NCBI RefSeq assembly: GCF_003129465.1
Contig: NZ_QFFF01000001.1
Location: forward strand, 496,001 to 560,000
Direction: 5' to 3'
Source: Sphingosinicella humi
GTDB lineage: Bacteria > Pseudomonadota > Alphaproteobacteria > Sphingomonadales > Sphingomonadaceae
Length of the DNA stretch: 64,000 nt
Within the stretch, counting starts at the first letter, position 1. Each line of letters opens with the position of its first letter. Below are positions 1-64,000 of the stretch, one piece after another. The position numbers and the translations under genes are program-made. Under the pieces are notes generated by a model. That model ran no database searches and was not told where the DNA came from. It saw only the letters and a list, made by a program, of their open reading frames with translations.

Positions 1-19
1 CCAGGATCGTCCTACGCAT
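1..19 (-). CDS. 5' end of an unidentified gene (partial)
   Basis: On the minus strand an ATG at 19-17 follows a purine-rich GAGGAGAG ribosome-binding site, and only the first six codons (M-R-R-T-I-L) lie in the window. It is co-directional with the PP2C phosphatase gene that ends at 103, so it is probably the next gene of that operon. The product cannot be identified. The basic-then-hydrophobic start is compatible with a signal peptide, but six residues are too few to say. Confidence 0.45.
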
Positions 20-102
20 CGCTCTCTCCTCAAAGCTTGTCTGCCGTGGCTTAGCGGCGACGCGTGAAAATTGGAACGGCAACGGCGCGGAGTTTCTCAC
101 GC

Positions 103-819
103 TCAGTGCGGCGGATCGATCACCACGACGGTGGCATTGTCGACGCCGCCAGCGTCCAACGCCGCCTCGACCAGCGCATCGGCAGCCCCTTCCGAACGGC
201 TGGCGAGGAGGCGGGCGATGGCGGTGTCCGGCACCATGTTGGTGAGCCCGTCGGAACAGAGAAGGAAGCGGCCCTGCGGCTCCCAGCGGCATCGCCCGAC
301 GAAGGGGTCGAGCGGCATAGGCCGGGCGGTGCCGCCGAGGCACTGGGTCAACACGCCGCCGCCCAGCGCATGATCGATGCTGATCTGAGCGAGACCGGCC
401 GGTGTCCACCGATAGATGCGGCTGTCGCCGATGTTGAAGGCCAGCGCCTCCTCCCCGCGCAGCACCAGGCCGGCGATGGTCGTGCCCATTCCGGCCAGCA
501 CGGGGTCGGCGGCCGTTGCAGCGTGGAGGCGCGCATTGGCTTCATCGAGCGCGGCGGTGACATCGCGCCGATCCTCGAGACCGCTCATCAGCGGCGCCAG
601 CGCCTCGACGATCAGCGCGCTCGCCACCTCGCCCGCCGCATGGCCGCCCATGCCGTCCGCGACCAACGCCCAGCCGCCGTCGGCGGAAAGCCCGCCGCTC
701 CAGCGCTCCCGCCCGGGCCCGGATGTCCATCCGGGAACGGCGCACATATCCTCGTTGCTCGACCGGACGAGGCCGACATGCGTCAGGGCCGATACGGCGC
801 AATGGTGATCGCCTGGCAA
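103..819 (-). CDS. PP2C-family serine/threonine protein phosphatase
   Basis: A 238-aa metal-dependent (PPM/PP2C, PrpC/Stp-like) phosphatase that would dephosphorylate Ser/Thr phosphoproteins in the cytoplasm. The family motifs appear in order: SSNED around residues 20-24, VADGMGGH at 53-60, a GMGTT stretch near 109, NIGDSRIYR near 135, CSDGL near 187 and a final GGVDNATVVV. These supply the Asp residues that bind the two metal ions. The start is a TTG preceded by CGGGAG at a 9-nt spacing; no ATG in frame would keep the NED motif. Bacterial PP2Cs usually pair with a Hanks-type kinase. None is visible here, but the downstream gene is cut by the window edge. Function is clear at family level; substrates are unknown. 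Confidence 0.9.
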   Translation of the reverse strand: MPGDHHCAVSALTHVGLVRSSNEDMCAVPGWTSGPGRERWSGGLSADGGWALVADGMGGHAAGEVASALIVEALAPLMSGLEDRRDVTAALDEANARLHAATAADPVLAGMGTTIAGLVLRGEEALAFNIGDSRIYRWTPAGLAQISIDHALGGGVLTQCLGGTARPMPLDPFVGRCRWEPQGRFLLCSDGLTNMVPDTAIARLLASRSEGAADALVEAALDAGGVDNATVVVIDPPH

Positions 820-914
820 GGTGCGAAGCTCCCGCCGATGCCATGCGACAATAAGCGATCACGCGCCCCGCAACCAGTGCGATCCGCCGGTGAGCTTGCA
901 AGCGAGGGAGTATA

Positions 915-988
915 TGGATGCCCCGCGTGGATTCGAACCACGATTGACGGAGTCAGAGTCCGTAGTCTTACCATTAGACGACGGGGCA
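915..988 (-). tRNA. tRNA-Gln (anticodon CTG)
   Basis: Read on the minus strand, a 7-bp acceptor stem (TGCCCCG with CGGGGCA) encloses a D-arm with AATGGTAA, an anticodon stem ACGGA/TCCGT around loop CTCTGAC (anticodon CTG), and a T-arm with GGTTCGAATCC. The 3' CCA is encoded. The anticodon reads the CAG codon, so the identity is glutamine. It sits alone between the PP2C gene and the divergent exopolyphosphatase gene. Confidence 0.95.
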
Positions 989-1136
989 GAGAGGGGCGCG
1001 AAATAGGCGGCGGCGCGGAGGCTGTCAACGGCCCTGGGCGCCGCCGCTTGCCCCAAAGCGGTATCCCATGTAATTTGACGGCAAGTCAAAGGCGGCAAAA
1101 CGTCGCCTGAACGAGAACATAAGAGTGGTTTCGAGC

Positions 1137-2189
1137 ATGGCGCACATAGCCGCCACGGCTCCGCAAACGCCGGGACCCGTGCCGGCTCATGCGGCCCAAA
1201 TCCGCCCTCAACCGCGGCGGTATTCCCCTCGCCACACCTACGGCGCGCTCGATCTCGGCACGAACAATTGCCGGCTCCTGGTCGCGCGCCCGGCCGATAA
1301 CGGCTTCACCGTCATCGACGCCTTTTCCAGGGTGGTGAGGCTCGGCGAAGGCCTCGCCGCCAGCGGCCGGATCAGCGAGGCGGCGCAGGACCGGGCGCTC
1401 GCCGCCCTTTCCGTCTGCGCCGAGAAGCTGCGCCGGCGCCGGGTCTCGCTCGCGCGCTCGGTGGCGACCGAGGCCTGCCGCCGCGCCGCCAACGGCCGCC
1501 ACTTCGTCGAGCGGGTCTATAATGAGACCGGGATCGCGCTCGACATCATCTCCCCCGAGGAAGAGGCACGCCTGGCGATGCTCGGTTGCCATCGGCTGCT
1601 GGAGCCCGGCGAGGGCCCTGCCCTCATCTTCGACATCGGCGGCGGCTCGACCGAGCTGGTGCTGATCGACACGGATGGCGTGGTGCCGCGGATCAAATGC
1701 TGGTGGAGCGCGCCCTGGGGCGTGGTCTCCCTGACCGAAAGCGAAGGCCGCGACTTCGCCGACGCCGACGAGCGGCTCGCCGCCTACGGCCGGATGCGCG
1801 AGCGGGTGCGCAACGCCTTCCGCCGCTTCGTCGAGCTGCTGCCGGCGGAGAAGGAGAATATCCGGCTGATGGGAACGAGCGGCACCGTCACCACCCTGGC
1901 CAGCGTCCATCTCGCCTTGCCAAGCTACGACCGCCGGGCGATCGACGGGCTGATGGTGCCGGTCGATTCGATGCGGGAGGTCAGCACCAAGCTGTCGCGG
2001 ATGTCGCTGGCCGAACGTTCGGAGCTGCCCTGCATCGGTCATGAGCGCGCCGACCTGGTGGTCGCCGGCTGCGCCATATTGGAAGCCATCATGGACATCT
2101 GGCCCGCCAAGATCCTAGGCGTCGCCGACCGCGGCATTCGCGAAGGCATATTGCGCTCGCTGATGGCGCGCGACGGCCACCGCATATGA
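1137..2189 (+). CDS. ppx: Ppx/GppA family exopolyphosphatase
   Basis: About 350 aa of the Ppx/GppA (actin-like ASKHA) fold, which hydrolyses inorganic polyphosphate and/or pppGpp. Both phosphate loops are present: [10 protein letters not shown] near the N-terminus and [13 protein letters not shown] near residue 165. A glycine-rich [10 protein letters not shown] segment lies near 245. The protein is short, with only the catalytic Ppx core and no C-terminal HD-like domain. An in-frame GTG lies 12 nt upstream; I chose the ATG at 1137, but neither start has a strong ribosome-binding site. The stop overlaps the rlmE start by 4 nt (ATGA), so the two are co-translated. The ppx-rlmE pairing is one I recognise from other alphaproteobacteria. 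Confidence 0.9.
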
Positions 2190-2860
2190 GCCGGGACGTG
2201 TCCGGAAGGAGCGGCGGTCTGAAGACCCGCGTGAAGACCGCGAAGGGTCGGAAGGTCGGCTCGACCCGCTGGCTCGAGAGGCAGCTGAACGACCCTTATG
2301 TGAAGCGCGCCAAGGCGGAAGGCTATCGCTCGCGCGCGGCCTACAAGCTGATCGAGCTGGACGAGCGGTTCGGTTTCCTGAAGGGCGCCAAGCGCATCGT
2401 CGACCTCGGCGTGGCGCCGGGCGGCTGGAGCCAGGTGGTGCGGCAGAGGCTGCCGCAATCGACCGTCGTCGGCATCGACCTCCTCCCCACCGATCCGATC
2501 GAGGGCGCCACCCTCCTCCAGATGGACTTCATGGACGAGAAGGCGCCGGAGCTGTTGAAAGAGGCACTGGGCGGCCCCGCCGACCTCGTCCTGTCCGACA
2601 TGGCGGCGAATACCGTCGGTCATCCACAGACCGACCACCTGCGCACCATGGCGCTGGTCGAGGCGGGCCTGCTCTTCGCGACCGAGGTGCTGCGCCCCGG
2701 CGGCGCGTTCGTCGCCAAGGTGCTGGCAGGCGGAGCGGATTCGGCGCTGGTGGCCGAGCTCAAGCGCAATTTCGTGACCGTGAAGCACGCCAAGCCCCCG
2801 GCCAGCCGCAAGGGCTCGTCGGAGTGGTACGTCGTCGCTCAGGGCTTCAAGGGCGAGTAG
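2186..2860 (+). CDS. rlmE: 23S rRNA (uridine-2552-2'-O)-methyltransferase
   Basis: A 224-aa FtsJ/RrmJ enzyme that uses S-adenosylmethionine to 2'-O-methylate U2552 of 23S rRNA during late assembly of the large ribosomal subunit. The SAM-binding loop GVAPGGW is at 75-81, and the family K-D-K-E catalytic tetrad can be placed at K54, D138, K178 and E213. The basic N-terminal extension (about 30 residues, rich in Lys/Arg) is usual in alphaproteobacterial members. It is translationally coupled to ppx. The gene ends inside an 8-bp hairpin that it shares with the convergent gene to its right. Confidence 0.95.
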
Positions 2861-2872
2861 CGGTTACTCGCC
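2852..2872. terminator. Bidirectional hairpin between convergent genes
   Basis: GGCGAGTA (2852-2859) and its exact complement TACTCGCC (2865-2872) form an 8-bp stem with a 5-nt loop. Both stop codons (rlmE TAG and the minus-strand small gene TAA) fall inside it. No clear T-tract follows on either strand, so strength is uncertain. Confidence 0.5.
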
Positions 2873-3040
2873 AATCGCCTGGTCGAACGCCGCCGTCGCC
2901 CGCTCGAACTTGTCGCGGCAGCCGGGGTTGCAGAAGCCGACGACATGGCCGCGATAGAGGGTGAGCGCATCCCGGCTGATCGGCTCGCCTGACCAGGGGC
3001 AGTCCGCATTGACCGCGTCTTCCCGACGAAGCTTGCTCAT
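2864..3040 (-). CDS. Small Cys-containing (TRASH/zinc-ribbon-like) protein
   Basis: A 58-aa protein with a motif ADCPWSGEPI followed about 20 residues later by VGFCNPGCRDKF. It has one upstream Cys and a CxxxC pair in a Phe-Cys-Asn-Pro-Gly-Cys-Arg context that resembles the metal-binding part of TRASH/YHS domains, so a metal or redox role is likely. The ATG overlaps the OsmC stop (ATGA), so it is translationally coupled to the thiol-peroxidase-like gene. I do not know a characterised homologue; the motif, not the function, is what can be supported. Confidence 0.7.
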   Translation of the reverse strand: MSKLRREDAVNADCPWSGEPISRDALTLYRGHVVGFCNPGCRDKFERATAAFDQAIGE

Positions 3041-3522
3041 GCCGTCTCCCGCTCCTCGACCATGATCACCGGCTCGTGCGAAACCGGGAAGTTCATCGAC
3101 CGGGCGATGAAGCAGACCGCGTGCGCATCATGGTGGAGCGCCTTCGCCTTTTCGGCATCCGAATCCGCCGAAACCGTGACCTTCGGGCGAAGCACGACGC
3201 TGGAGAACTGGCCGGCCCCGCCCGGCTCCTCGACCATGACGCCTTCGGCTTCGTCCTCATAGGCAGTCACCACGACGCCGTTTACCGCGCACAGGTGGAG
3301 ATAGGCGAGCTGATGACAGGCGGAGAGCGCGGCGACCAGCAGCTCTTCCGGGTTCCAGCGCGCCGCATCGCCCCGGAAATGCGGATCGGAGGAGCCGGTA
3401 ATGTCCGGCTTTCCCTTCCCGCTCAGCACATGGGAGCGGCTGTAACCCCGATAGGAAGCCGTGCCGCTCCCCTCGTTGCCGGTCCAATTCAACCCGACGG
3501 TATAATGATGCTCTCTCGCCAT
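3037..3522 (-). CDS. OsmC family peroxide-stress protein
   Basis: About 161 aa of the OsmC/Ohr/YhfA fold. Members of this family reduce organic hydroperoxides with two reactive cysteines. Here the first is in ALSACHQLAYLHLC and the second in HHDAHAVCFIARSMN, the expected placement. The ATG at 3520-3522 is preceded by GAGGGAG at a 5-nt spacing, which favours it over the GTG two codons upstream. It overlaps the small Cys protein downstream. DsbA-like and M48 genes lie upstream on the same strand, so the neighbourhood reads as thiol/redox and envelope stress. Confidence 0.9.
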   Translation of the reverse strand: MAREHHYTVGLNWTGNEGSGTASYRGYSRSHVLSGKGKPDITGSSDPHFRGDAARWNPEELLVAALSACHQLAYLHLCAVNGVVVTAYEDEAEGVMVEEPGGAGQFSSVVLRPKVTVSADSDAEKAKALHHDAHAVCFIARSMNFPVSHEPVIMVEERETA

Positions 3523-3560
3523 GATCACTCCCTCGAAATCGCGGCTTCAAGAGGCCGCTG

Positions 3561-4280
3561 CTATCCCTTCGCGCGCGCTTCGGCGATGGCTTCCTTGAGC
3601 GCCTGGTAGCCCACCGCGCCCTGCAGCACCTGATCCCCGACGACGAAGGTCGGCGTGCCGGTGGCACCGATGGCGCGGGCGAGCTGGAAATTCTTCTCCA
3701 GCTCCGCCTGGACCGTCGGCGCCGGCAGGGCCGAGGCGACGCCCACCTTTTGCCGAGCCTCGGCGATATTGGCTTCGGTGGGCCGGCCCAGATCGAACAT
3801 CGTCTCGTGGAAGGCGAGGAAGTCGCCCTGGCGCGCGGCGGCGAGGCTGACCTCGGCCGCCGCCTCGCTGCCCGGCCCCAGCACCGGCAGCTCGCGCCAG
3901 ACGACCTTCAGATTCTCGTCCTCCTTGAGGAGGCGTTCGACGTCGGGATTGCTCTGGCGACAGAAGCCGCAGGCATAATCGAAGAACTCGACCAGCACGA
4001 CGTCGCCCTTCTCATTGCCCGCCCAGGCGCTTCCGAACGGCGTCTCATAGGCCGCGCGGTTGGCGTCGACGGCCTTGGCGAGCTGCCGTCCCTGGAGAAC
4101 CTGCACCGCCTCCGGGATGATTTCCGGGTTGGCCAGAAGATAGTCGCGCACGATCCGCTCGACCTGTTGCCGGTCCGGGTCGCCCGCAGCGCCGCTTTGG
4201 AGCGCGAGCGCCACCGCCCCGCCGCCGAGCAGCAGGCCGGCGAGCCCCGCTCCCACGATCGTCTTCCAGTCCTTCGACAT
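3561..4280 (-). CDS. DsbA/Com1-like thiol:disulfide oxidoreductase
   Basis: About 239 aa with an N-terminal hydrophobic anchor or signal segment (residues 6-27), a helical spacer like the Com1/ScsC N-terminal region, then a thioredoxin-like DsbA domain. The redox motif is CGFC at 104-107 and the cis-proline loop GTPTFVVG lies near 207. It would form or isomerise disulfides in the periplasm. An in-frame GTG at 4322 would overlap the M48 stop, but the ATG at 4280 begins immediately before the membrane segment and is preferred. It sits just downstream of the M48-TPR protease, with which it shares envelope quality-control themes. Confidence 0.88.
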   Translation of the reverse strand: MSKDWKTIVGAGLAGLLLGGGAVALALQSGAAGDPDRQQVERIVRDYLLANPEIIPEAVQVLQGRQLAKAVDANRAAYETPFGSAWAGNEKGDVVLVEFFDYACGFCRQSNPDVERLLKEDENLKVVWRELPVLGPGSEAAAEVSLAAARQGDFLAFHETMFDLGRPTEANIAEARQKVGVASALPAPTVQAELEKNFQLARAIGATGTPTFVVGDQVLQGAVGYQALKEAIAEARAKG

Positions 4281-4321
4281 GCGTTCGGCCGAGCCGCGCA
4301 CTCCCCCCGGGCTCGTCTCCA

Positions 4322-5704
4322 CTAGCGTCTCTTGTCCTTCTCCACCGCGGCGCGGGAGACCATGGCGATATCCTGGGCCCGGATCCAGTCCGGGCTGCCG
4401 GTGGGTATGCCCTTCATCGCCTGCTCGGCGCTGGCCAGCGCGAGCTTCGCCCGGCCCTCGAGATTATAGCGCTCGGCCGTGGCCAGGGAGGCGCGGGCAT
4501 GGTCCCCCTCCCGGTCGTAGACGATGCCGAGCTGATACCAGGCGAAGGGGTTGCTGTTGTCCCGCACCACGGCGGCGCGAAGCACCTTCTTGGCCTCTTC
4601 GAAATTGTCGAGATCTTCGGTCGCGATCAGGGCGTGGCCGAGCAGCGCCGAGATGAGCGGCTCCCTGGGCGCGATCGCCACCGCCTTGCGGAGTGAGGCG
4701 AGCGCCTCCGCGGGCTTTCCCGATTCAAGCAGGATCTGGCCCTTCAGCTCGAGGAAATAGGGATCGTTCGGCTTCTCAGCGAGCAGGCTGTTGACCTCCG
4801 CCTCGGCTTTGTCCGGATAGGCGCTCTTGTGCCAGGCATAGGCGCGGGCATAGCGGGCGGGGATGCTCTGGTCCGTCTCCGGATAGCGGATCAACGTCTG
4901 CTTGGGATCGAGGACATAGCCCGCGAGCTTGGCCTTGACCCGCTGGAAGCGGGCTTCCAGTTCGGGGTCGGTCGGCGTGTCCCAGGCCGGATCATTCTCG
5001 TAGAGATTTTCGAGGACACTGATGCGCTGGCCCGTCAGCGGGTGGGTGCGGGCATAGGCATTGTCCTGCGGGATGGCGAGGCGGTATTCCATGTTCTGGA
5101 GCCGCCGGAAGAAGGCGAGCGAGCCCTTGCCGCTGATGCCGGCCTTGGACAGATATTTGGCGCCGGCCTGGTCGGTCGAGGATTCCTGGGTGCGGCTATA
5201 GGCGAGGAACTGGCTCATCGCCGCCTGCTGCCCGGCCGCCATGATGCCGGCCCCGGCCTCGCCCGCGCCGGCCGCCATGGCGGCGGCGCCGAGCACCAGC
5301 GACAGCAGGGTAATGCCGGTCGCCGCCTTGGCGCTTTCACCGAAACGAACGATGTGCCCGCCGGTGATGTGACCGAGCTCGTGGGCTACCACGCCCTGCA
5401 CCTCGTTCGCCGACTCGGCGGCGGTGAGCAGGCCCGAATAGACGTACACTATCTGGCCGCCGGCGACGAAGGCGTTGATGTCGTCGCTGTGCAACAGCAC
5501 GATGTTGACGTTGTCGGGCTGGAGGCCGGACGCCTCGACGATGGGCCGCGACATGTCGCGGAAGAAGGCTTCCGTCTCGGCATCCCGAAGGATCGACTGC
5601 GCCATCGCCGGCTGCACCATGAGCGCGAAGCTCAGGCTCAGCAGCATGACCAGCCGGGCTAGAAAACGGCCCCGCTCGCGCGCTGCCTCGGATGCTTCAG
5701 CCAT
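4322..5704 (-). CDS. M48 metalloprotease with TPR repeats (BepA/YfgC-like)
   Basis: A 460-aa secreted or anchored peptidase. It has a signal/TM segment at about 16-35, then the M48 catalytic domain with zinc motif HELGH (H108, E109, H112), a third-ligand region around SSTDQAGAKYL, and C-terminal tetratricopeptide-like helices from about residue 275. The length and order match BepA, which in E. coli degrades stalled LptD and Bam substrates in the periplasm. Its role here in outer-membrane assembly quality control is inferred from that family. A conserved HPLTGQRI motif, typical of BepA-like M48 enzymes, follows the catalytic domain. The gene is followed closely by the DsbA-like gene. Confidence 0.9.
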   Translation of the reverse strand: MAEASEAARERGRFLARLVMLLSLSFALMVQPAMAQSILRDAETEAFFRDMSRPIVEASGLQPDNVNIVLLHSDDINAFVAGGQIVYVYSGLLTAAESANEVQGVVAHELGHITGGHIVRFGESAKAATGITLLSLVLGAAAMAAGAGEAGAGIMAAGQQAAMSQFLAYSRTQESSTDQAGAKYLSKAGISGKGSLAFFRRLQNMEYRLAIPQDNAYARTHPLTGQRISVLENLYENDPAWDTPTDPELEARFQRVKAKLAGYVLDPKQTLIRYPETDQSIPARYARAYAWHKSAYPDKAEAEVNSLLAEKPNDPYFLELKGQILLESGKPAEALASLRKAVAIAPREPLISALLGHALIATEDLDNFEEAKKVLRAAVVRDNSNPFAWYQLGIVYDREGDHARASLATAERYNLEGRAKLALASAEQAMKGIPTGSPDWIRAQDIAMVSRAAVEKDKRR

Positions 5705-5798
5705 GGCTCGCCCTATCTACGTCCACGCCTGAACCCGACATGAAACGGGTCCGCGCCGGATTTAGCAGAGGCGCGGACCCGATCATAGCAGCCGCCGA

Positions 5799-8315
5799 TC
5801 AACCGCCGAACGTGCGTTGCCACCAGCCGCGACGGGGCGTCCCGCCGTCGCTTTCGATATCGGAGACTTCGCCGTCCTCGGCCAACTGCCGCTCCAGAAC
5901 CGGGGCCTCGGGCGCGGGTTCGGGCGCCTTGCGCGCGCGGCTCCGCCGCTTGGGCTTTTCGGGAAGCTCCTGGCCGTCTTTGGCCGCCTCGGGAGTCGGC
6001 TCCGGCTCGGCCGGCGGCGCTTCGGCCACGGGCGCCGGCTCGGCCGGCGGGGTTTCGGCCTCATCCTTCTTGCGGCGGCTCCGCCGGGGCTTGGGCGTGG
6101 GCGCGGGCTCCTCGGCCATCTCCGGCACGGGTTCGACCGCCGGCTCGGCGGAAGGCGTCTCGACCGCTTCCTCCGCGGCCGGCGCTTCCGCCCCCGCTTC
6201 GACCTTCTTGCGGGCACGTGGACGGCGGCGGGTCTTCTTCGGCTCTTCCGGGGCTATCTCGTCGACCGGAGCTTCAGTCACCGGCTGAGCCTCCAACTCG
6301 GTCGCGTCCACCGCGACCTCCTCGGTAGCGACAGCCTCCTGGGTTTCGGCTAGCGGCCGCTCGGCGCCGCCTTCCTCGCCGCCACGACGGCGGCCGCCGC
6401 GACGGCCGCGCCGGCGACGGCGCTTGCGGCCGCGTTCACCCTCGCCCTCTTCGGAACGCTCGCGTTCGCGCTGAGGCTCGCCGCGCGCCGGGCGCGGCTC
6501 CTCGGCCGCTTCCTCTTCTTCCTCGAAATCCTCTTCGAGAAAATCCTCTTCCTCGTCGACGACGGGCTCGGCGACCTTTTCGAAGCGCGGCCGCTGCGTC
6601 GGCGGCGGGCCGACCGATTCGACGCTCATCTTGGCGCCTTCGAAGCTCTCGTCGATCAGCACCTCGACGACGACGCCGTAGCGCTCCTCGACCTCGGCGA
6701 TCTCGTGGCGCTTCTTGTTGAGCACATAGACGGCGGCCTCGCGGCCGGCGCGCAGCACGATGCGGCTGCCGCGTCCGCGCGCCGCCTCGTCCTCCAGCAT
6801 CCGGAGCGCCGAGAGGCCGGCCGAGGATGCCGTGCGCATCAGGCCGGTGCCTTCGCAATGCGGACAGGGCTTGGTGGACGCTTCGAGCACGCCGGTGCGC
6901 AGCCGCTGACGGCTCATCTCCATAAGACCGAAGGAAGAGATGCGACCGACCTGGATGCGGGCGCGATCATTCTTCAGCGCCTCCTTCATCGCCTTCTCGA
7001 CCTTCCGGATATGGCCGGAGGATTCCATGTCGATGAAGTCGATGACGACGAGGCCGGCCATGTCGCGCAGCCTCAGCTGGCGGGCGATCTCGTTCGCGGC
7101 CTCGATGTTGGTCGCGAAGGCGGTCTGTTCGATATTGTGTTCGCGGGTCGAGCGACCCGAGTTGATGTCGATGGAAACCAGAGCCTCGGTCGGGTTGATG
7201 ACCAAGTAACCGCCCGACTTCAGCTGGACGAGCGGCTGATACATGCCAGCCAGCTGGTCCTCGACCCCGTGGCGCTGGAACAGCGGCACTGGATCGGCAT
7301 ATTGCTTCACGCGCCGGACATGGCTGGGCATCAGCAATTTCATGAAGGAGCGCGCGGCCTTATAGCCTTCCTCGCCCTCGACCATCACTTCCTCGATGTC
7401 GCGATTGTAGATGTCGCGGATCGCGCGCTTGATGAGGTCGCTGTCGCCGTAGATCAGCGCCGGAGCCGAGGACTGGAGCGTCTTCTCGCGAATCTCGTCC
7501 CAGAGCCGAGCGAGATAGTCGAAGTCCCGCTTGATCTCGGTCTTGGTGCGGGAGAGGCCGGCCGTGCGGACGATGCAGCCCATCGTCTTGGGCAGGTTCA
7601 ATTCCCCCATTATCTGCTTCAGGCGCTTGCGGTCGGCACCGTTCGAGATCTTGCGGCTGATGCCGCCGCCATGGCTCGTGTTCGGCATCAGCACGCAATA
7701 GCGGCCGGCAAGGCTGAGATAGGTGGTGAGCGCCGCGCCCTTGTTGCCGCGCTCTTCCTTGACGACCTGAACCAACAGCACCTGGCGGCGCCGGATGACG
7801 TCCTGGATCTTGTAGCGGCGGCGCAGCGCCTGGCGCTTCTTCCTCAATTCGTCGGCGGCATTTTCCTCAGGCGCGCTCTCGGCCTCCTCAGCCGGCGGCG
7901 GAGCGTCTTCATCGGAGACCTCGACCTCGTCGCCTTCGATTTCACCCTCAGCCTCGAATTCGTCGGTGGAACCGCTCTCGTCGAGGCGCTTCTCCTCGGC
8001 CGCGCGGAGCCGCTCTTCCTCGGCGGCATGCTCCGCCTCCTCGCGAAGCAGCGCCTCGCGGTCCTCCTTGGGGATCTGGTAATAATCGGGATGGATTTCG
8101 GAGAAAGCCAGGAAGCCGTGGCGGTTGCCGCCATAGTCGACGAACGCCGCCTGAAGCGACGGCTCAACCCGAGTGACCTTGGCTAGATAGATATTCCCCT
8201 TGAGCTGCTTGTGCTCGGCGGATTCGAAATCAAACTCCTCGATCCGATTTCCCTTGACCACCGCCACCCGGGTTTCTTCCTGGTGGCGCGCGTCGATCAA
8301 CATGCGCATTGTCAT
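5799..8315 (-). CDS. rne: Ribonuclease E
   Basis: An 838-aa endoribonuclease that initiates mRNA decay and processes rRNA/tRNA. The N-terminal S1 RNA-binding domain (about 38-200) is interrupted by a very acidic insert (about 90-160), a trait of alphaproteobacterial RNase E. The catalytic Asp pair in SIDINSG (D383) and VVIDFIDMES (D426) and the zinc-link CPHC (C484, C487) that tethers the tetramer are intact. From about residue 590 the protein is low-complexity: acidic, then an Arg-rich block (about 640-665), then Ala/Pro/Glu repeats. This is the usual degradosome scaffold. It ends in RRGWWQRTFGG, likely a conserved partner-binding tip. A leader of nearly 400 bp upstream suggests autoregulation. 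Confidence 0.95.
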   Translation of the reverse strand: MTMRMLIDARHQEETRVAVVKGNRIEEFDFESAEHKQLKGNIYLAKVTRVEPSLQAAFVDYGGNRHGFLAFSEIHPDYYQIPKEDREALLREEAEHAAEEERLRAAEEKRLDESGSTDEFEAEGEIEGDEVEVSDEDAPPPAEEAESAPEENAADELRKKRQALRRRYKIQDVIRRRQVLLVQVVKEERGNKGAALTTYLSLAGRYCVLMPNTSHGGGISRKISNGADRKRLKQIMGELNLPKTMGCIVRTAGLSRTKTEIKRDFDYLARLWDEIREKTLQSSAPALIYGDSDLIKRAIRDIYNRDIEEVMVEGEEGYKAARSFMKLLMPSHVRRVKQYADPVPLFQRHGVEDQLAGMYQPLVQLKSGGYLVINPTEALVSIDINSGRSTREHNIEQTAFATNIEAANEIARQLRLRDMAGLVVIDFIDMESSGHIRKVEKAMKEALKNDRARIQVGRISSFGLMEMSRQRLRTGVLEASTKPCPHCEGTGLMRTASSAGLSALRMLEDEAARGRGSRIVLRAGREAAVYVLNKKRHEIAEVEERYGVVVEVLIDESFEGAKMSVESVGPPPTQRPRFEKVAEPVVDEEEDFLEEDFEEEEEAAEEPRPARGEPQRERERSEEGEGERGRKRRRRRGRRGGRRRGGEEGGAERPLAETQEAVATEEVAVDATELEAQPVTEAPVDEIAPEEPKKTRRRPRARKKVEAGAEAPAAEEAVETPSAEPAVEPVPEMAEEPAPTPKPRRSRRKKDEAETPPAEPAPVAEAPPAEPEPTPEAAKDGQELPEKPKRRSRARKAPEPAPEAPVLERQLAEDGEVSDIESDGGTPRRGWWQRTFGG

Positions 8316-8354
8316 TTATATCACTCCACGCGCACGACGCTTGATTGAGCAGGC

Positions 8355-8404
8355 GGCGCGCGCGCTCGAATAGGGACGAAGGCGCGACCGATGGGGCGCG
8401 CGCC
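8355..8404. promoter_or_regulatory. Candidate rne leader hairpin in a 387-bp gene-free gap
   Basis: The gap 8316-8702 separates divergent rne and the amidase gene and holds no credible ORF. About 40 nt upstream of the rne ATG, GGCGCGCGC (8355-8363) and GCGCGCGCC (8396-8404) can pair as a 9-bp stem around a 32-nt loop. E. coli rne is autoregulated through structured 5' UTR hairpins; a similar role here is inference. I found no convincing -35/-10 pair in the gap. Confidence 0.35.
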
Positions 8405-8702
8405 TTGGTTGTCCGGGTTGAAGTCAAAAGTGCGTCTGCTGCGCAAAGCTGCCGGATCGCTAATGCCGGTTGCAAAGTCCCCGCCACGCCTGAACCCATA
8501 AGGGGGCGTTGAATTTTCGGGGAATTATGCCTCATGCAGCGTCAACCTAGGTGGCCGGCGCGAGACGGCCGGCGTAATTCGCTCGATTCGATGCTGACGG
8601 AGACTGGTCCCGTGTCCTCTCGAACCGAAGCTCGGTGCTAGCATTTAGGGAGCGAAGCGGCAACTGTTTAGGCGCCGCCCTTTTCACTGGACCGGGCGGG
8701 AC

Positions 8703-9593
8703 GTGGCGCGGCAATATGCCCTCATGGGGCTCCTTTCCGTCCTGCTTTCCCTGCTCCTGGCCCTCGTGCCGGACCTGGCGCTGCGTTCGGTAACCGACGC
8801 CGATGACAAGCGAGCCGCGGGGGTTACTATCGTCCTCGACGAACCCGCGCTCAACGACGCCGACCTACCACCGATACTGGGCCCCGACGATCCCGATCGG
8901 CCGCTGGTCGTCATCGACGCGGGCCATGGTGGCCGGGACCCCGGCGCCACTTCCCCCCACGATGCGGCTTTCGAGAAGGCGGTGACGCTCGCCCTGGCCC
9001 GCGCCATTCGCGATGAGATCGCCGCCTCCGGCCGGGTGCGCGTTGCCCTCACCCGCGACGACGATCGCTACATCGAGCTCCGCGACCGTTATGAAATTGC
9101 GCGCCGTCTCGGCGCCGACCTGTTCATCTCCGTCCATGCCGATGCGGCGCCGCGCAACGACGAGGCGCATGGCGCCACCATCTACACGCTATCCGAGGTG
9201 GCGTCGGACCGTGAGGCGGCCCTGCTCGCCGCGCGCGAGAACCGGACCGGCCTGATCAACGGCGCAGGGCTCGCCGGCGATGCGGGCGTGGACCGCATCC
9301 TCATCGACCTTGCCCAGCGCGAGAGCATGAACCGCTCGGCCGACTTCGCCCAGCTGCTGAAGCGAGAAGCCTCGCCCTTCTTCCCGTTCCGGCCGGACTA
9401 TCACCGCTTCGCCTCGCTGATCGTGCTGAAGGCGCCGGACATCCCCTCCATACTGTTCGAGTCAGGCTATCTTACCAACGCGAAGGATGCGGCCTACATC
9501 CATTCAGCCGAGGGCCAGAAACAGATTGCTATCGGCATGCGCCGCGCGATCGAGGCTCATTTCGCCGACGAGATCGTTGCCGCTCAAAGTTGA
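8703..9593 (+). CDS. N-acetylmuramoyl-L-alanine amidase (Amidase_3)
   Basis: A 296-aa zinc amidase that cleaves the bond between MurNAc and the stem peptide and so separates daughter-cell septa. An N-terminal hydrophobic segment (about 5-22) exports or anchors it. The zinc ligands and catalytic Glu are visible: H75 in IDAGHGGRDPG, E91 in the FEKAVTL helix, H145 in ISVHADA and E253 in ILFESGYLTN. There is no AMIN or LysM/SPOR cell-wall domain, so targeting must come from elsewhere. The start is GTG with a GGGCGGGA stretch upstream. The PBP1A gene follows on the same strand, giving a hydrolase-synthase pair that is common in alphaproteobacteria. Confidence 0.92.
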   Translation: MARQYALMGLLSVLLSLLLALVPDLALRSVTDADDKRAAGVTIVLDEPALNDADLPPILGPDDPDRPLVVIDAGHGGRDPGATSPHDAAFEKAVTLALARAIRDEIAASGRVRVALTRDDDRYIELRDRYEIARRLGADLFISVHADAAPRNDEAHGATIYTLSEVASDREAALLAARENRTGLINGAGLAGDAGVDRILIDLAQRESMNRSADFAQLLKREASPFFPFRPDYHRFASLIVLKAPDIPSILFESGYLTNAKDAAYIHSAEGQKQIAIGMRRAIEAHFADEIVAAQS

Positions 9594-9660
9594 GACGAGA
9601 TGCATTTCAACGTCAGCGCAGTCCTTCACCCCGCCCTGATGATCGTCTAGAGCGGACGGC

Positions 9661-12171
<2,511 letters not shown>

Positions 12172-12186
12172 CGCCGCCCGGAAAAT

Positions 12187-12269
12187 GTCATTCCCGCGAA
12201 AGCGGGAATCCATACGAAGTTGGGATGAGGCGTAGCCGCCGCTTGGATTCCCGCTTTCGCGGGAATGAC
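12187..12269. repeat. Palindromic intergenic element, type GTCATTCCCGCGAAAGCGGGAAT
   Basis: The left end (GTCATTCCCGCGAAAGCGGG and on) and right end (CCCGCTTTCGCGGGAATGAC) are inverted copies of each other flanking about 40 nt. Each end is itself a small hairpin. It lies between the PBP1A and prfB genes. It is one of a series of REP/MITE-like elements in this window. Confidence 0.85.
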
Positions 12270-12292
12270 GACCAAATTCGAGGGAACCCAAT

Positions 12293-13420
12293 ATGCGCGC
12301 TGAAGCGCAAGCCCATGTCGATCAGATCAGGTCCGCGCTCGACCTCCTGCGCCGCTTCCTCGATTGGGACCGGGCGCTGCGCCGGCTCGACGAGCTCAAT
12401 GCGCGCGTCGAGGACCCCGACCTTTGGAGCGATGCCAAGCAGGCCCAGTCGGTGATGCGCGAGCGCCGCCGCCTGGACGAGGCGATCGGTGCGACCAAGG
12501 CGATCGAAAAGGAACTCGAGGACACGATCGAGCTGATGGAGATGGCCGAGGCCGAGGGCGATGAGGGCCTGGTCGACGACGCCGTCACCGCCCTCGCCGC
12601 GCTCGCCGAGCGGGCGGAGAAGGACAAGGTCTCGGCCCTTCTCGCCGGCGAAGCCGACGGCAACGACACCTATATCGAGGTCAATGCCGGCGCCGGCGGC
12701 ACCGAGAGCCAGGATTGGGCCGAGATGCTCCAGCGCATGTACACGCGCTGGGCCGAGCGCCACGGCATGAAGGTGGAGCTGGTCGACTATCATGCCGGCG
12801 AGCAGGCCGGCATCAAATCGGCCACCCTGCTGGTGAAGGGCGAGAACGCCTATGGCTGGGCCAAGACGGAAAGCGGCGTGCACCGGCTGGTCCGGATCAG
12901 CCCCTATGATTCCAACGCCCGCCGCCACACCAGCTTTTCGAGCGTGTGGGTCTATCCGGTGATCGACGAGAATATCGACATCGAGGTCAACGAGAGCGAG
13001 CTGCGCATCGATACCTATCGCGCCTCGGGCGCGGGCGGGCAGCACATCAACACCACCGATTCGGCCGTGCGCATCACCCATCTTCCGACCGGCATCGTCG
13101 TTCAGTGCCAAAACCAGCGATCGCAGCACAAGAATCGTGCCGAGGCGTTCAACCAGCTGCGCGCCCGCCTCTACGATCTCGAGCTCCAGAAGCGCGAGGC
13201 CGAGGCCAATGCGACCGAGGCGACCAAGACCGATATCGGCTGGGGCCACCAGATCCGCTCCTATGTGCTCCAGCCCTATCAGCTGGTGAAGGACCTGCGC
13301 ACGGGCGTCACCTCCACCGCGCCGTCCGACGTGCTCGACGGCGACCTCGATCGGTTCATGGCCGCGGCGCTTTCGCAGCGCGTGACCGGCGAGAGCGTCG
13401 AAGTCGAAGATGTCGACTAG
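12293..13420 (+). CDS. prfB: Peptide chain release factor 2
   Basis: A 375-aa class I release factor that recognises UGA/UAA and triggers peptidyl-tRNA hydrolysis. The GGQ motif is at 248-250 within [16 protein letters not shown], and the tripeptide-reading domain and C-terminal [11 protein letters not shown] segment are intact. Unlike E. coli prfB, the gene is open in a single frame from its ATG: there is no in-frame TGA near codon 26 and no CTTTGA slippage site, so the autoregulatory +1 frameshift appears absent. The last codons overlap the start of the methyltransferase-like gene (ATGTCGACTAG), so the two are coupled. Confidence 0.95.
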
Positions 13421-14105
13421 GGTCCTCGCGCTGTCGCTGCTGGCGATCGGCTGCCGGGAAACGCCGAACGAATCCCCTTTTCCCGAACCTCAGCGGCCGG
13501 TGGCGCCCATCGTTTCGCCCCGCTACTCCAACGAGGACGCCCGCGACAGCGCGGGCGAATTCGAGAAGGTGGTCGAGCTGGCGGGCATCCAGCCCGGCAT
13601 GTCCGTCGCCGATATCGGCGCCGGCGAAGGCTATTATACCGTTCGCCTGGCACCGCTGGTCGGCGCGGAAGGCCGGGTGCTCGCTCAGGACATCATTCCG
13701 GAGACGCGGGACGCGCTAGCGCAGCGCGTCACCCGGGAGCGGCTCGACAATGTCGCCGTGAAGCTCGGTCTCCCCAGCGATCCGATGCTGCCCGCCGCCT
13801 CGTTCGACCGCATCCTCCTCATCCACATGTACCATGAGATCGAGCGGCCGAGCGAGTTCCTGTGGAATCTGCGGCCGGCGCTGAAGCGCGATGGCAGCGT
13901 CGTCGTCGTGGAGCCGGACCGCTCGACACCGCGCCACGGCACGCCGCCGAGGATGCTCGTCTGCGAATTCGCCGCGGTCGGCTATGAGCTCACGCGGTTC
14001 GAGCGGCTGCCGAACTCCGATTCCTATTTCGCCCAGTTCCAGGCCACGGGACAGCGGCCGGAGCCGCGCGACATCCCCGTCTGCGCCCTAGAGCGGGAAA
14101 GCTAG
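13410..14105 (+). CDS. Class I SAM-dependent methyltransferase with lipoprotein-like N-terminus
   Basis: A 231-aa protein with a short hydrophobic start ending in LLAIGC (a possible lipobox, Cys15) followed by a Pro-rich linker. A Rossmann methyltransferase domain starts at about 55: motif [14 protein letters not shown], an acidic residue in VLAQDI, and post-motif [19 protein letters not shown]. Exported methyltransferase-like proteins of this type are widespread in proteobacteria, and their substrate is not established. The start codon overlaps the end of prfB, and its stop overlaps the stop of the convergent RadC-like gene by 3 nt. Methyltransferase fold is sure; activity and export are inferred. 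Confidence 0.82.
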
Positions 14106-14494
14106 AGCAGCCCCAGCGCTCTGAAGCTCCGGCACTCGCCGCCGGCAAAGATCAGATGATCGTGCAGCGTAAGGCCGAGCGCCGCGCCCAACTCCCTGAG
14201 TTTGCGCGTCGCGACGATATCCGCGTGGCTGGGCTCCGGTTCGCCACTCGGATGGCAGTGCGCCAGGATCAGGCCGGCGGATTCGAGCCGCATCGCGTCC
14301 GCTATGATGGCGCGGACCGGAAGGGCGATGCGCCCCGCTTCGCCCCTCCCTTCCTCGGTGAGCCGAAGCAGCCTCCGCTCGCCGGCAAGGTGGGCGATGA
14401 GAAGCGCCTCGCGGCGGCGGCCCACCAGCCGGGGCTCGAAGAGGCACGCCGCGTCGCGGGCGGTCCTGACGATCCGGGGAGCGGCGGCGGCCAT
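14102..14494 (-). CDS. Minimal RadC-like JAB/MPN+ domain protein
   Basis: A 130-aa protein consisting of little more than the JAMM domain of RadC. The metal site H79-x-H81 with S89 and D92 sits in a HCHPSGEPEPSHAD stretch, and the likely catalytic Glu is E29. It lacks the N-terminal helix-hairpin-helix region of full-length RadC (about 220 aa). The C-terminus ([22 protein letters not shown]) matches the RadC end, so the protein looks short by design rather than by truncation. RadC-type JAMM proteins were once linked to recombination repair, but their true biochemical role is unsettled. The gene is convergent with the methyltransferase gene, sharing stop-codon bases. Confidence 0.82.
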   Translation of the reverse strand: MAAAAPRIVRTARDAACLFEPRLVGRRREALLIAHLAGERRLLRLTEEGRGEAGRIALPVRAIIADAMRLESAGLILAHCHPSGEPEPSHADIVATRKLRELGAALGLTLHDHLIFAGGECRSFRALGLL

Positions 14495-14614
14495 GGGCCA
14501 AGCTTGCCATCAACGCCTTGCCTTGGGGAGCCCGATTGATCCGGATCGGAGTTCATTTCGGATGGACTGCGGCGACGCTTGGAAAGCCCTTCGGCACTCG
14601 CCATAACGACATTC

Positions 14615-15409
14615 ATGCAGCCCTATCACGATCTCCTTTCCCGGATTCTCTCCGAAGGCGTGCCGCAGCAGGACCGGACCGGCGTCGGCACCCTGTCGGT
14701 CTTCGGCCACCAGATGCGATTCGACCTGTCGAAGGGCTTCCCCCTCCTCACCACCAAGAAGCTCCACCTGCGCTCGATCATCGTCGAGCTGCTATGGTTC
14801 CTGAAAGGCGACACCAACGTCCGCTACCTCAAGGAGAACAAGGTCAGCATCTGGGACGAATGGGCCGACGAGAATGGCGACCTCGGCCCCGTCTACGGCA
14901 AGCAGTGGCGCGACTGGGAGGGTCCTGACGGCGTCCATATCGACCAGATCGCGGAGCTCATCGCCCTCATCAACCGCGATCCCGCCTCGCGCCGCCAGAT
15001 CGTCTCCGCCTGGAACCCGGCCGAGATCGGCAAGATGGCCCTCGCCCCCTGTCACTGTCTGTTCCAGACCCAGGTCGCGGCCGGCAAGCTGAACCTCCAG
15101 CTCTACCAGCGCAGCGCCGATGTTTTCCTCGGAGTCCCCTTCAACATCGCCAGCTACGCGCTGCTCACCCACATGCTCGCCCAGCAATGCGGCCTGGAGC
15201 CCGGGACGTTCGTGTGGACCGGAGGCGACTGTCACCTCTATTCCAACCATCTGGAGCAGGCTCGTCTCCAGCTGAGCCGGGAGCCGCGCCCGCTCCCGAA
15301 GTTGACGATCAAGCGTCGCCCGGCCGCGATCGACGAATATGAGTATGAGGATTTCGAGATCAGCGAATACGATCCCCATCCGCACATCGCGGCGCCGGTG
15401 GCGGTGTGA
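14615..15409 (+). CDS. thyA: Thymidylate synthase
   Basis: 264 aa, the same length as E. coli ThyA when the ATG at 14615 is used; a TTG 36 nt upstream in frame would add residues outside the family. The catalytic Cys is C146 in APCHCLFQ, and the RTGVGT (folate/phosphate) and GDCHLYSNH motifs are present. It converts dUMP to dTMP using methylene-tetrahydrofolate and yields dihydrofolate, which the folA product encoded just downstream reduces. A palindromic repeat lies between the two genes. Confidence 0.96.
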
Positions 15410-15416
15410 TGCCTAA

Positions 15417-15989
<573 letters not shown>

Positions 15990-15990
15990 A

Positions 15991-16083
15991 CGCTTGCTCC
16001 GTCATTGCGAGCACAGCGAAGCAATCCAGCCGCGCAAACTGGATTGCTTCGTCGCGACGCTCCTCGCAATGACGGAGCAAGCG
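15991..16083. repeat. Palindromic element with perfect 21-bp terminal inverted repeats
   Basis: Left end 15991-16011 and right end 16063-16083 are exact reverse complements (CGCTTGCTCCGTCATTGCGA plus G). Inside, CAATCCAG...CTGGATTG forms a second inverted pair. The structure is that of a small non-autonomous mobile element or REP doublet. It lies between folA and ribF. Confidence 0.88.
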
Positions 16084-16149
16084 GTTTCCAGCTTCCGCTG
16101 CAATGACGAGAGAATTGGAATCCCGCTCCGGCGCTCCTATACGCCCCCC

Positions 16150-17094
16150 ATGGAGCGGCTGGACGGCGGCTCGGCGGTTCCGGCTCACCTTCGTGGCGGC
16201 ATCGTCGCGCTCGGCAATTTCGACGGATTTCACAAGGGGCACCAGGCGGTGGTCGGCCGTGCCGTCGAACGCGCTCGGGCGGAAGGTCGGCCGGCGCTGG
16301 TCGCGACTTTCGATCCCCACCCGGTGCGCTTCTTCAAGCCGGACCTGCCGCCCTTCCGCCTCACCACCCTGGATCAACGCCAGCGCCTGTTCGCCGGAGC
16401 GGGCGCGGACGCGATGCTGGTCTTCCACTTCGACGCTGCCTTCGCCTCCGTCACGGCCGAGGATTTCGTCACCGAACGCCTCGTCCGCCTCTTCGGCGCG
16501 GCGGGAGTGGCGACGGGCGAGGACTTCACCTTCGGCCACAAGCGGGGCGGCAATGTCGAGGTGCTGAAGCGGCTGGGCGCCGAACATGGTCTTTCGGTCG
16601 ACGCCGTTGCGCCGGTCGAGGCGGACGGTGAGCCCGTCTCCTCCAGCCGGATCCGGGAGGCGCTGGAAGCCGGCGACCCCGAGACGGCCGCGCGCCTCCT
16701 TACCCGCCCCTTCGCCATCGAGGGCGTGGTCGAGCATGGCGACAAGCGCGGCCGAGAGCTCGGCTACCCGACGGCGAATATCGCCCTCGGCCCCTATCTG
16801 CGCCCCAAGTTCGGCGTCTACGCGGTCCGCGGCCGCCTGGCCGACGGCCGGGTGCTGGACGGCGCCGCCAACCTCGGCATCCGCCCGCAATTCGACCCGC
16901 CCAAGGAGCTGCTGGAGCCGCATTTCTTCGACTTTTCAGGCGACCTTTACGGCCAGACGATCGAGGTCGAGCTGATCAGCTTCCTCCGCCAGGAGGCGAG
17001 GTTCGACGGACTGGGCGCCCTCGCGGCGCAGATCAAAGCGGATTGCGAAGAGGCGAGGCGGGTCCTCACTTCCCATTCGTCACCCCGGACTTGA
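16150..17094 (+). CDS. ribF: Bifunctional riboflavin kinase/FMN adenylyltransferase
   Basis: 314 aa. The N-terminal nucleotidyltransferase domain carries GNFDGFHKGHQ near residue 25 and SSSRIREAL near 165; the C-terminal riboflavin kinase domain carries GYPTANI near 205 and GVYAVRG. It makes FMN and then FAD. The ATG at 16150 gives the usual N-terminus; longer upstream readings run through the repeat and are rejected. The last few codons and the stop are supplied by the next palindromic repeat (17079 onward), so the C-terminal tail (...SHSSPRT) is not ancestral. ThyA, FolA and RibF together form a folate/flavin cofactor neighbourhood. Confidence 0.94.
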   Translation: MERLDGGSAVPAHLRGGIVALGNFDGFHKGHQAVVGRAVERARAEGRPALVATFDPHPVRFFKPDLPPFRLTTLDQRQRLFAGAGADAMLVFHFDAAFASVTAEDFVTERLVRLFGAAGVATGEDFTFGHKRGGNVEVLKRLGAEHGLSVDAVAPVEADGEPVSSSRIREALEAGDPETAARLLTRPFAIEGVVEHGDKRGRELGYPTANIALGPYLRPKFGVYAVRGRLADGRVLDGAANLGIRPQFDPPKELLEPHFFDFSGDLYGQTIEVELISFLRQEARFDGLGALAAQIKADCEEARRVLTSHSSPRT

Positions 17095-17175
17095 TCCGGG
17101 GCCCAGGAATACCGCCGTTGCCGAACCCACCCCGGCCCTGTTCTTGGATGCCGGATCAAGTCCGGCATGACGACG
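17079..17175. repeat. Palindromic element, type GTCACCCCGGACTTGATCCGG
   Basis: Left CACCCCGGACTTGATCCGGG and right GCCGGATCAAGTCCGGCATG are inverted, imperfect copies, with CCAGGAAT and its relatives between them. It overlaps the end of ribF and supplies its stop codon. Confidence 0.85.
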
Positions 17176-17221
17176 AGAGGGATGTTCCCAATTCCCTCCA
17201 GCCTCGCTAAAGCCGCCGCCA

Positions 17222-20026
17222 ATGTCCGAAAAACCCGATTATAAAGACACGGTCTTCCTGCCCAAGACCGATTTCCCGATGAAAGCCGGCCTTGCGAACA
17301 AGGAGCCGGCCATTCTCGCGCGCTGGGCGGAGGCGGGGCTTTACGAGCAGCTCCGCGCGGCCCGCGCCGGGCGCGAACGCTTCATCCTTCACGATGGCCC
17401 GCCCTACGCCAATGGCGACATCCACATGGGCCACGCGATGAACAAGGTGCTGAAGGACATCATCGTGCGCTCGCGCTCGCTGATGGGCTATGACGCGCCC
17501 TACATCCCCGGCTGGGACTGCCACGGCCTTCCAATCGAATGGAAGATCGAGGAGGAATATCGCAAGAAGAAGCTCGACAAGGACGCGGTGCCCCCGGCCG
17601 AATTCCGCGCCCAGTGCCGCGCCTATGCCGAGAAATGGGTCGGCATCCAGATGGAGCAGTTCCAGCGCCTAGGCGTGATGGGCGAATGGGACGACCCGTA
17701 CCTCACGATGAAGTATGAGAGCGAGGCCGCGATCGTCGCCGAGCTCATGAAGTTCGCGATGTCGGGCCAGCTCTATCGGGGCGCCAAGCCGGTCATGTGG
17801 TCGCCCGTCGAGAAGACGGCGCTGGCCGAGGCCGAAGTCGAATATGAGGACATCACCTCGACCCAGATCGACGTGGCGTTCGAGATCGTCGAGAGCCCGG
17901 TCCCGGAGCTGGTCGGCGCCCATGCCGTGGTGTGGACGACCACGCCGTGGACGATCCCGGTCAACCAGGGCCTCGCCTACGGGCCGGAGATCGACTACGT
18001 CCTCGTGACGCCGGCCAGCGGGTCGGCCGAGGGCCGCAAGGTGCTGGTCGCCTCCGACCTGCTCGCCGCCTTCCTGCACCGCACCGGTGCGATCGCGAAC
18101 CCGGAAACCTCGCCCGATCTCACCGTGCATTTCGTTCCGGGCTCCAAGCTGGCCGGCACTATCGCCCGTCATCCGATGCATCAGCTGGGCGGCTTCTTCG
18201 CCAGGCCTCGCCCCTTCCTCCCCGGCGATTTCGTCACCACCGACGCGGGCACCGGCCTCGTCCACATGGCGCCGGACCATGGCGAGGACGATTTCCTGCT
18301 CTGCAAGGCGAACGGCATCGACACCGTCTTCGCGGTCGAGGACGACGGACGCTATCGCGCGGACTGGCTCTGGCTCGGCGGCCAGGGCAGCGTCATCAAC
18401 AAGAAGTTCAACGCTCCCGACGGCCCAATCTGCTCGGACCTCAAGGAAGCGGGAGCACTGCTCGCCGCCAGCGACGACTTCCAGCACAGCTACCCGCATA
18501 GCTGGCGGTCCAAGGCGAAGGTGATCTTCCGCGCCACCCCGCAATGGTTCATCCCGATGGACCGGCCTGCGGAGGGACGCACTCTCAGACAAACCGCCCT
18601 TGCAGCGATCGAGGAGACGCGCTGGGTCCCCGCGCGGTCGAAGAACCGCATCCGCTCGATGGTCGAGGGGCGCCCCGATTGGGTGATCAGCCGCCAGCGC
18701 GCCTGGGGCGTGCCGATCGCGCTCTACGTCAACCGCAAGACCGGCGATTATCTCCGCGACGAGGCGGTCAACGCGCGCATCATCGAAGCCTTCCGGCAGG
18801 GCGGTGCCGACGCCTGGTTCACCGCCCATCACCAGGATCTGCTCGGCAACGACTATAATCTCGCCGACTGGGAGCCGGTGGGCGACATCCTCGACGTCTG
18901 GTTCGATTCGGGTTCGACCCATTCCTATGTGATCGAGGAACGCTACGGCGAGGGCGTCCGCGCCGACCTCTATATCGAGGGCACCGACCAGCATCGCGGC
19001 TGGTTCCAGTCCAGCCTGCTCGAAAGCTGCGGCACTCGCGGCCGCGCGCCCTATGAGGGGGTGCTGACCCACGGCTTCGCGCTCGACGGCAACGGCCGCA
19101 AGATGTCCAAGAGCCTCGGCAACGTCGTCGATCCGCTCGCCATCATCCGCGACAATGGCGCCGATATCCTGCGCATGTGGGTCGCCTCGACCGACTATTT
19201 CGAGGACGTCCGCATCGGCAAGGAAGTGCTCGCCGGCACCTCCGACGCCTATCGCAAGCTCAGGAACACCTTCCGCTATCTGCTCGGCGCGCTCAGCGAT
19301 TTCTCCGAAGCGGAGGCGGTCTCCCCCGCCGAGATGCCCGAGCTGGAGCGCTGGGTGCTCCACCGCCTCGCCCTGCTCGACGCGGAGCTTCGCTCGGCGG
19401 CGGACGGCTATGAGTTCAACCGCTACATCCGCGCCATCACCAATTTCTCGAACGACGACCTTTCGGCCTTCTTCTTCGACATCCGCAAGGACAGCCTTTA
19501 CTGCGACGCGGCTTCGTCACTGAAGCGACGCGCCTATCGGACGGTGCTGAGCCATGTGTTCGAGGCGCTGGTGCGCTGGGTAGCCCCCATCCTCTGCTTC
19601 ACCGCCGAGGAAGTCTGGGCGAGCCGCTATCCCGAGGCGGGCTCGGTCCACCTCGAGACCTGGCCCGAGGTCGACGGCGCCTGGCGCGACGATGCGCTCG
19701 GCGAAAAATGGGAGCTGCTGCGCGCGCTTCGCACCCGCGTCACCGAGGCGATCGAGCCGATGCGGCGGGACAAGATCATCCGCTCCAGCCTGGAGGCGGA
19801 AGTCGGCCTCACCTTAGCAGAGCCGGAGCTCCTCACCGCCGTCCGCTCGGTCGATTTCGACGAGCTTTGCATCGTCTCGGAGCTGGCCGCCGGCGAAGGC
19901 CAGGAGGACCGCGTCTCGGTCGCCCGCACCGAGAACGACAAATGCGGCCGCTGCTGGCGTCACCTGCCCGAGGTGAAGGAAGACGGCGCCCTTTGCGCCC
20001 GCTGCGAGGAAGTCGTGAATGGCTGA
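17222..20026 (+). CDS. ileS: Isoleucyl-tRNA synthetase
   Basis: A 934-aa class Ia synthetase that charges tRNA-Ile and edits misactivated valine. The HIGH motif appears as HMGH (68-71) after DGPPYANGDI, and the KMSKS loop is intact at 627-631. The CP1 editing domain (about 200-400) contains the usual WTTTPWTIP and GTGLVHMAP segments. A C-terminal zinc knuckle CGRCW...CARCEEV is present. It is followed by lspA with an 8-nt overlap, a classic ileS-lspA arrangement, so the genes are expressed together. The start ATG has only weak ribosome-binding sequence. Confidence 0.97.
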   Translation: MSEKPDYKDTVFLPKTDFPMKAGLANKEPAILARWAEAGLYEQLRAARAGRERFILHDGPPYANGDIHMGHAMNKVLKDIIVRSRSLMGYDAPYIPGWDCHGLPIEWKIEEEYRKKKLDKDAVPPAEFRAQCRAYAEKWVGIQMEQFQRLGVMGEWDDPYLTMKYESEAAIVAELMKFAMSGQLYRGAKPVMWSPVEKTALAEAEVEYEDITSTQIDVAFEIVESPVPELVGAHAVVWTTTPWTIPVNQGLAYGPEIDYVLVTPASGSAEGRKVLVASDLLAAFLHRTGAIANPETSPDLTVHFVPGSKLAGTIARHPMHQLGGFFARPRPFLPGDFVTTDAGTGLVHMAPDHGEDDFLLCKANGIDTVFAVEDDGRYRADWLWLGGQGSVINKKFNAPDGPICSDLKEAGALLAASDDFQHSYPHSWRSKAKVIFRATPQWFIPMDRPAEGRTLRQTALAAIEETRWVPARSKNRIRSMVEGRPDWVISRQRAWGVPIALYVNRKTGDYLRDEAVNARIIEAFRQGGADAWFTAHHQDLLGNDYNLADWEPVGDILDVWFDSGSTHSYVIEERYGEGVRADLYIEGTDQHRGWFQSSLLESCGTRGRAPYEGVLTHGFALDGNGRKMSKSLGNVVDPLAIIRDNGADILRMWVASTDYFEDVRIGKEVLAGTSDAYRKLRNTFRYLLGALSDFSEAEAVSPAEMPELERWVLHRLALLDAELRSAADGYEFNRYIRAITNFSNDDLSAFFFDIRKDSLYCDAASSLKRRAYRTVLSHVFEALVRWVAPILCFTAEEVWASRYPEAGSVHLETWPEVDGAWRDDALGEKWELLRALRTRVTEAIEPMRRDKIIRSSLEAEVGLTLAEPELLTAVRSVDFDELCIVSELAAGEGQEDRVSVARTENDKCGRCWRHLPEVKEDGALCARCEEVVNG

Positions 20027-20558
20027 GAGCGTGTCCGCCCTGCTGCGCGAGAGGACGGCGGAGAAGAACCACCGCGTCCTCGGCTTTTCGGTGGCCGCGC
20101 TGATCTTCATCGTCGATCAGGTCACCAAATATATCGTCACCTATCCGCTCCAGCTCCAGGAACGCGGAGTGATGCAGCTGCTCCCCTTCTTCGACCTTCG
20201 CTGGGTCGAGAATAGGGGCGTCTCCATGGGTTTCCTGACCGCCGGCACCGATACCGGGCGTTGGCTGCTGGTGGCCCTAACCGCCGCCATATCGATCGGA
20301 GTCACCATCTGGCTCTGGCGGGAGAATAGGCGCGACGACGCCGTCGCGCTGTCGTTCGTGCTCGGCGGCGCGCTCGGCAATATCGTCGATCGGGTGCGTT
20401 ACGGCTATGTAGTCGACTTCGCAGACCTTCATTTCGGCGAATGGCGGCCTTTTTTGATCTTCAATGTCGCCGACGCTGCCATTACCATCGGCGTTCTGCT
20501 ATTGCTGTTCCGGGCGCTGCTCACGCGCGAGCGCAAGCCCCCAGCCAAGGAAGTTTGA
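20019..20558 (+). CDS. lspA: Lipoprotein signal peptidase (signal peptidase II)
   Basis: A 179-aa inner-membrane aspartyl protease that removes the signal peptide of prolipoproteins after diacylation. Four hydrophobic segments are visible, and the catalytic pair corresponds to D124 (GGALGNIVDRV) and D152 (FNVADAAI). The N-terminal extension of about 20 polar residues is longer than in E. coli. The start lies inside ileS. The gene is followed 4 nt later by a lipoprotein gene, a likely substrate of this enzyme. Confidence 0.95.
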   Translation: MAESVSALLRERTAEKNHRVLGFSVAALIFIVDQVTKYIVTYPLQLQERGVMQLLPFFDLRWVENRGVSMGFLTAGTDTGRWLLVALTAAISIGVTIWLWRENRRDDAVALSFVLGGALGNIVDRVRYGYVVDFADLHFGEWRPFLIFNVADAAITIGVLLLLFRALLTRERKPPAKEV

Positions 20559-20562
20559 AATC

Positions 20563-20979
20563 ATGCGTATCGCGAAGATCATCCTGGCCGCCAGTGCCGC
20601 CTCGCTGTTGCTGACGGCGTGCGGCGCGTTCGGAGGCGGTCGCAACCGGCCGGACGAGTTCGCCGTCACCCGCGCCCAGCCGCTGGTCGTGCCGCCCGAT
20701 TTCGCCCTCGTTCCGCCCGCCCCCGGCGCACCCGCCCCGGCCGTGGCCGACAGCCGCACCGAGGCGCTCGAAGCCCTGTTCGGCGGCGAGGCTCCGCGCA
20801 GCGGCGTCGAGCAGCAGATCATGAGCGAGACCAACGCCGAAGTCTCCGCCGCTCCCGGCGCCCGCTCGGTCGCCGGCTCGCCCGACACGCTGGTGGTCGA
20901 CAAGGGCACCACGACCCAGACCATCCTCGCCGTCCCCGAGGGCGCCGGCCAGGAAGCGACGGTCACGACCCCGCAATAA
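20563..20979 (+). CDS. DUF3035-type lipoprotein
   Basis: A 138-aa protein with a signal peptide ending in LLLTAC (lipobox Cys near 18). A conserved NRPDEFAVTRAQPLVVPPDF segment follows, which I associate with DUF3035 lipoproteins found downstream of lspA in alphaproteobacteria. The rest is Ala/Pro/Thr-rich and probably disordered. It is likely lipid-anchored in the envelope. The function of the family is not established. It is transcribed with ileS-lspA (4-nt gap). Confidence 0.85.
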   Translation: MRIAKIILAASAASLLLTACGAFGGGRNRPDEFAVTRAQPLVVPPDFALVPPAPGAPAPAVADSRTEALEALFGGEAPRSGVEQQIMSETNAEVSAAPGARSVAGSPDTLVVDKGTTTQTILAVPEGAGQEATVTTPQ

Positions 20980-20983
20980 TATT

Positions 20984-21163
20984 CCCTCTCCCTTTGATGG
21001 GAGAGGGTTGCGCAGCCTCAATGAGCCGACGGCGAGTTTAGGCGTAGCTGGGTGAGGGTGACAGACTCGGAGAAAAATCTCGACGGGTGTCACCCTCACC
21101 AACTCCGCCTAAGCTCCTTCGTCGCTAAGGCTTCGTATCCTCTCCCCTCAAGGGAGAGGGGGG
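20984..21163. repeat. Long imperfect inverted repeat
   Basis: An outer pair (CCCTCTCCC...GGGAGAGGG) and an inner pair (GGTGAGGGTGACA / TGTCACCCTCACC), plus partial pairs (GGCGTAGCTGG / CCAACTCCGCC), span the gap between the DUF3035 gene and the convergent porin gene. It could fold into a long hairpin and may serve as a terminator for both. It is a different sequence family from the GTCAYYCC elements nearby. Confidence 0.75.
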
Positions 21164-21164
21164 A

Positions 21165-21875
21165 TCAGAATTTCACCCCGACCGAGAAGACCAGGCCGGC
21201 ATCGACGTTCGGAAGCTCGGCCGGCAGGTCGGTGTCGACATAGCGAACGCCGGCGTTCAGCGGCCCCATCGTCGCCTCGGCGCCCAGGTGCCAGTTCCAA
21301 TAGTCGCCGAAGGCGCCGGCGCTCTGGCGGCCGCCGCCGGCGGTCAGCGTGAAGGGCGTCAGCGGAATGCCCGCCTCCACTTCGCCGAACAGGTAGAGCA
21401 GGTCCTCGCCGCCGAGCGCCGCCTGATCCCAGGCATATTTCGCGCCCGCCGTCGCCTGCACCGGCCCCAGCTGCTGCGAGATCGACGCATAGGGCTCGAA
21501 ATAGTCGGTCTTCCCCTCGCCGTCGGGGAAATAATAATAGAGCACCCCCGCATCCACTGAGGTGCCGAGGCCGAGGCTGGTGCCGTAGCCTGCATAAAGG
21601 TCCAGCTCGACATCGCCGATATCGCCTTCGGTCACATCGTCGATGCCGCCGAGCGTCGAGCCCCAGGCCCCGGCATAGAAGCCGCTGTCGCCCTGCACGG
21701 TGACGTTCGCCTGCAAGGCCGGATCCTCGTCGGACCGCGAGATGCCGCGATAGCGATAATCGGACACCGCCTTCGCCTCACCATAAATGGTGATGCCGCC
21801 GTCCGGCAGCTGCGCCGCCGCCGGCGCGGCCACGAACGACAGGGCGATGAATGGGAGAAGGGAAACGGTTTTCAT
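21165..21875 (-). CDS. TorF family putative outer-membrane porin
   Basis: A 236-aa secreted protein with a signal peptide ending around AAPAAAQ (residue 21), then a beta-rich barrel with alternating aromatic residues (for example FYAGAWGSTL, VELDLYAGYGTSLG, GVLYYYFPDG). It ends in FSVGVKF, an aromatic C-terminal residue typical of Bam-inserted barrels. The SDYRYRGISRSDEDPALQ segment is the hallmark of TIGR02001/TorF proteins. Its substrate is unknown. It lies alone on the minus strand, convergent with the ileS operon. Confidence 0.85.
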   Translation of the reverse strand: MKTVSLLPFIALSFVAAPAAAQLPDGGITIYGEAKAVSDYRYRGISRSDEDPALQANVTVQGDSGFYAGAWGSTLGGIDDVTEGDIGDVELDLYAGYGTSLGLGTSVDAGVLYYYFPDGEGKTDYFEPYASISQQLGPVQATAGAKYAWDQAALGGEDLLYLFGEVEAGIPLTPFTLTAGGGRQSAGAFGDYWNWHLGAEATMGPLNAGVRYVDTDLPAELPNVDAGLVFSVGVKF

Positions 21876-21995
21876 GGGAGGACCTCTTTACGCGGGAACT
21901 GGGGCTTGCGGGCCGATTTCCGTCCTACCGTCCGGTGCGCCGATCCGCAAAGCCGTTAGCCCTTCCTTAGCGCCCGCGCGATAGAAAGCGGGGCC

Positions 21996-22358
21996 ATGAC
22001 GCACCAGTCCGCACCTCTCGTCGCGCCCACCGTGGCCGATGCCGGCCGGCAGGTCGCGCAGCTGCGTCAGGTGCTGGTGCTGGTCGGCCAGATCGCGGGG
22101 CGCGAGCCGAAGACCGGGGGCGAGGACTCCGCGCTCGACGAGAATGCTCGTATCGCCGCCGCCTATGACGATGCCCTGCCGATCCTCCGCCGCCGCTTCG
22201 ATGCGCTGGCCGCCGAGACCGCAGCCTGGGCCGCCGCCGGCGTCGCCGCCCTCATCGCCGCCGGCCGCGAAGGCGAGCCGCCCAAGGCCGCCGCCGCGAC
22301 CCTGGCCGACGAGCTGGACCACGCCCTCGTCAGGCTCATCGCGCTGCTCCGCATCTAA
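21996..22358 (+). CDS. Hypothetical Ala-rich helical protein
   Basis: A 120-aa protein I do not recognise. It is about one-third alanine, has no Cys, no signal peptide and no membrane segment, and is predicted by eye to be almost all helix (long AALRR/AAETAAW-type amphipathic runs). The ATG follows AAAGCGGGGCC, a weak ribosome-binding site. It is divergent from the porin gene, with about 120 bp between, and its end abuts a palindromic repeat. Coding is supported by third-position GC bias typical of the neighbours. Function unknown. Confidence 0.65.
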   Translation: MTHQSAPLVAPTVADAGRQVAQLRQVLVLVGQIAGREPKTGGEDSALDENARIAAAYDDALPILRRRFDALAAETAAWAAAGVAALIAAGREGEPPKAAAATLADELDHALVRLIALLRI

Positions 22359-22466
22359 CGTCATCCCGGCGAAAGCCGGGACCCAAGTACGCTGCGCTCG
22401 GGATCGACCATCGTGCGTCTTCGAAGGTCATCGTGTTCTTGGGTTCCGGCTTCCGCCGGAATGACG
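22359..22466. repeat. Palindromic element, type CGTCATCCCGGCGAAAGCCGGGACCCA
   Basis: Left CGTCATCCCGGCGAAAGCCG and right CGGCTTCCGCCGGAATGACG are inverted copies with a TTCGAAGG centre. The same family, with matching ends, occurs at 48271-48384. It sits between two convergent genes and may help terminate both. Confidence 0.85.
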
Positions 22467-22470
22467 GGAA

Positions 22471-23766
22471 CTATCGCTCCGGCCGCAGGCTCTCCGGCCG
22501 TTCCGGCCATTCCTTGATGCGGATGTCGCGCTGCGGGAAGGGCAGCTCGATGCCGTTCTCCTTGAACAGCACCCACAGCCGGTTGAGGATCTCCGACTGG
22601 ACGCTGCCAACCCCCGCCTCCGGGTCGCGGATCCAGATGCGTATCTCGTGCTCGACAGACCGCTCGCCAAAGGCGGTGAGCCAGACATTCGGCCGCGGGC
22701 TTTCCAGGACCCGCGCGGAGGCGATCGCAGCTTCCATCATCAGCTTTTGAGCCAGCTCTATATCGGCGCCGTAGCCGACCCCAACCGGGATGCTCATGCG
22801 GACGTCGCGAGTGGAGTAGGACCAGTTGATGACCTCCTCGGTCATCAAAATCTCGTTCGGGATCAGATGCTCCTTGCCCTCCCGGGTGACGATCGAGACG
22901 GCACGGACGCCGATCTTGTTCACCGATCCGAAGCTCTGCCCGACGGAGATCACGTCGCCCGGCTTGATCGAGCGGTCCATCAGCAGGATGATCCCGGCGA
23001 TCAGATTGCCGAACGTCTTCTGGAGCCCGAAGCCGACGGCAAGTCCAAGCGCGCCCGAGAAGACCGCGAGCGCGGTAAGATCGATCCCCACCAGATCGAT
23101 GCCGACGAAGAAGGCGATGACAAGGAGGCCGATCGCGACCAGCTTCTCGACGAGGAGCTGCTGGGTGGAATCCAGCCCCGACGCCCGCTTCACAGAGTGG
23201 CGGACGAGGCGGTTCACCAGCTTCACACCGGCATAGAGCGCGAGGACGGTGATGCCGATCTGGAGCAAAGTCAGCAGCGAGAAGCGGCGCTCGCCGATGG
23301 TGAAGCCGACCTGATCGAGGATTTCGCTGACCGGCGTCAGGTCGCCGACCGCTTCCGTCAGCACCATCACGAAGGCGACGAGCGCGAGCGAGCCCGCGAT
23401 CCAGCGGGCGAGGTGGAGCCCTCGCGCGATGGCCGTGACGAGCATCGCCACCGCGACGGCAAGGGCGAGCCCGATGATGAAGGAGGCCAAGATAGGCCAG
23501 GCATAGGCCTTGAGCAGGATCGCCAGCAGCACGGCGGCCGACAAGTTCCGGACAAGGCTGCACATCCGCGGGCCTATGCCTTCATTCCGGTCGCCGGCAT
23601 GCTGTTCCCACAAGGTCGCGAGAGGCGGTCCCAGCCTTTGCCCGATCCACCAGGCCAGGGCCCAGGCAGCGATCGAAAGCCCCAGCGCTACCGCTGCGGT
23701 TACAAGATCGGGATCAGAGGGGATGGCGATCCCGATGTCGGCGATAAGGCGGCGAACCGCGTTCAC
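22471..23766 (-). CDS. MscS family mechanosensitive channel
   Basis: A 431-aa inner-membrane protein with about five hydrophobic segments before the MscS core. The pore helix region ALAVFSGALGLAVGFGLQKT (Gly/Ala pattern), the FGNLIAGIILLMDRSIKPGDV beta-domain entry and the C-terminal alpha/beta vestibule (IPVGVGYGADIELAQKLM) are clear. It would release solutes on hypo-osmotic shock. The GTG start overlaps the metC stop (GTGA), so it is the last gene of an sseA-metC-mscS operon. The functional link to sulfur metabolism is not obvious. Confidence 0.92.
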   Translation of the reverse strand: MNAVRRLIADIGIAIPSDPDLVTAAVALGLSIAAWALAWWIGQRLGPPLATLWEQHAGDRNEGIGPRMCSLVRNLSAAVLLAILLKAYAWPILASFIIGLALAVAVAMLVTAIARGLHLARWIAGSLALVAFVMVLTEAVGDLTPVSEILDQVGFTIGERRFSLLTLLQIGITVLALYAGVKLVNRLVRHSVKRASGLDSTQQLLVEKLVAIGLLVIAFFVGIDLVGIDLTALAVFSGALGLAVGFGLQKTFGNLIAGIILLMDRSIKPGDVISVGQSFGSVNKIGVRAVSIVTREGKEHLIPNEILMTEEVINWSYSTRDVRMSIPVGVGYGADIELAQKLMMEAAIASARVLESPRPNVWLTAFGERSVEHEIRIWIRDPEAGVGSVQSEILNRLWVLFKENGIELPFPQRDIRIKEWPERPESLRPER

Positions 23767-24950
23767 GCCGCCGTTCCATAGCCGGCGAGGCCGCGCGCAA
23801 GATCGGCGATAAGATCGTCCACGTCTTCCAGGCCTATATGAAGCCGCACCATCGGCCCTTCCTGTTCATGGCTCGTGGCGGTGCGAAGCTTGGCCGGGTC
23901 GACCGGCAGCGCCAGGCTCTCGAACCCACCCCAGCTATAGCCGATGCCGAAATGCTGGAGGCCGTCGATCAGCCGCGCCCGCGCCGCTTCGTCGCCCCCG
24001 TTCAGCACGAAGGAGAAGAGACCGGACGCGCCCCGGAAGTCGCGCGTCCAATGGTCATGGCCCGGGCAGCCGGGCAGCGCCGGGTGCAGCACCCGGGCCA
24101 CCTGCGGCTGCTCCGCCAGCCAGCGGGCGACCTTGAGGCCGCTGGCCTCATGCTGGCGGAGGCGCACGCCCATCGTCCTGAGGCCGCGGGTCGCCAGCCA
24201 GGCGTCGTCGGGGCTGACATGCTGGCCGAAGGCGCGGCTCGTTTGCTCCAGCGCCTTCCAATGTCCTTCATTGGCGGTGACCGATCCGAGCATCACGTCG
24301 GAATGACCGACGATATATTTCGTGCAGGAAAGGATGGTGAGGTCGACGCCGGCGGCGATCGCCGGGAAGAGGAGCGGCGTCGCCCAGGTGTTGTCGAGGA
24401 GCGTGGCGACGCCCCGCTCGCGCGCCACCGCGCAGATAGCGGGCACATCCTGGACCTCGAAGGTGAGCGAGCCGGGACTTTCGAGGAAGATCGCGCGCGT
24501 CTTGTCGCCGATCAGATCGGCAATGTTCGCGCCGATCAGCGGGTCGTAATAGCGCGTCGTCACTCCCTGCCGCGCCAGCACGCCGTCGCAGAAGGCGCGC
24601 GTCGGCGCATAGGCGCTGTCGACCATCAGCAGTTCGTCGCCCGGCCGCAGCACCGCCATCAGCGCGATCGAAATGGCGGCGACGCCGGAGGGAAAGAGCC
24701 TCGTTCCCGCCGCTCCCGGCTCGAGTTCCGTCAGGGCCTCTGCCAGCGCCCACTGGGTCGGCGTCCCGCTCCGGCCATAATGGAGCGTGCCGACGCGCCC
24801 GATGCCGGCCTCGCGCATCGCCTCGACATCGTCGAACAGGATGGTGGAGGCGCGCCACACCGGCGGATTGACGATCCCGCTCGTCCACGCCTTGCGCCGC
24901 CCGCCTTGGACCAGCCGGGTATCGGGCTTTACATCCTCGCCGTCGCTCAT
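23763..24950 (-). CDS. metC: Cystathionine beta-lyase
   Basis: A 395-aa PLP enzyme of the Cys/Met metabolism family. The N-terminal TRLVQGGRR, substrate/PLP-binding YGRSGTPTQWALAEAL and Schiff-base lysine K211 in LTILSCTKYIVGHSD are present. It cleaves cystathionine to homocysteine, pyruvate and ammonia. Distinction from gamma-synthase rests on overall resemblance to the MetC branch (GHSDVMLG) and is fairly confident. The ATG overlaps the sseA stop (ATGA), and its own stop overlaps the mscS start. The pairing with a sulfurtransferase suggests cysteine/sulfur handling. Confidence 0.9.
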   Translation of the reverse strand: MSDGEDVKPDTRLVQGGRRKAWTSGIVNPPVWRASTILFDDVEAMREAGIGRVGTLHYGRSGTPTQWALAEALTELEPGAAGTRLFPSGVAAISIALMAVLRPGDELLMVDSAYAPTRAFCDGVLARQGVTTRYYDPLIGANIADLIGDKTRAIFLESPGSLTFEVQDVPAICAVARERGVATLLDNTWATPLLFPAIAAGVDLTILSCTKYIVGHSDVMLGSVTANEGHWKALEQTSRAFGQHVSPDDAWLATRGLRTMGVRLRQHEASGLKVARWLAEQPQVARVLHPALPGCPGHDHWTRDFRGASGLFSFVLNGGDEAARARLIDGLQHFGIGYSWGGFESLALPVDPAKLRTATSHEQEGPMVRLHIGLEDVDDLIADLARGLAGYGTAA

Positions 24951-25789
24951 GCCGGTCCGGTCGCCTTGGGAGTGGACGGGTCTGCGCCCCATTCGGACCA
25001 GCTGCCGTCGTAGAGCTTGACGTCGTTCTTGCCGAGCAGATGCGCCCCGAACAGGAGGACGGCGGCGGTGACGCCCGAGCCGCAGGTCGTCACCATCGGT
25101 TTGTCGAGCTCGACGCCGGCATCGTAGAAGGCCGCGCGCAGCTCGTCCCCGCGCTTCCATGTGTTGTCGGCGTTGAACAGCTCGCCCTGGGGCAGGTTCC
25201 TGGAGCCCGGAATATGACCCGGCTGCACGCCAGGCCTCGGCTCCTTGTCCTCGCCCGCGAAGCGCGCCGCCGGCCGGGCGTCGACAATCTCATGGGCCGG
25301 CGAGTGGACGAGGCCGCTGACATATGCCTTGTCGGCGACGGCATCCTTGTCGAGGAAGGCGGTGAAATGGCCGTGGCGGACATGGGCCTTGCCGCTCTCC
25401 AGAGGCCGCCCCTCCGCCTTCCATTTCTGAAGGCCGCCATCCAGCACCGCCACATAATGCGCGCCGAACGCCTTCAGCATCCACCAAGCGCGCGCCGAGC
25501 TGTGCAGCGGCGAATTGTCGTAGACGACGAAGCGGTTGCCGTCGCCGAGGCCCAGCGACTGCATGCGGCTCGCAAATTTATGCGCCGGCGGCAGCATGTG
25601 CGGCGCCGGGTTGGACGTGTCGACGATCTCGTCCAGGTCCAGGAACACGGCCCCTGGGATATGCTCCGCCTCGAATTCCGTCCGCGCGTCGCGGCCGGCG
25701 CCCGGCAGGAAGATGGTGGCGTCGATGACCTTCAGATCGTCCGCGCCCAGCTCCCCCGCCAGCCATTCGGTGGATACGAGACTTTCCAT
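24947..25789 (-). CDS. sseA: 3-mercaptopyruvate sulfurtransferase
   Basis: A 280-aa protein with two rhodanese domains. The active loop CGSGVTA begins at Cys236, and that sequence (CG[S/T]GVTA) distinguishes mercaptopyruvate from thiosulfate sulfurtransferases. It transfers sulfur from 3-mercaptopyruvate to thiols or cyanide. The ATG at 25789 is preceded by AGGAGG at a 5-nt spacing; the GTG two codons upstream would overlap that site, so it is rejected. First gene of the sseA-metC-mscS run. Confidence 0.93.
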   Translation of the reverse strand: MESLVSTEWLAGELGADDLKVIDATIFLPGAGRDARTEFEAEHIPGAVFLDLDEIVDTSNPAPHMLPPAHKFASRMQSLGLGDGNRFVVYDNSPLHSSARAWWMLKAFGAHYVAVLDGGLQKWKAEGRPLESGKAHVRHGHFTAFLDKDAVADKAYVSGLVHSPAHEIVDARPAARFAGEDKEPRPGVQPGHIPGSRNLPQGELFNADNTWKRGDELRAAFYDAGVELDKPMVTTCGSGVTAAVLLFGAHLLGKNDVKLYDGSWSEWGADPSTPKATGPA

Positions 25790-25838
25790 CGACACCTCCT
25801 GACGCGCGGCGGAATGGGATCAGCTAGCCCATCTTCCG

Positions 25839-25927
25839 CGTCATTGCGACCCCGGCGAAAGCCGGGGGAAGCAATCCAGCTCCCGCGTCGGACTGGATTG
25901 CTTCGTCGCTCCGCTCCTTACAATGAC
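25839..25927. repeat. Palindromic element, type GTCATTGCGA...GCAATCCAG
   Basis: Same family as 15991-16083 and 28072-28153: CGTCATTGCGA at the left, ACAATGACGA at the right, and an inner GAAGCAATCCAG / CTGGATTGCTTC inverted pair. Here it also carries a CCCCGGCGAAAGCCGGGG hairpin near its left end, so it is a mosaic of two element types. It lies between sseA and the S10 peptidase gene. Confidence 0.85.
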
Positions 25928-25936
25928 GAAAGCCAG

Positions 25937-27454
25937 TCAGCGGCTCTGGATGAACTCCCGGATGTCGGCGCTGAGCTTCGCCCGGTCCTCGTCGCGGACG
26001 TACATCATGTGGCCCGAATCATAATATTCGAAGTGGATGCGGTCATCGGGCATGCCAGTGCGGTTCAGCGAATATTCGGCGGCGAAGAAGGGCGTGGCGA
26101 AATCATAATAGCCCTGGCCGACGAAGACGCGGAGCTGGTTATTCTCGCGCAGCGCCCGGCCGATATAGGGCGCGACGTTGAGATAGGCGTCGCTGTCCCG
26201 CCCGTCGCCCAGCCGCCAGTCCCAGGGGCCTACCCGGCCGATCGTCACATAGCTGCGGTCGGTATGGTAATCGAGGTCGCCCCGAACATAGGCGTTGATC
26301 GCGGCGGTGTAGCCCGCGTCGATGCCGTAGAAGCTCGGATCGTTGTCGGGCCGCTCGCCGGCATTGTCATAGTCCCGGCCGGTATAGCGCGCATCGAGGC
26401 GGCCCACCGTGAGGCCGCGATCGCGCAGCAGCTCCTTGTAGAAGCGCGACGGCTCGACCCGGAGGTCCGCCAACTCAAGATACTGCTCGGAAAGGCCGGT
26501 GAAGCGCGACAGCTCGCGCCGCACCGCCGCCCGCTCCTCGGCGGGGAGATCGTTGCCCTTGAGCAGCGCCGTCGCGTAGGGCCCGATCGCCCATTGCCGG
26601 GCTTCCTCGACGAACTCCTCGGTGGAGGAGGCCTGCGCCTTGCCGTGATAGAGCGCGGTCGCGGCCATCGACGGCAGGTTGAGGACGTGGACCATCTCGT
26701 TGCCCGGCGTGTCGGCGCCGGCGCCGAAATCGAGCACGGTCGAGATGAGGATGACGCCGTTCAGGGCAACGTCGTTATAGGCGCCGGTCAGCTGGTTCAC
26801 GACCGCCGCCGAGCGCGTGGTGCCGTAGCTTTCGCCGCCCAGATATTTGGGGCTGTTCCAGCGGCCATTGTCGTTGAGCCAGAGGCGGATGAACTGGGCG
26901 ACCGACTCCGCGTCCTTGGTGACGCCCCAGAAATCCTTGGGATCGGTCTTGCCGAGCGCATGGCTGAAGCCGGTGCCGACCGGATCGATGAAGACGATGT
27001 CGGTAACGTCGAGCAGGCTGTCGGGATTGTCGACGATCGGATAGGGCGGCGCGCCGTCGTCGGTGCCGTCGGACGGGATCGCCACCCGCTTCGGCCCGAA
27101 GGCCCCCATGTGCAGCCAGACCGAACCGGAGCCGGGCCCGCCGTTGAAGAGGAAGGTCACGGGGCGCGAGGGATCGCGCGGCTCCTTGACGTAAGAGGTC
27201 GAGAAGATGCTAGCCCGCGGCGTGCCGTCCTCGGCCTTCAAATAGGTTTCGCCGGCCGTCGCCGTGTAGGAGACGGTCTTGCCCCCGAAGACACCCTTGT
27301 GCCGCGTCACCGACACCTGGGGCGGCGGGATCGGCTTGCCCGCCTCCTTCTCCGCGGCGGGCTTGTCCTCACTTTCCTGCGCTGCTCCCGGTGCGGCAAA
27401 GGCCGAAAGGGCAAGGGCTAGGGCAATCGAAACGGTACGGTGGCTTAAGCGCAT
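25937..27454 (-). CDS. Secreted S10 family serine carboxypeptidase
   Basis: A 505-aa protein with a signal peptide (cleavage near APGAAQ, residue 26) followed by an alpha/beta hydrolase of the S10 family. NGGPGSGS (104-111) forms the oxyanion/carboxylate-binding loop, the nucleophile is S209 in GGESYG, the Asp lies in FVGQGYYDFATP and the His in YDSGHMMYV near the end. It would trim C-terminal residues of peptides in the periplasm. Such enzymes are frequent in sphingomonads and xanthomonads and probably serve peptide scavenging. Single gene; an imperfect palindrome lies in its upstream region. Confidence 0.92.
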   Translation of the reverse strand: MRLSHRTVSIALALALSAFAAPGAAQESEDKPAAEKEAGKPIPPPQVSVTRHKGVFGGKTVSYTATAGETYLKAEDGTPRASIFSTSYVKEPRDPSRPVTFLFNGGPGSGSVWLHMGAFGPKRVAIPSDGTDDGAPPYPIVDNPDSLLDVTDIVFIDPVGTGFSHALGKTDPKDFWGVTKDAESVAQFIRLWLNDNGRWNSPKYLGGESYGTTRSAAVVNQLTGAYNDVALNGVILISTVLDFGAGADTPGNEMVHVLNLPSMAATALYHGKAQASSTEEFVEEARQWAIGPYATALLKGNDLPAEERAAVRRELSRFTGLSEQYLELADLRVEPSRFYKELLRDRGLTVGRLDARYTGRDYDNAGERPDNDPSFYGIDAGYTAAINAYVRGDLDYHTDRSYVTIGRVGPWDWRLGDGRDSDAYLNVAPYIGRALRENNQLRVFVGQGYYDFATPFFAAEYSLNRTGMPDDRIHFEYYDSGHMMYVRDEDRAKLSADIREFIQSR

Positions 27455-27516
27455 TTCGGTCCAATCTCTCCTGTTATGCTGCCTCTATCGCACGCGTTCC
27501 GGGTCCGTAAAAGACT

Positions 27517-27537
27517 GCGGAATACCGTATACTCCGC
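27517..27537. promoter_or_regulatory. Candidate operator palindrome between divergent genes
   Basis: GCGGAATAC and GTATACTCCGC form an imperfect 21-bp palindrome about 60 bp upstream of the S10 peptidase start and about 115 bp upstream of the divergent unknown gene. The location and A/T-rich centre suit a regulator site. No regulator is encoded next to it, so this is a pattern observation only. Confidence 0.25.
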
Positions 27538-27650
27538 AAAAAATAGGGCTCCCGATCGGGGTTGACGGAAAATTCACTAAAGCCCGCCACTGGTGGCCGC
27601 TTGAGCCAACGAGAAGCACTCATTGTGCCTTTGGGGAGGGCGCCGAACTC

Positions 27651-28058
27651 ATGTCGAGCGAGGCTGAGGCAGGACAGTATCAGGGTGGTCCCGGCGGTTC
27701 CGAGGCGCAGCGGCGCGTCGACGCGATCGTTGCCGAGGCGAAGCGGGGAATCTGGAAGCCGCAGTTCCAGCCGCCCGCCACGCCGTCCGCGGCGTCGCCC
27801 ATGTGTCCCAAGCTGGTCGAAAGGCGGCTCTCGGAAGAGATCGAATATGTGCAGCGCCTGCTGGAGATGATGGGCGATCAGCTCGCTGGCGACCCGGTCA
27901 TCCTCCAGCGTCACTCGCGCGCCCTGCAGGGTTTCGACCTGATGAGCCAGATCCTCGGCCATATCGCCCGCGTCGTCGTCGCCGACGACAAGGACGGGGC
28001 GATCGACGGCATCGGCATGCACGACCTCAGGGCCCGGCTGAAGCGCCAGGCGCTATAG
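27651..28058 (+). CDS. Hypothetical protein, helical C-terminal half
   Basis: A 135-aa protein I do not recognise. The first 50 residues are Gly/Gln/Pro-rich and likely disordered, with an RRVDAIVAEAKRGIWKPQF helix; the second half (VERRLSEEIEYVQRLLEMMG..., LMSQILGHIARVVVADD) is helical and amphipathic. It has one Cys and no signal or membrane segment. The start ATG is preceded by GGGGAGGG, about 9 nt away. No operon partners are seen: a repeat follows, then queF. Coding is well supported by composition; function unknown. Confidence 0.7.
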   Translation: MSSEAEAGQYQGGPGGSEAQRRVDAIVAEAKRGIWKPQFQPPATPSAASPMCPKLVERRLSEEIEYVQRLLEMMGDQLAGDPVILQRHSRALQGFDLMSQILGHIARVVVADDKDGAIDGIGMHDLRARLKRQAL

Positions 28059-28071
28059 TCAGCGATCCAAC

Positions 28072-28153
28072 CGTCATTGCGAGGAGCAAAGCGACGAAGC
28101 AATCCAGCCTCGCCGAGGCCTCACTGGATTGCTTCGCTACGCTCGCAATGACG
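28072..28153. repeat. Palindromic element, type GTCATTGCGA...GCAATCCAG
   Basis: CGTCATTGCGAG (left) and CTCGCAATGACG (right) are exact inverted ends; GAAGCAATCCAG and CTGGATTGCTTC pair internally. Closest relative in the window is 15991-16083. Confidence 0.87.
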
Positions 28154-28220
28154 ATGTCGTCCGCATGTAGGCACCGCTTCTGTCATGACAGGGCGCGCGC
28201 GACGCACTAGAGATCGCGCC

Positions 28221-28667
28221 ATGACCATCACCCATCTCGGCCAGACGAGCCCCCTCCCCGCCTCGCCGGAGGAGGCAAGGCTCGACTATGTGCCCAACCC
28301 GCGTCCCGGGCGGCCCTATCTGGTCCGCTTCACCGCGCCCGAATTCACCTCGCTCTGCCCGGTGACCGGCCAGCCCGATTTCGCCCACCTGGTCCTCGAC
28401 TATGCCCCCGGCGAGACGATCGTCGAATCCAAGTCGCTGAAGCTTTTCCTGTCCTCCTTTCGCAACCATAACGGCTTCCACGAGGACGTGACCGTCGGCA
28501 TCGCCGAGCGCCTCTTCGCCGAAATGAAGCCGCTCTGGCTGCGCATCGGCGGCTATTGGTATCCGCGGGGCGGCATTCCCATCGACGTCTTCTGGCAGTC
28601 GGGCGAGCCGCCGGCCGGCTTGTGGCTGCCCGATCAGGGTGTCCCCGCCTATCGAGGCCGCGGCTGA
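28221..28667 (+). CDS. queF: NADPH-dependent 7-cyano-7-deazaguanine reductase (preQ1 synthase)
   Basis: A 148-aa type I (YkvM-like) QueF, which reduces the nitrile preQ0 to preQ1 in queuosine biosynthesis. The nucleophilic Cys (C46) and proton-donor Asp (D53) lie in [11 protein letters not shown], and the [15 protein letters not shown] stretch for NADPH binding is intact. The spacing Cys-x6-Asp matches the B. subtilis enzyme. It is followed 3 nt later by a ketopantoate reductase-like gene; the metabolic link is not evident and the genes may simply share a transcript. Confidence 0.95.
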
Positions 28668-28670
28668 GCC

Positions 28671-29714
28671 TTGAAGGACGATCCGCGCATCGTCGTTTTC
28701 GGCTCCGGTGCGGTCGGCTGCTTCATCGGGGGGGCCTGGCTGGCGGCCGGGCGCAAGGTCGCCTTCCTCGGCCGGGAGCGCGTCCGTCAGGAGATTGCCG
28801 ACCATGGCCTCGGCCTCAGCGACCAGGACGGATGGCGCATCCATCTCGCGCCTGAGCTTGTGGACTTCACGACCAAAGCCGCGGCGCTGAAAAAGGCGGA
28901 TATCATCCTCCTCACCGTCAAGAGCACGGGCACCGAGGCGACCGCGAAGGAGATCGCCCGGCACGCCCGGCCCGGCACCACCGTCATCAGCTTCCAGAAC
29001 GGCATCAGCAACGCCGAGACCCTGAAGCGCCTGCTGCCGAGGTTCGACGTCGTCCAGGGAATGGTCCCCTACAATGTCGTGCGCACCGGCGCCGGCCGCT
29101 GGCACCGGGCGACCTGGGGCGACCTCACCGCCGCCGAGAGCGAGGCGACCCGCGCGCTCGCCGCCCGCATCGGCGACCGCCCCGGCAAGCTGCTGCTGGC
29201 CAGGGACATGCTTCCGGTCGCCTGGGGCAAGCTGCTCCTCAATCTCAATAACGCGATCAACGCGCTTTCCGGCCTCACCATCCTCGAGGAGCTCAACCAG
29301 CGCGACTATCGGCGCGTGCTGGCAGCGGCGATGATCGAGACGCTGGAGCTGTTGCAGCTTGCCGGCATCGAGCCCGTGGCGACGGGCCCGATCCCGCCCA
29401 GGCTATTGCCCCACGCCATCGGCGCGCCCGACTTCGTGTTCCGCAATTTCCTCCTCCGGGTCCAGAAGATCGATCCCAAGGCCCGCTCCTCCATGTCGGA
29501 AGACCTCGCCGCCGGCCGCGAGACGGAGGTGGATTATCTGAACGGCGAGGTGGTGAAGCTCGCCCGCTCGCTCGGCCGCGAGGCGCCGGTCAACAGCCAC
29601 ATCGTCGACCTGGTCAAGCAGGCCGAGATGGGCATCAACCGCACATGGTCCGCCGCCGAACTGCGGGCCCATATTCTCGAAGGGCACCAGGTCGTTCGGG
29701 GCTTCGGCTATTAG
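28671..29714 (+). CDS. 2-dehydropantoate 2-reductase family oxidoreductase
   Basis: A 347-aa NADP-dependent dehydrogenase of the ApbA/PanE family with a dinucleotide-binding loop IVVFGSGAVGCFIGG at the N-terminus, LLTVKSTGTEA near 80, an ISFQNGISNAETL segment and the catalytic Lys in PVAWGKLLLNLNNAI. Family members reduce ketopantoate to pantoate for coenzyme A synthesis; several paralogues act on other 2-keto acids, so panE is not assigned. It is longer than E. coli PanE (303 aa). The start is TTG, 3 nt after queF. Its stop overlaps the stop of the convergent OPT gene. Confidence 0.87.
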   Translation: MKDDPRIVVFGSGAVGCFIGGAWLAAGRKVAFLGRERVRQEIADHGLGLSDQDGWRIHLAPELVDFTTKAAALKKADIILLTVKSTGTEATAKEIARHARPGTTVISFQNGISNAETLKRLLPRFDVVQGMVPYNVVRTGAGRWHRATWGDLTAAESEATRALAARIGDRPGKLLLARDMLPVAWGKLLLNLNNAINALSGLTILEELNQRDYRRVLAAAMIETLELLQLAGIEPVATGPIPPRLLPHAIGAPDFVFRNFLLRVQKIDPKARSSMSEDLAAGRETEVDYLNGEVVKLARSLGREAPVNSHIVDLVKQAEMGINRTWSAAELRAHILEGHQVVRGFGY

Positions 29715-31690
29715 GTCGCGGCCAGCGACGCGCTCGCGCGGATGGCTCGGCGGTAGAGCCACCAGGCCGTCGCCGCGAACAGCAAGGTGCCGCCGATAAG
29801 CGCGATCGGCCGGAAGGAGTCGCCGACCAGCGCCAGCGGCGCGTCGCTCCCACTGCCGACGACCAGGCCGGCATAGGCGACTCCGAACAGGCTCTCGCCG
29901 ACGATCATGCCGGTCGCGGTCAGCACGCCCATCCGCTTCGCCCGTTCCGGATCGGCGGCGCGGCGTTCGACGGCGCGATCGTAGAACCAGCCGAGGACGG
30001 CACCGACGACTACCGTCATCGTCGTTCCCATCGGCAGATAGATGCCGATGCCCACGCCGAGCGGATGCAGCCGCGCCTTGCCGGTGCGAGCCAGCAGCTC
30101 GTCGATGATGACGATGACGACGCCCAAGGCCGCGCCGATGCCGATCAGGCTCCAGTCGAGATCGCCGCCCAGCACGCCGCTTCCCAGCGCTGAGATGAGC
30201 GCCGCCTGGGGCGCCGGCAGGGCATTCGGCCCGGCCCCGGGCGCGCCGGCGAAACCATAAGCGGCGTTGAGCAGCTCGAGCACCGGCGGGATGACCATCG
30301 AGCCGAACAGCACGCCGAAGACCAGCGCCACCTGCTGCCGCCACGGCGTCGCGCCGACCAGCTGACCGGTCTTGAGGTCCTGGAGGTTGTCGTTGGAGAT
30401 GGTGGCGACGCCGAACACGATCGCCGTCGCCAGCAGCGCATAGGCGATAAGCGCATCCTCCGACCCTTCGCCCAGGCCCGAGGAGAAGAGCAGGCCGAAC
30501 AGCATCGAGGCGGCGAGGATGGCGAGGATACCGACCCCCGAGATCGGGCTGTTCGACGCGCCGATGAGGCCCGCCATATAGCCGCAGACCGAAGCTATGA
30601 AGGCGCCGACGAGGAGGACGAAGACCAGCGTGACGGCGATCAGCGGCACCGAAATGCCCGCCAAGGGTCCGCCGTCGATGAAGTCCATGAGCAGGAAGGT
30701 GATCGGGATCAGTGCCGCGCCGGAAACCAGCGCGACGATGCCGATGGGAATGTCACGCTCCTTGCGTGGCAGCCCCTCGCCGCCGACGCGGCGCGCGCGG
30801 GACGCCGCCATGGCGCTGCGGATTCCGGACAGGATCGGGCCGATGATGCGCAGCAGGGTCCAGATCGCCGCGACGCCGATCACGCCGGCGCCGATGAAGC
30901 GAACCTGATTGAGCCAGACGCCGGTGGCGAAGCTCTCGGCATCGCCCGCGGGGGCGGCCAGCGCCGTCAGCCACGGCGTCGCGATGCCCCAGCCGATGAC
31001 GAGCCCGGTGAACATGGCAAGGCCCACGGTCAGGCCGACGAGATGGCCGGCGCCGAGCAGGGCGAAGGAAAGCCCGCCCGCGATACCGGTCGCCGAAGGA
31101 CCGATCCGGAAGAAGTGGCTCGCCTCCGAGACCGCGAAACGCATGTAGGTGAGCGCGTTGAAGGCGCCCGCGACAATCGTGCTGGTGACGATCACCCGAA
31201 GCCCGGCCGCGCTTTCCGCATCACCGCTGCGCGAGCCTTCGCCGACCTTCAGCACCTCGGCCGCGGCGCGCCCTTCGGGATAGGGAAGATCGGATTCGGC
31301 GACCAGCGCCCGCCTGAGCGGAATCGAGAACATGACGCCGAGGAGCCCGCCGAGCGCAGTGACGAGCGCCGTCGTCCAGAAGGGAAAGCCCTGCCACCAG
31401 CCGACCATCACCAATCCGGGCAGCACAAAGCAGATCGCCGCCAGGGTTCCTGCCGCCGACGCCACCGTCTGGACGATGTTGTTTTCGAGGATGTTCGAGG
31501 AAGCGAAGAAGCGCAGCACCGCCATCGAGATGACCGCCGCAGGAATCGACGTGGCGAAAGTGAGGCCGACCTTGAGGCCGAGATAGACGTTGGCGGCCGT
31601 GAACAGCAGGGTGATGAGCCCGCCCAGCGCGATGCCGCGCACCGTCAGCTCGGGCAATGTCATCGCCCCGCCCGCCATGGCCTTGTTCAT
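29711..31690 (-). CDS. OPT family oligopeptide transporter
   Basis: A 659-aa inner-membrane protein with about 15 hydrophobic helices and the family motif NVYLGLKVGLTFATSIPAAVISMAVLR shared across bacterial OPT proteins near the N-terminus, plus SNDNLQDLKTGQLVGATPW near 430. Bacterial OPT members import oligopeptides or metal-peptide complexes; the substrate here is unknown. It begins 4 nt downstream of the stop of the HerA-like ATPase gene on the same strand, so the two are probably one transcript. Its stop overlaps that of the convergent reductase gene. Confidence 0.9.
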   Translation of the reverse strand: MNKAMAGGAMTLPELTVRGIALGGLITLLFTAANVYLGLKVGLTFATSIPAAVISMAVLRFFASSNILENNIVQTVASAAGTLAAICFVLPGLVMVGWWQGFPFWTTALVTALGGLLGVMFSIPLRRALVAESDLPYPEGRAAAEVLKVGEGSRSGDAESAAGLRVIVTSTIVAGAFNALTYMRFAVSEASHFFRIGPSATGIAGGLSFALLGAGHLVGLTVGLAMFTGLVIGWGIATPWLTALAAPAGDAESFATGVWLNQVRFIGAGVIGVAAIWTLLRIIGPILSGIRSAMAASRARRVGGEGLPRKERDIPIGIVALVSGAALIPITFLLMDFIDGGPLAGISVPLIAVTLVFVLLVGAFIASVCGYMAGLIGASNSPISGVGILAILAASMLFGLLFSSGLGEGSEDALIAYALLATAIVFGVATISNDNLQDLKTGQLVGATPWRQQVALVFGVLFGSMVIPPVLELLNAAYGFAGAPGAGPNALPAPQAALISALGSGVLGGDLDWSLIGIGAALGVVIVIIDELLARTGKARLHPLGVGIGIYLPMGTTMTVVVGAVLGWFYDRAVERRAADPERAKRMGVLTATGMIVGESLFGVAYAGLVVGSGSDAPLALVGDSFRPIALIGGTLLFAATAWWLYRRAIRASASLAAT

Positions 31691-31694
31691 CTTC

Positions 31695-33251
31695 CTATCT
31701 CCCCCTGAACAATCCGCCGAGCAGGCCTCGCACGAGCGAGCGTGCGACCTTGTTCGCCACCTGGCGTTGGAGCGATTTTCCGACCTGGCGCACCATGGCG
31801 TCGCCGATCGACGGATTGGCTCGACGCTCCCGCTCCAGCCGCGCGCGCTCCCGCGCCTCTTGCGCTCGCGCCCTCGCCTCGACCTTGGCGCGTTCGGCGG
31901 CCGCCTTCTCTTCGGCCTCCCGCGCTTCGGCGGCGGCAGCGGCAGCGGCCGCTTCCTCGCCGCGCGCCTTCAGAATCTCCTCGGCGCTCTCGCGGTCCAC
32001 GGCCTGGTCATATTTGGCTTCGACCGGCGAGATGGACTGGATGATCGCCCGCTCCTTAGCGGTCAGCGGTCCGAGCCGCGAACGGGGCGGCTTCACCAAT
32101 GTCCGCTCAACCGGCGAAGGCGCCCCATCCTCCTGGAGCATCGACACCAGGGCCTCACCGACCTTCAGCTCGGTGATCGCCGTCTCGACGTCCAGCTTCG
32201 GATTGATCCGGAAGGTCTCCGCCGCCGCCTTGATCGCCCGCTGGTCGCGCGGCGTGTAGGCGCGCAGCGCATGCTGGATCCGGTTGCCGAGCTGGCCCGC
32301 CACATCCTCGGGAATGTCGATCGGATTCTGCGTGACGAAATAGACGCCGATGCCCTTGGAGCGGATGAGGCGCACGACCTGCTCGATCTTGTCCTGGAGC
32401 GCCTTCGGCGCATCCTCGAACAGCAGATGCGCCTCGTCGAAGAAGAAGACGAGCTTGGGCTTGGGAAGATCGCCGACTTCCGGCAGCTCCTCGAACAGCT
32501 CCGACAGGAGCCAGAGCAGGAAGGTGGCGTAGAGCTTCGGGCTCGCCATCAGCTTGTCCGCGGCGAGGATGTTGACGTAGCCGCGACCCTGCTCGTCGAT
32601 CTTCAGCAGGTCGCCAATCTCCAACGCCGGCTCGCCGAAGAAGCGATCGCCGCCCTGGCTTTCGAGCTGGAGGAGCTGTCGCTGGATAGCGCCGACGCTG
32701 GCCTTGCTGACATTGCCGTAGCGGGCGGTGAGCTCGGACGCCTTCTCGGCGCAACGGACGAGCAGCGCCTGCAGGTCCTCGAGGTTGAGGAGCAGCAGCC
32801 CGTCCTCGTCCGCCAGGCGGAAGGCGATGTTGAGCACGCCCTCCTGCGTCTCGTTGAGGTTCATCAGGCGCGACAGCAGCAGCGGACCCATCTCGGATAC
32901 GGTGGTCCGGACCGGATGGCCTTGCTCGCCGTAAAGGTCCCAGAACACCGCCGGATTGTCGGCGTAGGACCAGCCGGAATAGCCGATCTCCCGCGCCCGC
33001 TGGGTCAGCGCTTCATGCGCCTTGTGCGTCGGCGAGCCCGCCATGGCGATGCCGGCAACGTCGCCCTTCACATCGGCGACGAACACGGGGACGCCCGCGG
33101 CCGAGAAGCTTTCCGCCAGACCCTGGAGCGTGACGGTCTTGCCGGTTCCCGTCGCGCCTGCGATCAGCCCGTGGCGATTGGCACGGCTCAGGACCAGCCG
33201 CTGCGGTCCGCCCTCGCCGAGTCCGATGAAAATACTGGCGGCATCGTCCAC
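31695..33251 (-). CDS. HerA-like (DUF853, YjgR-type) ATPase
   Basis: A 518-aa P-loop ATPase with Walker [10 protein letters not shown] (32-40), Walker [14 protein letters not shown] near 260 and the sensor-like [22 protein letters not shown] stretch typical of HerA/FtsK-related helicases. The C-terminal 90 residues are a highly charged Ala/Glu/Arg coiled coil ending in [10 protein letters not shown]. HerA proteins pump DNA with NurA in archaea; the bacterial DUF853 branch is uncharacterised and no nuclease gene is adjacent. It precedes the OPT gene. Confidence 0.9.
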
Positions 33252-33395
33252 GGCGTCCTCCCCTGTCTCACTGGTCGGCCGCGACTATTCCCGAACGCGC
33301 TGCGCCCGGCAAGCAGGTCAAGAGCAGCACCGCGATCCGCCTTAGTACCCGAACGAAGGCCCTCTCCCCACTGCCTCCGCTGGACGGCCGGAAAC

Positions 33396-34940
33396 TTACT
33401 TCCGGACCAGATCGACCCCAACGTAGAGGGGCGGATTGTTGCCCCGGCGGATGAGCAGCAGCACGGTGCCGCGATTGCTGCGCCGAGCCGCTTCCACCGC
33501 CGCCGCCGCCGCTTCCGGCGTCGGCGTCTCGCGCTGGTTGATCGACAGGATGATGTCGCCGGCCCGCAGTCCCTCGGCGGCCGCGTCGCTCGACGGATCG
33601 ACCGCCGCGATCACGACGCCGCGCACATTGGTCTCATTGAGCCGGAGCTGCCGGGCCATGGCCGGCGTGAGCGTCTGGACGGTAACGCCCAGGCCCTCGC
33701 GCGCCTGGCGCTGGCTGTCCGACTGCTGCTCTTCCGGCTGGGGCTTTATCTCGGCCTCTTCGCCCGTGCCGCCGATCTGAGCCAGCTCCTCCTCGGTCGG
33801 CCGTTCCGCGACCTCCAGGGTCACGGTCCGACGCTGGCCGCTGCGGATGAGCTCGACCGGGATGCGCGAGCCGACGGGCTGCTGCGCGACGAGATAGGAG
33901 AGCGTCTGATCGGGCGTCACCGGCTCGCCGTTGACGGTGATGATGACGTCGCCCTGCTCGATGCCGGCGCGCGCGGCCGGGCTGCCGGGCTGGACGCCGC
34001 GGATCAGCTCGCCGCGGTTGCGCGGGATGCCGAGGGAGTCGGCGATGCCCTCGTCGAGCGGCTGCAGGCTGACACCGATATAGCCGCGGACCGGCCGCTC
34101 GCCGCGACGCAGCGCGTCGATTACCGGCCGCGCCTGCTCGGCCGGGATAGCGAAGCCGATGCCGACATTGCCGCCGGTGGGCGAGATGAGGGCGGTGTTG
34201 ATCCCGATCACATTGCCGTTGATGTCGAACATCGGGCCGCCGGAATTGCCCATGTTGATGGAGGCGTCGGTCTGGATGTAGCGGTCATAGGCGCCGGAGC
34301 CGGTGATGCCGCGATGCAGGGCCGAAACGATGCCGGCGGTGACGGTACCGCCCAGGCCGAACGGATTGCCGACCGCCAACACCCAGTCGCCGACGCGGGT
34401 CTGGGTGGAATCGCCGAAGCGGACGAAGGGCAGGTTATCGTCCTTGATCTTGAGCACGGCGAGGTCCGAGGCGACGTCGCGGCCGACCAGCTCGGCCTGA
34501 TATTCGCGGCGATTGGAGAGGGTGACGGTGATCTCGTCGACGGTCGCGCCGTCGCGCGCGGGCGCGATCACATGGTTGTTGGTGACGATGTAACCGTCGG
34601 GCGAGATGATGAAACCGGAACCGAGCGAGCCGCCGCGCTGGGTGATGGTGTTGTCATTTTCGGGAAGCTGCCCGCCGAACCGGCGGAAGAACTCCTCGAA
34701 CCCCGGCGGGAAGGGCGAGCGGTTGACCTCGATCGACTGCTTGGTCGAGATGTTGACCACGGCCGGCTGGAGCCGAGCGGCGAGATCGGCGAAGCTCATC
34801 GGCGCGCCCGGCCTCGGCGCGGCGCGGGCGATGACGCTGGGATCGTTCTGAGCGGTCTGCGCTCCGACGGGACCCACGGTCAGCGTCGCGGCGGTTCCAC
34901 CCAGTAGCAGTGCGGCGGTGATGCCATAGACGTAGCGCAC
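33396..34940 (-). CDS. degP: Periplasmic Do-type serine protease (DegP/HtrA)
   Basis: A 514-aa protein with a signal peptide (to about residue 27), a trypsin-like domain with catalytic triad H123 (TNNHVI), D159 (ASDLAVLK) and S233 (GNSGGP), and two PDZ domains (about 270-370 and 410-510). The second PDZ ends in VGVDLVRK. It degrades misfolded envelope proteins. A region between PDZ1 and PDZ2 is Gln/Glu-rich (AEIKPQPEEQQSDSQRQ) and disordered. It lies downstream of hflKC, an arrangement common in alphaproteobacteria, but with a 121-bp gap that contains a promoter-like sequence. Confidence 0.94.
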   Translation of the reverse strand: MRYVYGITAALLLGGTAATLTVGPVGAQTAQNDPSVIARAAPRPGAPMSFADLAARLQPAVVNISTKQSIEVNRSPFPPGFEEFFRRFGGQLPENDNTITQRGGSLGSGFIISPDGYIVTNNHVIAPARDGATVDEITVTLSNRREYQAELVGRDVASDLAVLKIKDDNLPFVRFGDSTQTRVGDWVLAVGNPFGLGGTVTAGIVSALHRGITGSGAYDRYIQTDASINMGNSGGPMFDINGNVIGINTALISPTGGNVGIGFAIPAEQARPVIDALRRGERPVRGYIGVSLQPLDEGIADSLGIPRNRGELIRGVQPGSPAARAGIEQGDVIITVNGEPVTPDQTLSYLVAQQPVGSRIPVELIRSGQRRTVTLEVAERPTEEELAQIGGTGEEAEIKPQPEEQQSDSQRQAREGLGVTVQTLTPAMARQLRLNETNVRGVVIAAVDPSSDAAAEGLRAGDIILSINQRETPTPEAAAAAVEAARRSNRGTVLLLIRRGNNPPLYVGVDLVRK

Positions 34941-35003
34941 GTTGTCGATCTCCTTGCGTTTCGTAGCCCGGCCGGGCGGACCCGGACGGGTCGTTCAGAC
35001 GGA

Positions 35004-35034
35004 TTTAAAGCTATGGCGCGCGGCTTAACGTCAA
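35004..35034 (-). promoter_or_regulatory. Candidate degP promoter
   Basis: Read on the minus strand, TTGACG (35034-35029) is followed after 19 nt by TTTAAA (35009-35004), resembling a loosely spaced housekeeping promoter about 65 nt upstream of the degP start. It would let degP be induced apart from hflKC. The spacing is long, so this is tentative. Confidence 0.35.
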
Positions 35035-35061
35035 TTGAATGGATGAAGCCGCGCACCCGAC

Positions 35062-35925
35062 TTATTGGCCGCCGGAAAACTCCTCCAAATACTCGTTCCT
35101 CGGCGACAATACGATCGAGGACCGTCCCATCGGCTCGCCCGATCCATTGTTGACGAAAGTCGTCTCGTAGGACTGCATGGCCCGGTAGAAATTGTAGAAA
35201 TCGGGATCCTTGCCGAAGGCCTCGGCATAAGTGGACGCTGCTTCCGCATCGGCCTCCGCGCGGATGATCTGCGCCTGCTTCAGGCCCTGGGCGAGGATCG
35301 AACGCGCCTCCTGCTGCCGTGCCGTCCGCATCCGCTCATAGGCGGATTCGAGCGGCGTGCCGTCGGGAAGGTCGGCGCGCTTGATGCGGACGTCGACGAT
35401 CTCGGCGCCATATTGGCGGGCGACCCGGTTCAGCGCCGTCTGGATATTGTCCATCATCTGGCCGCGTTCGGGGCTCAGCAGCGCGGCGAACGGCCGCTTG
35501 CCGAGCTCGTTGCGGAGCGCCGAGCCGAGGATCGGGCGGAGCGCGTCGCTCACCCGCTGCTCAGTGCCCGCGGCGATATACATGCGCAGCGGATCGACGA
35601 TCCGGTAACGGGCGAAGGCGTCGACCTGCAGGCGCAACTGGTCGGTCGAGAGCACCTGTTGGCGATCCATGTCGACGCTGAGGATGCGTTTATCGATCCA
35701 GACGATCTGTTCCATGAACGGAATGCGGGCGGTAAGGCCGGCCCCGGTCTGGCCGAAATCCTGGTTCGGCTTGAAGCGGTTGACGATGCGCTGCGGCTCA
35801 CCGAAGCGGACGACCACCGCCTGCTTCGTCTCGGGCACGATGGCGAAGGTCGATCCGACCAGGATCAGCACCAGGATCGCGACGAAGGCGAGCGCGATCG
35901 GATTGCGGCCCAGGCGCTGGATCAT
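35062..35925 (-). CDS. hflC: HflC, SPFH-domain regulator of FtsH protease
   Basis: A 287-aa protein with one N-terminal membrane anchor (about 12-32) and an SPFH/band-7 domain facing the periplasm (VPETKQAVVVRFGEP..., LRLQVDAFARYRIVDP), followed by a long helical region rich in Ala/Glu (QARSILAQGLKQAQIIRAEADAE). With HflK it forms the ring that encloses FtsH and limits its proteolysis. Its ATG overlaps the hflK stop (ATGA). The C-terminus is slightly shorter than in E. coli. Confidence 0.95.
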   Translation of the reverse strand: MIQRLGRNPIALAFVAILVLILVGSTFAIVPETKQAVVVRFGEPQRIVNRFKPNQDFGQTGAGLTARIPFMEQIVWIDKRILSVDMDRQQVLSTDQLRLQVDAFARYRIVDPLRMYIAAGTEQRVSDALRPILGSALRNELGKRPFAALLSPERGQMMDNIQTALNRVARQYGAEIVDVRIKRADLPDGTPLESAYERMRTARQQEARSILAQGLKQAQIIRAEADAEAASTYAEAFGKDPDFYNFYRAMQSYETTFVNNGSGEPMGRSSIVLSPRNEYLEEFSGGQ

Positions 35926-37007
35926 CGGGCGGCTCCTTCCTGCTGTCGCCTCTGTATTTCGGGCAGCGGCAGATAGGGCGTGACGCCCGGCGCCTCGACG
36001 ATCGTCTTGTCCACGCGGGAGAGAACCTTTTCCATCGTTTCGTAATACATGCGCCGCCGCGTCACTTCGGGCGCGAGACGATATTCCTCATAGACCTTGT
36101 CGAACGCCGCCGCTTCGCCCTGCGCCTTGGCAGTGAGCTGAAGCGCATAGGCGCGCGCGTCGTTGAGATAGCTCTGGGCCGTCTGCTGCGCGGCCGAGAC
36201 TTCCTTGAAGGCGTCGTTGACCGCCGCCGGCGGGTCCGACTGCTTGATGGCCACGCCCTGGATGTCCACGCCCGCGCGATAATCGTCGAGCAATTGCTGC
36301 ATCACCTGGGCGACGCGCTGCTCGATCTCGCTCCGGCCGGAGCCGATCGCGTCGTCCAGCGACACGCCGGCGACGACCGCGCGCATCGCGCTTTCGGCGA
36401 CCTCACGGATCGTATCCTCGGGATTGGCGATCTGGAACAGGTAGAGCTGCGGCTCCTTGATGTTCCAGCGCACTGAATAAGCAAGATCGATGATGTTCTG
36501 ATCACCCGTCAGGATGAGATTCTCGCTATTGGCGTCGGTCGATCCGATGTCGATCGTCCGGATCTCCTCGACGTCCACCTTCTGCACGCTGTCGATCGGC
36601 GCCGGCAGGGTGAGGCCGATGCCGGGGCCCATGGTCGCCGTGTAGTTGCCGAAGCGGGTGACGACGCCGCGCTCCTGCGGGCCGATGCGGTGGATGCTGG
36701 TGAAGAGCAGCCACAGAACCAGGAAGATGGCGAGCCCGTAGAGCCAATAAGGCTTCCCGTCACCGGTCGAAGGAAAACGGCCGCCGCCGAAGCGCTCCCG
36801 GCTCTTCTTCAGGAAGTCGTCGAGGGAGGTGACGTTGCCGGTCGTGCCGGTGGGCCGGCGCTTGCGCGGAGGCTGACCCCAGGGATTGCGCGGGCCGCTG
36901 CCGCCGCCATCGCCCGATCCGCCGCTTCCGCCCGTGCCCCAGGGGCCGCCTTTATTCTCATTGAAGACGGCGCCGACACGAGCGCCCCACCCAAAAAATT
37001 TGTTCAT
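35922..37007 (-). CDS. hflK: HflK, SPFH-domain regulator of FtsH protease
   Basis: 361 aa when begun at the ATG at 37007, which is preceded by AAAGG; an upstream in-frame ATG (37049) would add 14 unrelated residues. It has a Gly/Pro-rich cytoplasmic N-terminus (about 15-60), one membrane segment near 95-115, the band-7 domain (IGPQERGVVTRFGNYTATM..., DQNIIDLAYSVRWNIKEPQ) and a helical tail. Partner of HflC with overlapping stop/start. The mrp gene is divergent, with only 73 bp between, so the control regions are shared. Confidence 0.95.
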   Translation of the reverse strand: MNKFFGWGARVGAVFNENKGGPWGTGGSGGSGDGGGSGPRNPWGQPPRKRRPTGTTGNVTSLDDFLKKSRERFGGGRFPSTGDGKPYWLYGLAIFLVLWLLFTSIHRIGPQERGVVTRFGNYTATMGPGIGLTLPAPIDSVQKVDVEEIRTIDIGSTDANSENLILTGDQNIIDLAYSVRWNIKEPQLYLFQIANPEDTIREVAESAMRAVVAGVSLDDAIGSGRSEIEQRVAQVMQQLLDDYRAGVDIQGVAIKQSDPPAAVNDAFKEVSAAQQTAQSYLNDARAYALQLTAKAQGEAAAFDKVYEEYRLAPEVTRRRMYYETMEKVLSRVDKTIVEAPGVTPYLPLPEIQRRQQEGAAR

Positions 37008-37080
37008 GGGGCCTTTATAGGAAGCGGTTTGACGGAAAAACAGTGGCATCCGCCGCCGATATGCCTATCGCCTGCCAGGC

Positions 37081-38073
37081 ATGACCGAAAATTCCGAAGC
37101 CCTGATGGCCGCCCTGGCGCGGCTGAAGGTACCCGGCGGCCGGGACCTGGTGAGCGAAGGCCGCGTCCAACCGCCCCGGATCAAGGACGGCATCGCCAGC
37201 CTCATCCTTGACGTCACGGGCCTCACCGCCGAAATGCGGGCGACCTTGGAGCGACAGATCCGCGCTGCGGCCATCGGCCTTCCCGGCGTCAGCGACATCC
37301 GCATCGCCATGACGGCCGACAAGGTAAGTCGCACCATCATCGCCGTCGGCAGCGGCAAGGGCGGCGTCGGCAAATCGACCGTCGCTGCCAATCTCGCCAT
37401 CGCCCTCGCCCGCGCCGGCCACAAGGTCGGCCTGGTGGACGCCGACATCTATGGTCCCTCGCAGCCGCGGATCATGGGCAATGACGAGCGGCCGGAACTG
37501 GCCGACAAGCAGATCATCCCGGTCGAGGCCTATGGCGTGAAGATGCTGTCCATCGGTCAGCTCGTCGACGCCGGCACCGCGCTCGCCTGGCGCGGCCCGA
37601 TGGTGGCGAGCGCCCTCGGCCAGCTGATGGAGGGCGACTGGGGCGATGCCGAGCTGATGATCGTCGATCTGCCGCCGGGCACGGGCGACATCCAGATGTC
37701 GCTCGTTCAGAAATATGCCCCGGCGGGCGCCGTCATCGTCTCGACGCCGCAGGACCTCGCCCTCATCGACGCCACTCGGGCGATCGACCTCTTCCGCAAG
37801 ATGAACGTGCGGGTCTTCGGCTTGGTCGAGAATATGGCCGGCTATGCCTGCCCCCATTGCGGCGAGGTTTCGGACCCGTTCGGCGCGGGCGGAGCGGAAG
37901 CGGCGGCTAAGGTCATGGACATTCCCTTCCTCGGCCGCGTTCCCCTTACCCTCTCGATCCGCCGGTCCTCGGACGCGGGGACGCCGCCCGCCGCCGGCGA
38001 GGGCGAGGAGGCGGAGATATTCGCGGCTATTGCGGCGCGGCTTCTGGACGAAGTGAACCGAAAGCGGATGTGA
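37081..38073 (+). CDS. mrp: Mrp/ApbC family iron-sulfur cluster carrier
   Basis: A 330-aa P-loop NTPase that assembles and hands on [4Fe-4S] clusters. It has an N-terminal DUF59/MIP18-like region (about 1-75), the deviant Walker A motif GKGGVGKST (92-100), VDADIYGPSQPRIMG, and a CxxC (YACPHCGEV, near 256-259) that bridges the cluster in the dimer. The core ATPase domain is full length. Divergent from hflK. Confidence 0.94.
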   Translation: MTENSEALMAALARLKVPGGRDLVSEGRVQPPRIKDGIASLILDVTGLTAEMRATLERQIRAAAIGLPGVSDIRIAMTADKVSRTIIAVGSGKGGVGKSTVAANLAIALARAGHKVGLVDADIYGPSQPRIMGNDERPELADKQIIPVEAYGVKMLSIGQLVDAGTALAWRGPMVASALGQLMEGDWGDAELMIVDLPPGTGDIQMSLVQKYAPAGAVIVSTPQDLALIDATRAIDLFRKMNVRVFGLVENMAGYACPHCGEVSDPFGAGGAEAAAKVMDIPFLGRVPLTLSIRRSSDAGTPPAAGEGEEAEIFAAIAARLLDEVNRKRM

Positions 38074-38115
38074 GCGGTTGTCCTCGGGCGGTGTTGGGGC
38101 ACAAGGAGGAACGAC

Positions 38116-38550
38116 ATGCCGCTGACCAGCGACCAGGACATTGCCGAGCTTCTCGCCAACACGCGCACCATTGCCCTGGTCGGCGCGTCCGACCGCCCGG
38201 ACCGGCCGAGCTACGGCGTGATGAAGTTCCTTCAATCGCACGGCTATCGGGTCCTGCCGGTCAACCCGCAGATCACGGGCGAGCATGTTCATGGCGAATA
38301 TGTCTGGCGCGAGCTCGGCCAGATCGGCGAGCCCATCGACATGGTCGACATCTTCCGGCGTCCGCAGGCCGCCGGCGAGGCGGTCGACCAGGCGATCGCC
38401 GCGGGTGCCAAGTCGGTGTGGATGCAGATCGGAGTCATCAATGAGGAAGCTGCCGCCCGGGCCGAGGCGGCCGGCCTCAAGGTCGTCATGGACCGCTGCC
38501 CCAAGATCGAGATTCCGCGTCTCGGAATTGCGCCCGTTGGAGGATTTTGA
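38116..38550 (+). CDS. CoA-binding domain protein (YccU-like)
   Basis: A 144-aa single-domain Rossmann protein of the CoA-binding family, with TIALVGASDRPDRPSYGVMKFLQ, a conserved VLPVNPQITGE segment and a final MDRCPKIEIPRLG. It resembles the nucleotide-binding domain of succinyl-CoA synthetase, but on its own the function is unknown. The ATG is preceded by AAGGAGG at a 6-nt spacing, a strong ribosome-binding site. It follows mrp by about 40 bp. Confidence 0.88.
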   Translation: MPLTSDQDIAELLANTRTIALVGASDRPDRPSYGVMKFLQSHGYRVLPVNPQITGEHVHGEYVWRELGQIGEPIDMVDIFRRPQAAGEAVDQAIAAGAKSVWMQIGVINEEAAARAEAAGLKVVMDRCPKIEIPRLGIAPVGGF

Positions 38551-38670
38551 CGGCCGCCACCGCTCCGATCCAATTCCTATGCGAGCGGCGGCGGGACGGA
38601 CGATCCGGCTCTGGCCCGAACCGTCCGCCTGGGACGCGAAACATCGCGCTCCGGATGAGGCAGGCCGGCT

Positions 38671-38811
38671 TCAGGCGGCCTGATATCGACCCGGCCCCCG
38701 GTCGGGAAACCCGGCGCCCCCGTCGACCGTCATCACGGCGACCGTGCCGCTGAAGGCGATCATCGTCATCAGCGACGCGACGAAGGCGAAAAAGCCTTTT
38801 TGCATGAACAT
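38671..38811 (-). CDS. Small single-span or secreted peptide
   Basis: A 46-aa product starting MFMQKGFFAFVASLMT, with a hydrophobic stretch (about 6-30) and a short polar tail (GGAGFPDRGPGRYQAA). GGAG precedes the ATG at a 7-nt spacing. Longer in-frame readings reach back to 39018 but have no better start. It is divergent from the winged-helix/TPR regulator (about 205 bp between), so it could be its regulatory target or a signal; that is inference. Similar mini-proteins seem familiar from sphingomonads, but I cannot name a family. Confidence 0.55.
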   Translation of the reverse strand: MFMQKGFFAFVASLMTMIAFSGTVAVMTVDGGAGFPDRGPGRYQAA

Positions 38812-39016
38812 CTCTCGTCTCCTGTTCGGGCCGACGATAGTGCCGGCTGGAGGCGGGTCTACGGGAACCGGCCCGACGCATCCTGAGCGGCGACTGGAAA
38901 GATCATGGGATGCGTTTTCCCAGAATCTTTCCACGATCCGTTTGGCGTCGAAACGGGAGCGTGGCTGTGGTAAATACATGGCGAGGCCATCGCCCTCGCG
39001 AAGCGGAGCGACGAAC

Positions 39017-40705
39017 ATGTCGACCGAGGCGAATTATGGCACAAACCTCGCGTTCGCCGATTTCACGATCGACCGGGCGGACGAACGGCTGCTCGGCCCC
39101 AGCGGGCCGGTGAAGCTCGGCAACAAGGCCTATCGCGTCCTGTTGATGCTTGCCGAACACGACGGGCGGCTCCTCACCAAGGATGCCCTCTTCTCCTCGG
39201 TCTGGGATGGCACCATCGTGTCGGAATCCGCGCTGACGTCCGTCATCAAGGAGTTGCGACACGCCTTAGGCGACGACCCGAAGTCGCCCCGCTACATCGA
39301 AAGCGTCTATGGCAGAGGCTATCGCCTCTTGCCGCCGGTAGACCCGGTCGAGGCGGTCGCGCAACGAAGACCGCGGACGGCTCCACGCGCCTTCTCGGAC
39401 AAGATGGCGAGTGGCCTCGGTGCGCCGCCGCTCCTCTATCTCGGCGCGTTCGATGATCTGGCGGTGCGCGATTCCGCCCCTCACCTCGCCGCCGTCGTCC
39501 GGGAAGAGATTTTGTTCGCCCTGTCGCGCTTCCGCGATATCCGGCTCGTCTCGGATCAAATGGCGACGGCTCTCCCCGCGAAAGGTTATGGCGAGCGCGA
39601 CTATCAGCTGTCGCTCCGCCTGGTGCATGACGGCAGCTCCCTTCGCGCCTTCACCCGCCTCTGCCGCCTCGCCACCCGCGCAATCATCTGGGCTGACAAC
39701 ATCCAACTTTCGGACGGCCAGCTCGGTCCCAACGTCGATCGGCTGGTGCGCCGGATCGCGGCGGCCGCCCTGCCCCGCATGCAGGACGATCTTCTCGGCA
39801 ACCTGCCGGCCCAGCCGCACGACGTCTACGATCTCTATTTCCTCACCCGGCTCAAGATGCGGGGGCAGACCAGCTACGCCGCGGCCCGCGAAATCGCGGC
39901 CACATGGGAGACGATGATCGAGGAGCACCCGAATTTCGCCCTCGCCTACCCGCCGCTCGCTCGCCTCTACGACACCGATTATTGTTATTCGGGCTTGGGT
40001 TCGACCGGGGAAGCCGAGCGGCGGCGCGCCTATGAACTCGCCCATCGGGCCTTCGCCCTCGACCCGACCGAATCCCACTTCCACACCATGAAGGGCTGGT
40101 CGCATCTCTGGGCCGGCGAATGGTTGCTCGCCCGCCAGCATCTCGACCAGGCACTGCAGCTCAACCCCTATAATGAGCGCCGGCTGGTCGAGGTGGCGAC
40201 CGCGCTCATGTATCTGGACGACCTCGACGGCGCCGCCAACCTCCTGCAAAGATGCCTCGACCTCACGCCCTTCGTCACCGAAGCGCCTTATGAGGAACAG
40301 GGTTTCCTGTATCTGCTCAGCGGCGACTATGAGCGGGCGGTCGAGCAGCTGTCGCTTGTCCGCCGCGATCACCCGGACGATCTCGCCCGTACGCAGCCGA
40401 CGGTGATGAGCGAGCTGTACGCGCTTCTGGCCGCCGTCGGAGTCCAGCTGCCCGACCTGCCGGAGCGAGCGGAGCATTGGCGTCGATCCGTGGCCGCTCG
40501 CTGGTGCGCGCCGGATCCGCTGACGGACGAACGGCTCAAGCAGTGGGTCCTTTTCCACAACCCGCTGAAGAGCGCCGCGCGCCGGAGCTGGCTCGTCGAC
40601 CTGTTAGAGCGCGCGATGGCGGCAGGTCGCGAGGCCGAGCGGAACCCGGGTCGCGAGCGCAACAAGCGCTTCGAACGCCTCAGCGTTACGGTGGGCATGC
40701 TTTAA
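39017..40705 (+). CDS. Winged-helix (OmpR/CadC-like) regulator with TPR region
   Basis: A 562-aa protein. Residues about 10-105 form an OmpR-type winged helix (GNKAYRVLLMLAEHDGRLLTK, ALTSVIKELRHALGDD, YIESVYGRGYRLLP). A middle domain (about 130-270) resembles the nucleotidyl-cyclase-like segment common to CadC-type TPR regulators, and TPR-like helices follow from about 320 (YELAHRAFALDPTESHFH..., ALQLNPYNERRLVEVATAL). No transmembrane helix is evident, so unlike CadC it may be soluble. It lacks a receiver domain. The ATG at 39017 gives a start right at the domain edge. It is convergent with the ycaO-tfuA run and divergent from a small peptide gene; its regulon is unknown. Confidence 0.88.
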   Translation: MSTEANYGTNLAFADFTIDRADERLLGPSGPVKLGNKAYRVLLMLAEHDGRLLTKDALFSSVWDGTIVSESALTSVIKELRHALGDDPKSPRYIESVYGRGYRLLPPVDPVEAVAQRRPRTAPRAFSDKMASGLGAPPLLYLGAFDDLAVRDSAPHLAAVVREEILFALSRFRDIRLVSDQMATALPAKGYGERDYQLSLRLVHDGSSLRAFTRLCRLATRAIIWADNIQLSDGQLGPNVDRLVRRIAAAALPRMQDDLLGNLPAQPHDVYDLYFLTRLKMRGQTSYAAAREIAATWETMIEEHPNFALAYPPLARLYDTDYCYSGLGSTGEAERRRAYELAHRAFALDPTESHFHTMKGWSHLWAGEWLLARQHLDQALQLNPYNERRLVEVATALMYLDDLDGAANLLQRCLDLTPFVTEAPYEEQGFLYLLSGDYERAVEQLSLVRRDHPDDLARTQPTVMSELYALLAAVGVQLPDLPERAEHWRRSVAARWCAPDPLTDERLKQWVLFHNPLKSAARRSWLVDLLERAMAAGREAERNPGRERNKRFERLSVTVGML

Positions 40706-40755
40706 AAAGCAGCCGTGCGCCGAACGTCCTCCGAGACCCTAAGGGTCAGCCCCGG

Positions 40756-40899
40756 CTATTTCTTGTTTGGGTCGATGTTCGCGGAACTTTTGGTCGGCCG
40801 TATATTGGCTTCGGTGGTCGCGTCGGTCGTTGCGCCGTCGGTCGTCTTCTTGCCGCCGCCTTTGCTCGTCTCGGTACCGCTTTTCTTGCTGCCAGCCAT
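40756..40899 (-). CDS. 47-aa Thr/Gly/Lys-rich peptide, candidate YcaO-TfuA substrate
   Basis: The product has 9 Thr, 8 Lys, 6 Gly, 5 Ser, no Cys and no aromatic residue. GGAGG precedes the ATG at a 6-nt spacing. It lies 40 bp downstream of tfuA on the same strand. Internal repeats are visible: TTD, TTD and TTE at 19-30, and a duplicated ANIxPxK unit (ANIRPTK at 31-37 and ANIDPNK at 40-46). A short polar peptide beside YcaO/TfuA genes fits a RiPP precursor, with Lys/Gly-rich leader and repeated core, but the lack of Cys and the absence of a known leader motif keep this a hypothesis. It could also be an unrelated small basic protein. Confidence 0.65.
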   Translation of the reverse strand: MAGSKKSGTETSKGGGKKTTDGATTDATTEANIRPTKSSANIDPNKK

Positions 40900-40939
40900 G
40901 ATTTGCCTCCGTGAAGGACGGAACGCGACTCCAACTGGA

Positions 40940-41722
40940 TTACTGCCTTTTATTAACCTTAATAGGATCATCTGTCACTCTGCCGTCAGCCGTGCCTGCC
41001 AAGCATCGTCGATCAAGATCGACGCCGCATTCGAGGGCGAGATTGTCGAGGAACACCGTCCTGACCATCGCAGGCCGCCGGAGGGCCGGAACCTCTCCGG
41101 CGGCCATCCGGAGGCACTCGCGGGCATCGAGCCGCTTCTGTTCGACCGCCCACTGCTTCAGCGATGATTCCAGCGGCGGATGCTGTCGTGGAAGCGAGGC
41201 CAGCTGCACGACCAAACTCCAGGTCCGATCGATGTAATGGATCGACGCAGCGGCCTGGAGCAGAGCGCGCGCCTCCTCGGCGTCGATGAGGCCACGCCTG
41301 CGCGCGCGGCAAAGCGTGGCTCGAACATCCACCAGTGGCACGGACAAGGGACGCCAATCCCAGTCCTCGGGCCCATGCACCAGCGCGACCTCGTCGTCGC
41401 CAACCAGGTTGCCCCTGGCGTAGGCGCGATAGATGGCGCCCACTCCGATCAGGCCGAACCCGTCCATCTCCGCCGCTCGAAGGGCACCGATGCTGCTGGC
41501 CCCGAAAATGCGAATGCCTTCGGAGAGCAGCAGCAATATCTCCTTGTGCCGCACGGCAGGCCGATGGTCGAAATAGCCGTCGATGAGGCACAGCCTCGTC
41601 GAGGCATTGACATCGAGCCGCAACAAGTCGCCCGCCTCGGCCGGCGGCATCCAGGTGACGCCACTGAACTCGCGGCGGTCCTCCTCGGTGAGCGACGGTC
41701 CGGCGAAGGCGATGATCGTCAT
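40940..41722 (-). CDS. TfuA-like protein, YcaO partner
   Basis: A 260-aa member of the TfuA family. The hallmark block FGASSIGALRAAEMDGFGLIG starts at 73, and DDEVALVHGPEDW at about 109-121. In thioamide-forming systems TfuA is thought to help YcaO by delivering or releasing sulfur, as in methyl-coenzyme M reductase modification and thioviridamide-like RiPPs; the name comes from the trifolitoxin-linked locus in Rhizobium. The ATG overlaps the ycaO stop (ATGA), so translation is coupled. The C-terminal third (about 190-260) is helical and not clearly conserved. Function in this organism is inferred from the family and the partner gene. Confidence 0.9.
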   Translation of the reverse strand: MTIIAFAGPSLTEEDRREFSGVTWMPPAEAGDLLRLDVNASTRLCLIDGYFDHRPAVRHKEILLLLSEGIRIFGASSIGALRAAEMDGFGLIGVGAIYRAYARGNLVGDDEVALVHGPEDWDWRPLSVPLVDVRATLCRARRRGLIDAEEARALLQAAASIHYIDRTWSLVVQLASLPRQHPPLESSLKQWAVEQKRLDARECLRMAAGEVPALRRPAMVRTVFLDNLALECGVDLDRRCLAGTADGRVTDDPIKVNKRQ

Positions 41723-42852
41723 GAAGGATGCCTGCGTGTCCGGTCCGTCGAGCCGAGGCCCGGCACGAACGCCCGCGTGACGACCAGGCCCAGCCCATCG
41801 TCGAGACGCTTGGCGACGACCTGGCGATATCCGCAGCGAGCCAGGCTCTCGACGAGCGGCTCCCACTCCCAGGGCAGTGAAGGCGTATCCTCCCACACCA
41901 GCGCGCCCGCGGGCTTGTCCCGCGCGATCTGGGCCGTCGCGGGAGGCCTGGAGCTATAGTAGGACGGCAGGATATCGTCGCGCACGCCGGCGATCACCGT
42001 CAGCCGCGATTGCAGCGCTTCGGCGAGAGCCTTGAACAAGGCGAGCTCGGGATCGCCATGGGCTGCGCTGCCGTAGAAGCGGCGGTAAGCGGGCCCGAAT
42101 TCCTCCATGCCGCCAATCACGCACAGGAACACGGGGACGGACAGGTCGGAGGTCAGGCGGAACAGCTGGAGCTCGATCCGATGCTCCGCGAAGCATGACA
42201 GCCAGTTTCGAAACCAATCGAAGGGCACGGTACTGAGCGCGATCGACGTCGCCGCCTGCTTTTCGAAATCCACCCGTTGCCACTCCCCCAACGCGTCGCG
42301 CTCGATGATCTCGAGAAGCGCGATGGTGAGGGCGTCGTCTTCGTCGGCGCCAGTCCCCAGCCCGTTGCTTTCCCGATCGAACCGGCTGGGAAGACCCAAA
42401 GTGCAGTCCAGCGATACAAGCAGATGCGGCAGATAGTGGTCGCGCCCGGTGACCAAATCTTTGGCAACGGACCATTGAATCGGCTCGTCGCCGGGCGGCG
42501 GAGCGTCTCGGCTGTCGGCATAATCGGCCAGGTCGGGCGCCCGCTCGTTCGACGGCAAGGCGGCGAAACGACATAGCGGCCCATCGGCCGGCGCATTTTC
42601 GGCGCAGTGGCATTCGATCGCCTCGCAGAGTGCGCCTATTTTCGCGGCCAGCGGCGAGACGCCCTTGCCCTGATGCACGCTGAGCGCCTTCCCGGCCGGC
42701 CGTACCGCCTGCCAGACCGGGAGGCCCAGACGATCGAGCCGGGTGATATCGGCGAGGCGCGTGACGCCGCACTGTGCGGCCGCGGCGAGAGTCTTGTCGA
42801 GGAACGCCTCGGGCGGCAGCGAGCGCGATCGGTCTTCCGGGCCCAGCGACAT
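41719..42852 (-). CDS. YcaO-domain ATP-dependent peptide-modifying enzyme
   Basis: A 377-aa YcaO protein. The ATP/Mg site residues are visible: GKG..A...CEAIE (63-80, E77/E80), ESNGLGTGA near 161-169, ALLEIIERDALGEWQ (E181, E184, R185, D186) and HGDPELALFKALAEALQSRL near 270. YcaO enzymes phosphorylate the peptide-bond oxygen to form azolines, thioamides or amidines. It lacks the C-terminal PxPxP tail of E1-dependent cyclodehydratases and has no fused ocin-ThiF domain, which with the adjacent tfuA points to the TfuA-type class. A strong AGGAGGAAG precedes the ATG. It lies 65 bp after cysQ. Confidence 0.92.
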   Translation of the reverse strand: MSLGPEDRSRSLPPEAFLDKTLAAAAQCGVTRLADITRLDRLGLPVWQAVRPAGKALSVHQGKGVSPLAAKIGALCEAIECHCAENAPADGPLCRFAALPSNERAPDLADYADSRDAPPPGDEPIQWSVAKDLVTGRDHYLPHLLVSLDCTLGLPSRFDRESNGLGTGADEDDALTIALLEIIERDALGEWQRVDFEKQAATSIALSTVPFDWFRNWLSCFAEHRIELQLFRLTSDLSVPVFLCVIGGMEEFGPAYRRFYGSAAHGDPELALFKALAEALQSRLTVIAGVRDDILPSYYSSRPPATAQIARDKPAGALVWEDTPSLPWEWEPLVESLARCGYRQVVAKRLDDGLGLVVTRAFVPGLGSTDRTRRHPS

Positions 42853-42917
42853 GCGCGACTTCCTCCTGGATAGAGGCGACGCAAACAGTGGATCAGATTA
42901 TCATGATTCCGCGCCGT

Positions 42918-43679
42918 TCAAACCACCGCCAGCGCACGCTTGCGCAGCCTTTCGGCGGCGGCAGCGTGGATACCGGGCGTCGCTACCAGGACGCCGAACG
43001 CCTCGCCCGTGATCGTATTGAAGGTGAGCGGCTGGCCGAGCGCTCCGGTGACCGTGGCGCCCGCTTCTTCCGCGATCAGGGCGGCTGCGGCGATGTCCCA
43101 TTCAAACCCCCAGCGGAGCGTCGCCACCAGGTCGGCCTCGCCGGCGGCGACCATGGCGATGCGAAGCGCGATCGAATTGGGTTTCGCGACCGCAACGAGA
43201 TCGCTGTCTATCTGGGGGAGCTGGTCCGCCGGCACGCGCGCGCCGATGAATTCGGTGCGGCTACTTACCTGGAGGCGTTCGCCATTGCGCCAGGCGCCCT
43301 TGCCCCGCTCGGCCGTCCAATGCTCTCCCCGCTGCGGCGCGTCGAGCACCCCGATCAGCGGGGTCCGATCCTCGATGAGGGCGACCGACACGCACCAGCC
43401 CGTGCGCCCGCGCAGATAGTCGCGCGTGCCGTCGATCGGATCGACGACCCAGGCGCGGCGGCGCTCGAAACGATCGGTGGCATCCAGGGTCTCTTCCGAC
43501 AGCCAGCCTGCGTCCGGATCCAACGCCCCCAGATGCTCGCGAAGATAGGCGTCGACCTCCAGGTCGACGTCGCAGACCGGATGCCCCGGCACCTTTTCCC
43601 ACTGCTTGAACGCGCTGCCGCAGCGGCTGGCAGCAATCCGTCCAGCCTCGCGAGTAATCCTGGAAACCTCTTCAAGCAC
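42918..43679 (-). CDS. Inositol monophosphatase family (CysQ-like) phosphatase
   Basis: A 253-aa Mg-dependent, Li-sensitive phosphatase of the IMPase/FBPase/CysQ superfamily. GHPVCDVDLEVD near 32-43 corresponds to the ADxxxE region, WLSEET (near 59-64) supplies a metal Glu, VVDPIDGTRDYLRG (near 81-94) is the DPxDGT signature, and the late GFEWDIAAAALIAEEAG block carries the final metal Asp. The family acts on 3'-phosphoadenosine 5'-phosphate or inositol phosphates; which one cannot be decided here. The GTG start overlaps the pmbA stop by 8 nt. A pmbA-cysQ pair is an arrangement I recognise from alphaproteobacteria, and here it is followed by ycaO-tfuA. Confidence 0.9.
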   Translation of the reverse strand: MLEEVSRITREAGRIAASRCGSAFKQWEKVPGHPVCDVDLEVDAYLREHLGALDPDAGWLSEETLDATDRFERRRAWVVDPIDGTRDYLRGRTGWCVSVALIEDRTPLIGVLDAPQRGEHWTAERGKGAWRNGERLQVSSRTEFIGARVPADQLPQIDSDLVAVAKPNSIALRIAMVAAGEADLVATLRWGFEWDIAAAALIAEEAGATVTGALGQPLTFNTITGEAFGVLVATPGIHAAAAERLRKRALAVV

Positions 43680-45018
43680 CGGCGACCGTCATTCCCTCTA
43701 TCCTGACGGTCGGAACATTGACGGCACGGCGATGTTCCAGATCGCCGGCCGGCGTCAGCGCCATGAACATCTCGATGAGATTGCCGGCGATGGTGATCTC
43801 CGCGACGGACGCCGTGATCTCACCATCCTCGATCAGGAAGCCGGAGGCCCCGCGGCTATAGTCGCCGGTCACCGGATTGACGCCATGGCCGATCAACTCC
43901 GTCACATAGAGGCCGCGCTTGATGTCCCGGATGAGGTCGCCCTTGCTCACCGTGCCCGGGAGGAGGTCGACATTGGTCGCGCCGGCGCCGGGCGGGCCGC
44001 CGATGCCGCGCGTCGAATGGCCCGTCGGCTCGCGCCCCAGCTGCCGCGCCGATGCGCTGTCCAGCAGCCAGCCGGTCAAGCGCCCATCCTCGACGAGGTT
44101 GCTCGGGCTCGTCGCCATCCCCTCGCCGTCGAACGGCTTGGAGCGCAGGCCGCGTGGCCGATGCGGGTCGTCGCGGATGACGATCCCCTTGGCAAAGACC
44201 TGCTCCCCTTCGCGGCCGAGCAGGAAGCTGGTCTTGCGCGCAACGGACGGACCGCTGATCGCGCCCAGCATGTGGCCGATCAGGCTGCCGCCCACGCGCG
44301 GATCGAACACCACCGGCATCGCCCCGCTCGGCACCCGCACCGGATTGAGCCGCGCCAACGCCCGCTCGCCGGCACGCCGCCCGATCGCTTCGGGCGCGTC
44401 CAGGTCCTCCAGATGCCGCACATTATGGGTGGCATAGTCGCGCTGCATCGTGCTCCCGATCCCGGCGATGACGCTCGCCGAGGCACCGTAGCCGCTCGTC
44501 CTATAGCCGCGGCAAAAGCCATGGCTCGTGGCCAGCGCAATCACCGAACGGCCGGCGCTGAGCGCCGCGCCTTCGCTGTTGGTGATGCCCTCGATCGATC
44601 GCGCCGCCGCCTCGGCAGCCAGCGCGCGCTCCTTGAGGTCCGCCGGCGAGGGATCCCTGCCATCGTCCCCGTCCACATCCACGCCGGCGCCCCGTAGCAG
44701 CCGATCCTCGGGCGCCAGTCCGGCGGAATCATCCTCCGGCGCCTCGCGAGCCATCGCCGCCGCGCGCTCGACAAGAGCGGATAATGCCTCTTCCGACAGG
44801 TCGGATGAAGAGACGCTGGCGGAGCGCTTCCCCAGGAAAAAGCGCAATCCGATTTCCTCGCCTTCGGAGCGCTGCACGTCTTCCAGTTCGCCGAGCCGCA
44901 CCTGAACCTCGGTCGCGGCATCTCCGATATAGAGCACGTCGGCGGCATCGGCTCCGGCCTTACGGGCGGCCTCGACCAGGGAGGCGGCGCGCGCCTCGGC
45001 GTCTTTCACGTCTAGCAT
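43672..45018 (-). CDS. pmbA: TldD/PmbA family protein (PmbA/TldE)
   Basis: A 448-aa PmbA/TldE. In E. coli, TldD and TldE form a metalloprotease that removes the leader of microcin B17 and degrades CcdA; TldE is the non-catalytic partner. Typical segments are YIGDAATEVQVRLGELEDVQRSEGEEIGLRFF, SHGFCRGYRTS, PVVFDPRVGGSLIGHMLGAISGPSVARK, and VTELIGHGVNPVTGDYSRGASGFLIE. No HExxxH zinc motif is present, as expected for TldE. It precedes cysQ, ycaO and tfuA on one strand, which makes a RiPP-maturation role plausible, but pmbA is also a housekeeping gene in this group. TldD is not in the window. Confidence 0.93.
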   Translation of the reverse strand: MLDVKDAEARAASLVEAARKAGADAADVLYIGDAATEVQVRLGELEDVQRSEGEEIGLRFFLGKRSASVSSSDLSEEALSALVERAAAMAREAPEDDSAGLAPEDRLLRGAGVDVDGDDGRDPSPADLKERALAAEAAARSIEGITNSEGAALSAGRSVIALATSHGFCRGYRTSGYGASASVIAGIGSTMQRDYATHNVRHLEDLDAPEAIGRRAGERALARLNPVRVPSGAMPVVFDPRVGGSLIGHMLGAISGPSVARKTSFLLGREGEQVFAKGIVIRDDPHRPRGLRSKPFDGEGMATSPSNLVEDGRLTGWLLDSASARQLGREPTGHSTRGIGGPPGAGATNVDLLPGTVSKGDLIRDIKRGLYVTELIGHGVNPVTGDYSRGASGFLIEDGEITASVAEITIAGNLIEMFMALTPAGDLEHRRAVNVPTVRIEGMTVAGA

Positions 45019-45057
45019 CGCCGCCGCTTAGGACTCCGCGGCCGCAAAAGCAAAAGG

Positions 45058-45972
45058 TCAGGTCGTACCGACCGCCAAGCAGGCGAGGAACATCAGAAGC
45101 CCCGCGAAGCGGTTGGACCGAAACTTGGCCAATGCGTCCGCGCCATCGTCGGAACTGAGGGCTGTGACCTGCCAGAGGAGATGCAACGCCATCGGCAGCA
45201 GCGCGACAAGGCCCAGCCCGTCCGGCCGCACCTGCCAGATTGCCAGCGCCCAGAGAGCGAGAGCGACAAGATAAAAGACGCCCACGCCCCTTCGCGCATG
45301 CCGCCCTAGCGCCCGCGCCGAGGATTTGACGCCGACCAGCGCGTCGTCCTCCTTGTCCTGGATGGCATAGATGGTGTCGTAGCCGATCACCCAGAAAATG
45401 GCGCCCGCCCACAGCCACAGCGCCGCCGGATCCATCTCGCCCCTCACCGCCGGCCAGCCGACCAACGCGCCCCAGGAAAAAACGAGACCAAGCCAGGCCT
45501 GCGGCCACCAGGTGATCCGCTTCATGAACGGATAAGCCGCAACCAATGCCAGGCTCCCGAGCGCCACCAGCGCGGCGGTGATGTCCAGCTGCAGCAGCAC
45601 GACCAGCCCGACGAGACTCAGCCCCACCAGCAGCGCCCAGGCCCCTTTCAACGAAACCCGCTTGCTCGCTAGCGGCCGGAGGCGCGTCCGCTCGACTTGC
45701 GCATCGAGATCCTTGTCGACGATGTCGTTGTAGACGCATCCCGCGCTGCGCATCGCGAAGGCGCCGAGCCCCAGCCACAGGATCAGCGCCACGCCGTCGC
45801 TTCCCATCCCTGCCAGCGCGACGCTCCAGGCGCAGGGCCAGAACAGCAGCCACGCCCCGATCGGCCGGTCGAGCCGCATCAGCGAAGCGTAGGGTCGCAG
45901 CGCCCGCGGCAACGCTCCGATCAATCCGCGCCGCTCGCTGTCGGGAACGATGTCGGTCTCGAGTGAACTCAT
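45058..45972 (-). CDS. ubiA: 4-hydroxybenzoate polyprenyltransferase
   Basis: A 304-aa inner-membrane prenyltransferase that attaches the polyprenyl tail to 4-hydroxybenzoate in ubiquinone synthesis. About eight to nine helices are visible, with the two Asp-rich prenyl-diphosphate motifs: YNDIVDKDLDAQVERTRLRP (81-100) and YDTIYAIQDKEDD (near 214-226). It is the first gene of the co-directional run ubiA-pmbA-cysQ-ycaO-tfuA-peptide, separated from pmbA by 39 bp. It is divergent from rsmE, with a palindromic element between. Confidence 0.94.
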   Translation of the reverse strand: MSSLETDIVPDSERRGLIGALPRALRPYASLMRLDRPIGAWLLFWPCAWSVALAGMGSDGVALILWLGLGAFAMRSAGCVYNDIVDKDLDAQVERTRLRPLASKRVSLKGAWALLVGLSLVGLVVLLQLDITAALVALGSLALVAAYPFMKRITWWPQAWLGLVFSWGALVGWPAVRGEMDPAALWLWAGAIFWVIGYDTIYAIQDKEDDALVGVKSSARALGRHARRGVGVFYLVALALWALAIWQVRPDGLGLVALLPMALHLLWQVTALSSDDGADALAKFRSNRFAGLLMFLACLAVGTT

Positions 45973-45987
45973 GAACCGATCCCATGC

Positions 45988-46064
45988 CGTTCGTCCCGGG
46001 CGAAGTCGAGGGGCGCATGCGATGAGGCTGTGCCAACGCCCCTCGACGAGGCTCGGGACGAACG
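45988..46064. repeat. Palindromic element, type CGTTCGTCCCGGGC
   Basis: Left CGTTCGTCCCGGGCGAAGTC and right GACGAGGCTCGGGACGAACG are inverted with mismatches, and GAGGGGCG / CGCCCCTC pair inside. It lies between the divergent ubiA and rsmE genes, so any promoter must be within or next to it. Confidence 0.8.
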
Positions 46065-46078
46065 ATTAGGGGTGAACC

Positions 46079-46834
46079 ATGCCTGCCACTCCCGCCTGGC
46101 CGCCTTCCAGCCTTCCCCGCCTCTATGTGGAGGCGGCGCTGAGCGAAAATGCCGCCCTCACGCTCGACGGGGCTCCGGCCAATTATCTGGCCAACGTCCT
46201 TCGCCTCGGCCCCGGCGGACAGGTGAAGCTGTTCGACGATCGCACCGGGGAATGGCTGGCCGAGATCAGCGAAGCGGGGCGGAAGCGCATCGCCCTTCGC
46301 GTCGTCTCGCATCTGCGAGAGCGCGAGACCGTCCCCGACCTCTGGCTCCTGTTCGCCCCGATCAAGCGCGGCCGCATCGACTGGATCGCCGAGAAGGCGA
46401 CCGAGCTGGGCGTCGCGCGGCTCGTGCCCGTGCTCACCCAGCGCACGATCGTCGACCGCGTCAACACCGAACGTCTTCGCGCCCACATGGTCGAAGCCGC
46501 CGAGCAATGCGAGCGCACCGCCCTGCCCGAACTGGCCGAGCCGCAAAAGCTCGACGCCCTTCTCGCCGCCTGGCCCGCCGAGCGCACCCTGTTCTTCGCC
46601 GACGAGCAGGGCGGCGCTCCCCTCGCCGCGGCTGCCAGGCCGGGCCCCGCCGCCATCCTGATCGGCCCAGAGGGCGGCTTCACCGACGCGGAAGGCGCCC
46701 GCATCCGCGAACTTGCGCAGGTTGAACCGGTCTCACTCGGCCCACGCATCCTCCGCGCCGACACCGCCGCTCTCGCCGCCGTCTCCCTCTGGATGGCCAA
46801 AGCTGGAGACTGGGAGCGTCACGCCGAACGTTAG
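46079..46834 (+). CDS. rsmE: 16S rRNA (uracil-1498-N3)-methyltransferase
   Basis: A 251-aa SPOUT-class methyltransferase that modifies U1498 of 16S rRNA. It has the N-terminal PUA-like domain (about 1-85, LANVLRLGPGGQVKLFDDRTG) and the knotted SAM domain with KGRIDWIAEKATELGVARLVPV, ILIGPEGGFTDAEG and SLGPRILRADTAALAA. These are the family hallmarks. It is followed by gshA after about 50 bp. Confidence 0.94.
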   Translation: MPATPAWPPSSLPRLYVEAALSENAALTLDGAPANYLANVLRLGPGGQVKLFDDRTGEWLAEISEAGRKRIALRVVSHLRERETVPDLWLLFAPIKRGRIDWIAEKATELGVARLVPVLTQRTIVDRVNTERLRAHMVEAAEQCERTALPELAEPQKLDALLAAWPAERTLFFADEQGGAPLAAAARPGPAAILIGPEGGFTDAEGARIRELAQVEPVSLGPRILRADTAALAAVSLWMAKAGDWERHAER

Positions 46835-46884
46835 CAGGCCGAAACCGGCTGGCGGCCCCGCTCCGCGCCGGCTATGGGGCCGCC

Positions 46885-48261
46885 ATGACGACGCGCACCG
46901 CCTCCGCCGCCGCCGATCCCGTGATGGAGAGTCGAGACGATCTTCTGCGGACCTTCATCAAGGGTGAAAAGCCGAAGGAGGCGTGGCGGATCGGCACCGA
47001 GCACGAGAAGTTCGTCTATCGCCGGTCCGACTACCGCGCCCCTTCCTATGACGAGCCCGGCGGCATTCGTGACCTGTTGGAGGCGCTCGCCAGTTGCGGC
47101 GAATGGCAGCCGGTGCTCGAAAACGGCAACGCCATCGCCCTGGCCGGCCCCGACGGTACCGTCAGCCTGGAGCCCGCCGGTCAGCTCGAACTTTCCGGCG
47201 CCCAGGTGGAAAATCTCCACCAGACATGCGCCGAAACGGGCCGTCACCTCGCCTGCTGCAAGGAAGCGGGCGAGCGGCTCGGCCTCGGGTTCCTGGGACT
47301 CGGCATGTGGCCCGACAAGACGCGCGCGGACATGCCCATCATGCCCAAGGGCCGCTATGCCATCATGCTGAAATACATGCCGAAGGTCGGCAATCTCGGC
47401 CTCGACATGATGCTCCGCACCTGCACCATCCAGACCAATCTGGATTATGGCTCCGAAGCCGACATGGCTCAGAAGTTCCGCGTCGGCCTCGCCCTGCAGC
47501 CGCTCGCGACGGCACTCTTCGCCAACTCGCCCTTCACCGACGGCAAGCCCAACGGCTTCCTTTCGTATCGCAGCCACATCTGGTCGGACACCGATCCGGA
47601 CCGCACCGGCATGCTGCCCTTCGTGTTCGAGGACGGCTTCGGCTACGAGCGTTATCTCGACTATGCGCTCGATGTTCCGATGTATTTCGTCTACCGCGAC
47701 GGCCGCTACATCGACGTCGCCGGCCAGTCCTTCCGCGATTTCATGGAGGGCCGTCTTCCCGGCTTTTCTGGCGAAAAGCCCCTCCTTTCGGACTGGACCG
47801 ACCATCTCTCCACCGCCTTCCCGGAGGTGCGTCTCAAGAGCTTCCTCGAGATGCGCGGCGCCGACGGCGGCCCCTGGGCGCGCATCTGCGCCCTCCCCGC
47901 CTTCTGGGTCGGCCTCCTCTACGACCAGACCGCGCTCGACGCCGCCTGGGACGAGGTAAAGCACTGGACGCTGGAGGAGCGCCAGACGCTCCGCGACGCG
48001 GTGCCGAAGCTCGGTCTCAAGGCCGTGGCGCCGGGCGGCGAGCCCCTGCGCGAATTCGGGCGACGCATCCTCGCCATTGCCGAATCGGGCCTCAAGGCGC
48101 GTGCCCACCTCAACGCTGCGGGCGACAATGAGGAAGGCTTCCTCGACCCCTTGCGCGAGATCCTTGCCAAGGGCCAATCGCCCGCCGACCAGCTCCTCGG
48201 CCGCTACCATGGCGACTGGCAGGGCGACGTCAGCCACGTCTATGAGGAAATGAGCTTCTAG
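46885..48261 (+). CDS. gshA: Glutamate-cysteine ligase, plant/alphaproteobacterial type
   Basis: A 458-aa enzyme for the first step of glutathione synthesis. It is the plant-type ligase (GCS2-like), recognised from IGTEHEKFVYR, GGIRDLLEAL, SLEPAGQLELSGA, LGMWPDKTRADMPIMPKGRYAIM and MMLRTCTIQTNLDYGSE. The length fits the family (about 450-460 aa), not the E. coli type. It probably starts at the ATG at 46885; a second ATG lies 39 nt inside. A palindromic repeat follows. Confidence 0.94.
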   Translation: MTTRTASAAADPVMESRDDLLRTFIKGEKPKEAWRIGTEHEKFVYRRSDYRAPSYDEPGGIRDLLEALASCGEWQPVLENGNAIALAGPDGTVSLEPAGQLELSGAQVENLHQTCAETGRHLACCKEAGERLGLGFLGLGMWPDKTRADMPIMPKGRYAIMLKYMPKVGNLGLDMMLRTCTIQTNLDYGSEADMAQKFRVGLALQPLATALFANSPFTDGKPNGFLSYRSHIWSDTDPDRTGMLPFVFEDGFGYERYLDYALDVPMYFVYRDGRYIDVAGQSFRDFMEGRLPGFSGEKPLLSDWTDHLSTAFPEVRLKSFLEMRGADGGPWARICALPAFWVGLLYDQTALDAAWDEVKHWTLEERQTLRDAVPKLGLKAVAPGGEPLREFGRRILAIAESGLKARAHLNAAGDNEEGFLDPLREILAKGQSPADQLLGRYHGDWQGDVSHVYEEMSF

Positions 48262-48270
48262 AGTTCCGAG

Positions 48271-48384
48271 CGTCATCCCGGCGAAAGCCGGGACCCAAGA
48301 ACACCCTTCTCTCAGGACGGGGAAGGACGTCTTCGCATCTTCCCTACCCATGTGTTCTTGGGCCCCGGCTTCCGCGGGGTGACG
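48271..48384. repeat. Palindromic element, type CGTCATCCCGGCGAAAGCCGGGACCCA
   Basis: Left CGTCATCCCGGCGAAAGCCG and right CCCGGCTTCCGCGGGGTGAC are inverted copies. The ends match the element at 22359-22466, including the CCCAAG / CTTGGG inner boundary; the centres differ. Confidence 0.85.
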
Positions 48385-48526
48385 AAATCCCACGCTCGTC
48401 CCGCATCCGCAACGTCTAATCGGGTTCCGCCCTCCTAAGGGATTCCAGCCGCCGCGCTTCGCGCTACCCTCCTCCTTATAACAGCGAATCGGTAGGGGGA
48501 GACCGTTCGGGGCGGGAGGCATTATC

Positions 48527-49126
48527 ATGGCGACCACCGGACCAGGCGTGGACACCCCAGGCTTCATCGGGCGCGCGAACTGGGTGTCGCGCCCGGCATC
48601 GGAAGGCGATCTTGCGCGCGGCATGCTCCTGCTCCGCGCCAGCAACATGAATGTGATGCGGCTCCAGCTTGCCATGGAGCGCAGCGACCGGCGGCTCGCC
48701 ATGGAGGCGCTCGACGGTCTCGTTGCCCTCGACAATGAGCTCAAGGGCTTCATCGAGGATATGCCGCCTGCCGATAACGCTTTGAGCGAAATGACGCGGC
48801 GCCTCGATGCCCAGAAGGCCGTGCTCGCGTCCGAAAAGCTGATCTTCGCGGCCGGCCGTTCAGGTCCATCCCTCGCCCGGCCCAAGGACGTCGCGCCGCC
48901 GGCCCCCATTGCCGAACCGGATGCGCCGAGAACGCTTAACCTGGAGCCGGAATGGGTGCCCGCCCACCTCGTCGAGGAGGAAAAGGAAGCCGGACGCGGA
49001 GGGCGCATCGCCTGGATCGCGGTGGCCTTCCTGCTCCTGATCCTCGCCGGCGCGGCCGCCCTCCATTTGGCGGGCCTCGCCACGCTTCCGATCAACGCCC
49101 TTCCTTTCCTTGGAGGTGAGTCATGA
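48527..49126 (+). CDS. Hypothetical C-tail membrane protein
   Basis: A 199-aa protein I do not recognise. The N-terminal two-thirds is cytoplasmic-looking, with helices (RGMLLLRASNMNVMRLQLAMERSD..., DNALSEMTRRLDAQKAVLAS); a Pro-rich linker follows, then one membrane helix (RIAWIAVAFLLLILAGAAALHL, about 163-184) and a short tail. GGGAGG precedes the ATG by 7 nt. The stop overlaps the next ATG (ATGA), so it forms a coupled pair with the 81-aa protein. Function unknown. Confidence 0.8.
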   Translation: MATTGPGVDTPGFIGRANWVSRPASEGDLARGMLLLRASNMNVMRLQLAMERSDRRLAMEALDGLVALDNELKGFIEDMPPADNALSEMTRRLDAQKAVLASEKLIFAAGRSGPSLARPKDVAPPAPIAEPDAPRTLNLEPEWVPAHLVEEEKEAGRGGRIAWIAVAFLLLILAGAAALHLAGLATLPINALPFLGGES

Positions 49127-49368
49127 TGCACGACCAGGACGGCCTGCTTCGCGCCCAGGCCCTCGAAGCCTATGAGGCGATCCCTTCACTGGACGCCCAC
49201 GGCGAACTCACCCGTCTCATTCTGGCGGAAGTGGCGCTTCTTACCCGCAAATATCGCTGCGTGAGGCGCCACGACGTGCCCCACATTGCCGAGCTTACCG
49301 GGCTCCTCGACGTCCTCTGGCAGGAGGTCCAGGAAGCCGAAGCGCTCAGCATGCAGGAAGCGCACTAG
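49123..49368 (+). CDS. Hypothetical 81-aa acidic protein
   Basis: An all-helical, acidic 81-aa protein (HGELTRLILAEVALLTRKYR, IAELTGLLDVLWQEVQEAEAL) with one Cys and no signal or membrane segment. Translationally coupled to the preceding C-tail membrane protein and so likely to work with it, perhaps as a small partner or adaptor. I do not recognise the family. Confidence 0.75.
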   Translation: MMHDQDGLLRAQALEAYEAIPSLDAHGELTRLILAEVALLTRKYRCVRRHDVPHIAELTGLLDVLWQEVQEAEALSMQEAH

Positions 49369-49521
49369 TCAGCGCGGCTCGTCCTACCCTCCGCACGGCT
49401 CACCCGCAGCGCGGGACAAGCCGAGCCATTTCAGCGGTGTAACGGCCGCGGGGCCGCAACGATTCCGCACCGCGCCGAATTGAGGAGATCGGGCCCTACC
49501 AACCAGAATAAGGGGAATGAC

Positions 49522-49764
49522 ATGATTGCCAAGAGGGTAGCAACGCTGCTCACCGCCGTCGCCATGACGGCAGCCAGCCCGGCCTTCGCTCAGGCGTCGG
49601 CTCCCGTGCCGGCGCCGGAAACTTCGCTTCAGGGCAGCGCCCAGATGGGTGAGAATACCGCGGCCTATGTAGTCGCGGCCATCGTCCTTGGCGGCCTTAT
49701 CTTCGGCTTCGTCAAATTCCTCGACGATGACGATGACGGGGATAACATACCGGTCAGCCCTTGA
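49522..49764 (+). CDS. Small secreted or anchored protein with acidic tail
   Basis: An 80-aa protein with an N-terminal signal peptide (cleavage near SPAFAQA, residue 24), then a linker, a hydrophobic segment (AAYVVAAIVLGGLIFGFVKFL, about 46-66) and a tail with FLDDDDDGDNIPVSP. The net topology would be a membrane protein with an Asp-rich C-terminus. AAGGGG lies 6 nt before the ATG. It is convergent with the methyltransferase-like gene and is followed by a hairpin. I know no function. Confidence 0.75.
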   Translation: MIAKRVATLLTAVAMTAASPAFAQASAPVPAPETSLQGSAQMGENTAAYVVAAIVLGGLIFGFVKFLDDDDDGDNIPVSP

Positions 49765-49774
49765 TCCGTGCTGA

Positions 49775-49803
49775 GGCACCTCGGCCGTGAAGGCCGGGGT
49801 GCC
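49775..49803. terminator. Bidirectional hairpin terminator
   Basis: GGCACCTCGGCC and GGCCGGGGTGCC pair (one G-T type mismatch region) around a short loop, exactly in the 40-bp gap between the convergent genes ending at 49764 and 49807. No T-tract. Confidence 0.55.
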
Positions 49804-49806
49804 CCG

Positions 49807-51129
49807 CTATTCCGCTGCCACCGGCTCCACCTTTCCGACGCCTTTCAGGGCGCGGACAAATCGTGGCAGCGGGCCGTTCCGCGCCATCCATTCGGCATAG
49901 TCCCGATAGGCGGGATCGGCCATCAGGTGCCGCTCCTCGGTGCGGGCACGCCAATAATAGACGCCGCTCACCATCGCGAGGATCGCGGAATTGCGGATCA
50001 TGTCGACCGGACTGCCGCTGGTCGCCAGGAAGGGCAGCGTCGCCAGCCACCAGAAGAGATTCTTCGACACATAGGCCGGGTGCTTGGTCCAGGCATATGG
50101 ACCGTGGGTCAGGATGCCGCGGTGCGTAAGGTTCGAAAAGCGCAGGCCGAACGCGACCGTCGCCCAGGCATAGACGGCGGTGAGCAGCACCAGGAGCATG
50201 CCGGTCATCGCCATCACCAGCGGATATCCTCCCAGCCAGTAGGTCCACCCGTCGGGTCCTGCGGTGCCCTGATGATAATCGAGCGGGCCGCCGGCGTTCA
50301 TCAGGATGAAGGGCGGGTAGCAGATGAGCGCCGCCACCCAGCCCGTCGCATAGGGATTGGCCGAGCGGATATGGGCATCGAGCGGCTTCATCGTCAGCAC
50401 GTAGCCGACCGTCGCGAACGACACGTCGATCAGGAACATGGCTGAAACGAGCCAGAAGGAGAGGCTGACCGGATTGGCCGCGATGTCCGAGGCGGGCGCC
50501 TGGATCACATGCGTCCAGTTGCCCGGCACGATCGAGATCATGAAGGCGAGAAAAAAGCCTTTGACCGCCCAGCTGCGGAAGAAGTCGTGGAGAAGGTCCT
50601 TGTCGAGGTTGCGGCCGCGCCCGATCAGCAGCCGGCCGAAGTGCCATGCGCCGTCGCGAGGTTCGACAAGGCGGCGGTCGAGCCACAGCACATAGGGAAT
50701 CGAGAGAATCAATGCGGCGACCGACCCGATCGCCAGCGCCTGCATCGCGAACAGATAATTGCCGCGCCAATACCAGCGGGCGATGCAGTAGAGGCAGCCG
50801 ATCACGCCCCAGATCGCCCACAGGCCCACCAGCTTCACCAGGCTGATGTCGATGCTGTCCCGCAGCGGGCGCGGCGGCGAATCCCAGTCGATGCCGGTGC
50901 TGGGGCTGCGATGCACCTTGTCGACGAGCAGCGACCAGAGAACCATCGGCAGCCCGCAGGCGAGAAGACCGATGAGCGATGCCGCGGGCCCCGCCATCCC
51001 GTAAGCACGAGCCACCACGATCCAAGCAAGGAAGCCGGCCAGACCGGCTAGGCCGACGCCGGTGCTAACCGCCGACCGCGGCCGCGCGTCCCGAAGCGCG
51101 CCGGCTTGGATCCTGCTTTCCGCGTTCAT
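49807..51129 (-). CDS. Isoprenylcysteine carboxyl methyltransferase-like membrane protein
   Basis: A 440-aa multi-spanning protein. The C-terminal ~140 residues carry the ICMT/Ste14-like signature: GILTHGPYAWTKHPAYVSKNLFWW, then a TM hairpin and YYWRARTEERHLMADPAYRDYAEW. This binds SAM at the membrane interface. The N-terminal 290 residues add about seven more hydrophobic segments, so the protein is about twice the length of simple bacterial ICMT homologues. Bacterial members methylate varied lipids or small molecules; the substrate is unknown. It is alone on the minus strand. Confidence 0.82.
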   Translation of the reverse strand: MNAESRIQAGALRDARPRSAVSTGVGLAGLAGFLAWIVVARAYGMAGPAASLIGLLACGLPMVLWSLLVDKVHRSPSTGIDWDSPPRPLRDSIDISLVKLVGLWAIWGVIGCLYCIARWYWRGNYLFAMQALAIGSVAALILSIPYVLWLDRRLVEPRDGAWHFGRLLIGRGRNLDKDLLHDFFRSWAVKGFFLAFMISIVPGNWTHVIQAPASDIAANPVSLSFWLVSAMFLIDVSFATVGYVLTMKPLDAHIRSANPYATGWVAALICYPPFILMNAGGPLDYHQGTAGPDGWTYWLGGYPLVMAMTGMLLVLLTAVYAWATVAFGLRFSNLTHRGILTHGPYAWTKHPAYVSKNLFWWLATLPFLATSGSPVDMIRNSAILAMVSGVYYWRARTEERHLMADPAYRDYAEWMARNGPLPRFVRALKGVGKVEPVAAE

Positions 51130-51309
51130 GACCGCGCGGAATAGCCAAAACTGGTAAGCAAGCCGTGAAGACGGCCGCCGGCACTCGGGGGTTGCCGTAG
51201 CAGCGCGGGGGCGGGTGTAAGGTCTTCTTAAACCTCTGCCACGCTACTGGGAGACCTGCCCGGGCGAAGGGCTCTCCCCGGGCCGATGCCGACGGAGGGA
51301 ATGTTGCTG

Positions 51310-51933
51310 ATGACGAGCGCCCTGGAGGAGACGACCTTCTCCTTTTCTCGAGACGTGCCGGCCCGGCCACCGGAGCGCCGGCGGGAGGCGCGGTATCTCA
51401 CCATCTTGCGCGTCGGCACGCTGATCGTCGACGGACGCCGCGAGCTTTGCCTTATCCGGAATATTTCGGCCGGCGGGCTGATGGCCCATGTCTATTCCAC
51501 CTTCGAGGAAGGGCAGCGCCTTTCCGTCGAGCTCAAGACGAACGACCAGGTGAGCGGCAGCGTCACCTGGTGCGACGGGTCCAACATCGGCGTCGGGTTC
51601 GACGAGCCGATCGACGTCGAGGAGCTGCTCACCGTCGAACCCGTCCTCCCCAATGGATGGAAGCCGCGTCTCCCGCGCGTCGAGATCGATCGCCTGGCGA
51701 CGCTGCGCGTCGGCGCCGCCATTCATTGGGTAAACACCCGCGACATCTCCCAGGGCGGCATCAAGATCGAGACCGACCAACCGCTCGAGCCGGGCCAGGA
51801 GGTGGTCCTGTCGCTGGAGAAATTCCGTCCAATCCCAGGCGCCGTGCGCTGGTATCAGGACGGCTTCGCCGGCATCGCCTTCAACCAGGTGATCCCGTTC
51901 CGAGAGTTGATGATCTGGCTGAAAGAAAGTTGA
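51310..51933 (+). CDS. Protein with two PilZ-like domains
   Basis: About 207 aa. The first PilZ domain (about 20-110) has RRREARYLT and RNISAGGLMA, a good match to the RxxxR and [D/N]xSxxG c-di-GMP motifs. The second (about 120-205) has TRDISQGGIKIE but only a weak RxxxR. The first may therefore bind c-di-GMP and the second be degenerate. GGAGGG lies in codons upstream of the ATG used here, so starts from 51286 to 51310 are possible. A GC-rich hairpin (about 51250-51283) sits in the leader. PilZ proteins often regulate matrix production, and a curlin cluster begins 200 bp downstream on the other strand. Confidence 0.87.
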   Translation: MTSALEETTFSFSRDVPARPPERRREARYLTILRVGTLIVDGRRELCLIRNISAGGLMAHVYSTFEEGQRLSVELKTNDQVSGSVTWCDGSNIGVGFDEPIDVEELLTVEPVLPNGWKPRLPRVEIDRLATLRVGAAIHWVNTRDISQGGIKIETDQPLEPGQEVVLSLEKFRPIPGAVRWYQDGFAGIAFNQVIPFRELMIWLKES

Positions 51934-52016
51934 GGAATGGCCGCGTTGACAGCGGCGCCCCCTTTCGCCATTGAACCGCCTGCCCATCCAAGGGGCCCGA
52001 ACGAGGGCGCTTTCGG

Positions 52017-52103
52017 GGACAGGTGGCCGAGTGGTTAAAGGCAGCAGACTGTAAATCTGCCGGGCTTCGCCCTACGCTGGTTCGAATCCAGCCCTGTCCA
52101 CCA
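52017..52103 (+). tRNA. tRNA-Tyr (anticodon GTA)
   Basis: An 87-nt type II tRNA. Acceptor stem GGACAGG/CCTGTCC, D-arm GGCCGAGTGGTTAAAGGC, anticodon stem GCAGA/TCTGC around loop CTGTAAA (anticodon GTA), a long variable arm (CGGGCTTCGCCCTACG) and T-arm GGTTCGAATCC; the terminal CCA is encoded. The long variable arm and GTA anticodon identify tyrosine. Confidence 0.97.
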
Positions 52104-52119
52104 CCCTTTCGAGGGTGGT
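52100..52119 (+). terminator. tRNA-Tyr terminator hairpin
   Basis: ACCACCCT and AGGGTGGT form a perfect 8-bp stem with a TTCG tetraloop. It begins on the discriminator base and CCA of tRNA-Tyr, so tRNA 3' end and terminator overlap. Only a short T-poor tail follows. Confidence 0.6.
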
Positions 52120-52138
52120 TGCCCGCCCAGCGCGCGAC

Positions 52139-52492
52139 TTAGCGGTTCGTAGAAGCCGCGCTTCTCTCATAGGCCGCCCCGCCCTCGGGCGAGACCTTGA
52201 GTATGGCCGACCAACCCCTGTCCGCCTGTCCCAGAGTGACGGTCGCGAGCGTCGCCGCCCTTCCGGGCTGCAGATGCGCTTCCCCCCGCTGCACCGAGCG
52301 ATTGCCCCCCTCGCTCGCTACCACTTCCAACGAATAGCGGGCGGTCATCGCGACGTCCGAGTCTCCAATCACGGTCAGCCGGACGCCCTCGCCCACGGGC
52401 TCGGCGGCGAGGCGGATGGGCACAGCCTCGGATGCCGGCGCACCGGTCATCGCGGCCGCAAAGAAAGCCAAGGGTCCGAAGAGGCCTGCCAT
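52139..52492 (-). CDS. csgH: CsgH-like curli assembly chaperone
   Basis: A 117-aa protein with a signal peptide (to about residue 22) and a single beta-sandwich domain (VPIRLAAEPVGEGVRLTVIG..., ARYSLEVVASEGGNRSVQRGEAHLQPGRAATLATVTLG). It resembles CsgH, the alphaproteobacterial counterpart of CsgC that prevents premature curli amyloid formation in the periplasm. AAGGAA precedes the ATG. It is the last gene of the curlin run, 34 bp after the unknown secreted protein. The assignment rests on fold-level resemblance plus context. Confidence 0.8.
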   Translation of the reverse strand: MAGLFGPLAFFAAAMTGAPASEAVPIRLAAEPVGEGVRLTVIGDSDVAMTARYSLEVVASEGGNRSVQRGEAHLQPGRAATLATVTLGQADRGWSAILKVSPEGGAAYERSAASTNR

Positions 52493-52526
52493 TGCGCTGT
52501 TCCTTTCATGCCCGATTGGTTCCGCT

Positions 52527-53291
52527 TCATTGCGGCGGCGTCACACTCACCCCTTGGCCGATGATCTCCAATATCGCGGCCGCAGCGGCATCGATCGCGG
52601 GATTCTCCGCGGGGTCGTTCTTCGGTTGGTCCGTAGGCGCCGACGCGGGCTGGTTGAGCACCATCGAGGCGACGCCCAGCCCTTCCAACGTGGCCGCGTC
52701 TCCCTCTTTGGCGAGGCGGCGCGTCACTTCCGTGCGGCTCGCGGGATCTTCGCGCAGGCGCTGCTGGACGATCAGCCTTTGCTCGGGGGAGAGAAGCGTG
52801 GGGTCCGGCCGGACGAACTCGGCCGAGCGTGTCTCGATAACGCGCGCGCACACCTTGGCCTTCGCCTGCGCCTCGTCGGCGGGATCGCACGCATCCTCGC
52901 CGCCCTCGACGGGCGCGATCGCGCCTGTGCGGCCCTCACTTCGCTCGGAAAGCGCCTGCGGCGGCTGCGCCGTCGGGCCACCCCGATAGAGCTGCGCCGG
53001 CGGCGCGGCATCGCGTTCGGCATCGCCAAGCTGCGTCGGCGGCGTGCGTTCCTCCCCGGCCGGGCTCAGTTGCTGCACCGACGGCGTGAGCGCCCCCGTC
53101 GCGCGCGGCGTCATCACCTCGCGGGTTCCACTCGAGACCTGCTCGATCGGCCCGGAGGAATCGCCGGCTGAGCGCACCTGCTCGACCTGGCCGAGCGGCT
53201 CCTGCGCCGCCGTCGGGGCGCAAAGCAGGGCGAGAAGGCCGAGGCCAAGCGCCACCTGAAGCGTGCGCTTCTCACCGCTGGACTGTGTCAT
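52527..53291 (-). CDS. Secreted unknown protein of the curli locus
   Basis: About 254 aa from the ATG at 53291 (AGGACAGC upstream); a longer reading from 53321 adds ten residues before the signal peptide. It has a signal peptide (cleavage near APTAAQ), then a Pro/Gly/Ser-rich disordered half, a CDPADEAQAKAKVC segment with two cysteines, and a helical part (LLSPEQRLIVQQRLREDPASR) before a C-terminal AAAAILEIIGQGVSVTPPQ. It is not CsgE, CsgF or CsgG. It sits between curlin genes and csgH, so a role in secretion or assembly of the amyloid is inferred. I know no named family. Confidence 0.8.
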   Translation of the reverse strand: MTQSSGEKRTLQVALGLGLLALLCAPTAAQEPLGQVEQVRSAGDSSGPIEQVSSGTREVMTPRATGALTPSVQQLSPAGEERTPPTQLGDAERDAAPPAQLYRGGPTAQPPQALSERSEGRTGAIAPVEGGEDACDPADEAQAKAKVCARVIETRSAEFVRPDPTLLSPEQRLIVQQRLREDPASRTEVTRRLAKEGDAATLEGLGVASMVLNQPASAPTDQPKNDPAENPAIDAAAAAILEIIGQGVSVTPPQ

Positions 53292-53390
53292 GGTCGCTGT
53301 CCTGTTCCCACGCTGGGTCATGCCTGCACGCAGGTTATAGCAGGGCCGGTGACGGAGACGAAATGCCAGCCATGTTGCCGGACGCCAGGG

Positions 53391-54143
53391 CTACCATCCA
53401 CCAGTCTGGGTGATGAGCAAGTTCCCACCGCCATTCTGAGTGATCTGGGTCGGCTGGTTGCCCTTGGGGAGATTGTTGCCGTTCTGGACCCAGACGAGGC
53501 GGTTGCCGTCGTTGTTCTGGGTGGCGTGCATCTCATTCTCGTCGCCCTGTTGCTTGAGCAGGGCCTGATTGTCCGACCCGTTCTGGACAAGCGACATCTG
53601 ATTGTCGGAGCCGAATTGGGCCATGATCGCGCCATTGCTGGCCGCGGTGGACGTCTGGCTCGCGGTCAGCTGATTACGATCGCCCGCCTGGACCGCATAG
53701 AGGACGGTCTCGCCAGCGCCTTGCTGCGAGACGGCGGCCCGGTTCTTCTCACCGAGCTGCTTGACCAGCGCGAAATCGCGATGGGTGCCCTTCTGCGTGA
53801 CGTCCGCCTGGTTGTCGTCGCCATGCTGCCAAACGATCGCGAGGGAGTCCGAATTGGTCTGGGTTACATCGGCGCGGTTATAGTCGCCGATCTGCGTGAT
53901 GTAGGCGCCATGGCCCGGGAGGGGCGTAATTTCGAAGTCGGGAACCTCGCCACCATGGCCATTGCCGGAGTTGCCCTGTTCTCCCTCGTTGCCATTATTG
54001 CCGTTGCACGGATTTCCCGTGCCGACACCGGGGCCGATACCACAGGGATCGCCGGGTGGAATTTTGTCATTGTCGGCCCATGCGGGCGTCGTCGAGACCA
54101 ACCCCAGCACGGCACATGCGGTGATTAGTATTCGTCTGCCCAT
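53391..54143 (-). CDS. Curlin-repeat protein with Gly/Asn-rich N-terminal linker (candidate minor subunit)
   Basis: About 250 aa, starting at an ATG with AAGGAG 6 nt upstream; a TTG 21 nt earlier is less likely. After a signal peptide (to about 23) comes DNDKIPPGDPCGIGPGVGTG and NGNNGNEGEQGNSGNGHGG: a linker with the only two Cys among these proteins. About eight curlin repeats follow (QIGDYNRADVTQ, QHGDDNQADVTQ, QLGEKNRAAVSQQG, QAGDRNQLTASQ, QFGSDNQMSLVQNG). It ends in LLITQTGGW rather than the NTAIVNQ cap of its neighbours. The smaller size and distinct ends suggest a nucleator-like (CsgB-type) or anchoring role; this is inference. It lies just after a terminator-like hairpin. Confidence 0.85.
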   Translation of the reverse strand: MGRRILITACAVLGLVSTTPAWADNDKIPPGDPCGIGPGVGTGNPCNGNNGNEGEQGNSGNGHGGEVPDFEITPLPGHGAYITQIGDYNRADVTQTNSDSLAIVWQHGDDNQADVTQKGTHRDFALVKQLGEKNRAAVSQQGAGETVLYAVQAGDRNQLTASQTSTAASNGAIMAQFGSDNQMSLVQNGSDNQALLKQQGDENEMHATQNNDGNRLVWVQNGNNLPKGNQPTQITQNGGGNLLITQTGGW

Positions 54144-54161
54144 CATCGGCTCCTTCACGTT

Positions 54162-54198
54162 CAAAAAGCCGGCTGGCGCCCAGTTCGGGCGCCAGCCG
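54162..54198 (-). terminator. Hairpin with T-tract after the 721-aa curlin gene
   Basis: On the minus strand CGGCTGGCGCC (54198-54188) pairs perfectly with GGCGCCAGCCG (54180-54170), an 11-bp stem, followed by TTTTT. It is the only intergenic hairpin of the array with a T-tract, so it should terminate part of the transcription before the 250-aa curlin gene. Confidence 0.7.
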
Positions 54199-54205
54199 TA
54201 GTTAC

Positions 54206-56371
54206 TTACTGACTGACGATGGCGAGGTTGCCGATGCCGGTCTGGCTGACCGTCGAGATCGACGCGCTCGCCTGCGTCACCTGCGCGCTGTTGTCCGTGC
54301 CATTCTGCGTGATGGTGGACAGGGCGCCGGCGCCCGACTGATCGACGGTGGCGATGTTGCCGTTGCCGGTCTGCGTCACGAAGGAGTCAGCCTCGGCGCT
54401 CTGCGTCACCGACGCCGAGTTGTTGGAACCGCCGCCTTGCGTGATCTCCGAGTAAGCCGAGAGGCTGCTCGCCGTCTGCGTCAGCGTGGCGGTGTTGTCG
54501 CCGGCATTCTGCGTCACGAGCGAAGAGCCGCTGTCGCCGAGTTGGGAGACAAAGGCCTGTGAACCGTCGGATCCGACATTCTGCGTCACGGTCGACGCAT
54601 TGGAATCGCCGATCTGCGAGACATAGGCTTCCGCATTGCCGTGCTGCGAGACGGTGGACACATTCTCCGCCCCGTCCTGGTCCACATCGGCCAGCGCACC
54701 GGCGCCGGTGATCGTCTGGATGACGTCGGACTCATTGTTGAGGCCGGTCTGGGTGACGAACGCTTCCATCCGCGGCGGAGCGCTGTTGGCGCCCGACTGC
54801 GAGACGTTCGAGTCGTTCCCTTCACCGTCCTGCGTGACGTTGGCGTAGCCGTCCTCGGCACTCTGCGTGATGTTGGAATAGTTGCCGATGCCGGCGAGGG
54901 AGCTGGTCTGCGATACGATCGCATCGGCGCCGCGCGCCGCCGTCCCCTGCGAGACGTCGGATTCGTTGCTGCCCCCCGACTGGGTCACGGAGGCGATCCC
55001 GAAACGCGCATTCTGGATGATGCCGGAATCGTTCGCATCGCCGGTCTGAGTGACCGTAGCGCTGACATCGTCGTTGCGCTGCTGGATGTCGGAGACGTTG
55101 TTGTTACCCGTCTGCGCGACCGACGCCACGGCGTTGTCACCGTTTTCGTCGGCCGGATTGAACGTGCCCGCGCCCTGGAAAATGGTGGAGCGGTTGTCCA
55201 CGCCATCCTGATCGACGCTGACCGACGCGCCATCAGCCCGCTGCGAGGCTTGCGAGTAGTTCCCGGAGCCGTTTTGCGCGATCGTCGCCGTGCTGTTCGA
55301 GTCGCCGATCTTATTGGCTTCGGCGGGCGGCGGACCGCCCTGGTCGAGCAGCGACTGATTTCCGTCACCCGTTTGCGTGACGCCGGCACTATTGCGCTGG
55401 CCGAGCTGGGTCACCGTGGAAATGCTGGCTCCATTTTGCGACACGGTCGCGCGATTCCCCGGAGCGCCCGCGGCCTCGTTGGACTGTGCGATATCCGAAA
55501 TCGCGCCGCCGTCCTGGCTCACCGTAGCGCTATGGCCTTCGCCCAGCTGATTGACGGTGGAGAGGTCGCCGCCATTCTGAGCAACGTCGGCGGTATTGGC
55601 ACTCCCTTCCTGCAGGACGAGCGAATAACCGTCCGTGCCATTCTGGGAGACACCAGCCACGTTGTCAGTGCCCGTCTGGATCACTCCTGAGAAGGAGGAG
55701 ATTCCGGCCTGGTTGGTGATCGCCGTGTTGCGATCGCCAACCTGGAGTACGCCCGATCCGTCGTTCAGCCCCGTCTGAGTGATGCTAGCGATGTTGCTAG
55801 TGCCCAGCTGAGCGATGCCCGCGCCGTCGGCCTCACCGGCCAGAACTTCCTCGACGGTCGGGATGGCCGGATCGGTGCCTGCTCCGGTCTGGCTGATCGT
55901 GGCGGTGTTGCCGCCACCGATCTGGAGAACTCCGGCGGCCTGGCTGTCGCCTTCCTGGGTGAGCTCCGCGCTGTTCTCCAGTCCGACCTGGACGATAAGG
56001 CCGTCATCGTCGACGCTGGCTTCGCCCTGGGTGACGGTTGCGCGGTTGTCGCCTTCCTGAAGGATGGTCAGGTCACCGTCGACACCCTGCTGGGTCACCG
56101 TCGCTTCATTGGACGGGTCGGTCGAGCCGAGGGCGATGGACTGCGTCTGGCTGATGGTGACGTTGTTGTTGTCGCCCGACTGGGTGACATTCGCCTGGTT
56201 GTTGGTGCCGTTCTGTTCGATCGTCGAGTCCGTATCGCCGGTCGATCCCGTCTGATTGACGGCGGCGTCGTTGCCGAGGCCATTCTGATTGACGACGGAG
56301 TCCGAAGCGAGCGCCGGGCCAGCAGCGAAAATCGCCGCAACCGAGACCCCCGTAAGAAACATCTTCTTCAC
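54206..56371 (-). CDS. Giant curlin-repeat protein (721 aa)
   Basis: A signal peptide (ending near AAGPALA, residue 22) is followed by an unbroken array of curlin repeats (N-x-A-x-V-x-Q-x-G pattern, period about 20-22 aa, hence roughly 30 repeats) and no other domain. Examples are NQANVTQSGDNNNVTISQ, GNTATISQTG and DNSAQVTQASASISTVSQ. No Cys. Each repeat gives a strand-turn-strand unit that should stack into a cross-beta fibre like CsgA, which has only five repeats. Several repeats carry longer loops (for example DPAIPTVEEVLAGEADGA). It ends in GNLAIVSQ. The GTG start is 8 nt after GGGGG. Part of the tandem array. Confidence 0.88.
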   Translation of the reverse strand: MKKMFLTGVSVAAIFAAGPALASDSVVNQNGLGNDAAVNQTGSTGDTDSTIEQNGTNNQANVTQSGDNNNVTISQTQSIALGSTDPSNEATVTQQGVDGDLTILQEGDNRATVTQGEASVDDDGLIVQVGLENSAELTQEGDSQAAGVLQIGGGNTATISQTGAGTDPAIPTVEEVLAGEADGAGIAQLGTSNIASITQTGLNDGSGVLQVGDRNTAITNQAGISSFSGVIQTGTDNVAGVSQNGTDGYSLVLQEGSANTADVAQNGGDLSTVNQLGEGHSATVSQDGGAISDIAQSNEAAGAPGNRATVSQNGASISTVTQLGQRNSAGVTQTGDGNQSLLDQGGPPPAEANKIGDSNSTATIAQNGSGNYSQASQRADGASVSVDQDGVDNRSTIFQGAGTFNPADENGDNAVASVAQTGNNNVSDIQQRNDDVSATVTQTGDANDSGIIQNARFGIASVTQSGGSNESDVSQGTAARGADAIVSQTSSLAGIGNYSNITQSAEDGYANVTQDGEGNDSNVSQSGANSAPPRMEAFVTQTGLNNESDVIQTITGAGALADVDQDGAENVSTVSQHGNAEAYVSQIGDSNASTVTQNVGSDGSQAFVSQLGDSGSSLVTQNAGDNTATLTQTASSLSAYSEITQGGGSNNSASVTQSAEADSFVTQTGNGNIATVDQSGAGALSTITQNGTDNSAQVTQASASISTVSQTGIGNLAIVSQ

Positions 56372-56400
56372 TGTTATTTCCCCCTTTTGAGCAGTTTACG

Positions 56401-56428
56401 GACCGGCGCCTCGCGAGAGGCGCCGGTC
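56401..56428. terminator. 12-bp hairpin between curlin genes
   Basis: GACCGGCGCCTC and GAGGCGCCGGTC form a perfect 12-bp stem with a 4-nt loop in the 63-bp gap. No T-tract on the minus strand, so it is more likely a partial attenuator or an mRNA 3'-end stabiliser than a strict terminator. Confidence 0.6.
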
Positions 56429-56434
56429 ACTTCG

Positions 56435-57439
56435 TTACTGATTGACGATGGCGGTGTTGCCCGTGCCGGTCTGAGCGACGACCGAGTCATTGCTGTCGCT
56501 CATCTGGCTGACCGTGGCCGAGTTGCCGCTGCCGCCCTGCGTGATCAGCGAGTCGTTGCCGTTGCCGACCTGGGTCAGCGAGGCGAACCCGTCGACGCCG
56601 GTCTGAGCGATGGTGGACGTGTTGAGGTTGCCGGTCTGGCTGGAGCTGGCGAAGTTGGCCGTCGCCGCCGTCTCGCTGAAGCCGGTCTGGCTGATCGTCG
56701 AGGTGTTGAGCGAGCCGTTCTGCATGGCCGACGCTTCAGCGCCCAGGGCAAACTCCGGCGGCGTGGCTGAGAAACCGTCCGAAACCTGCTGGATATAGAC
56801 GCTGTTGGTGCCACCAGTGCCATTCTGATTGACCGTCGCGAGCGCACCGCCATTCTGGAAATTCTGCACGACCGACGACGTGTTCTGGACGCCGGCCTGA
56901 GTGATGCTCGCGTCGTTATCGGTGGAGGTGAAGGAACCATAGTCGGAGACGTTCTCGCCGCCCGTCTGGCTCACCGTCACCTGTCCGCTGACGGCGTTGC
57001 GGCCCTGCTGAACGATGGAGCTGTTCTGCCCATAACCGCCCGCATTGTGAGTTTGGGTGACGCTGACCGTCGAGCCCGTGCCGCTGAGACCGAAGCCGTT
57101 CACATTGTCCTGGACCACCGTCGACACGTTGGCCTGGCTGGTGGCGGCGCTGCTGGTGCCGTCATCGCTCTGGGTCACGTCGACGGTGCTCTCCGGCGGA
57201 CGATCGTCAGCGCTGGTCGTCACCGTGGACGTCGATCCGGTGACGCCGTCCTGGTTGACGTTGACGGTGCCCCCGCCCGTCTGCGTGATCGTCGAAATAT
57301 CTGTCGCGCCAGTCTGGTCGACCGTGGCGACGGCGCTGCTGCCCGTCTGGTCTACTGTCGAGCTGTTGTTCTGCGCCATGGCGGGAGCGGCCACGAGAAG
57401 GGCTGCGATTGACGCGCCAGTAAGAAGAATGCGGTTCAT
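56435..57439 (-). CDS. Curlin-repeat protein (334 aa)
   Basis: Signal peptide (to about 22, ending APAMAQ), then about 14 curlin repeats such as SSTVDQTGSSAVATVDQTG, VSVTQTHNAGGYGQNSSIVQQG and NTSTIAQTGVDGFASLTQVG. No Cys. Shortest of the five NTAIVNQ-type proteins. The C-terminal NDSVVAQTGTGNTAIVNQ cap is shared almost exactly with the 823-aa and the window-edge proteins. The ATG is preceded by AGGAAAGGAA. Would be an amyloid subunit exported to the surface. Confidence 0.88.
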   Translation of the reverse strand: MNRILLTGASIAALLVAAPAMAQNNSSTVDQTGSSAVATVDQTGATDISTITQTGGGTVNVNQDGVTGSTSTVTTSADDRPPESTVDVTQSDDGTSSAATSQANVSTVVQDNVNGFGLSGTGSTVSVTQTHNAGGYGQNSSIVQQGRNAVSGQVTVSQTGGENVSDYGSFTSTDNDASITQAGVQNTSSVVQNFQNGGALATVNQNGTGGTNSVYIQQVSDGFSATPPEFALGAEASAMQNGSLNTSTISQTGFSETAATANFASSSQTGNLNTSTIAQTGVDGFASLTQVGNGNDSLITQGGSGNSATVSQMSDSNDSVVAQTGTGNTAIVNQ

Positions 57440-57469
57440 GTTCAGTTCCTTTCCTGATCGTCAGAGGAA

Positions 57470-57498
57470 CCGGCCGGCGCTCCGAAGATGCCGGCCGG
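57470..57498. terminator. 9-bp hairpin between curlin genes
   Basis: CCGGCCGGC (57470-57478) and GCCGGCCGG (57490-57498) pair around an 11-nt loop in the 65-bp gap. No T-tract on the minus strand. Confidence 0.55.
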
Positions 57499-57504
57499 CT
57501 ACGC

Positions 57505-59976
57505 TTACTGATTGACGATGGCGGTGTTGCCGGTGCCGCCCTGGGTGACGGTGGAGAAATTCCCGTCGCTTGCCTGGGTCACGTAGGCGTTGTTCAGACC
57601 GCCGCCCTGAGTGATGGTCGAGTTGTTGCCGCTGCCCGACTGGACAAGGCGCGCTTCGTTGTCGTTGCCGCCCTGGTCGATGAGCGAGACGTTGCCGTCT
57701 CCGGACTGGGCGACGTCGACCGTGTTATCGAGCGACAGGTTGACATCGCCGTCCAAGGTCGCGCTACCCGTCTGGTTGATCACAGAGCTATTGCCGTCGC
57801 CCGACTGGCGAACGCCGGTGCTCAGGTTGAAGTTGGTGAGGAACCCGGACTGGTTGAGCTCCGAGGTGTTGCCGGATCCGGTCTGGCTGACATTGGCGAC
57901 GGTTGCGTGACCGGTCTGGAGAACGGTCGAGCGGTTGTCACTCGCTGCCTGATTGATGAGGGCAAAGTTCGACGCGCCGGTCTGGGTGACATCGGAGCTG
58001 TTATCCTGTCCGACCTGGGTCACATAAGCGAGGCCGGCCGTATAGCTCCCGGAACCGTCGGAGAAGATGCCCGCACCTTGGGCCGACGACTGGTTCACCG
58101 TCGACGTCAAATTGGCACCGTTCTGACTGACCACGGCCCGATTTGTGGCCGTGCTCTGGTTGATGATGGAGCTGTTGTCGTCGCCGATCTGGCTCACGAT
58201 AGCGGTCGAGTCCTCGCCCGACTGGTCGATCAGCGAGACGTTGGTCGGCGCGTTCAGCGGATCGCCGAGATTGGCGCCGCGCTGCGTCACCGACGCCGAC
58301 GTGCCGTCGGCGGACTGGGTGATGCGCGAGGCGTTCCGGGCGAAATCGCCGGGCGCGACGCTGCCCTGGTCGACGGTGGCCGAGCCGACTGCCGTCTGAT
58401 CGATCACCGAGGTGTTGTAGACGCCGCTCTGCGTCACGCCCGCGCTGGCGGCCGCGCTCTGGTCGATGCTGGAGCGATTGAGCGTGCCGTTCTGCCCCAG
58501 CGTCGCGCTGGCGCCGTCGGCAGATTGATCGATCAGCGAGACGTTGTTGGCGAAGGCTTCACCCGCCGACGAGGGCGGCAGCGTGTCGCCGTCCCAGTTG
58601 CGCGAGCCGAGCGTGTTGGCCCCTCCAGTCTGGGTGACATTGGCCGAAGCGCCCGCCGTTTGGGTGATCCGCGACGTGTTGTCGCTGCTCGTCTGCTCGA
58701 CGATCGCGCTTCCACCATCCCCGGTCTGATCGATGTTCGATGCGTTGCGATCGCCGGTCTGGACAACGTCGGCCAGGTTCACGCCACCGGCCTGATTGAT
58801 CAGGCTCGTATTTGAAGCGCCATCCTGGTCCGTCGCCGCCGTGGCATCGCCCGAAGCCTGGTTGATTTCGGAATCGTTGCCGATTCCGTCCTGCGCGATG
58901 GTCGCCGAAGCGGGCGAGGTGTCCTGCGTGATCCGCGCCTGATTGCCCGTGCCCTCCTGGAAGATGTCGGCGAAGGCGTTTTCGGCCGGAACGGCCGGCA
59001 GGTTCGGCGGGCTGGCGTCGCCCGTGCCGTCGGCCGTCTGCCGGATGACATTGGCATTGTTGCCGGTGCCGTCCTGGTAGACGTTCGCCTGCGCGAAATC
59101 GCCGTCCTGATCGATGTTGGAGATGTTGCTGGTGCCGAACTGCTGGACATCGGCGATCTGGTTTCCGCCGCTCTGATTGACGTCGGACTGATTGCCGGTG
59201 CCGTCCTGCAGCACGCCCACGCTCGCCGTCGGCTCCTCGTTCTCCAGGTCGTTGTCCGGATCGCCGACATCACCATTGACGCCGGTCTGGATGACGCCCG
59301 AACGGTTGCCGTCGCCGATCTGGCGGACGTTGGCCTCGTTGTAGAGATTGGTCTGGAGGATGTTCGAGTCGCTCGATCCGTCCTGGTAGACCGCCGCATT
59401 ATGCGGGCCGCCATTCTGGGTGATGATCGAACTGGCGCTTCCGCTTTCCTGGATCACGCTCGCGCGCTGATCGAGGCCGGTCTGGTTGATATCGCTGACG
59501 GCGTCGCTCGTGCCGGCACCCTGGCTGACATAGGCCTGGCCACCCCGGCCGGATTGGTCGATGAACGATCCGGTCAGCGAGCCCTTGCCCTGGCCGGAGC
59601 CGCTTTGCACGACCTCCGCGCTGTTGCTGGCGCCGCCAAAGGCGTTCGTCTGGTTGATTTCGGAGTTCATGTCGGAACTGGCGCTCGTCTGCTCGACGGA
59701 GGCGTTGTTGTCGCCGGTCTGGTTGACCTGCGAATAGCCACCGGCGCCATTCTGGGTGACCGAAGCGTCGTTGCTGATGCCGTCCCCGCTTGCGCTCGCG
59801 GAGTTGAGCGTTCCGTTCTGACTTACATCGGATTCATTGTCGCTTCCGCCCTGAGTAACGCTCGCCTGATTGGCATTGCCAGTCTGGCCAACTTCCGAAT
59901 CGTTGCTCTGCGCGATCGCCGGGGCTGTCGCGAGAAGCGCCGCAATCGACGCGCTGGTGAAGAGAATGCATTTCAT
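57505..59976 (-). CDS. Giant curlin-repeat protein (823 aa)
   Basis: The largest complete subunit in the window. After a signal peptide (to about 22, ending APAIAQ) come some 35-38 curlin repeats (GNANQASVTQGGSDNESDVSQNG, QASVIQESGSASSIITQNGG, DNTSRITQTAGASANVTQTGG). No Cys, few aromatics and few charged residues except Asp/Glu in turns. Several repeats hold longer insertions (for example TLGSRNWDGDTLPPSSAGE) that would loop out of the solenoid. It ends in the TVTQGGTGNTAIVNQ cap. The start ATG lies 9 nt after GGAAGGAC. Confidence 0.88.
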   Translation of the reverse strand: MKCILFTSASIAALLATAPAIAQSNDSEVGQTGNANQASVTQGGSDNESDVSQNGTLNSASASGDGISNDASVTQNGAGGYSQVNQTGDNNASVEQTSASSDMNSEINQTNAFGGASNSAEVVQSGSGQGKGSLTGSFIDQSGRGGQAYVSQGAGTSDAVSDINQTGLDQRASVIQESGSASSIITQNGGPHNAAVYQDGSSDSNILQTNLYNEANVRQIGDGNRSGVIQTGVNGDVGDPDNDLENEEPTASVGVLQDGTGNQSDVNQSGGNQIADVQQFGTSNISNIDQDGDFAQANVYQDGTGNNANVIRQTADGTGDASPPNLPAVPAENAFADIFQEGTGNQARITQDTSPASATIAQDGIGNDSEINQASGDATAATDQDGASNTSLINQAGGVNLADVVQTGDRNASNIDQTGDGGSAIVEQTSSDNTSRITQTAGASANVTQTGGANTLGSRNWDGDTLPPSSAGEAFANNVSLIDQSADGASATLGQNGTLNRSSIDQSAAASAGVTQSGVYNTSVIDQTAVGSATVDQGSVAPGDFARNASRITQSADGTSASVTQRGANLGDPLNAPTNVSLIDQSGEDSTAIVSQIGDDNSSIINQSTATNRAVVSQNGANLTSTVNQSSAQGAGIFSDGSGSYTAGLAYVTQVGQDNSSDVTQTGASNFALINQAASDNRSTVLQTGHATVANVSQTGSGNTSELNQSGFLTNFNLSTGVRQSGDGNSSVINQTGSATLDGDVNLSLDNTVDVAQSGDGNVSLIDQGGNDNEARLVQSGSGNNSTITQGGGLNNAYVTQASDGNFSTVTQGGTGNTAIVNQ

Positions 59977-60008
59977 TGTCTTCGTCCTTCCTCTCTGAGG
60001 GCGGACAG

Positions 60009-60037
60009 CGGCCGGCGTCCCTGAAGGACGCCGGCCG
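60009..60037. terminator. 12-bp hairpin between curlin genes
   Basis: CGGCCGGCGTCC (60009-60020) and GGACGCCGGCCG (60026-60037) form a perfect 12-bp stem with a 5-nt loop, extended by flanking GGAC/GTCC. No T-tract on the minus strand. Confidence 0.6.
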
Positions 60038-60043
60038 TCCGTC

Positions 60044-61846
60044 TTATTGGTTGACCACGGCCACGTTGGCCGTGCCGGTCTGCATCACGCTCGACACGTT
60101 GCTGTCCGAAGCCTGCGTGACAGTGGCCGAGTGGCCGCTGCCCTGCTGCGAGATACCGGACAGGTTGTTCGAGCCGGACTGATCCAGGATGGCATCGTTC
60201 TCGGCGCCGTCCTGGAAGATGGTCGACGTGTTGAAATTGCCGCCCTGCAACGCGCTGGCGAAGTTGCCGGACGAGGCGCCGGCGATCAGCGTGTTGGTCT
60301 GGTTGATCGTGCTGCTGTTGTTGCTGCCGCCCTGGCTGGACGACGCGCTCATCAGACGGGCGCTGTTGGTACCATCACCGCCAAACTGGTTGATGGTGCT
60401 GGTGTTGCTGCTGCCGCCCTGGGTGATCGAAGCCGTGGCGACGATCGGGTCGGGCCCGCCAGCGGGGTTCGGCGCATTGTTCACGCTCTGGTTGATCGTG
60501 GCGGTGTTGAAATCACCGATCTGCTCGACGAATGCATCGGACAGCTGGCCAGCCTGCGTGACGAAGGCGTCGTTGTCGCTGCCGCTCTGGGTGACGCCGA
60601 CTAAGCCGACATCATCGCCAGCGGAGTTGGCGAAGCCCGACTGGTTGACGTTCGACAGGTTGCGGTCGCCGGACTGCAGAACGTTGAGATCGCCCGAAGT
60701 GCCCGACTGCGTGGCGTAGGACTCGTTGCTGCTGCCCGTCTGTGTAACCAGAGCTTCCTGACCATTGGTCTGGTAGGGGGTGCCCGCGACACGCCCCTGG
60801 GACAGATCGGAAATATTGTTCGACCCGCCCTGGACGACGGTCGCCGTGGCGCCGGACGACGTCTGTTCGATATCCGAGCTGTTGGTGCTGCCCGTCTGCG
60901 TGACCGAGGCCGTCGCGCCGGCATCGTCCTGCTGGAGAATGACGGACGTGAGGCCGGTGCCGGTCTGGCTGACCGTCGCCGCGGCGTTGCTACCGAGCTG
61001 ATCGATGTCCGAGTTGTTGCCGTCACCATCCTGGTCGACGGTGGCGTCGTTGCCATTGCCCAACTGGTTGACGTCCGAGCGGCTGTCGCCCGCCTGCGTC
61101 ACGTCGGCGAAGTTGCCGTTGCCGTTCTGCAGGATCAGCGAAGTCGCGCCGACGCCGCTCTGGTCGACGAAAGCATCGTTGCTGTTGCCGAGCTGATCGA
61201 TGGCCGACGACACGCCATCGGTATCCTCGCCGCTCTGCGTCACCGCGGCTTCGTTGCTGTTGCCGACCTGGTTGATGTCGGAGCTGGCATTGCCGCTGAG
61301 CTGCTGCGCGACGGTACCGCGGTTGCCGCCTCCGCTCTGCGTGGTGATGGCATAGAGATTGTCACCGCGCTGATGGGTCGCCGCATAGTTCTCGGTGCCG
61401 TCGCCAGGAACGGTCTCCTGGTCGATAACCGCCTGCTGGCCCTCGCCCGGAGCATAAGCCTGGGCGACCTGGGCACGGTTGTTGCCCGTCTGGTCGATCT
61501 GCACCGAGCCGTTGTCGCCGTTCTGGGTTACATCGGCGATGTTGCTGAGCTGCTGGCTGTAGGGCTCTTCGCTCTGCGGAACGCCCGTCGGGGGCACGTC
61601 GGCGCCGTCCTGATTGATAGTGGCGGTGTTGTTTTCGCTGCCAGCGCCCTGGCGAAGCACCGTCCAGTTGTCGGCGCCCTGCTGGGTGACGGTTGCATCA
61701 CTGCCCGTCGTGTTGGTCTGGATGACTTCCGCCTGCTGGGCGAGGCCGCCCTGCGTGACGGTCGCCTCGTTGGTGCCCGCGGCGAAAGCCGGGACGGTGG
61801 CAAAGAGCGCAATGGCGGAAACCGAGCTAAGAATGGTACGCTTCAT
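60044..61846 (-). CDS. Giant curlin-repeat protein (600 aa)
   Basis: Starts at the ATG at 61846 (GGAGGACC upstream), where a signal peptide (to about 22, ending VPAFAA) begins; an in-frame reading from 61897 adds 17 unrelated residues. About 27 curlin repeats follow, with markers such as NEAAVTQSGEDTDGVSSAIDQLG, NDAFVDQSGVGATSLILQNG and DLNVLQSGDRNLSNVNQSG. The first repeats differ most from the consensus (QQAEVIQTNTTGSDATVTQQ). It ends in a cap variant, SVMQTGTANVAVVNQ. No Cys. Confidence 0.88.
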   Translation of the reverse strand: MKRTILSSVSAIALFATVPAFAAGTNEATVTQGGLAQQAEVIQTNTTGSDATVTQQGADNWTVLRQGAGSENNTATINQDGADVPPTGVPQSEEPYSQQLSNIADVTQNGDNGSVQIDQTGNNRAQVAQAYAPGEGQQAVIDQETVPGDGTENYAATHQRGDNLYAITTQSGGGNRGTVAQQLSGNASSDINQVGNSNEAAVTQSGEDTDGVSSAIDQLGNSNDAFVDQSGVGATSLILQNGNGNFADVTQAGDSRSDVNQLGNGNDATVDQDGDGNNSDIDQLGSNAAATVSQTGTGLTSVILQQDDAGATASVTQTGSTNSSDIEQTSSGATATVVQGGSNNISDLSQGRVAGTPYQTNGQEALVTQTGSSNESYATQSGTSGDLNVLQSGDRNLSNVNQSGFANSAGDDVGLVGVTQSGSDNDAFVTQAGQLSDAFVEQIGDFNTATINQSVNNAPNPAGGPDPIVATASITQGGSSNTSTINQFGGDGTNSARLMSASSSQGGSNNSSTINQTNTLIAGASSGNFASALQGGNFNTSTIFQDGAENDAILDQSGSNNLSGISQQGSGHSATVTQASDSNVSSVMQTGTANVAVVNQ

Positions 61847-61874
61847 GTTTAGGTCCTCCCGAAAATGGCCGAAG

Positions 61875-61906
61875 CCGATCGGCGTCCCCGAAGGCACGCC
61901 GATCGG
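61875..61906. terminator. 11-bp hairpin between curlin genes
   Basis: CCGATCGGCGT (61875-61885) and ACGCCGATCGG (61896-61906) pair around a 10-nt loop in the 68-bp gap. No T-tract on the minus strand. Confidence 0.55.
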
Positions 61907-61914
61907 GTCAGCGG

Positions 61915-64000
61915 TTACTGATTGACGATGGCGGTGTTGCCGGTGCCGCCCTGGGTGATCGTCGAGACATTGAAGTTCGACGACTGAGTTACCGTGGCGG
62001 TGTTGAGATCGCCCGCCTGAGTGATCGTCGACAGGTTGTCGCTGCCGGACTGGGTCACGGTTGCGCTGAGATTGTCATTGGTATTGTCAGCGTCGGCCAG
62101 GCCCTGATCGATGAACGAGCTATTGTTGTCCCCGGTCTGGGTCACGTTGGCGAACATGGCGCCATTATTTCCGGCATTGCCTTGGTTGATCGACGAGTAG
62201 TTGCTGACGCCACCCTGATCGACCTCCGCGTAGCCCTGACGGCCGTTCTGCAAGATGTCGGACTCGGCATCGACGCTGCCCGCCCGCTGCAGGACGCCGG
62301 CGCCACCCTGGTCGGTCGGAGCCTGCGCCTGATCGTTGACGACGTTGCTCGGCCCGTTCTGGATGACCGACGAGCGGCCGTTGGTCCCGAGCTGATCGAC
62401 GAAGGCGTTGTTGCCGAGGCCGTTCTGCACGATCGCCGAGTCGTTGCTGCTGCCGATCTGCTCGACCTCAGCCCGATTGGAACGCGTGTTCTGCGTAATG
62501 ACCGAACTATTGTCGCTGCCCTGCTGGTTCGCGACTGCACGACTGTTGGCGCCGTTCTGATTGACGTCTGAGTTGTTATTCGTTCCGCTCTGGTCGACAT
62601 CGACGAGGTTCCCAACATTCGTGATGCCGGGCGTCACCGAATTCTGGTCGACAGTCGAAATGTTACTCGAACCGGTCTGGTCGACAGTCACAACCTGGCC
62701 GTTGGTGCCGCCGCCGGGGCCAGTCTGGCTGACGAAGGAATTGTTGCCCGACCCGTTCTGGTTGATGGTTGCTGAAGCTCCGGCGTCCATCGACTGCTGA
62801 ACGTTGGAGAGGTTACCGGTACCCGTCTGAGCGACCGTTGCGCTCGCTCCATCGCCCGACTGTTCGACACGGGATCCGTTTCCGTCGCCGCTCTGGTCGA
62901 CATCGACAATACCGTTGCTGCCGGTCTGGACGACGACGCTGTCATTGGTGTCACCGCTCTGAGCCACCGAAGCCTCGTTTAGCGTCGCGGCAGGGACGGC
63001 CATCGTGTTGGTCTCATCGACGCCCTGCAGGATCAGGCTCGTGTTGCCTGACCCGCTGCTCTGGTTGAGATTGGCCTCGTTGAAGGTGCCGAACTGGCGA
63101 ATTCGGGAGAAACCGTCGTCGCCAGCCTGCGCGACGTTGGCCAGATTGTCCTCGCCGAACTGCCGGTTGATGATCGACACATTGTCGTCGCCGCTCTGGT
63201 CGACATTTGCTGTATTGCGCCGACCGGCCTCGAAGACGTCCGAATTGTTCCGATCGCCCGTCTGGCTCACGCCGACATTGCCGGCATTTCCGGCCTGACG
63301 GAGCGTCGAGATGTTGTCATCACCCTCCTGGAGGACGCTAGCGGTGTTGTTGCTCGCGCTTTGGTCGACGTCCGAGGAGTTCCGGCTACCAAGCTGATTG
63401 ACGGTCGCCGAGTTGTTGCCGCCCGATTGGTCGACGTCGGAAAGGTTCAGCGCGCCATTCTGAACGACGAACGCATCGTTGCTGATCCCGCCCTGGTCGA
63501 CGGTCGAGATGCTTCCGTTGCCTGCGATTCCGGGACCGGAAGACTGGCTGACTCTGGCGATGGAGTCGACGCCGGTCTGGTTGATGATCGAGCTGTTGTC
63601 CTCGCCGCGTTGGGTCGAGATAGCACTCGAATTGGTCGCAGTCGCGCTCTGGAAGATGGTGGAGCTGTCGCCCTCGCCATCCTGATCGATCGTGGCATCC
63701 GCGTCGTCGGTGTCCTGATCGACCGTTGCCTGATTTACGCGCGGCGGCGTGCTCCGGTTGTTGTTCGTCTGGCTAACGGTCGCCGTCGAGCGCGCGCCCG
63801 ACTGATCGATGTCGGAGGCGTTGCCTTCGCCGCGCTGCGTCACGCCGGCGGTCGAAGCGCCGCTTTGGATGACGTTTGAATCGTTGGTCGGATCGGTGCT
63901 GTTCGGGCTGTCGGTGCCGCTGTCCTGGTCGACCGTCGCAGAAGCGCCGCTCGCGGCTGCCGATTGTTCGACGTTCGAGAGGTTGTTGGCTCCCGCCTGC
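61915..64000 (-). CDS. Giant curlin-repeat protein, N-terminus beyond window (at least 694 aa)
   Basis: The reading frame is open through the right edge of the window; the GTG at 63843 is an internal Val in a VTQRG repeat, not a start. Translating on to the edge continues the curlin pattern (NNLSNVEQSAAASGASATVDQ and NVIQSGASTAGVTQRG). At least about 31 repeats are visible. Compared with its neighbours it has more N-x-S-x-V-D-Q repeats and some Arg-rich ones (DDNVSIINRQFGEDNLANV). It ends in the TITQGGTGNTAIVNQ cap. No Cys. It is the most upstream (5') gene of the array in the window; further genes of the locus lie to its right. Confidence 0.88.
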   Translation of the reverse strand, partial: QAGANNLSNVEQSAAASGASATVDQDSGTDSPNSTDPTNDSNVIQSGASTAGVTQRGEGNASDIDQSGARSTATVSQTNNNRSTPPRVNQATVDQDTDDADATIDQDGEGDSSTIFQSATATNSSAISTQRGEDNSSIINQTGVDSIARVSQSSGPGIAGNGSISTVDQGGISNDAFVVQNGALNLSDVDQSGGNNSATVNQLGSRNSSDVDQSASNNTASVLQEGDDNISTLRQAGNAGNVGVSQTGDRNNSDVFEAGRRNTANVDQSGDDNVSIINRQFGEDNLANVAQAGDDGFSRIRQFGTFNEANLNQSSGSGNTSLILQGVDETNTMAVPAATLNEASVAQSGDTNDSVVVQTGSNGIVDVDQSGDGNGSRVEQSGDGASATVAQTGTGNLSNVQQSMDAGASATINQNGSGNNSFVSQTGPGGGTNGQVVTVDQTGSSNISTVDQNSVTPGITNVGNLVDVDQSGTNNNSDVNQNGANSRAVANQQGSDNSSVITQNTRSNRAEVEQIGSSNDSAIVQNGLGNNAFVDQLGTNGRSSVIQNGPSNVVNDQAQAPTDQGGAGVLQRAGSVDAESDILQNGRQGYAEVDQGGVSNYSSINQGNAGNNGAMFANVTQTGDNNSSFIDQGLADADNTNDNLSATVTQSGSDNLSTITQAGDLNTATVTQSSNFNVSTITQGGTGNTAIVNQ

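Follow-up and report, generated by a model that had tools for sequence, protein, structure and literature searches.

A curli operon of Sphingosinicella humi with five long curlins in tandem and hairpins in the gaps that follow them

The central feature of the window, the whole 64,000 nt stretch of Sphingosinicella humi DNA analyzed here, is a run of six curlin open reading frames (ORFs), all in tandem orientation on the minus strand, between positions 53391 and 64000 (Table 1). Their lengths in the ORF list of the window are 257, 721, 334, 823, 617 (600 from the ATG) and at least 694 amino acids, in agreement with the six tandem curlins and the lengths described in an earlier sequence-only reading. 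The last of these ORFs is cut by the window edge; in the genome sequence the gene continues for 197 bases beyond that edge and encodes a full protein of 760 amino acids. The short terminal curlin is 250–251 amino acids long if counted from the ATG pair at 54146/54143. Searching with the curlin repeat profile PF07012, as that reading had proposed, places all six proteins above the curated cut-off (E = 1e-13 to 2e-70), and in a scan of the 3.03-Mb genome all 34 of 34 curlin-repeat matches fall in this single locus.

The repeat period had been put at about 20–22 residues, and the commonest Q-Q spacing of 11 residues, equivalent to a two-strand repeat of 22, bears this out. The minimal strand motif QxGxxN occurs 28, 20, 26, 7, 24 and 8 times across the six curlins, compared with 0.3–1.1 times in shuffled sequences. 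The earlier description of these proteins as a signal peptide and curlin repeats only is right about the repeats and too narrow otherwise, as irregular blocks that bear loops are present in some giants, and in the short curlin about eight to nine repeats are preceded by an N-terminal stretch rich in Gly, Asn and Pro that contains two cysteines. Likewise, the "dozens of repeats" ascribed to each protein apply to four giants (∼27–34 by strand motif) and not to the 334-residue curlin (∼13) or the short curlin (∼9). The gaps between the genes measure 59–68 nt, and a single strand is used throughout. We take the antisense ORFs within the array to be by-products of the repeat codons. Recent growth of the array by DNA slippage was considered and rejected: no tandem array was detected by Tandem Repeats Finder across the curlin genes, and the repeats are therefore old and diverged.

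Table 1. Genes and intergenic hairpins of the curli locus, in gene order. Positions refer to the window except where L013 coordinates are given.
Feature	Position (strand)	Length	Profile match or description
csgF	L013:16406-16912, outside the window		PF10614 E=3.4e-35
csgG (outer-membrane pore)	L013:15434-16402, upstream of the curlins, outside the window	322 aa	PF03783 E=1.7e-57
Giant curlin 1	61915..64000 (-); full gene L013:12915-15197	760 aa	PF07012 E=2.4e-70, 21 stretches
Hairpin after giant 1	61875..61906 (-)	13 bp stem	CCGATCGGCGTGCCTTCGGGGACGCCGATCGG; z -2.8
Giant curlin 2	60044..61846 (-)	600 aa from ATG (617-aa ORF)	PF07012 E 2e-51, 17 stretches; block A
Hairpin after giant 2	60007..60039 (-)		z -7.4
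Giant curlin 3	57505..59976 (-)	823 aa	PF07012 E 3e-54, 23 stretches; block B2
Hairpin after giant 3	57468..57500 (-)		z -1.9
Curlin 4	56435..57439 (-)	334 aa	PF07012 E 2e-13, 6 stretches; block C
Hairpin after curlin 4	56401..56428 (-)		z -3.3
Giant curlin 5	54206..56371 (-)	721 aa	GTG start; PF07012 E 6e-55, 22 stretches
Hairpin between giant 5 and short curlin	54170..54198 (-)	13 bp	Terminator-like, GCTTTTT tail; z -4.7
Short terminal curlin	53391..54146 (-)	about 250 aa	PF07012 E 6e-15, 5 stretches
orf264	52527..53321 (-)	264 aa	Between short curlin and csgH; predicted signal sequence
csgH (curli chaperone)	52139..52492 (-)		NCBIfam NF041112 E=7.4e-18; PF21112 below its cut-off

Judged by its predicted genes, the locus is a complete type VIII secretion (curli) operon of the alphaproteobacterial branch. 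All genes point in the same direction, in the order csgF-csgG-five long curlins-short curlin-orf264-csgH, with csgG and csgF 3 nt apart. A LuxR-like gene, a possible counterpart of the regulator CsgD, lies 442 nt further upstream of csgFG; its GerE match (E = 0.021) is below the cut-off, and homologs of the protein occur in only 8 of 77 curli loci. On the other side of the operon is a PilZ-domain protein (51286-51933, plus strand), a possible link to c-di-GMP, for which no homolog was found beside other curli loci. In E. coli, CsgE is needed for efficient secretion. Here, no match to its profile PF10627 was found anywhere in the genome by a search that detected the E. coli control, and export of 800-residue chains may for this reason work differently. 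CsgE is reported as lacking in Alphaproteobacteria (PMC3521004), and its absence is therefore no bar to membership of that branch.

The gene immediately before csgH, orf264, gives nothing convincing in Pfam or NCBIfam. Homologs with 28%–48% identity were found at 38 of the 77 curli loci, usually directly after the short curlin, and the family shares a conserved region, GxDxCD...C...IETRSxEF...LSxEQRLL. It is a candidate for an additional assembly protein in systems that lack CsgE.

Many Sphingomonadales share this layout. A CsgG scan yielded 68 loci, mostly from this order; removal of duplicates and addition of the host's genus gave the 72 loci counted here, of which those cut by a contig end are undercounted. 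With long curlins defined as at least 300 residues and terminal short curlins as up to 310, two or more long curlins occur in 55 of the 72 loci. The numbers of loci with zero, one, two, three, four and five long curlins are 2, 15, 16, 25, 13 and 1, the S. humi locus alone having five, the highest count. The 179 long curlins have a median length of 555 residues and a maximum of 930, and 14 reach at least 800. The array is thus ordinary for its order, at the upper end of a common range. Within the host's genus curlins are found in 9 of 26 genomes, and the identical nine carry CsgF, such that the system is patchy, with its parts present or absent together. Four loci (L033, L034, L037 and L088) have an extra small curlin of 140–151 residues that separates the long curlins from the terminal short one.

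Among seven pairs of related species, every curlin comparison except one gives a dN/dS under 0.41, and the proteins are therefore kept by purifying selection. The exception, which shows no sign of such selection, is the third curlin of L047/L048, two related metagenome-assembled genomes (MAGs), at 1.12.

Six query sequences were used to compare curlins across loci. Outside a few blocks, most of each giant diverges quickly. Block A, residues ∼360–520 of the 600-residue giant 2, recurs in 15 other loci, 13 of which carry it in a single protein; the proteins that contain it have 393–883 residues, and its position varies from protein to protein. Block B2, residues ∼420–600 of the 823-residue giant 3, is found in 11 loci and in a single protein in 10 of the 11. 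Both blocks extend across Sphingomonadaceae and Erythrobacteraceae. Block C, residues 30–210 of the 334-residue curlin 4, is found in only three other loci and is 77% identical to part of an 865-residue giant of Sphingosinicella sp. LHD-64. Curlin 4 matches the C-terminal part of this 865-residue giant as well as the N-terminal half of a 651-residue giant, which indicates that giants split and fuse. No widely shared block was found for giants 1 and 5 in the related loci. Amino-acid identity of blocks A, B2 and C is 61%–78%, about what CsgG shows for the same pairs. Synonymous divergence is similar too, so the blocks are old and conserved rather than recently exchanged; for block A, recent horizontal exchange was rejected on this comparison with csgG. 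The age of blocks A and B2, their CsgG-like conservation and their presence mostly in one protein per locus argue for at least two distinct kinds of giant, beyond mere copies.

A short curlin is the last curlin in 67 of the 72 loci. It is mostly single-copy and has a conserved core and C terminus of its own. We propose, from this conservation, that it may serve as a nucleator or anchor in a CsgB-like role; NCBIfam models of both CsgB and CsgA match it, each below its cut-off. The segment PPGDPCGxGPGxGTGNPCNGNNGN, with its two cysteines (53930-54080, minus strand), is present in roughly 16 of the 67 terminal curlins, and the Cys-rich start segment occurs nowhere else in the genome. This segment occupies the position of the N22 export segment of E. 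coli CsgA.

Structure prediction, which the sequence-only reading had named as one of its refuting tests, gives a stacked β-solenoid for both proteins modeled singly. The AlphaFold model of the short curlin, built from an alignment of 46 relatives, has a mean pLDDT of 80, with the core above 90 and the N-terminal segment at low confidence. Its best solved match is the Pontibacter CsgA fibril (8c50; Z 19.7, rmsd 1.6 Å over 168 residues), and it also fits the E. coli CsgA fibril (8enq; Z 16.3, 1.3 Å, 111 residues). The AlphaFold model of the 600-residue giant comprises 46 strands with a mean pLDDT of 72; its C-terminal half is mostly above 80 and its N-terminal half is weak, at 45–60. This model too matches 8c50 best, with a Z of 32.9, twice that of the next match, over 342 residues at 8.1 Å. 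These matches come from a second look with VIA-align, plain Foldseek having returned nothing under E = 0.001 for either model and only weak or generic β-helix matches. Both modeled curlins are thus predicted to adopt a curli-like β-solenoid fold.

Each of the five gaps that follow a long curlin contains a G+C-rich hairpin of 12–14 bp. Across relatives, 148 of 166 gaps after long curlins contain a stem of 8 bp or more, versus 21 of 67 after the terminal short curlin; for stems of 10 bp or more the counts are 128 of 166 and 5 of 67. Control coding sequences have such stems in 13 of 146 and 2 of 146 cases, and control same-direction gaps of 40–150 nt from the same DNA in 9 of 45 and 2 of 45. The typical hairpin has a stem of ∼13 bp, ∼10 of them G-C pairs, and a median start 9 nt past the stop codon. 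Where near relatives differ in a stem pair, 71 substituted pairs still pair and 53 are broken, a count confined to gaps with a hairpin, in which loci are reused and pairs of loci are non-independent. Stem pairs changed on both sides and still pairing number 24, against a chance expectation of 12 double changes, paired or not. Hairpins that protect the upstream message include those of malEFG, puf and papBA, as cited in PMC5927463, and the curlin-gap hairpins may likewise stabilize the giants' messages. Alternatively, the hairpin of the last gap, which has a T tract, may partly terminate transcription before the short curlin. The literature searched holds no report of such hairpins for curli.

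We consider the following account of the operon probable. Each long curlin would pass unfolded through CsgG/CsgF and fold outside the cell as a ready-made long length of fiber, which would stack end to end with others into a matrix of several subunit kinds. CsgH would keep the subunits soluble in the periplasm, and the short terminal curlin would start or anchor the fibers, much as CsgB does. The hairpins after the long-curlin genes would stabilize the giants' messages or trim read-through, giving far more giant than short curlin. Of the amyloid matrix suggested earlier, either heteropolymeric or made of very long protomers, a multi-subunit curli matrix of long protomers appears the best reading, since the array is flanked by csgFG and csgH and both models resemble the fold of the curli fibril. 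A fuller version can be offered only tentatively: a composite fiber of several giants, some marked by blocks, in proportions set by the RNA hairpins, with a dedicated short subunit that has a Cys-containing start segment in some species, and with orf264 as an assembly protein.

The giants could instead be equivalent copies, retained because they supply dosage or a varied surface, with subunit identity irrelevant and repeat number drifting freely. Lengths and repeat numbers do vary widely between species, up to 930 residues and from zero to five long curlins per locus; outside their C-terminal ends, giants 1 and 5 show hardly any window of 60% identity elsewhere, and a C-terminal end is common to several giants of one genome. 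Free drift, however, would not keep blocks A and B2 at CsgG-like conservation in mostly single proteins across two families, and we regard this explanation as doubtful. A scenario in which the giants leave through the curli pore but remain individual long rods or adhesins on the cell surface, outside any fiber, seems to us improbable. A β-solenoid of ∼30 coils would already be a long rod, and there are other structural matches, that of the giant model to non-amyloid β-helix proteins at Z 14–16 and that of the short curlin to an ice-binding protein at Z 12.8. Nevertheless, the curli fibril 8c50 tops the matches of both models by a clear margin, every giant starts and ends with curlin-type strands suited to stacking, and the operon encodes CsgH, a member of the amyloid-inhibiting CsgC-like chaperone family (PMC4838910).

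A further question is whether the hairpins are plain transcription terminators that make every giant its own transcription unit. The region has 18 terminator-like sites where 13.3 are expected, a T tract follows the hairpin that separates giant 5 from the short curlin, and 40 of 148 hairpins have at least four T in the next eight bases. For the most part, though, the T tracts are weak (on average 2.6 T of 8), the distance of 28–30 nt from hairpin to start codon in the four giant-giant gaps of this locus leaves little room for a promoter, and none was detected there by a sigma-70 scan of the gaps. Plain termination is an unlikely role.

The E. coli system (csgBAC-csgDEFG) has in common with this locus the curlin repeats, the CsgG pore, CsgF, the predicted stacked β-solenoid and a short, possibly nucleating subunit. 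In contrast to its one CsgA of about 150 residues and five repeats, there are five long subunits here; CsgE is missing, CsgH replaces CsgC, the genes run in a single direction with hairpins between the subunit genes, and orf264 is additional. Closer are the alphaproteobacterial csgH operons, which, in the material available from Dueholm et al., 2012 (PMC3521004), likewise have no CsgC or CsgE, csgH beside the curlins, long repeat arrays and several csgA/B genes, there up to six; CsgD, too, is lacking in them. Subunits there reach 22 repeats and 529 residues, shorter than the longest found here, and that material does not mention hairpins, blocks or orf264. Sleutel et al., 2023 (PMC10192328), in their "curliome" survey, record subunits of 4–62 repeats and as many as 30 copies in one genome. 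Its long β-solenoid subunits, present in many copies and with regular and degenerate repeats, include the R15.5 CsgA of Pontibacter korlensis (8c50). The sections used here class single subunits by repeat type and do not deal with how operons are laid out, hairpins in the gaps or conserved blocks. The earlier view that this is not a characterized system holds insofar as the literature searched includes no experimental study of such an operon; it does not hold for long and multi-copy curlins as such, already catalogued in both surveys, nor for a layout common in Sphingomonadales. To our knowledge, within that literature, the hairpin rule, the signature blocks, orf264 and the short curlin's own conserved sequence are undescribed.

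Knowledge of curli, the model functional amyloid, derives almost entirely from one short E. coli subunit. In an entire bacterial order, the subunits are four to six times longer, with several used together and CsgE apparently missing. Sphingomonadales curli can reveal how very long unfolded amyloid chains pass through the pore and what sets the proportions of the subunits, and the hairpin pattern opens this question of dosage to ordinary RNA-seq. The long protomers are also of interest for protein materials.
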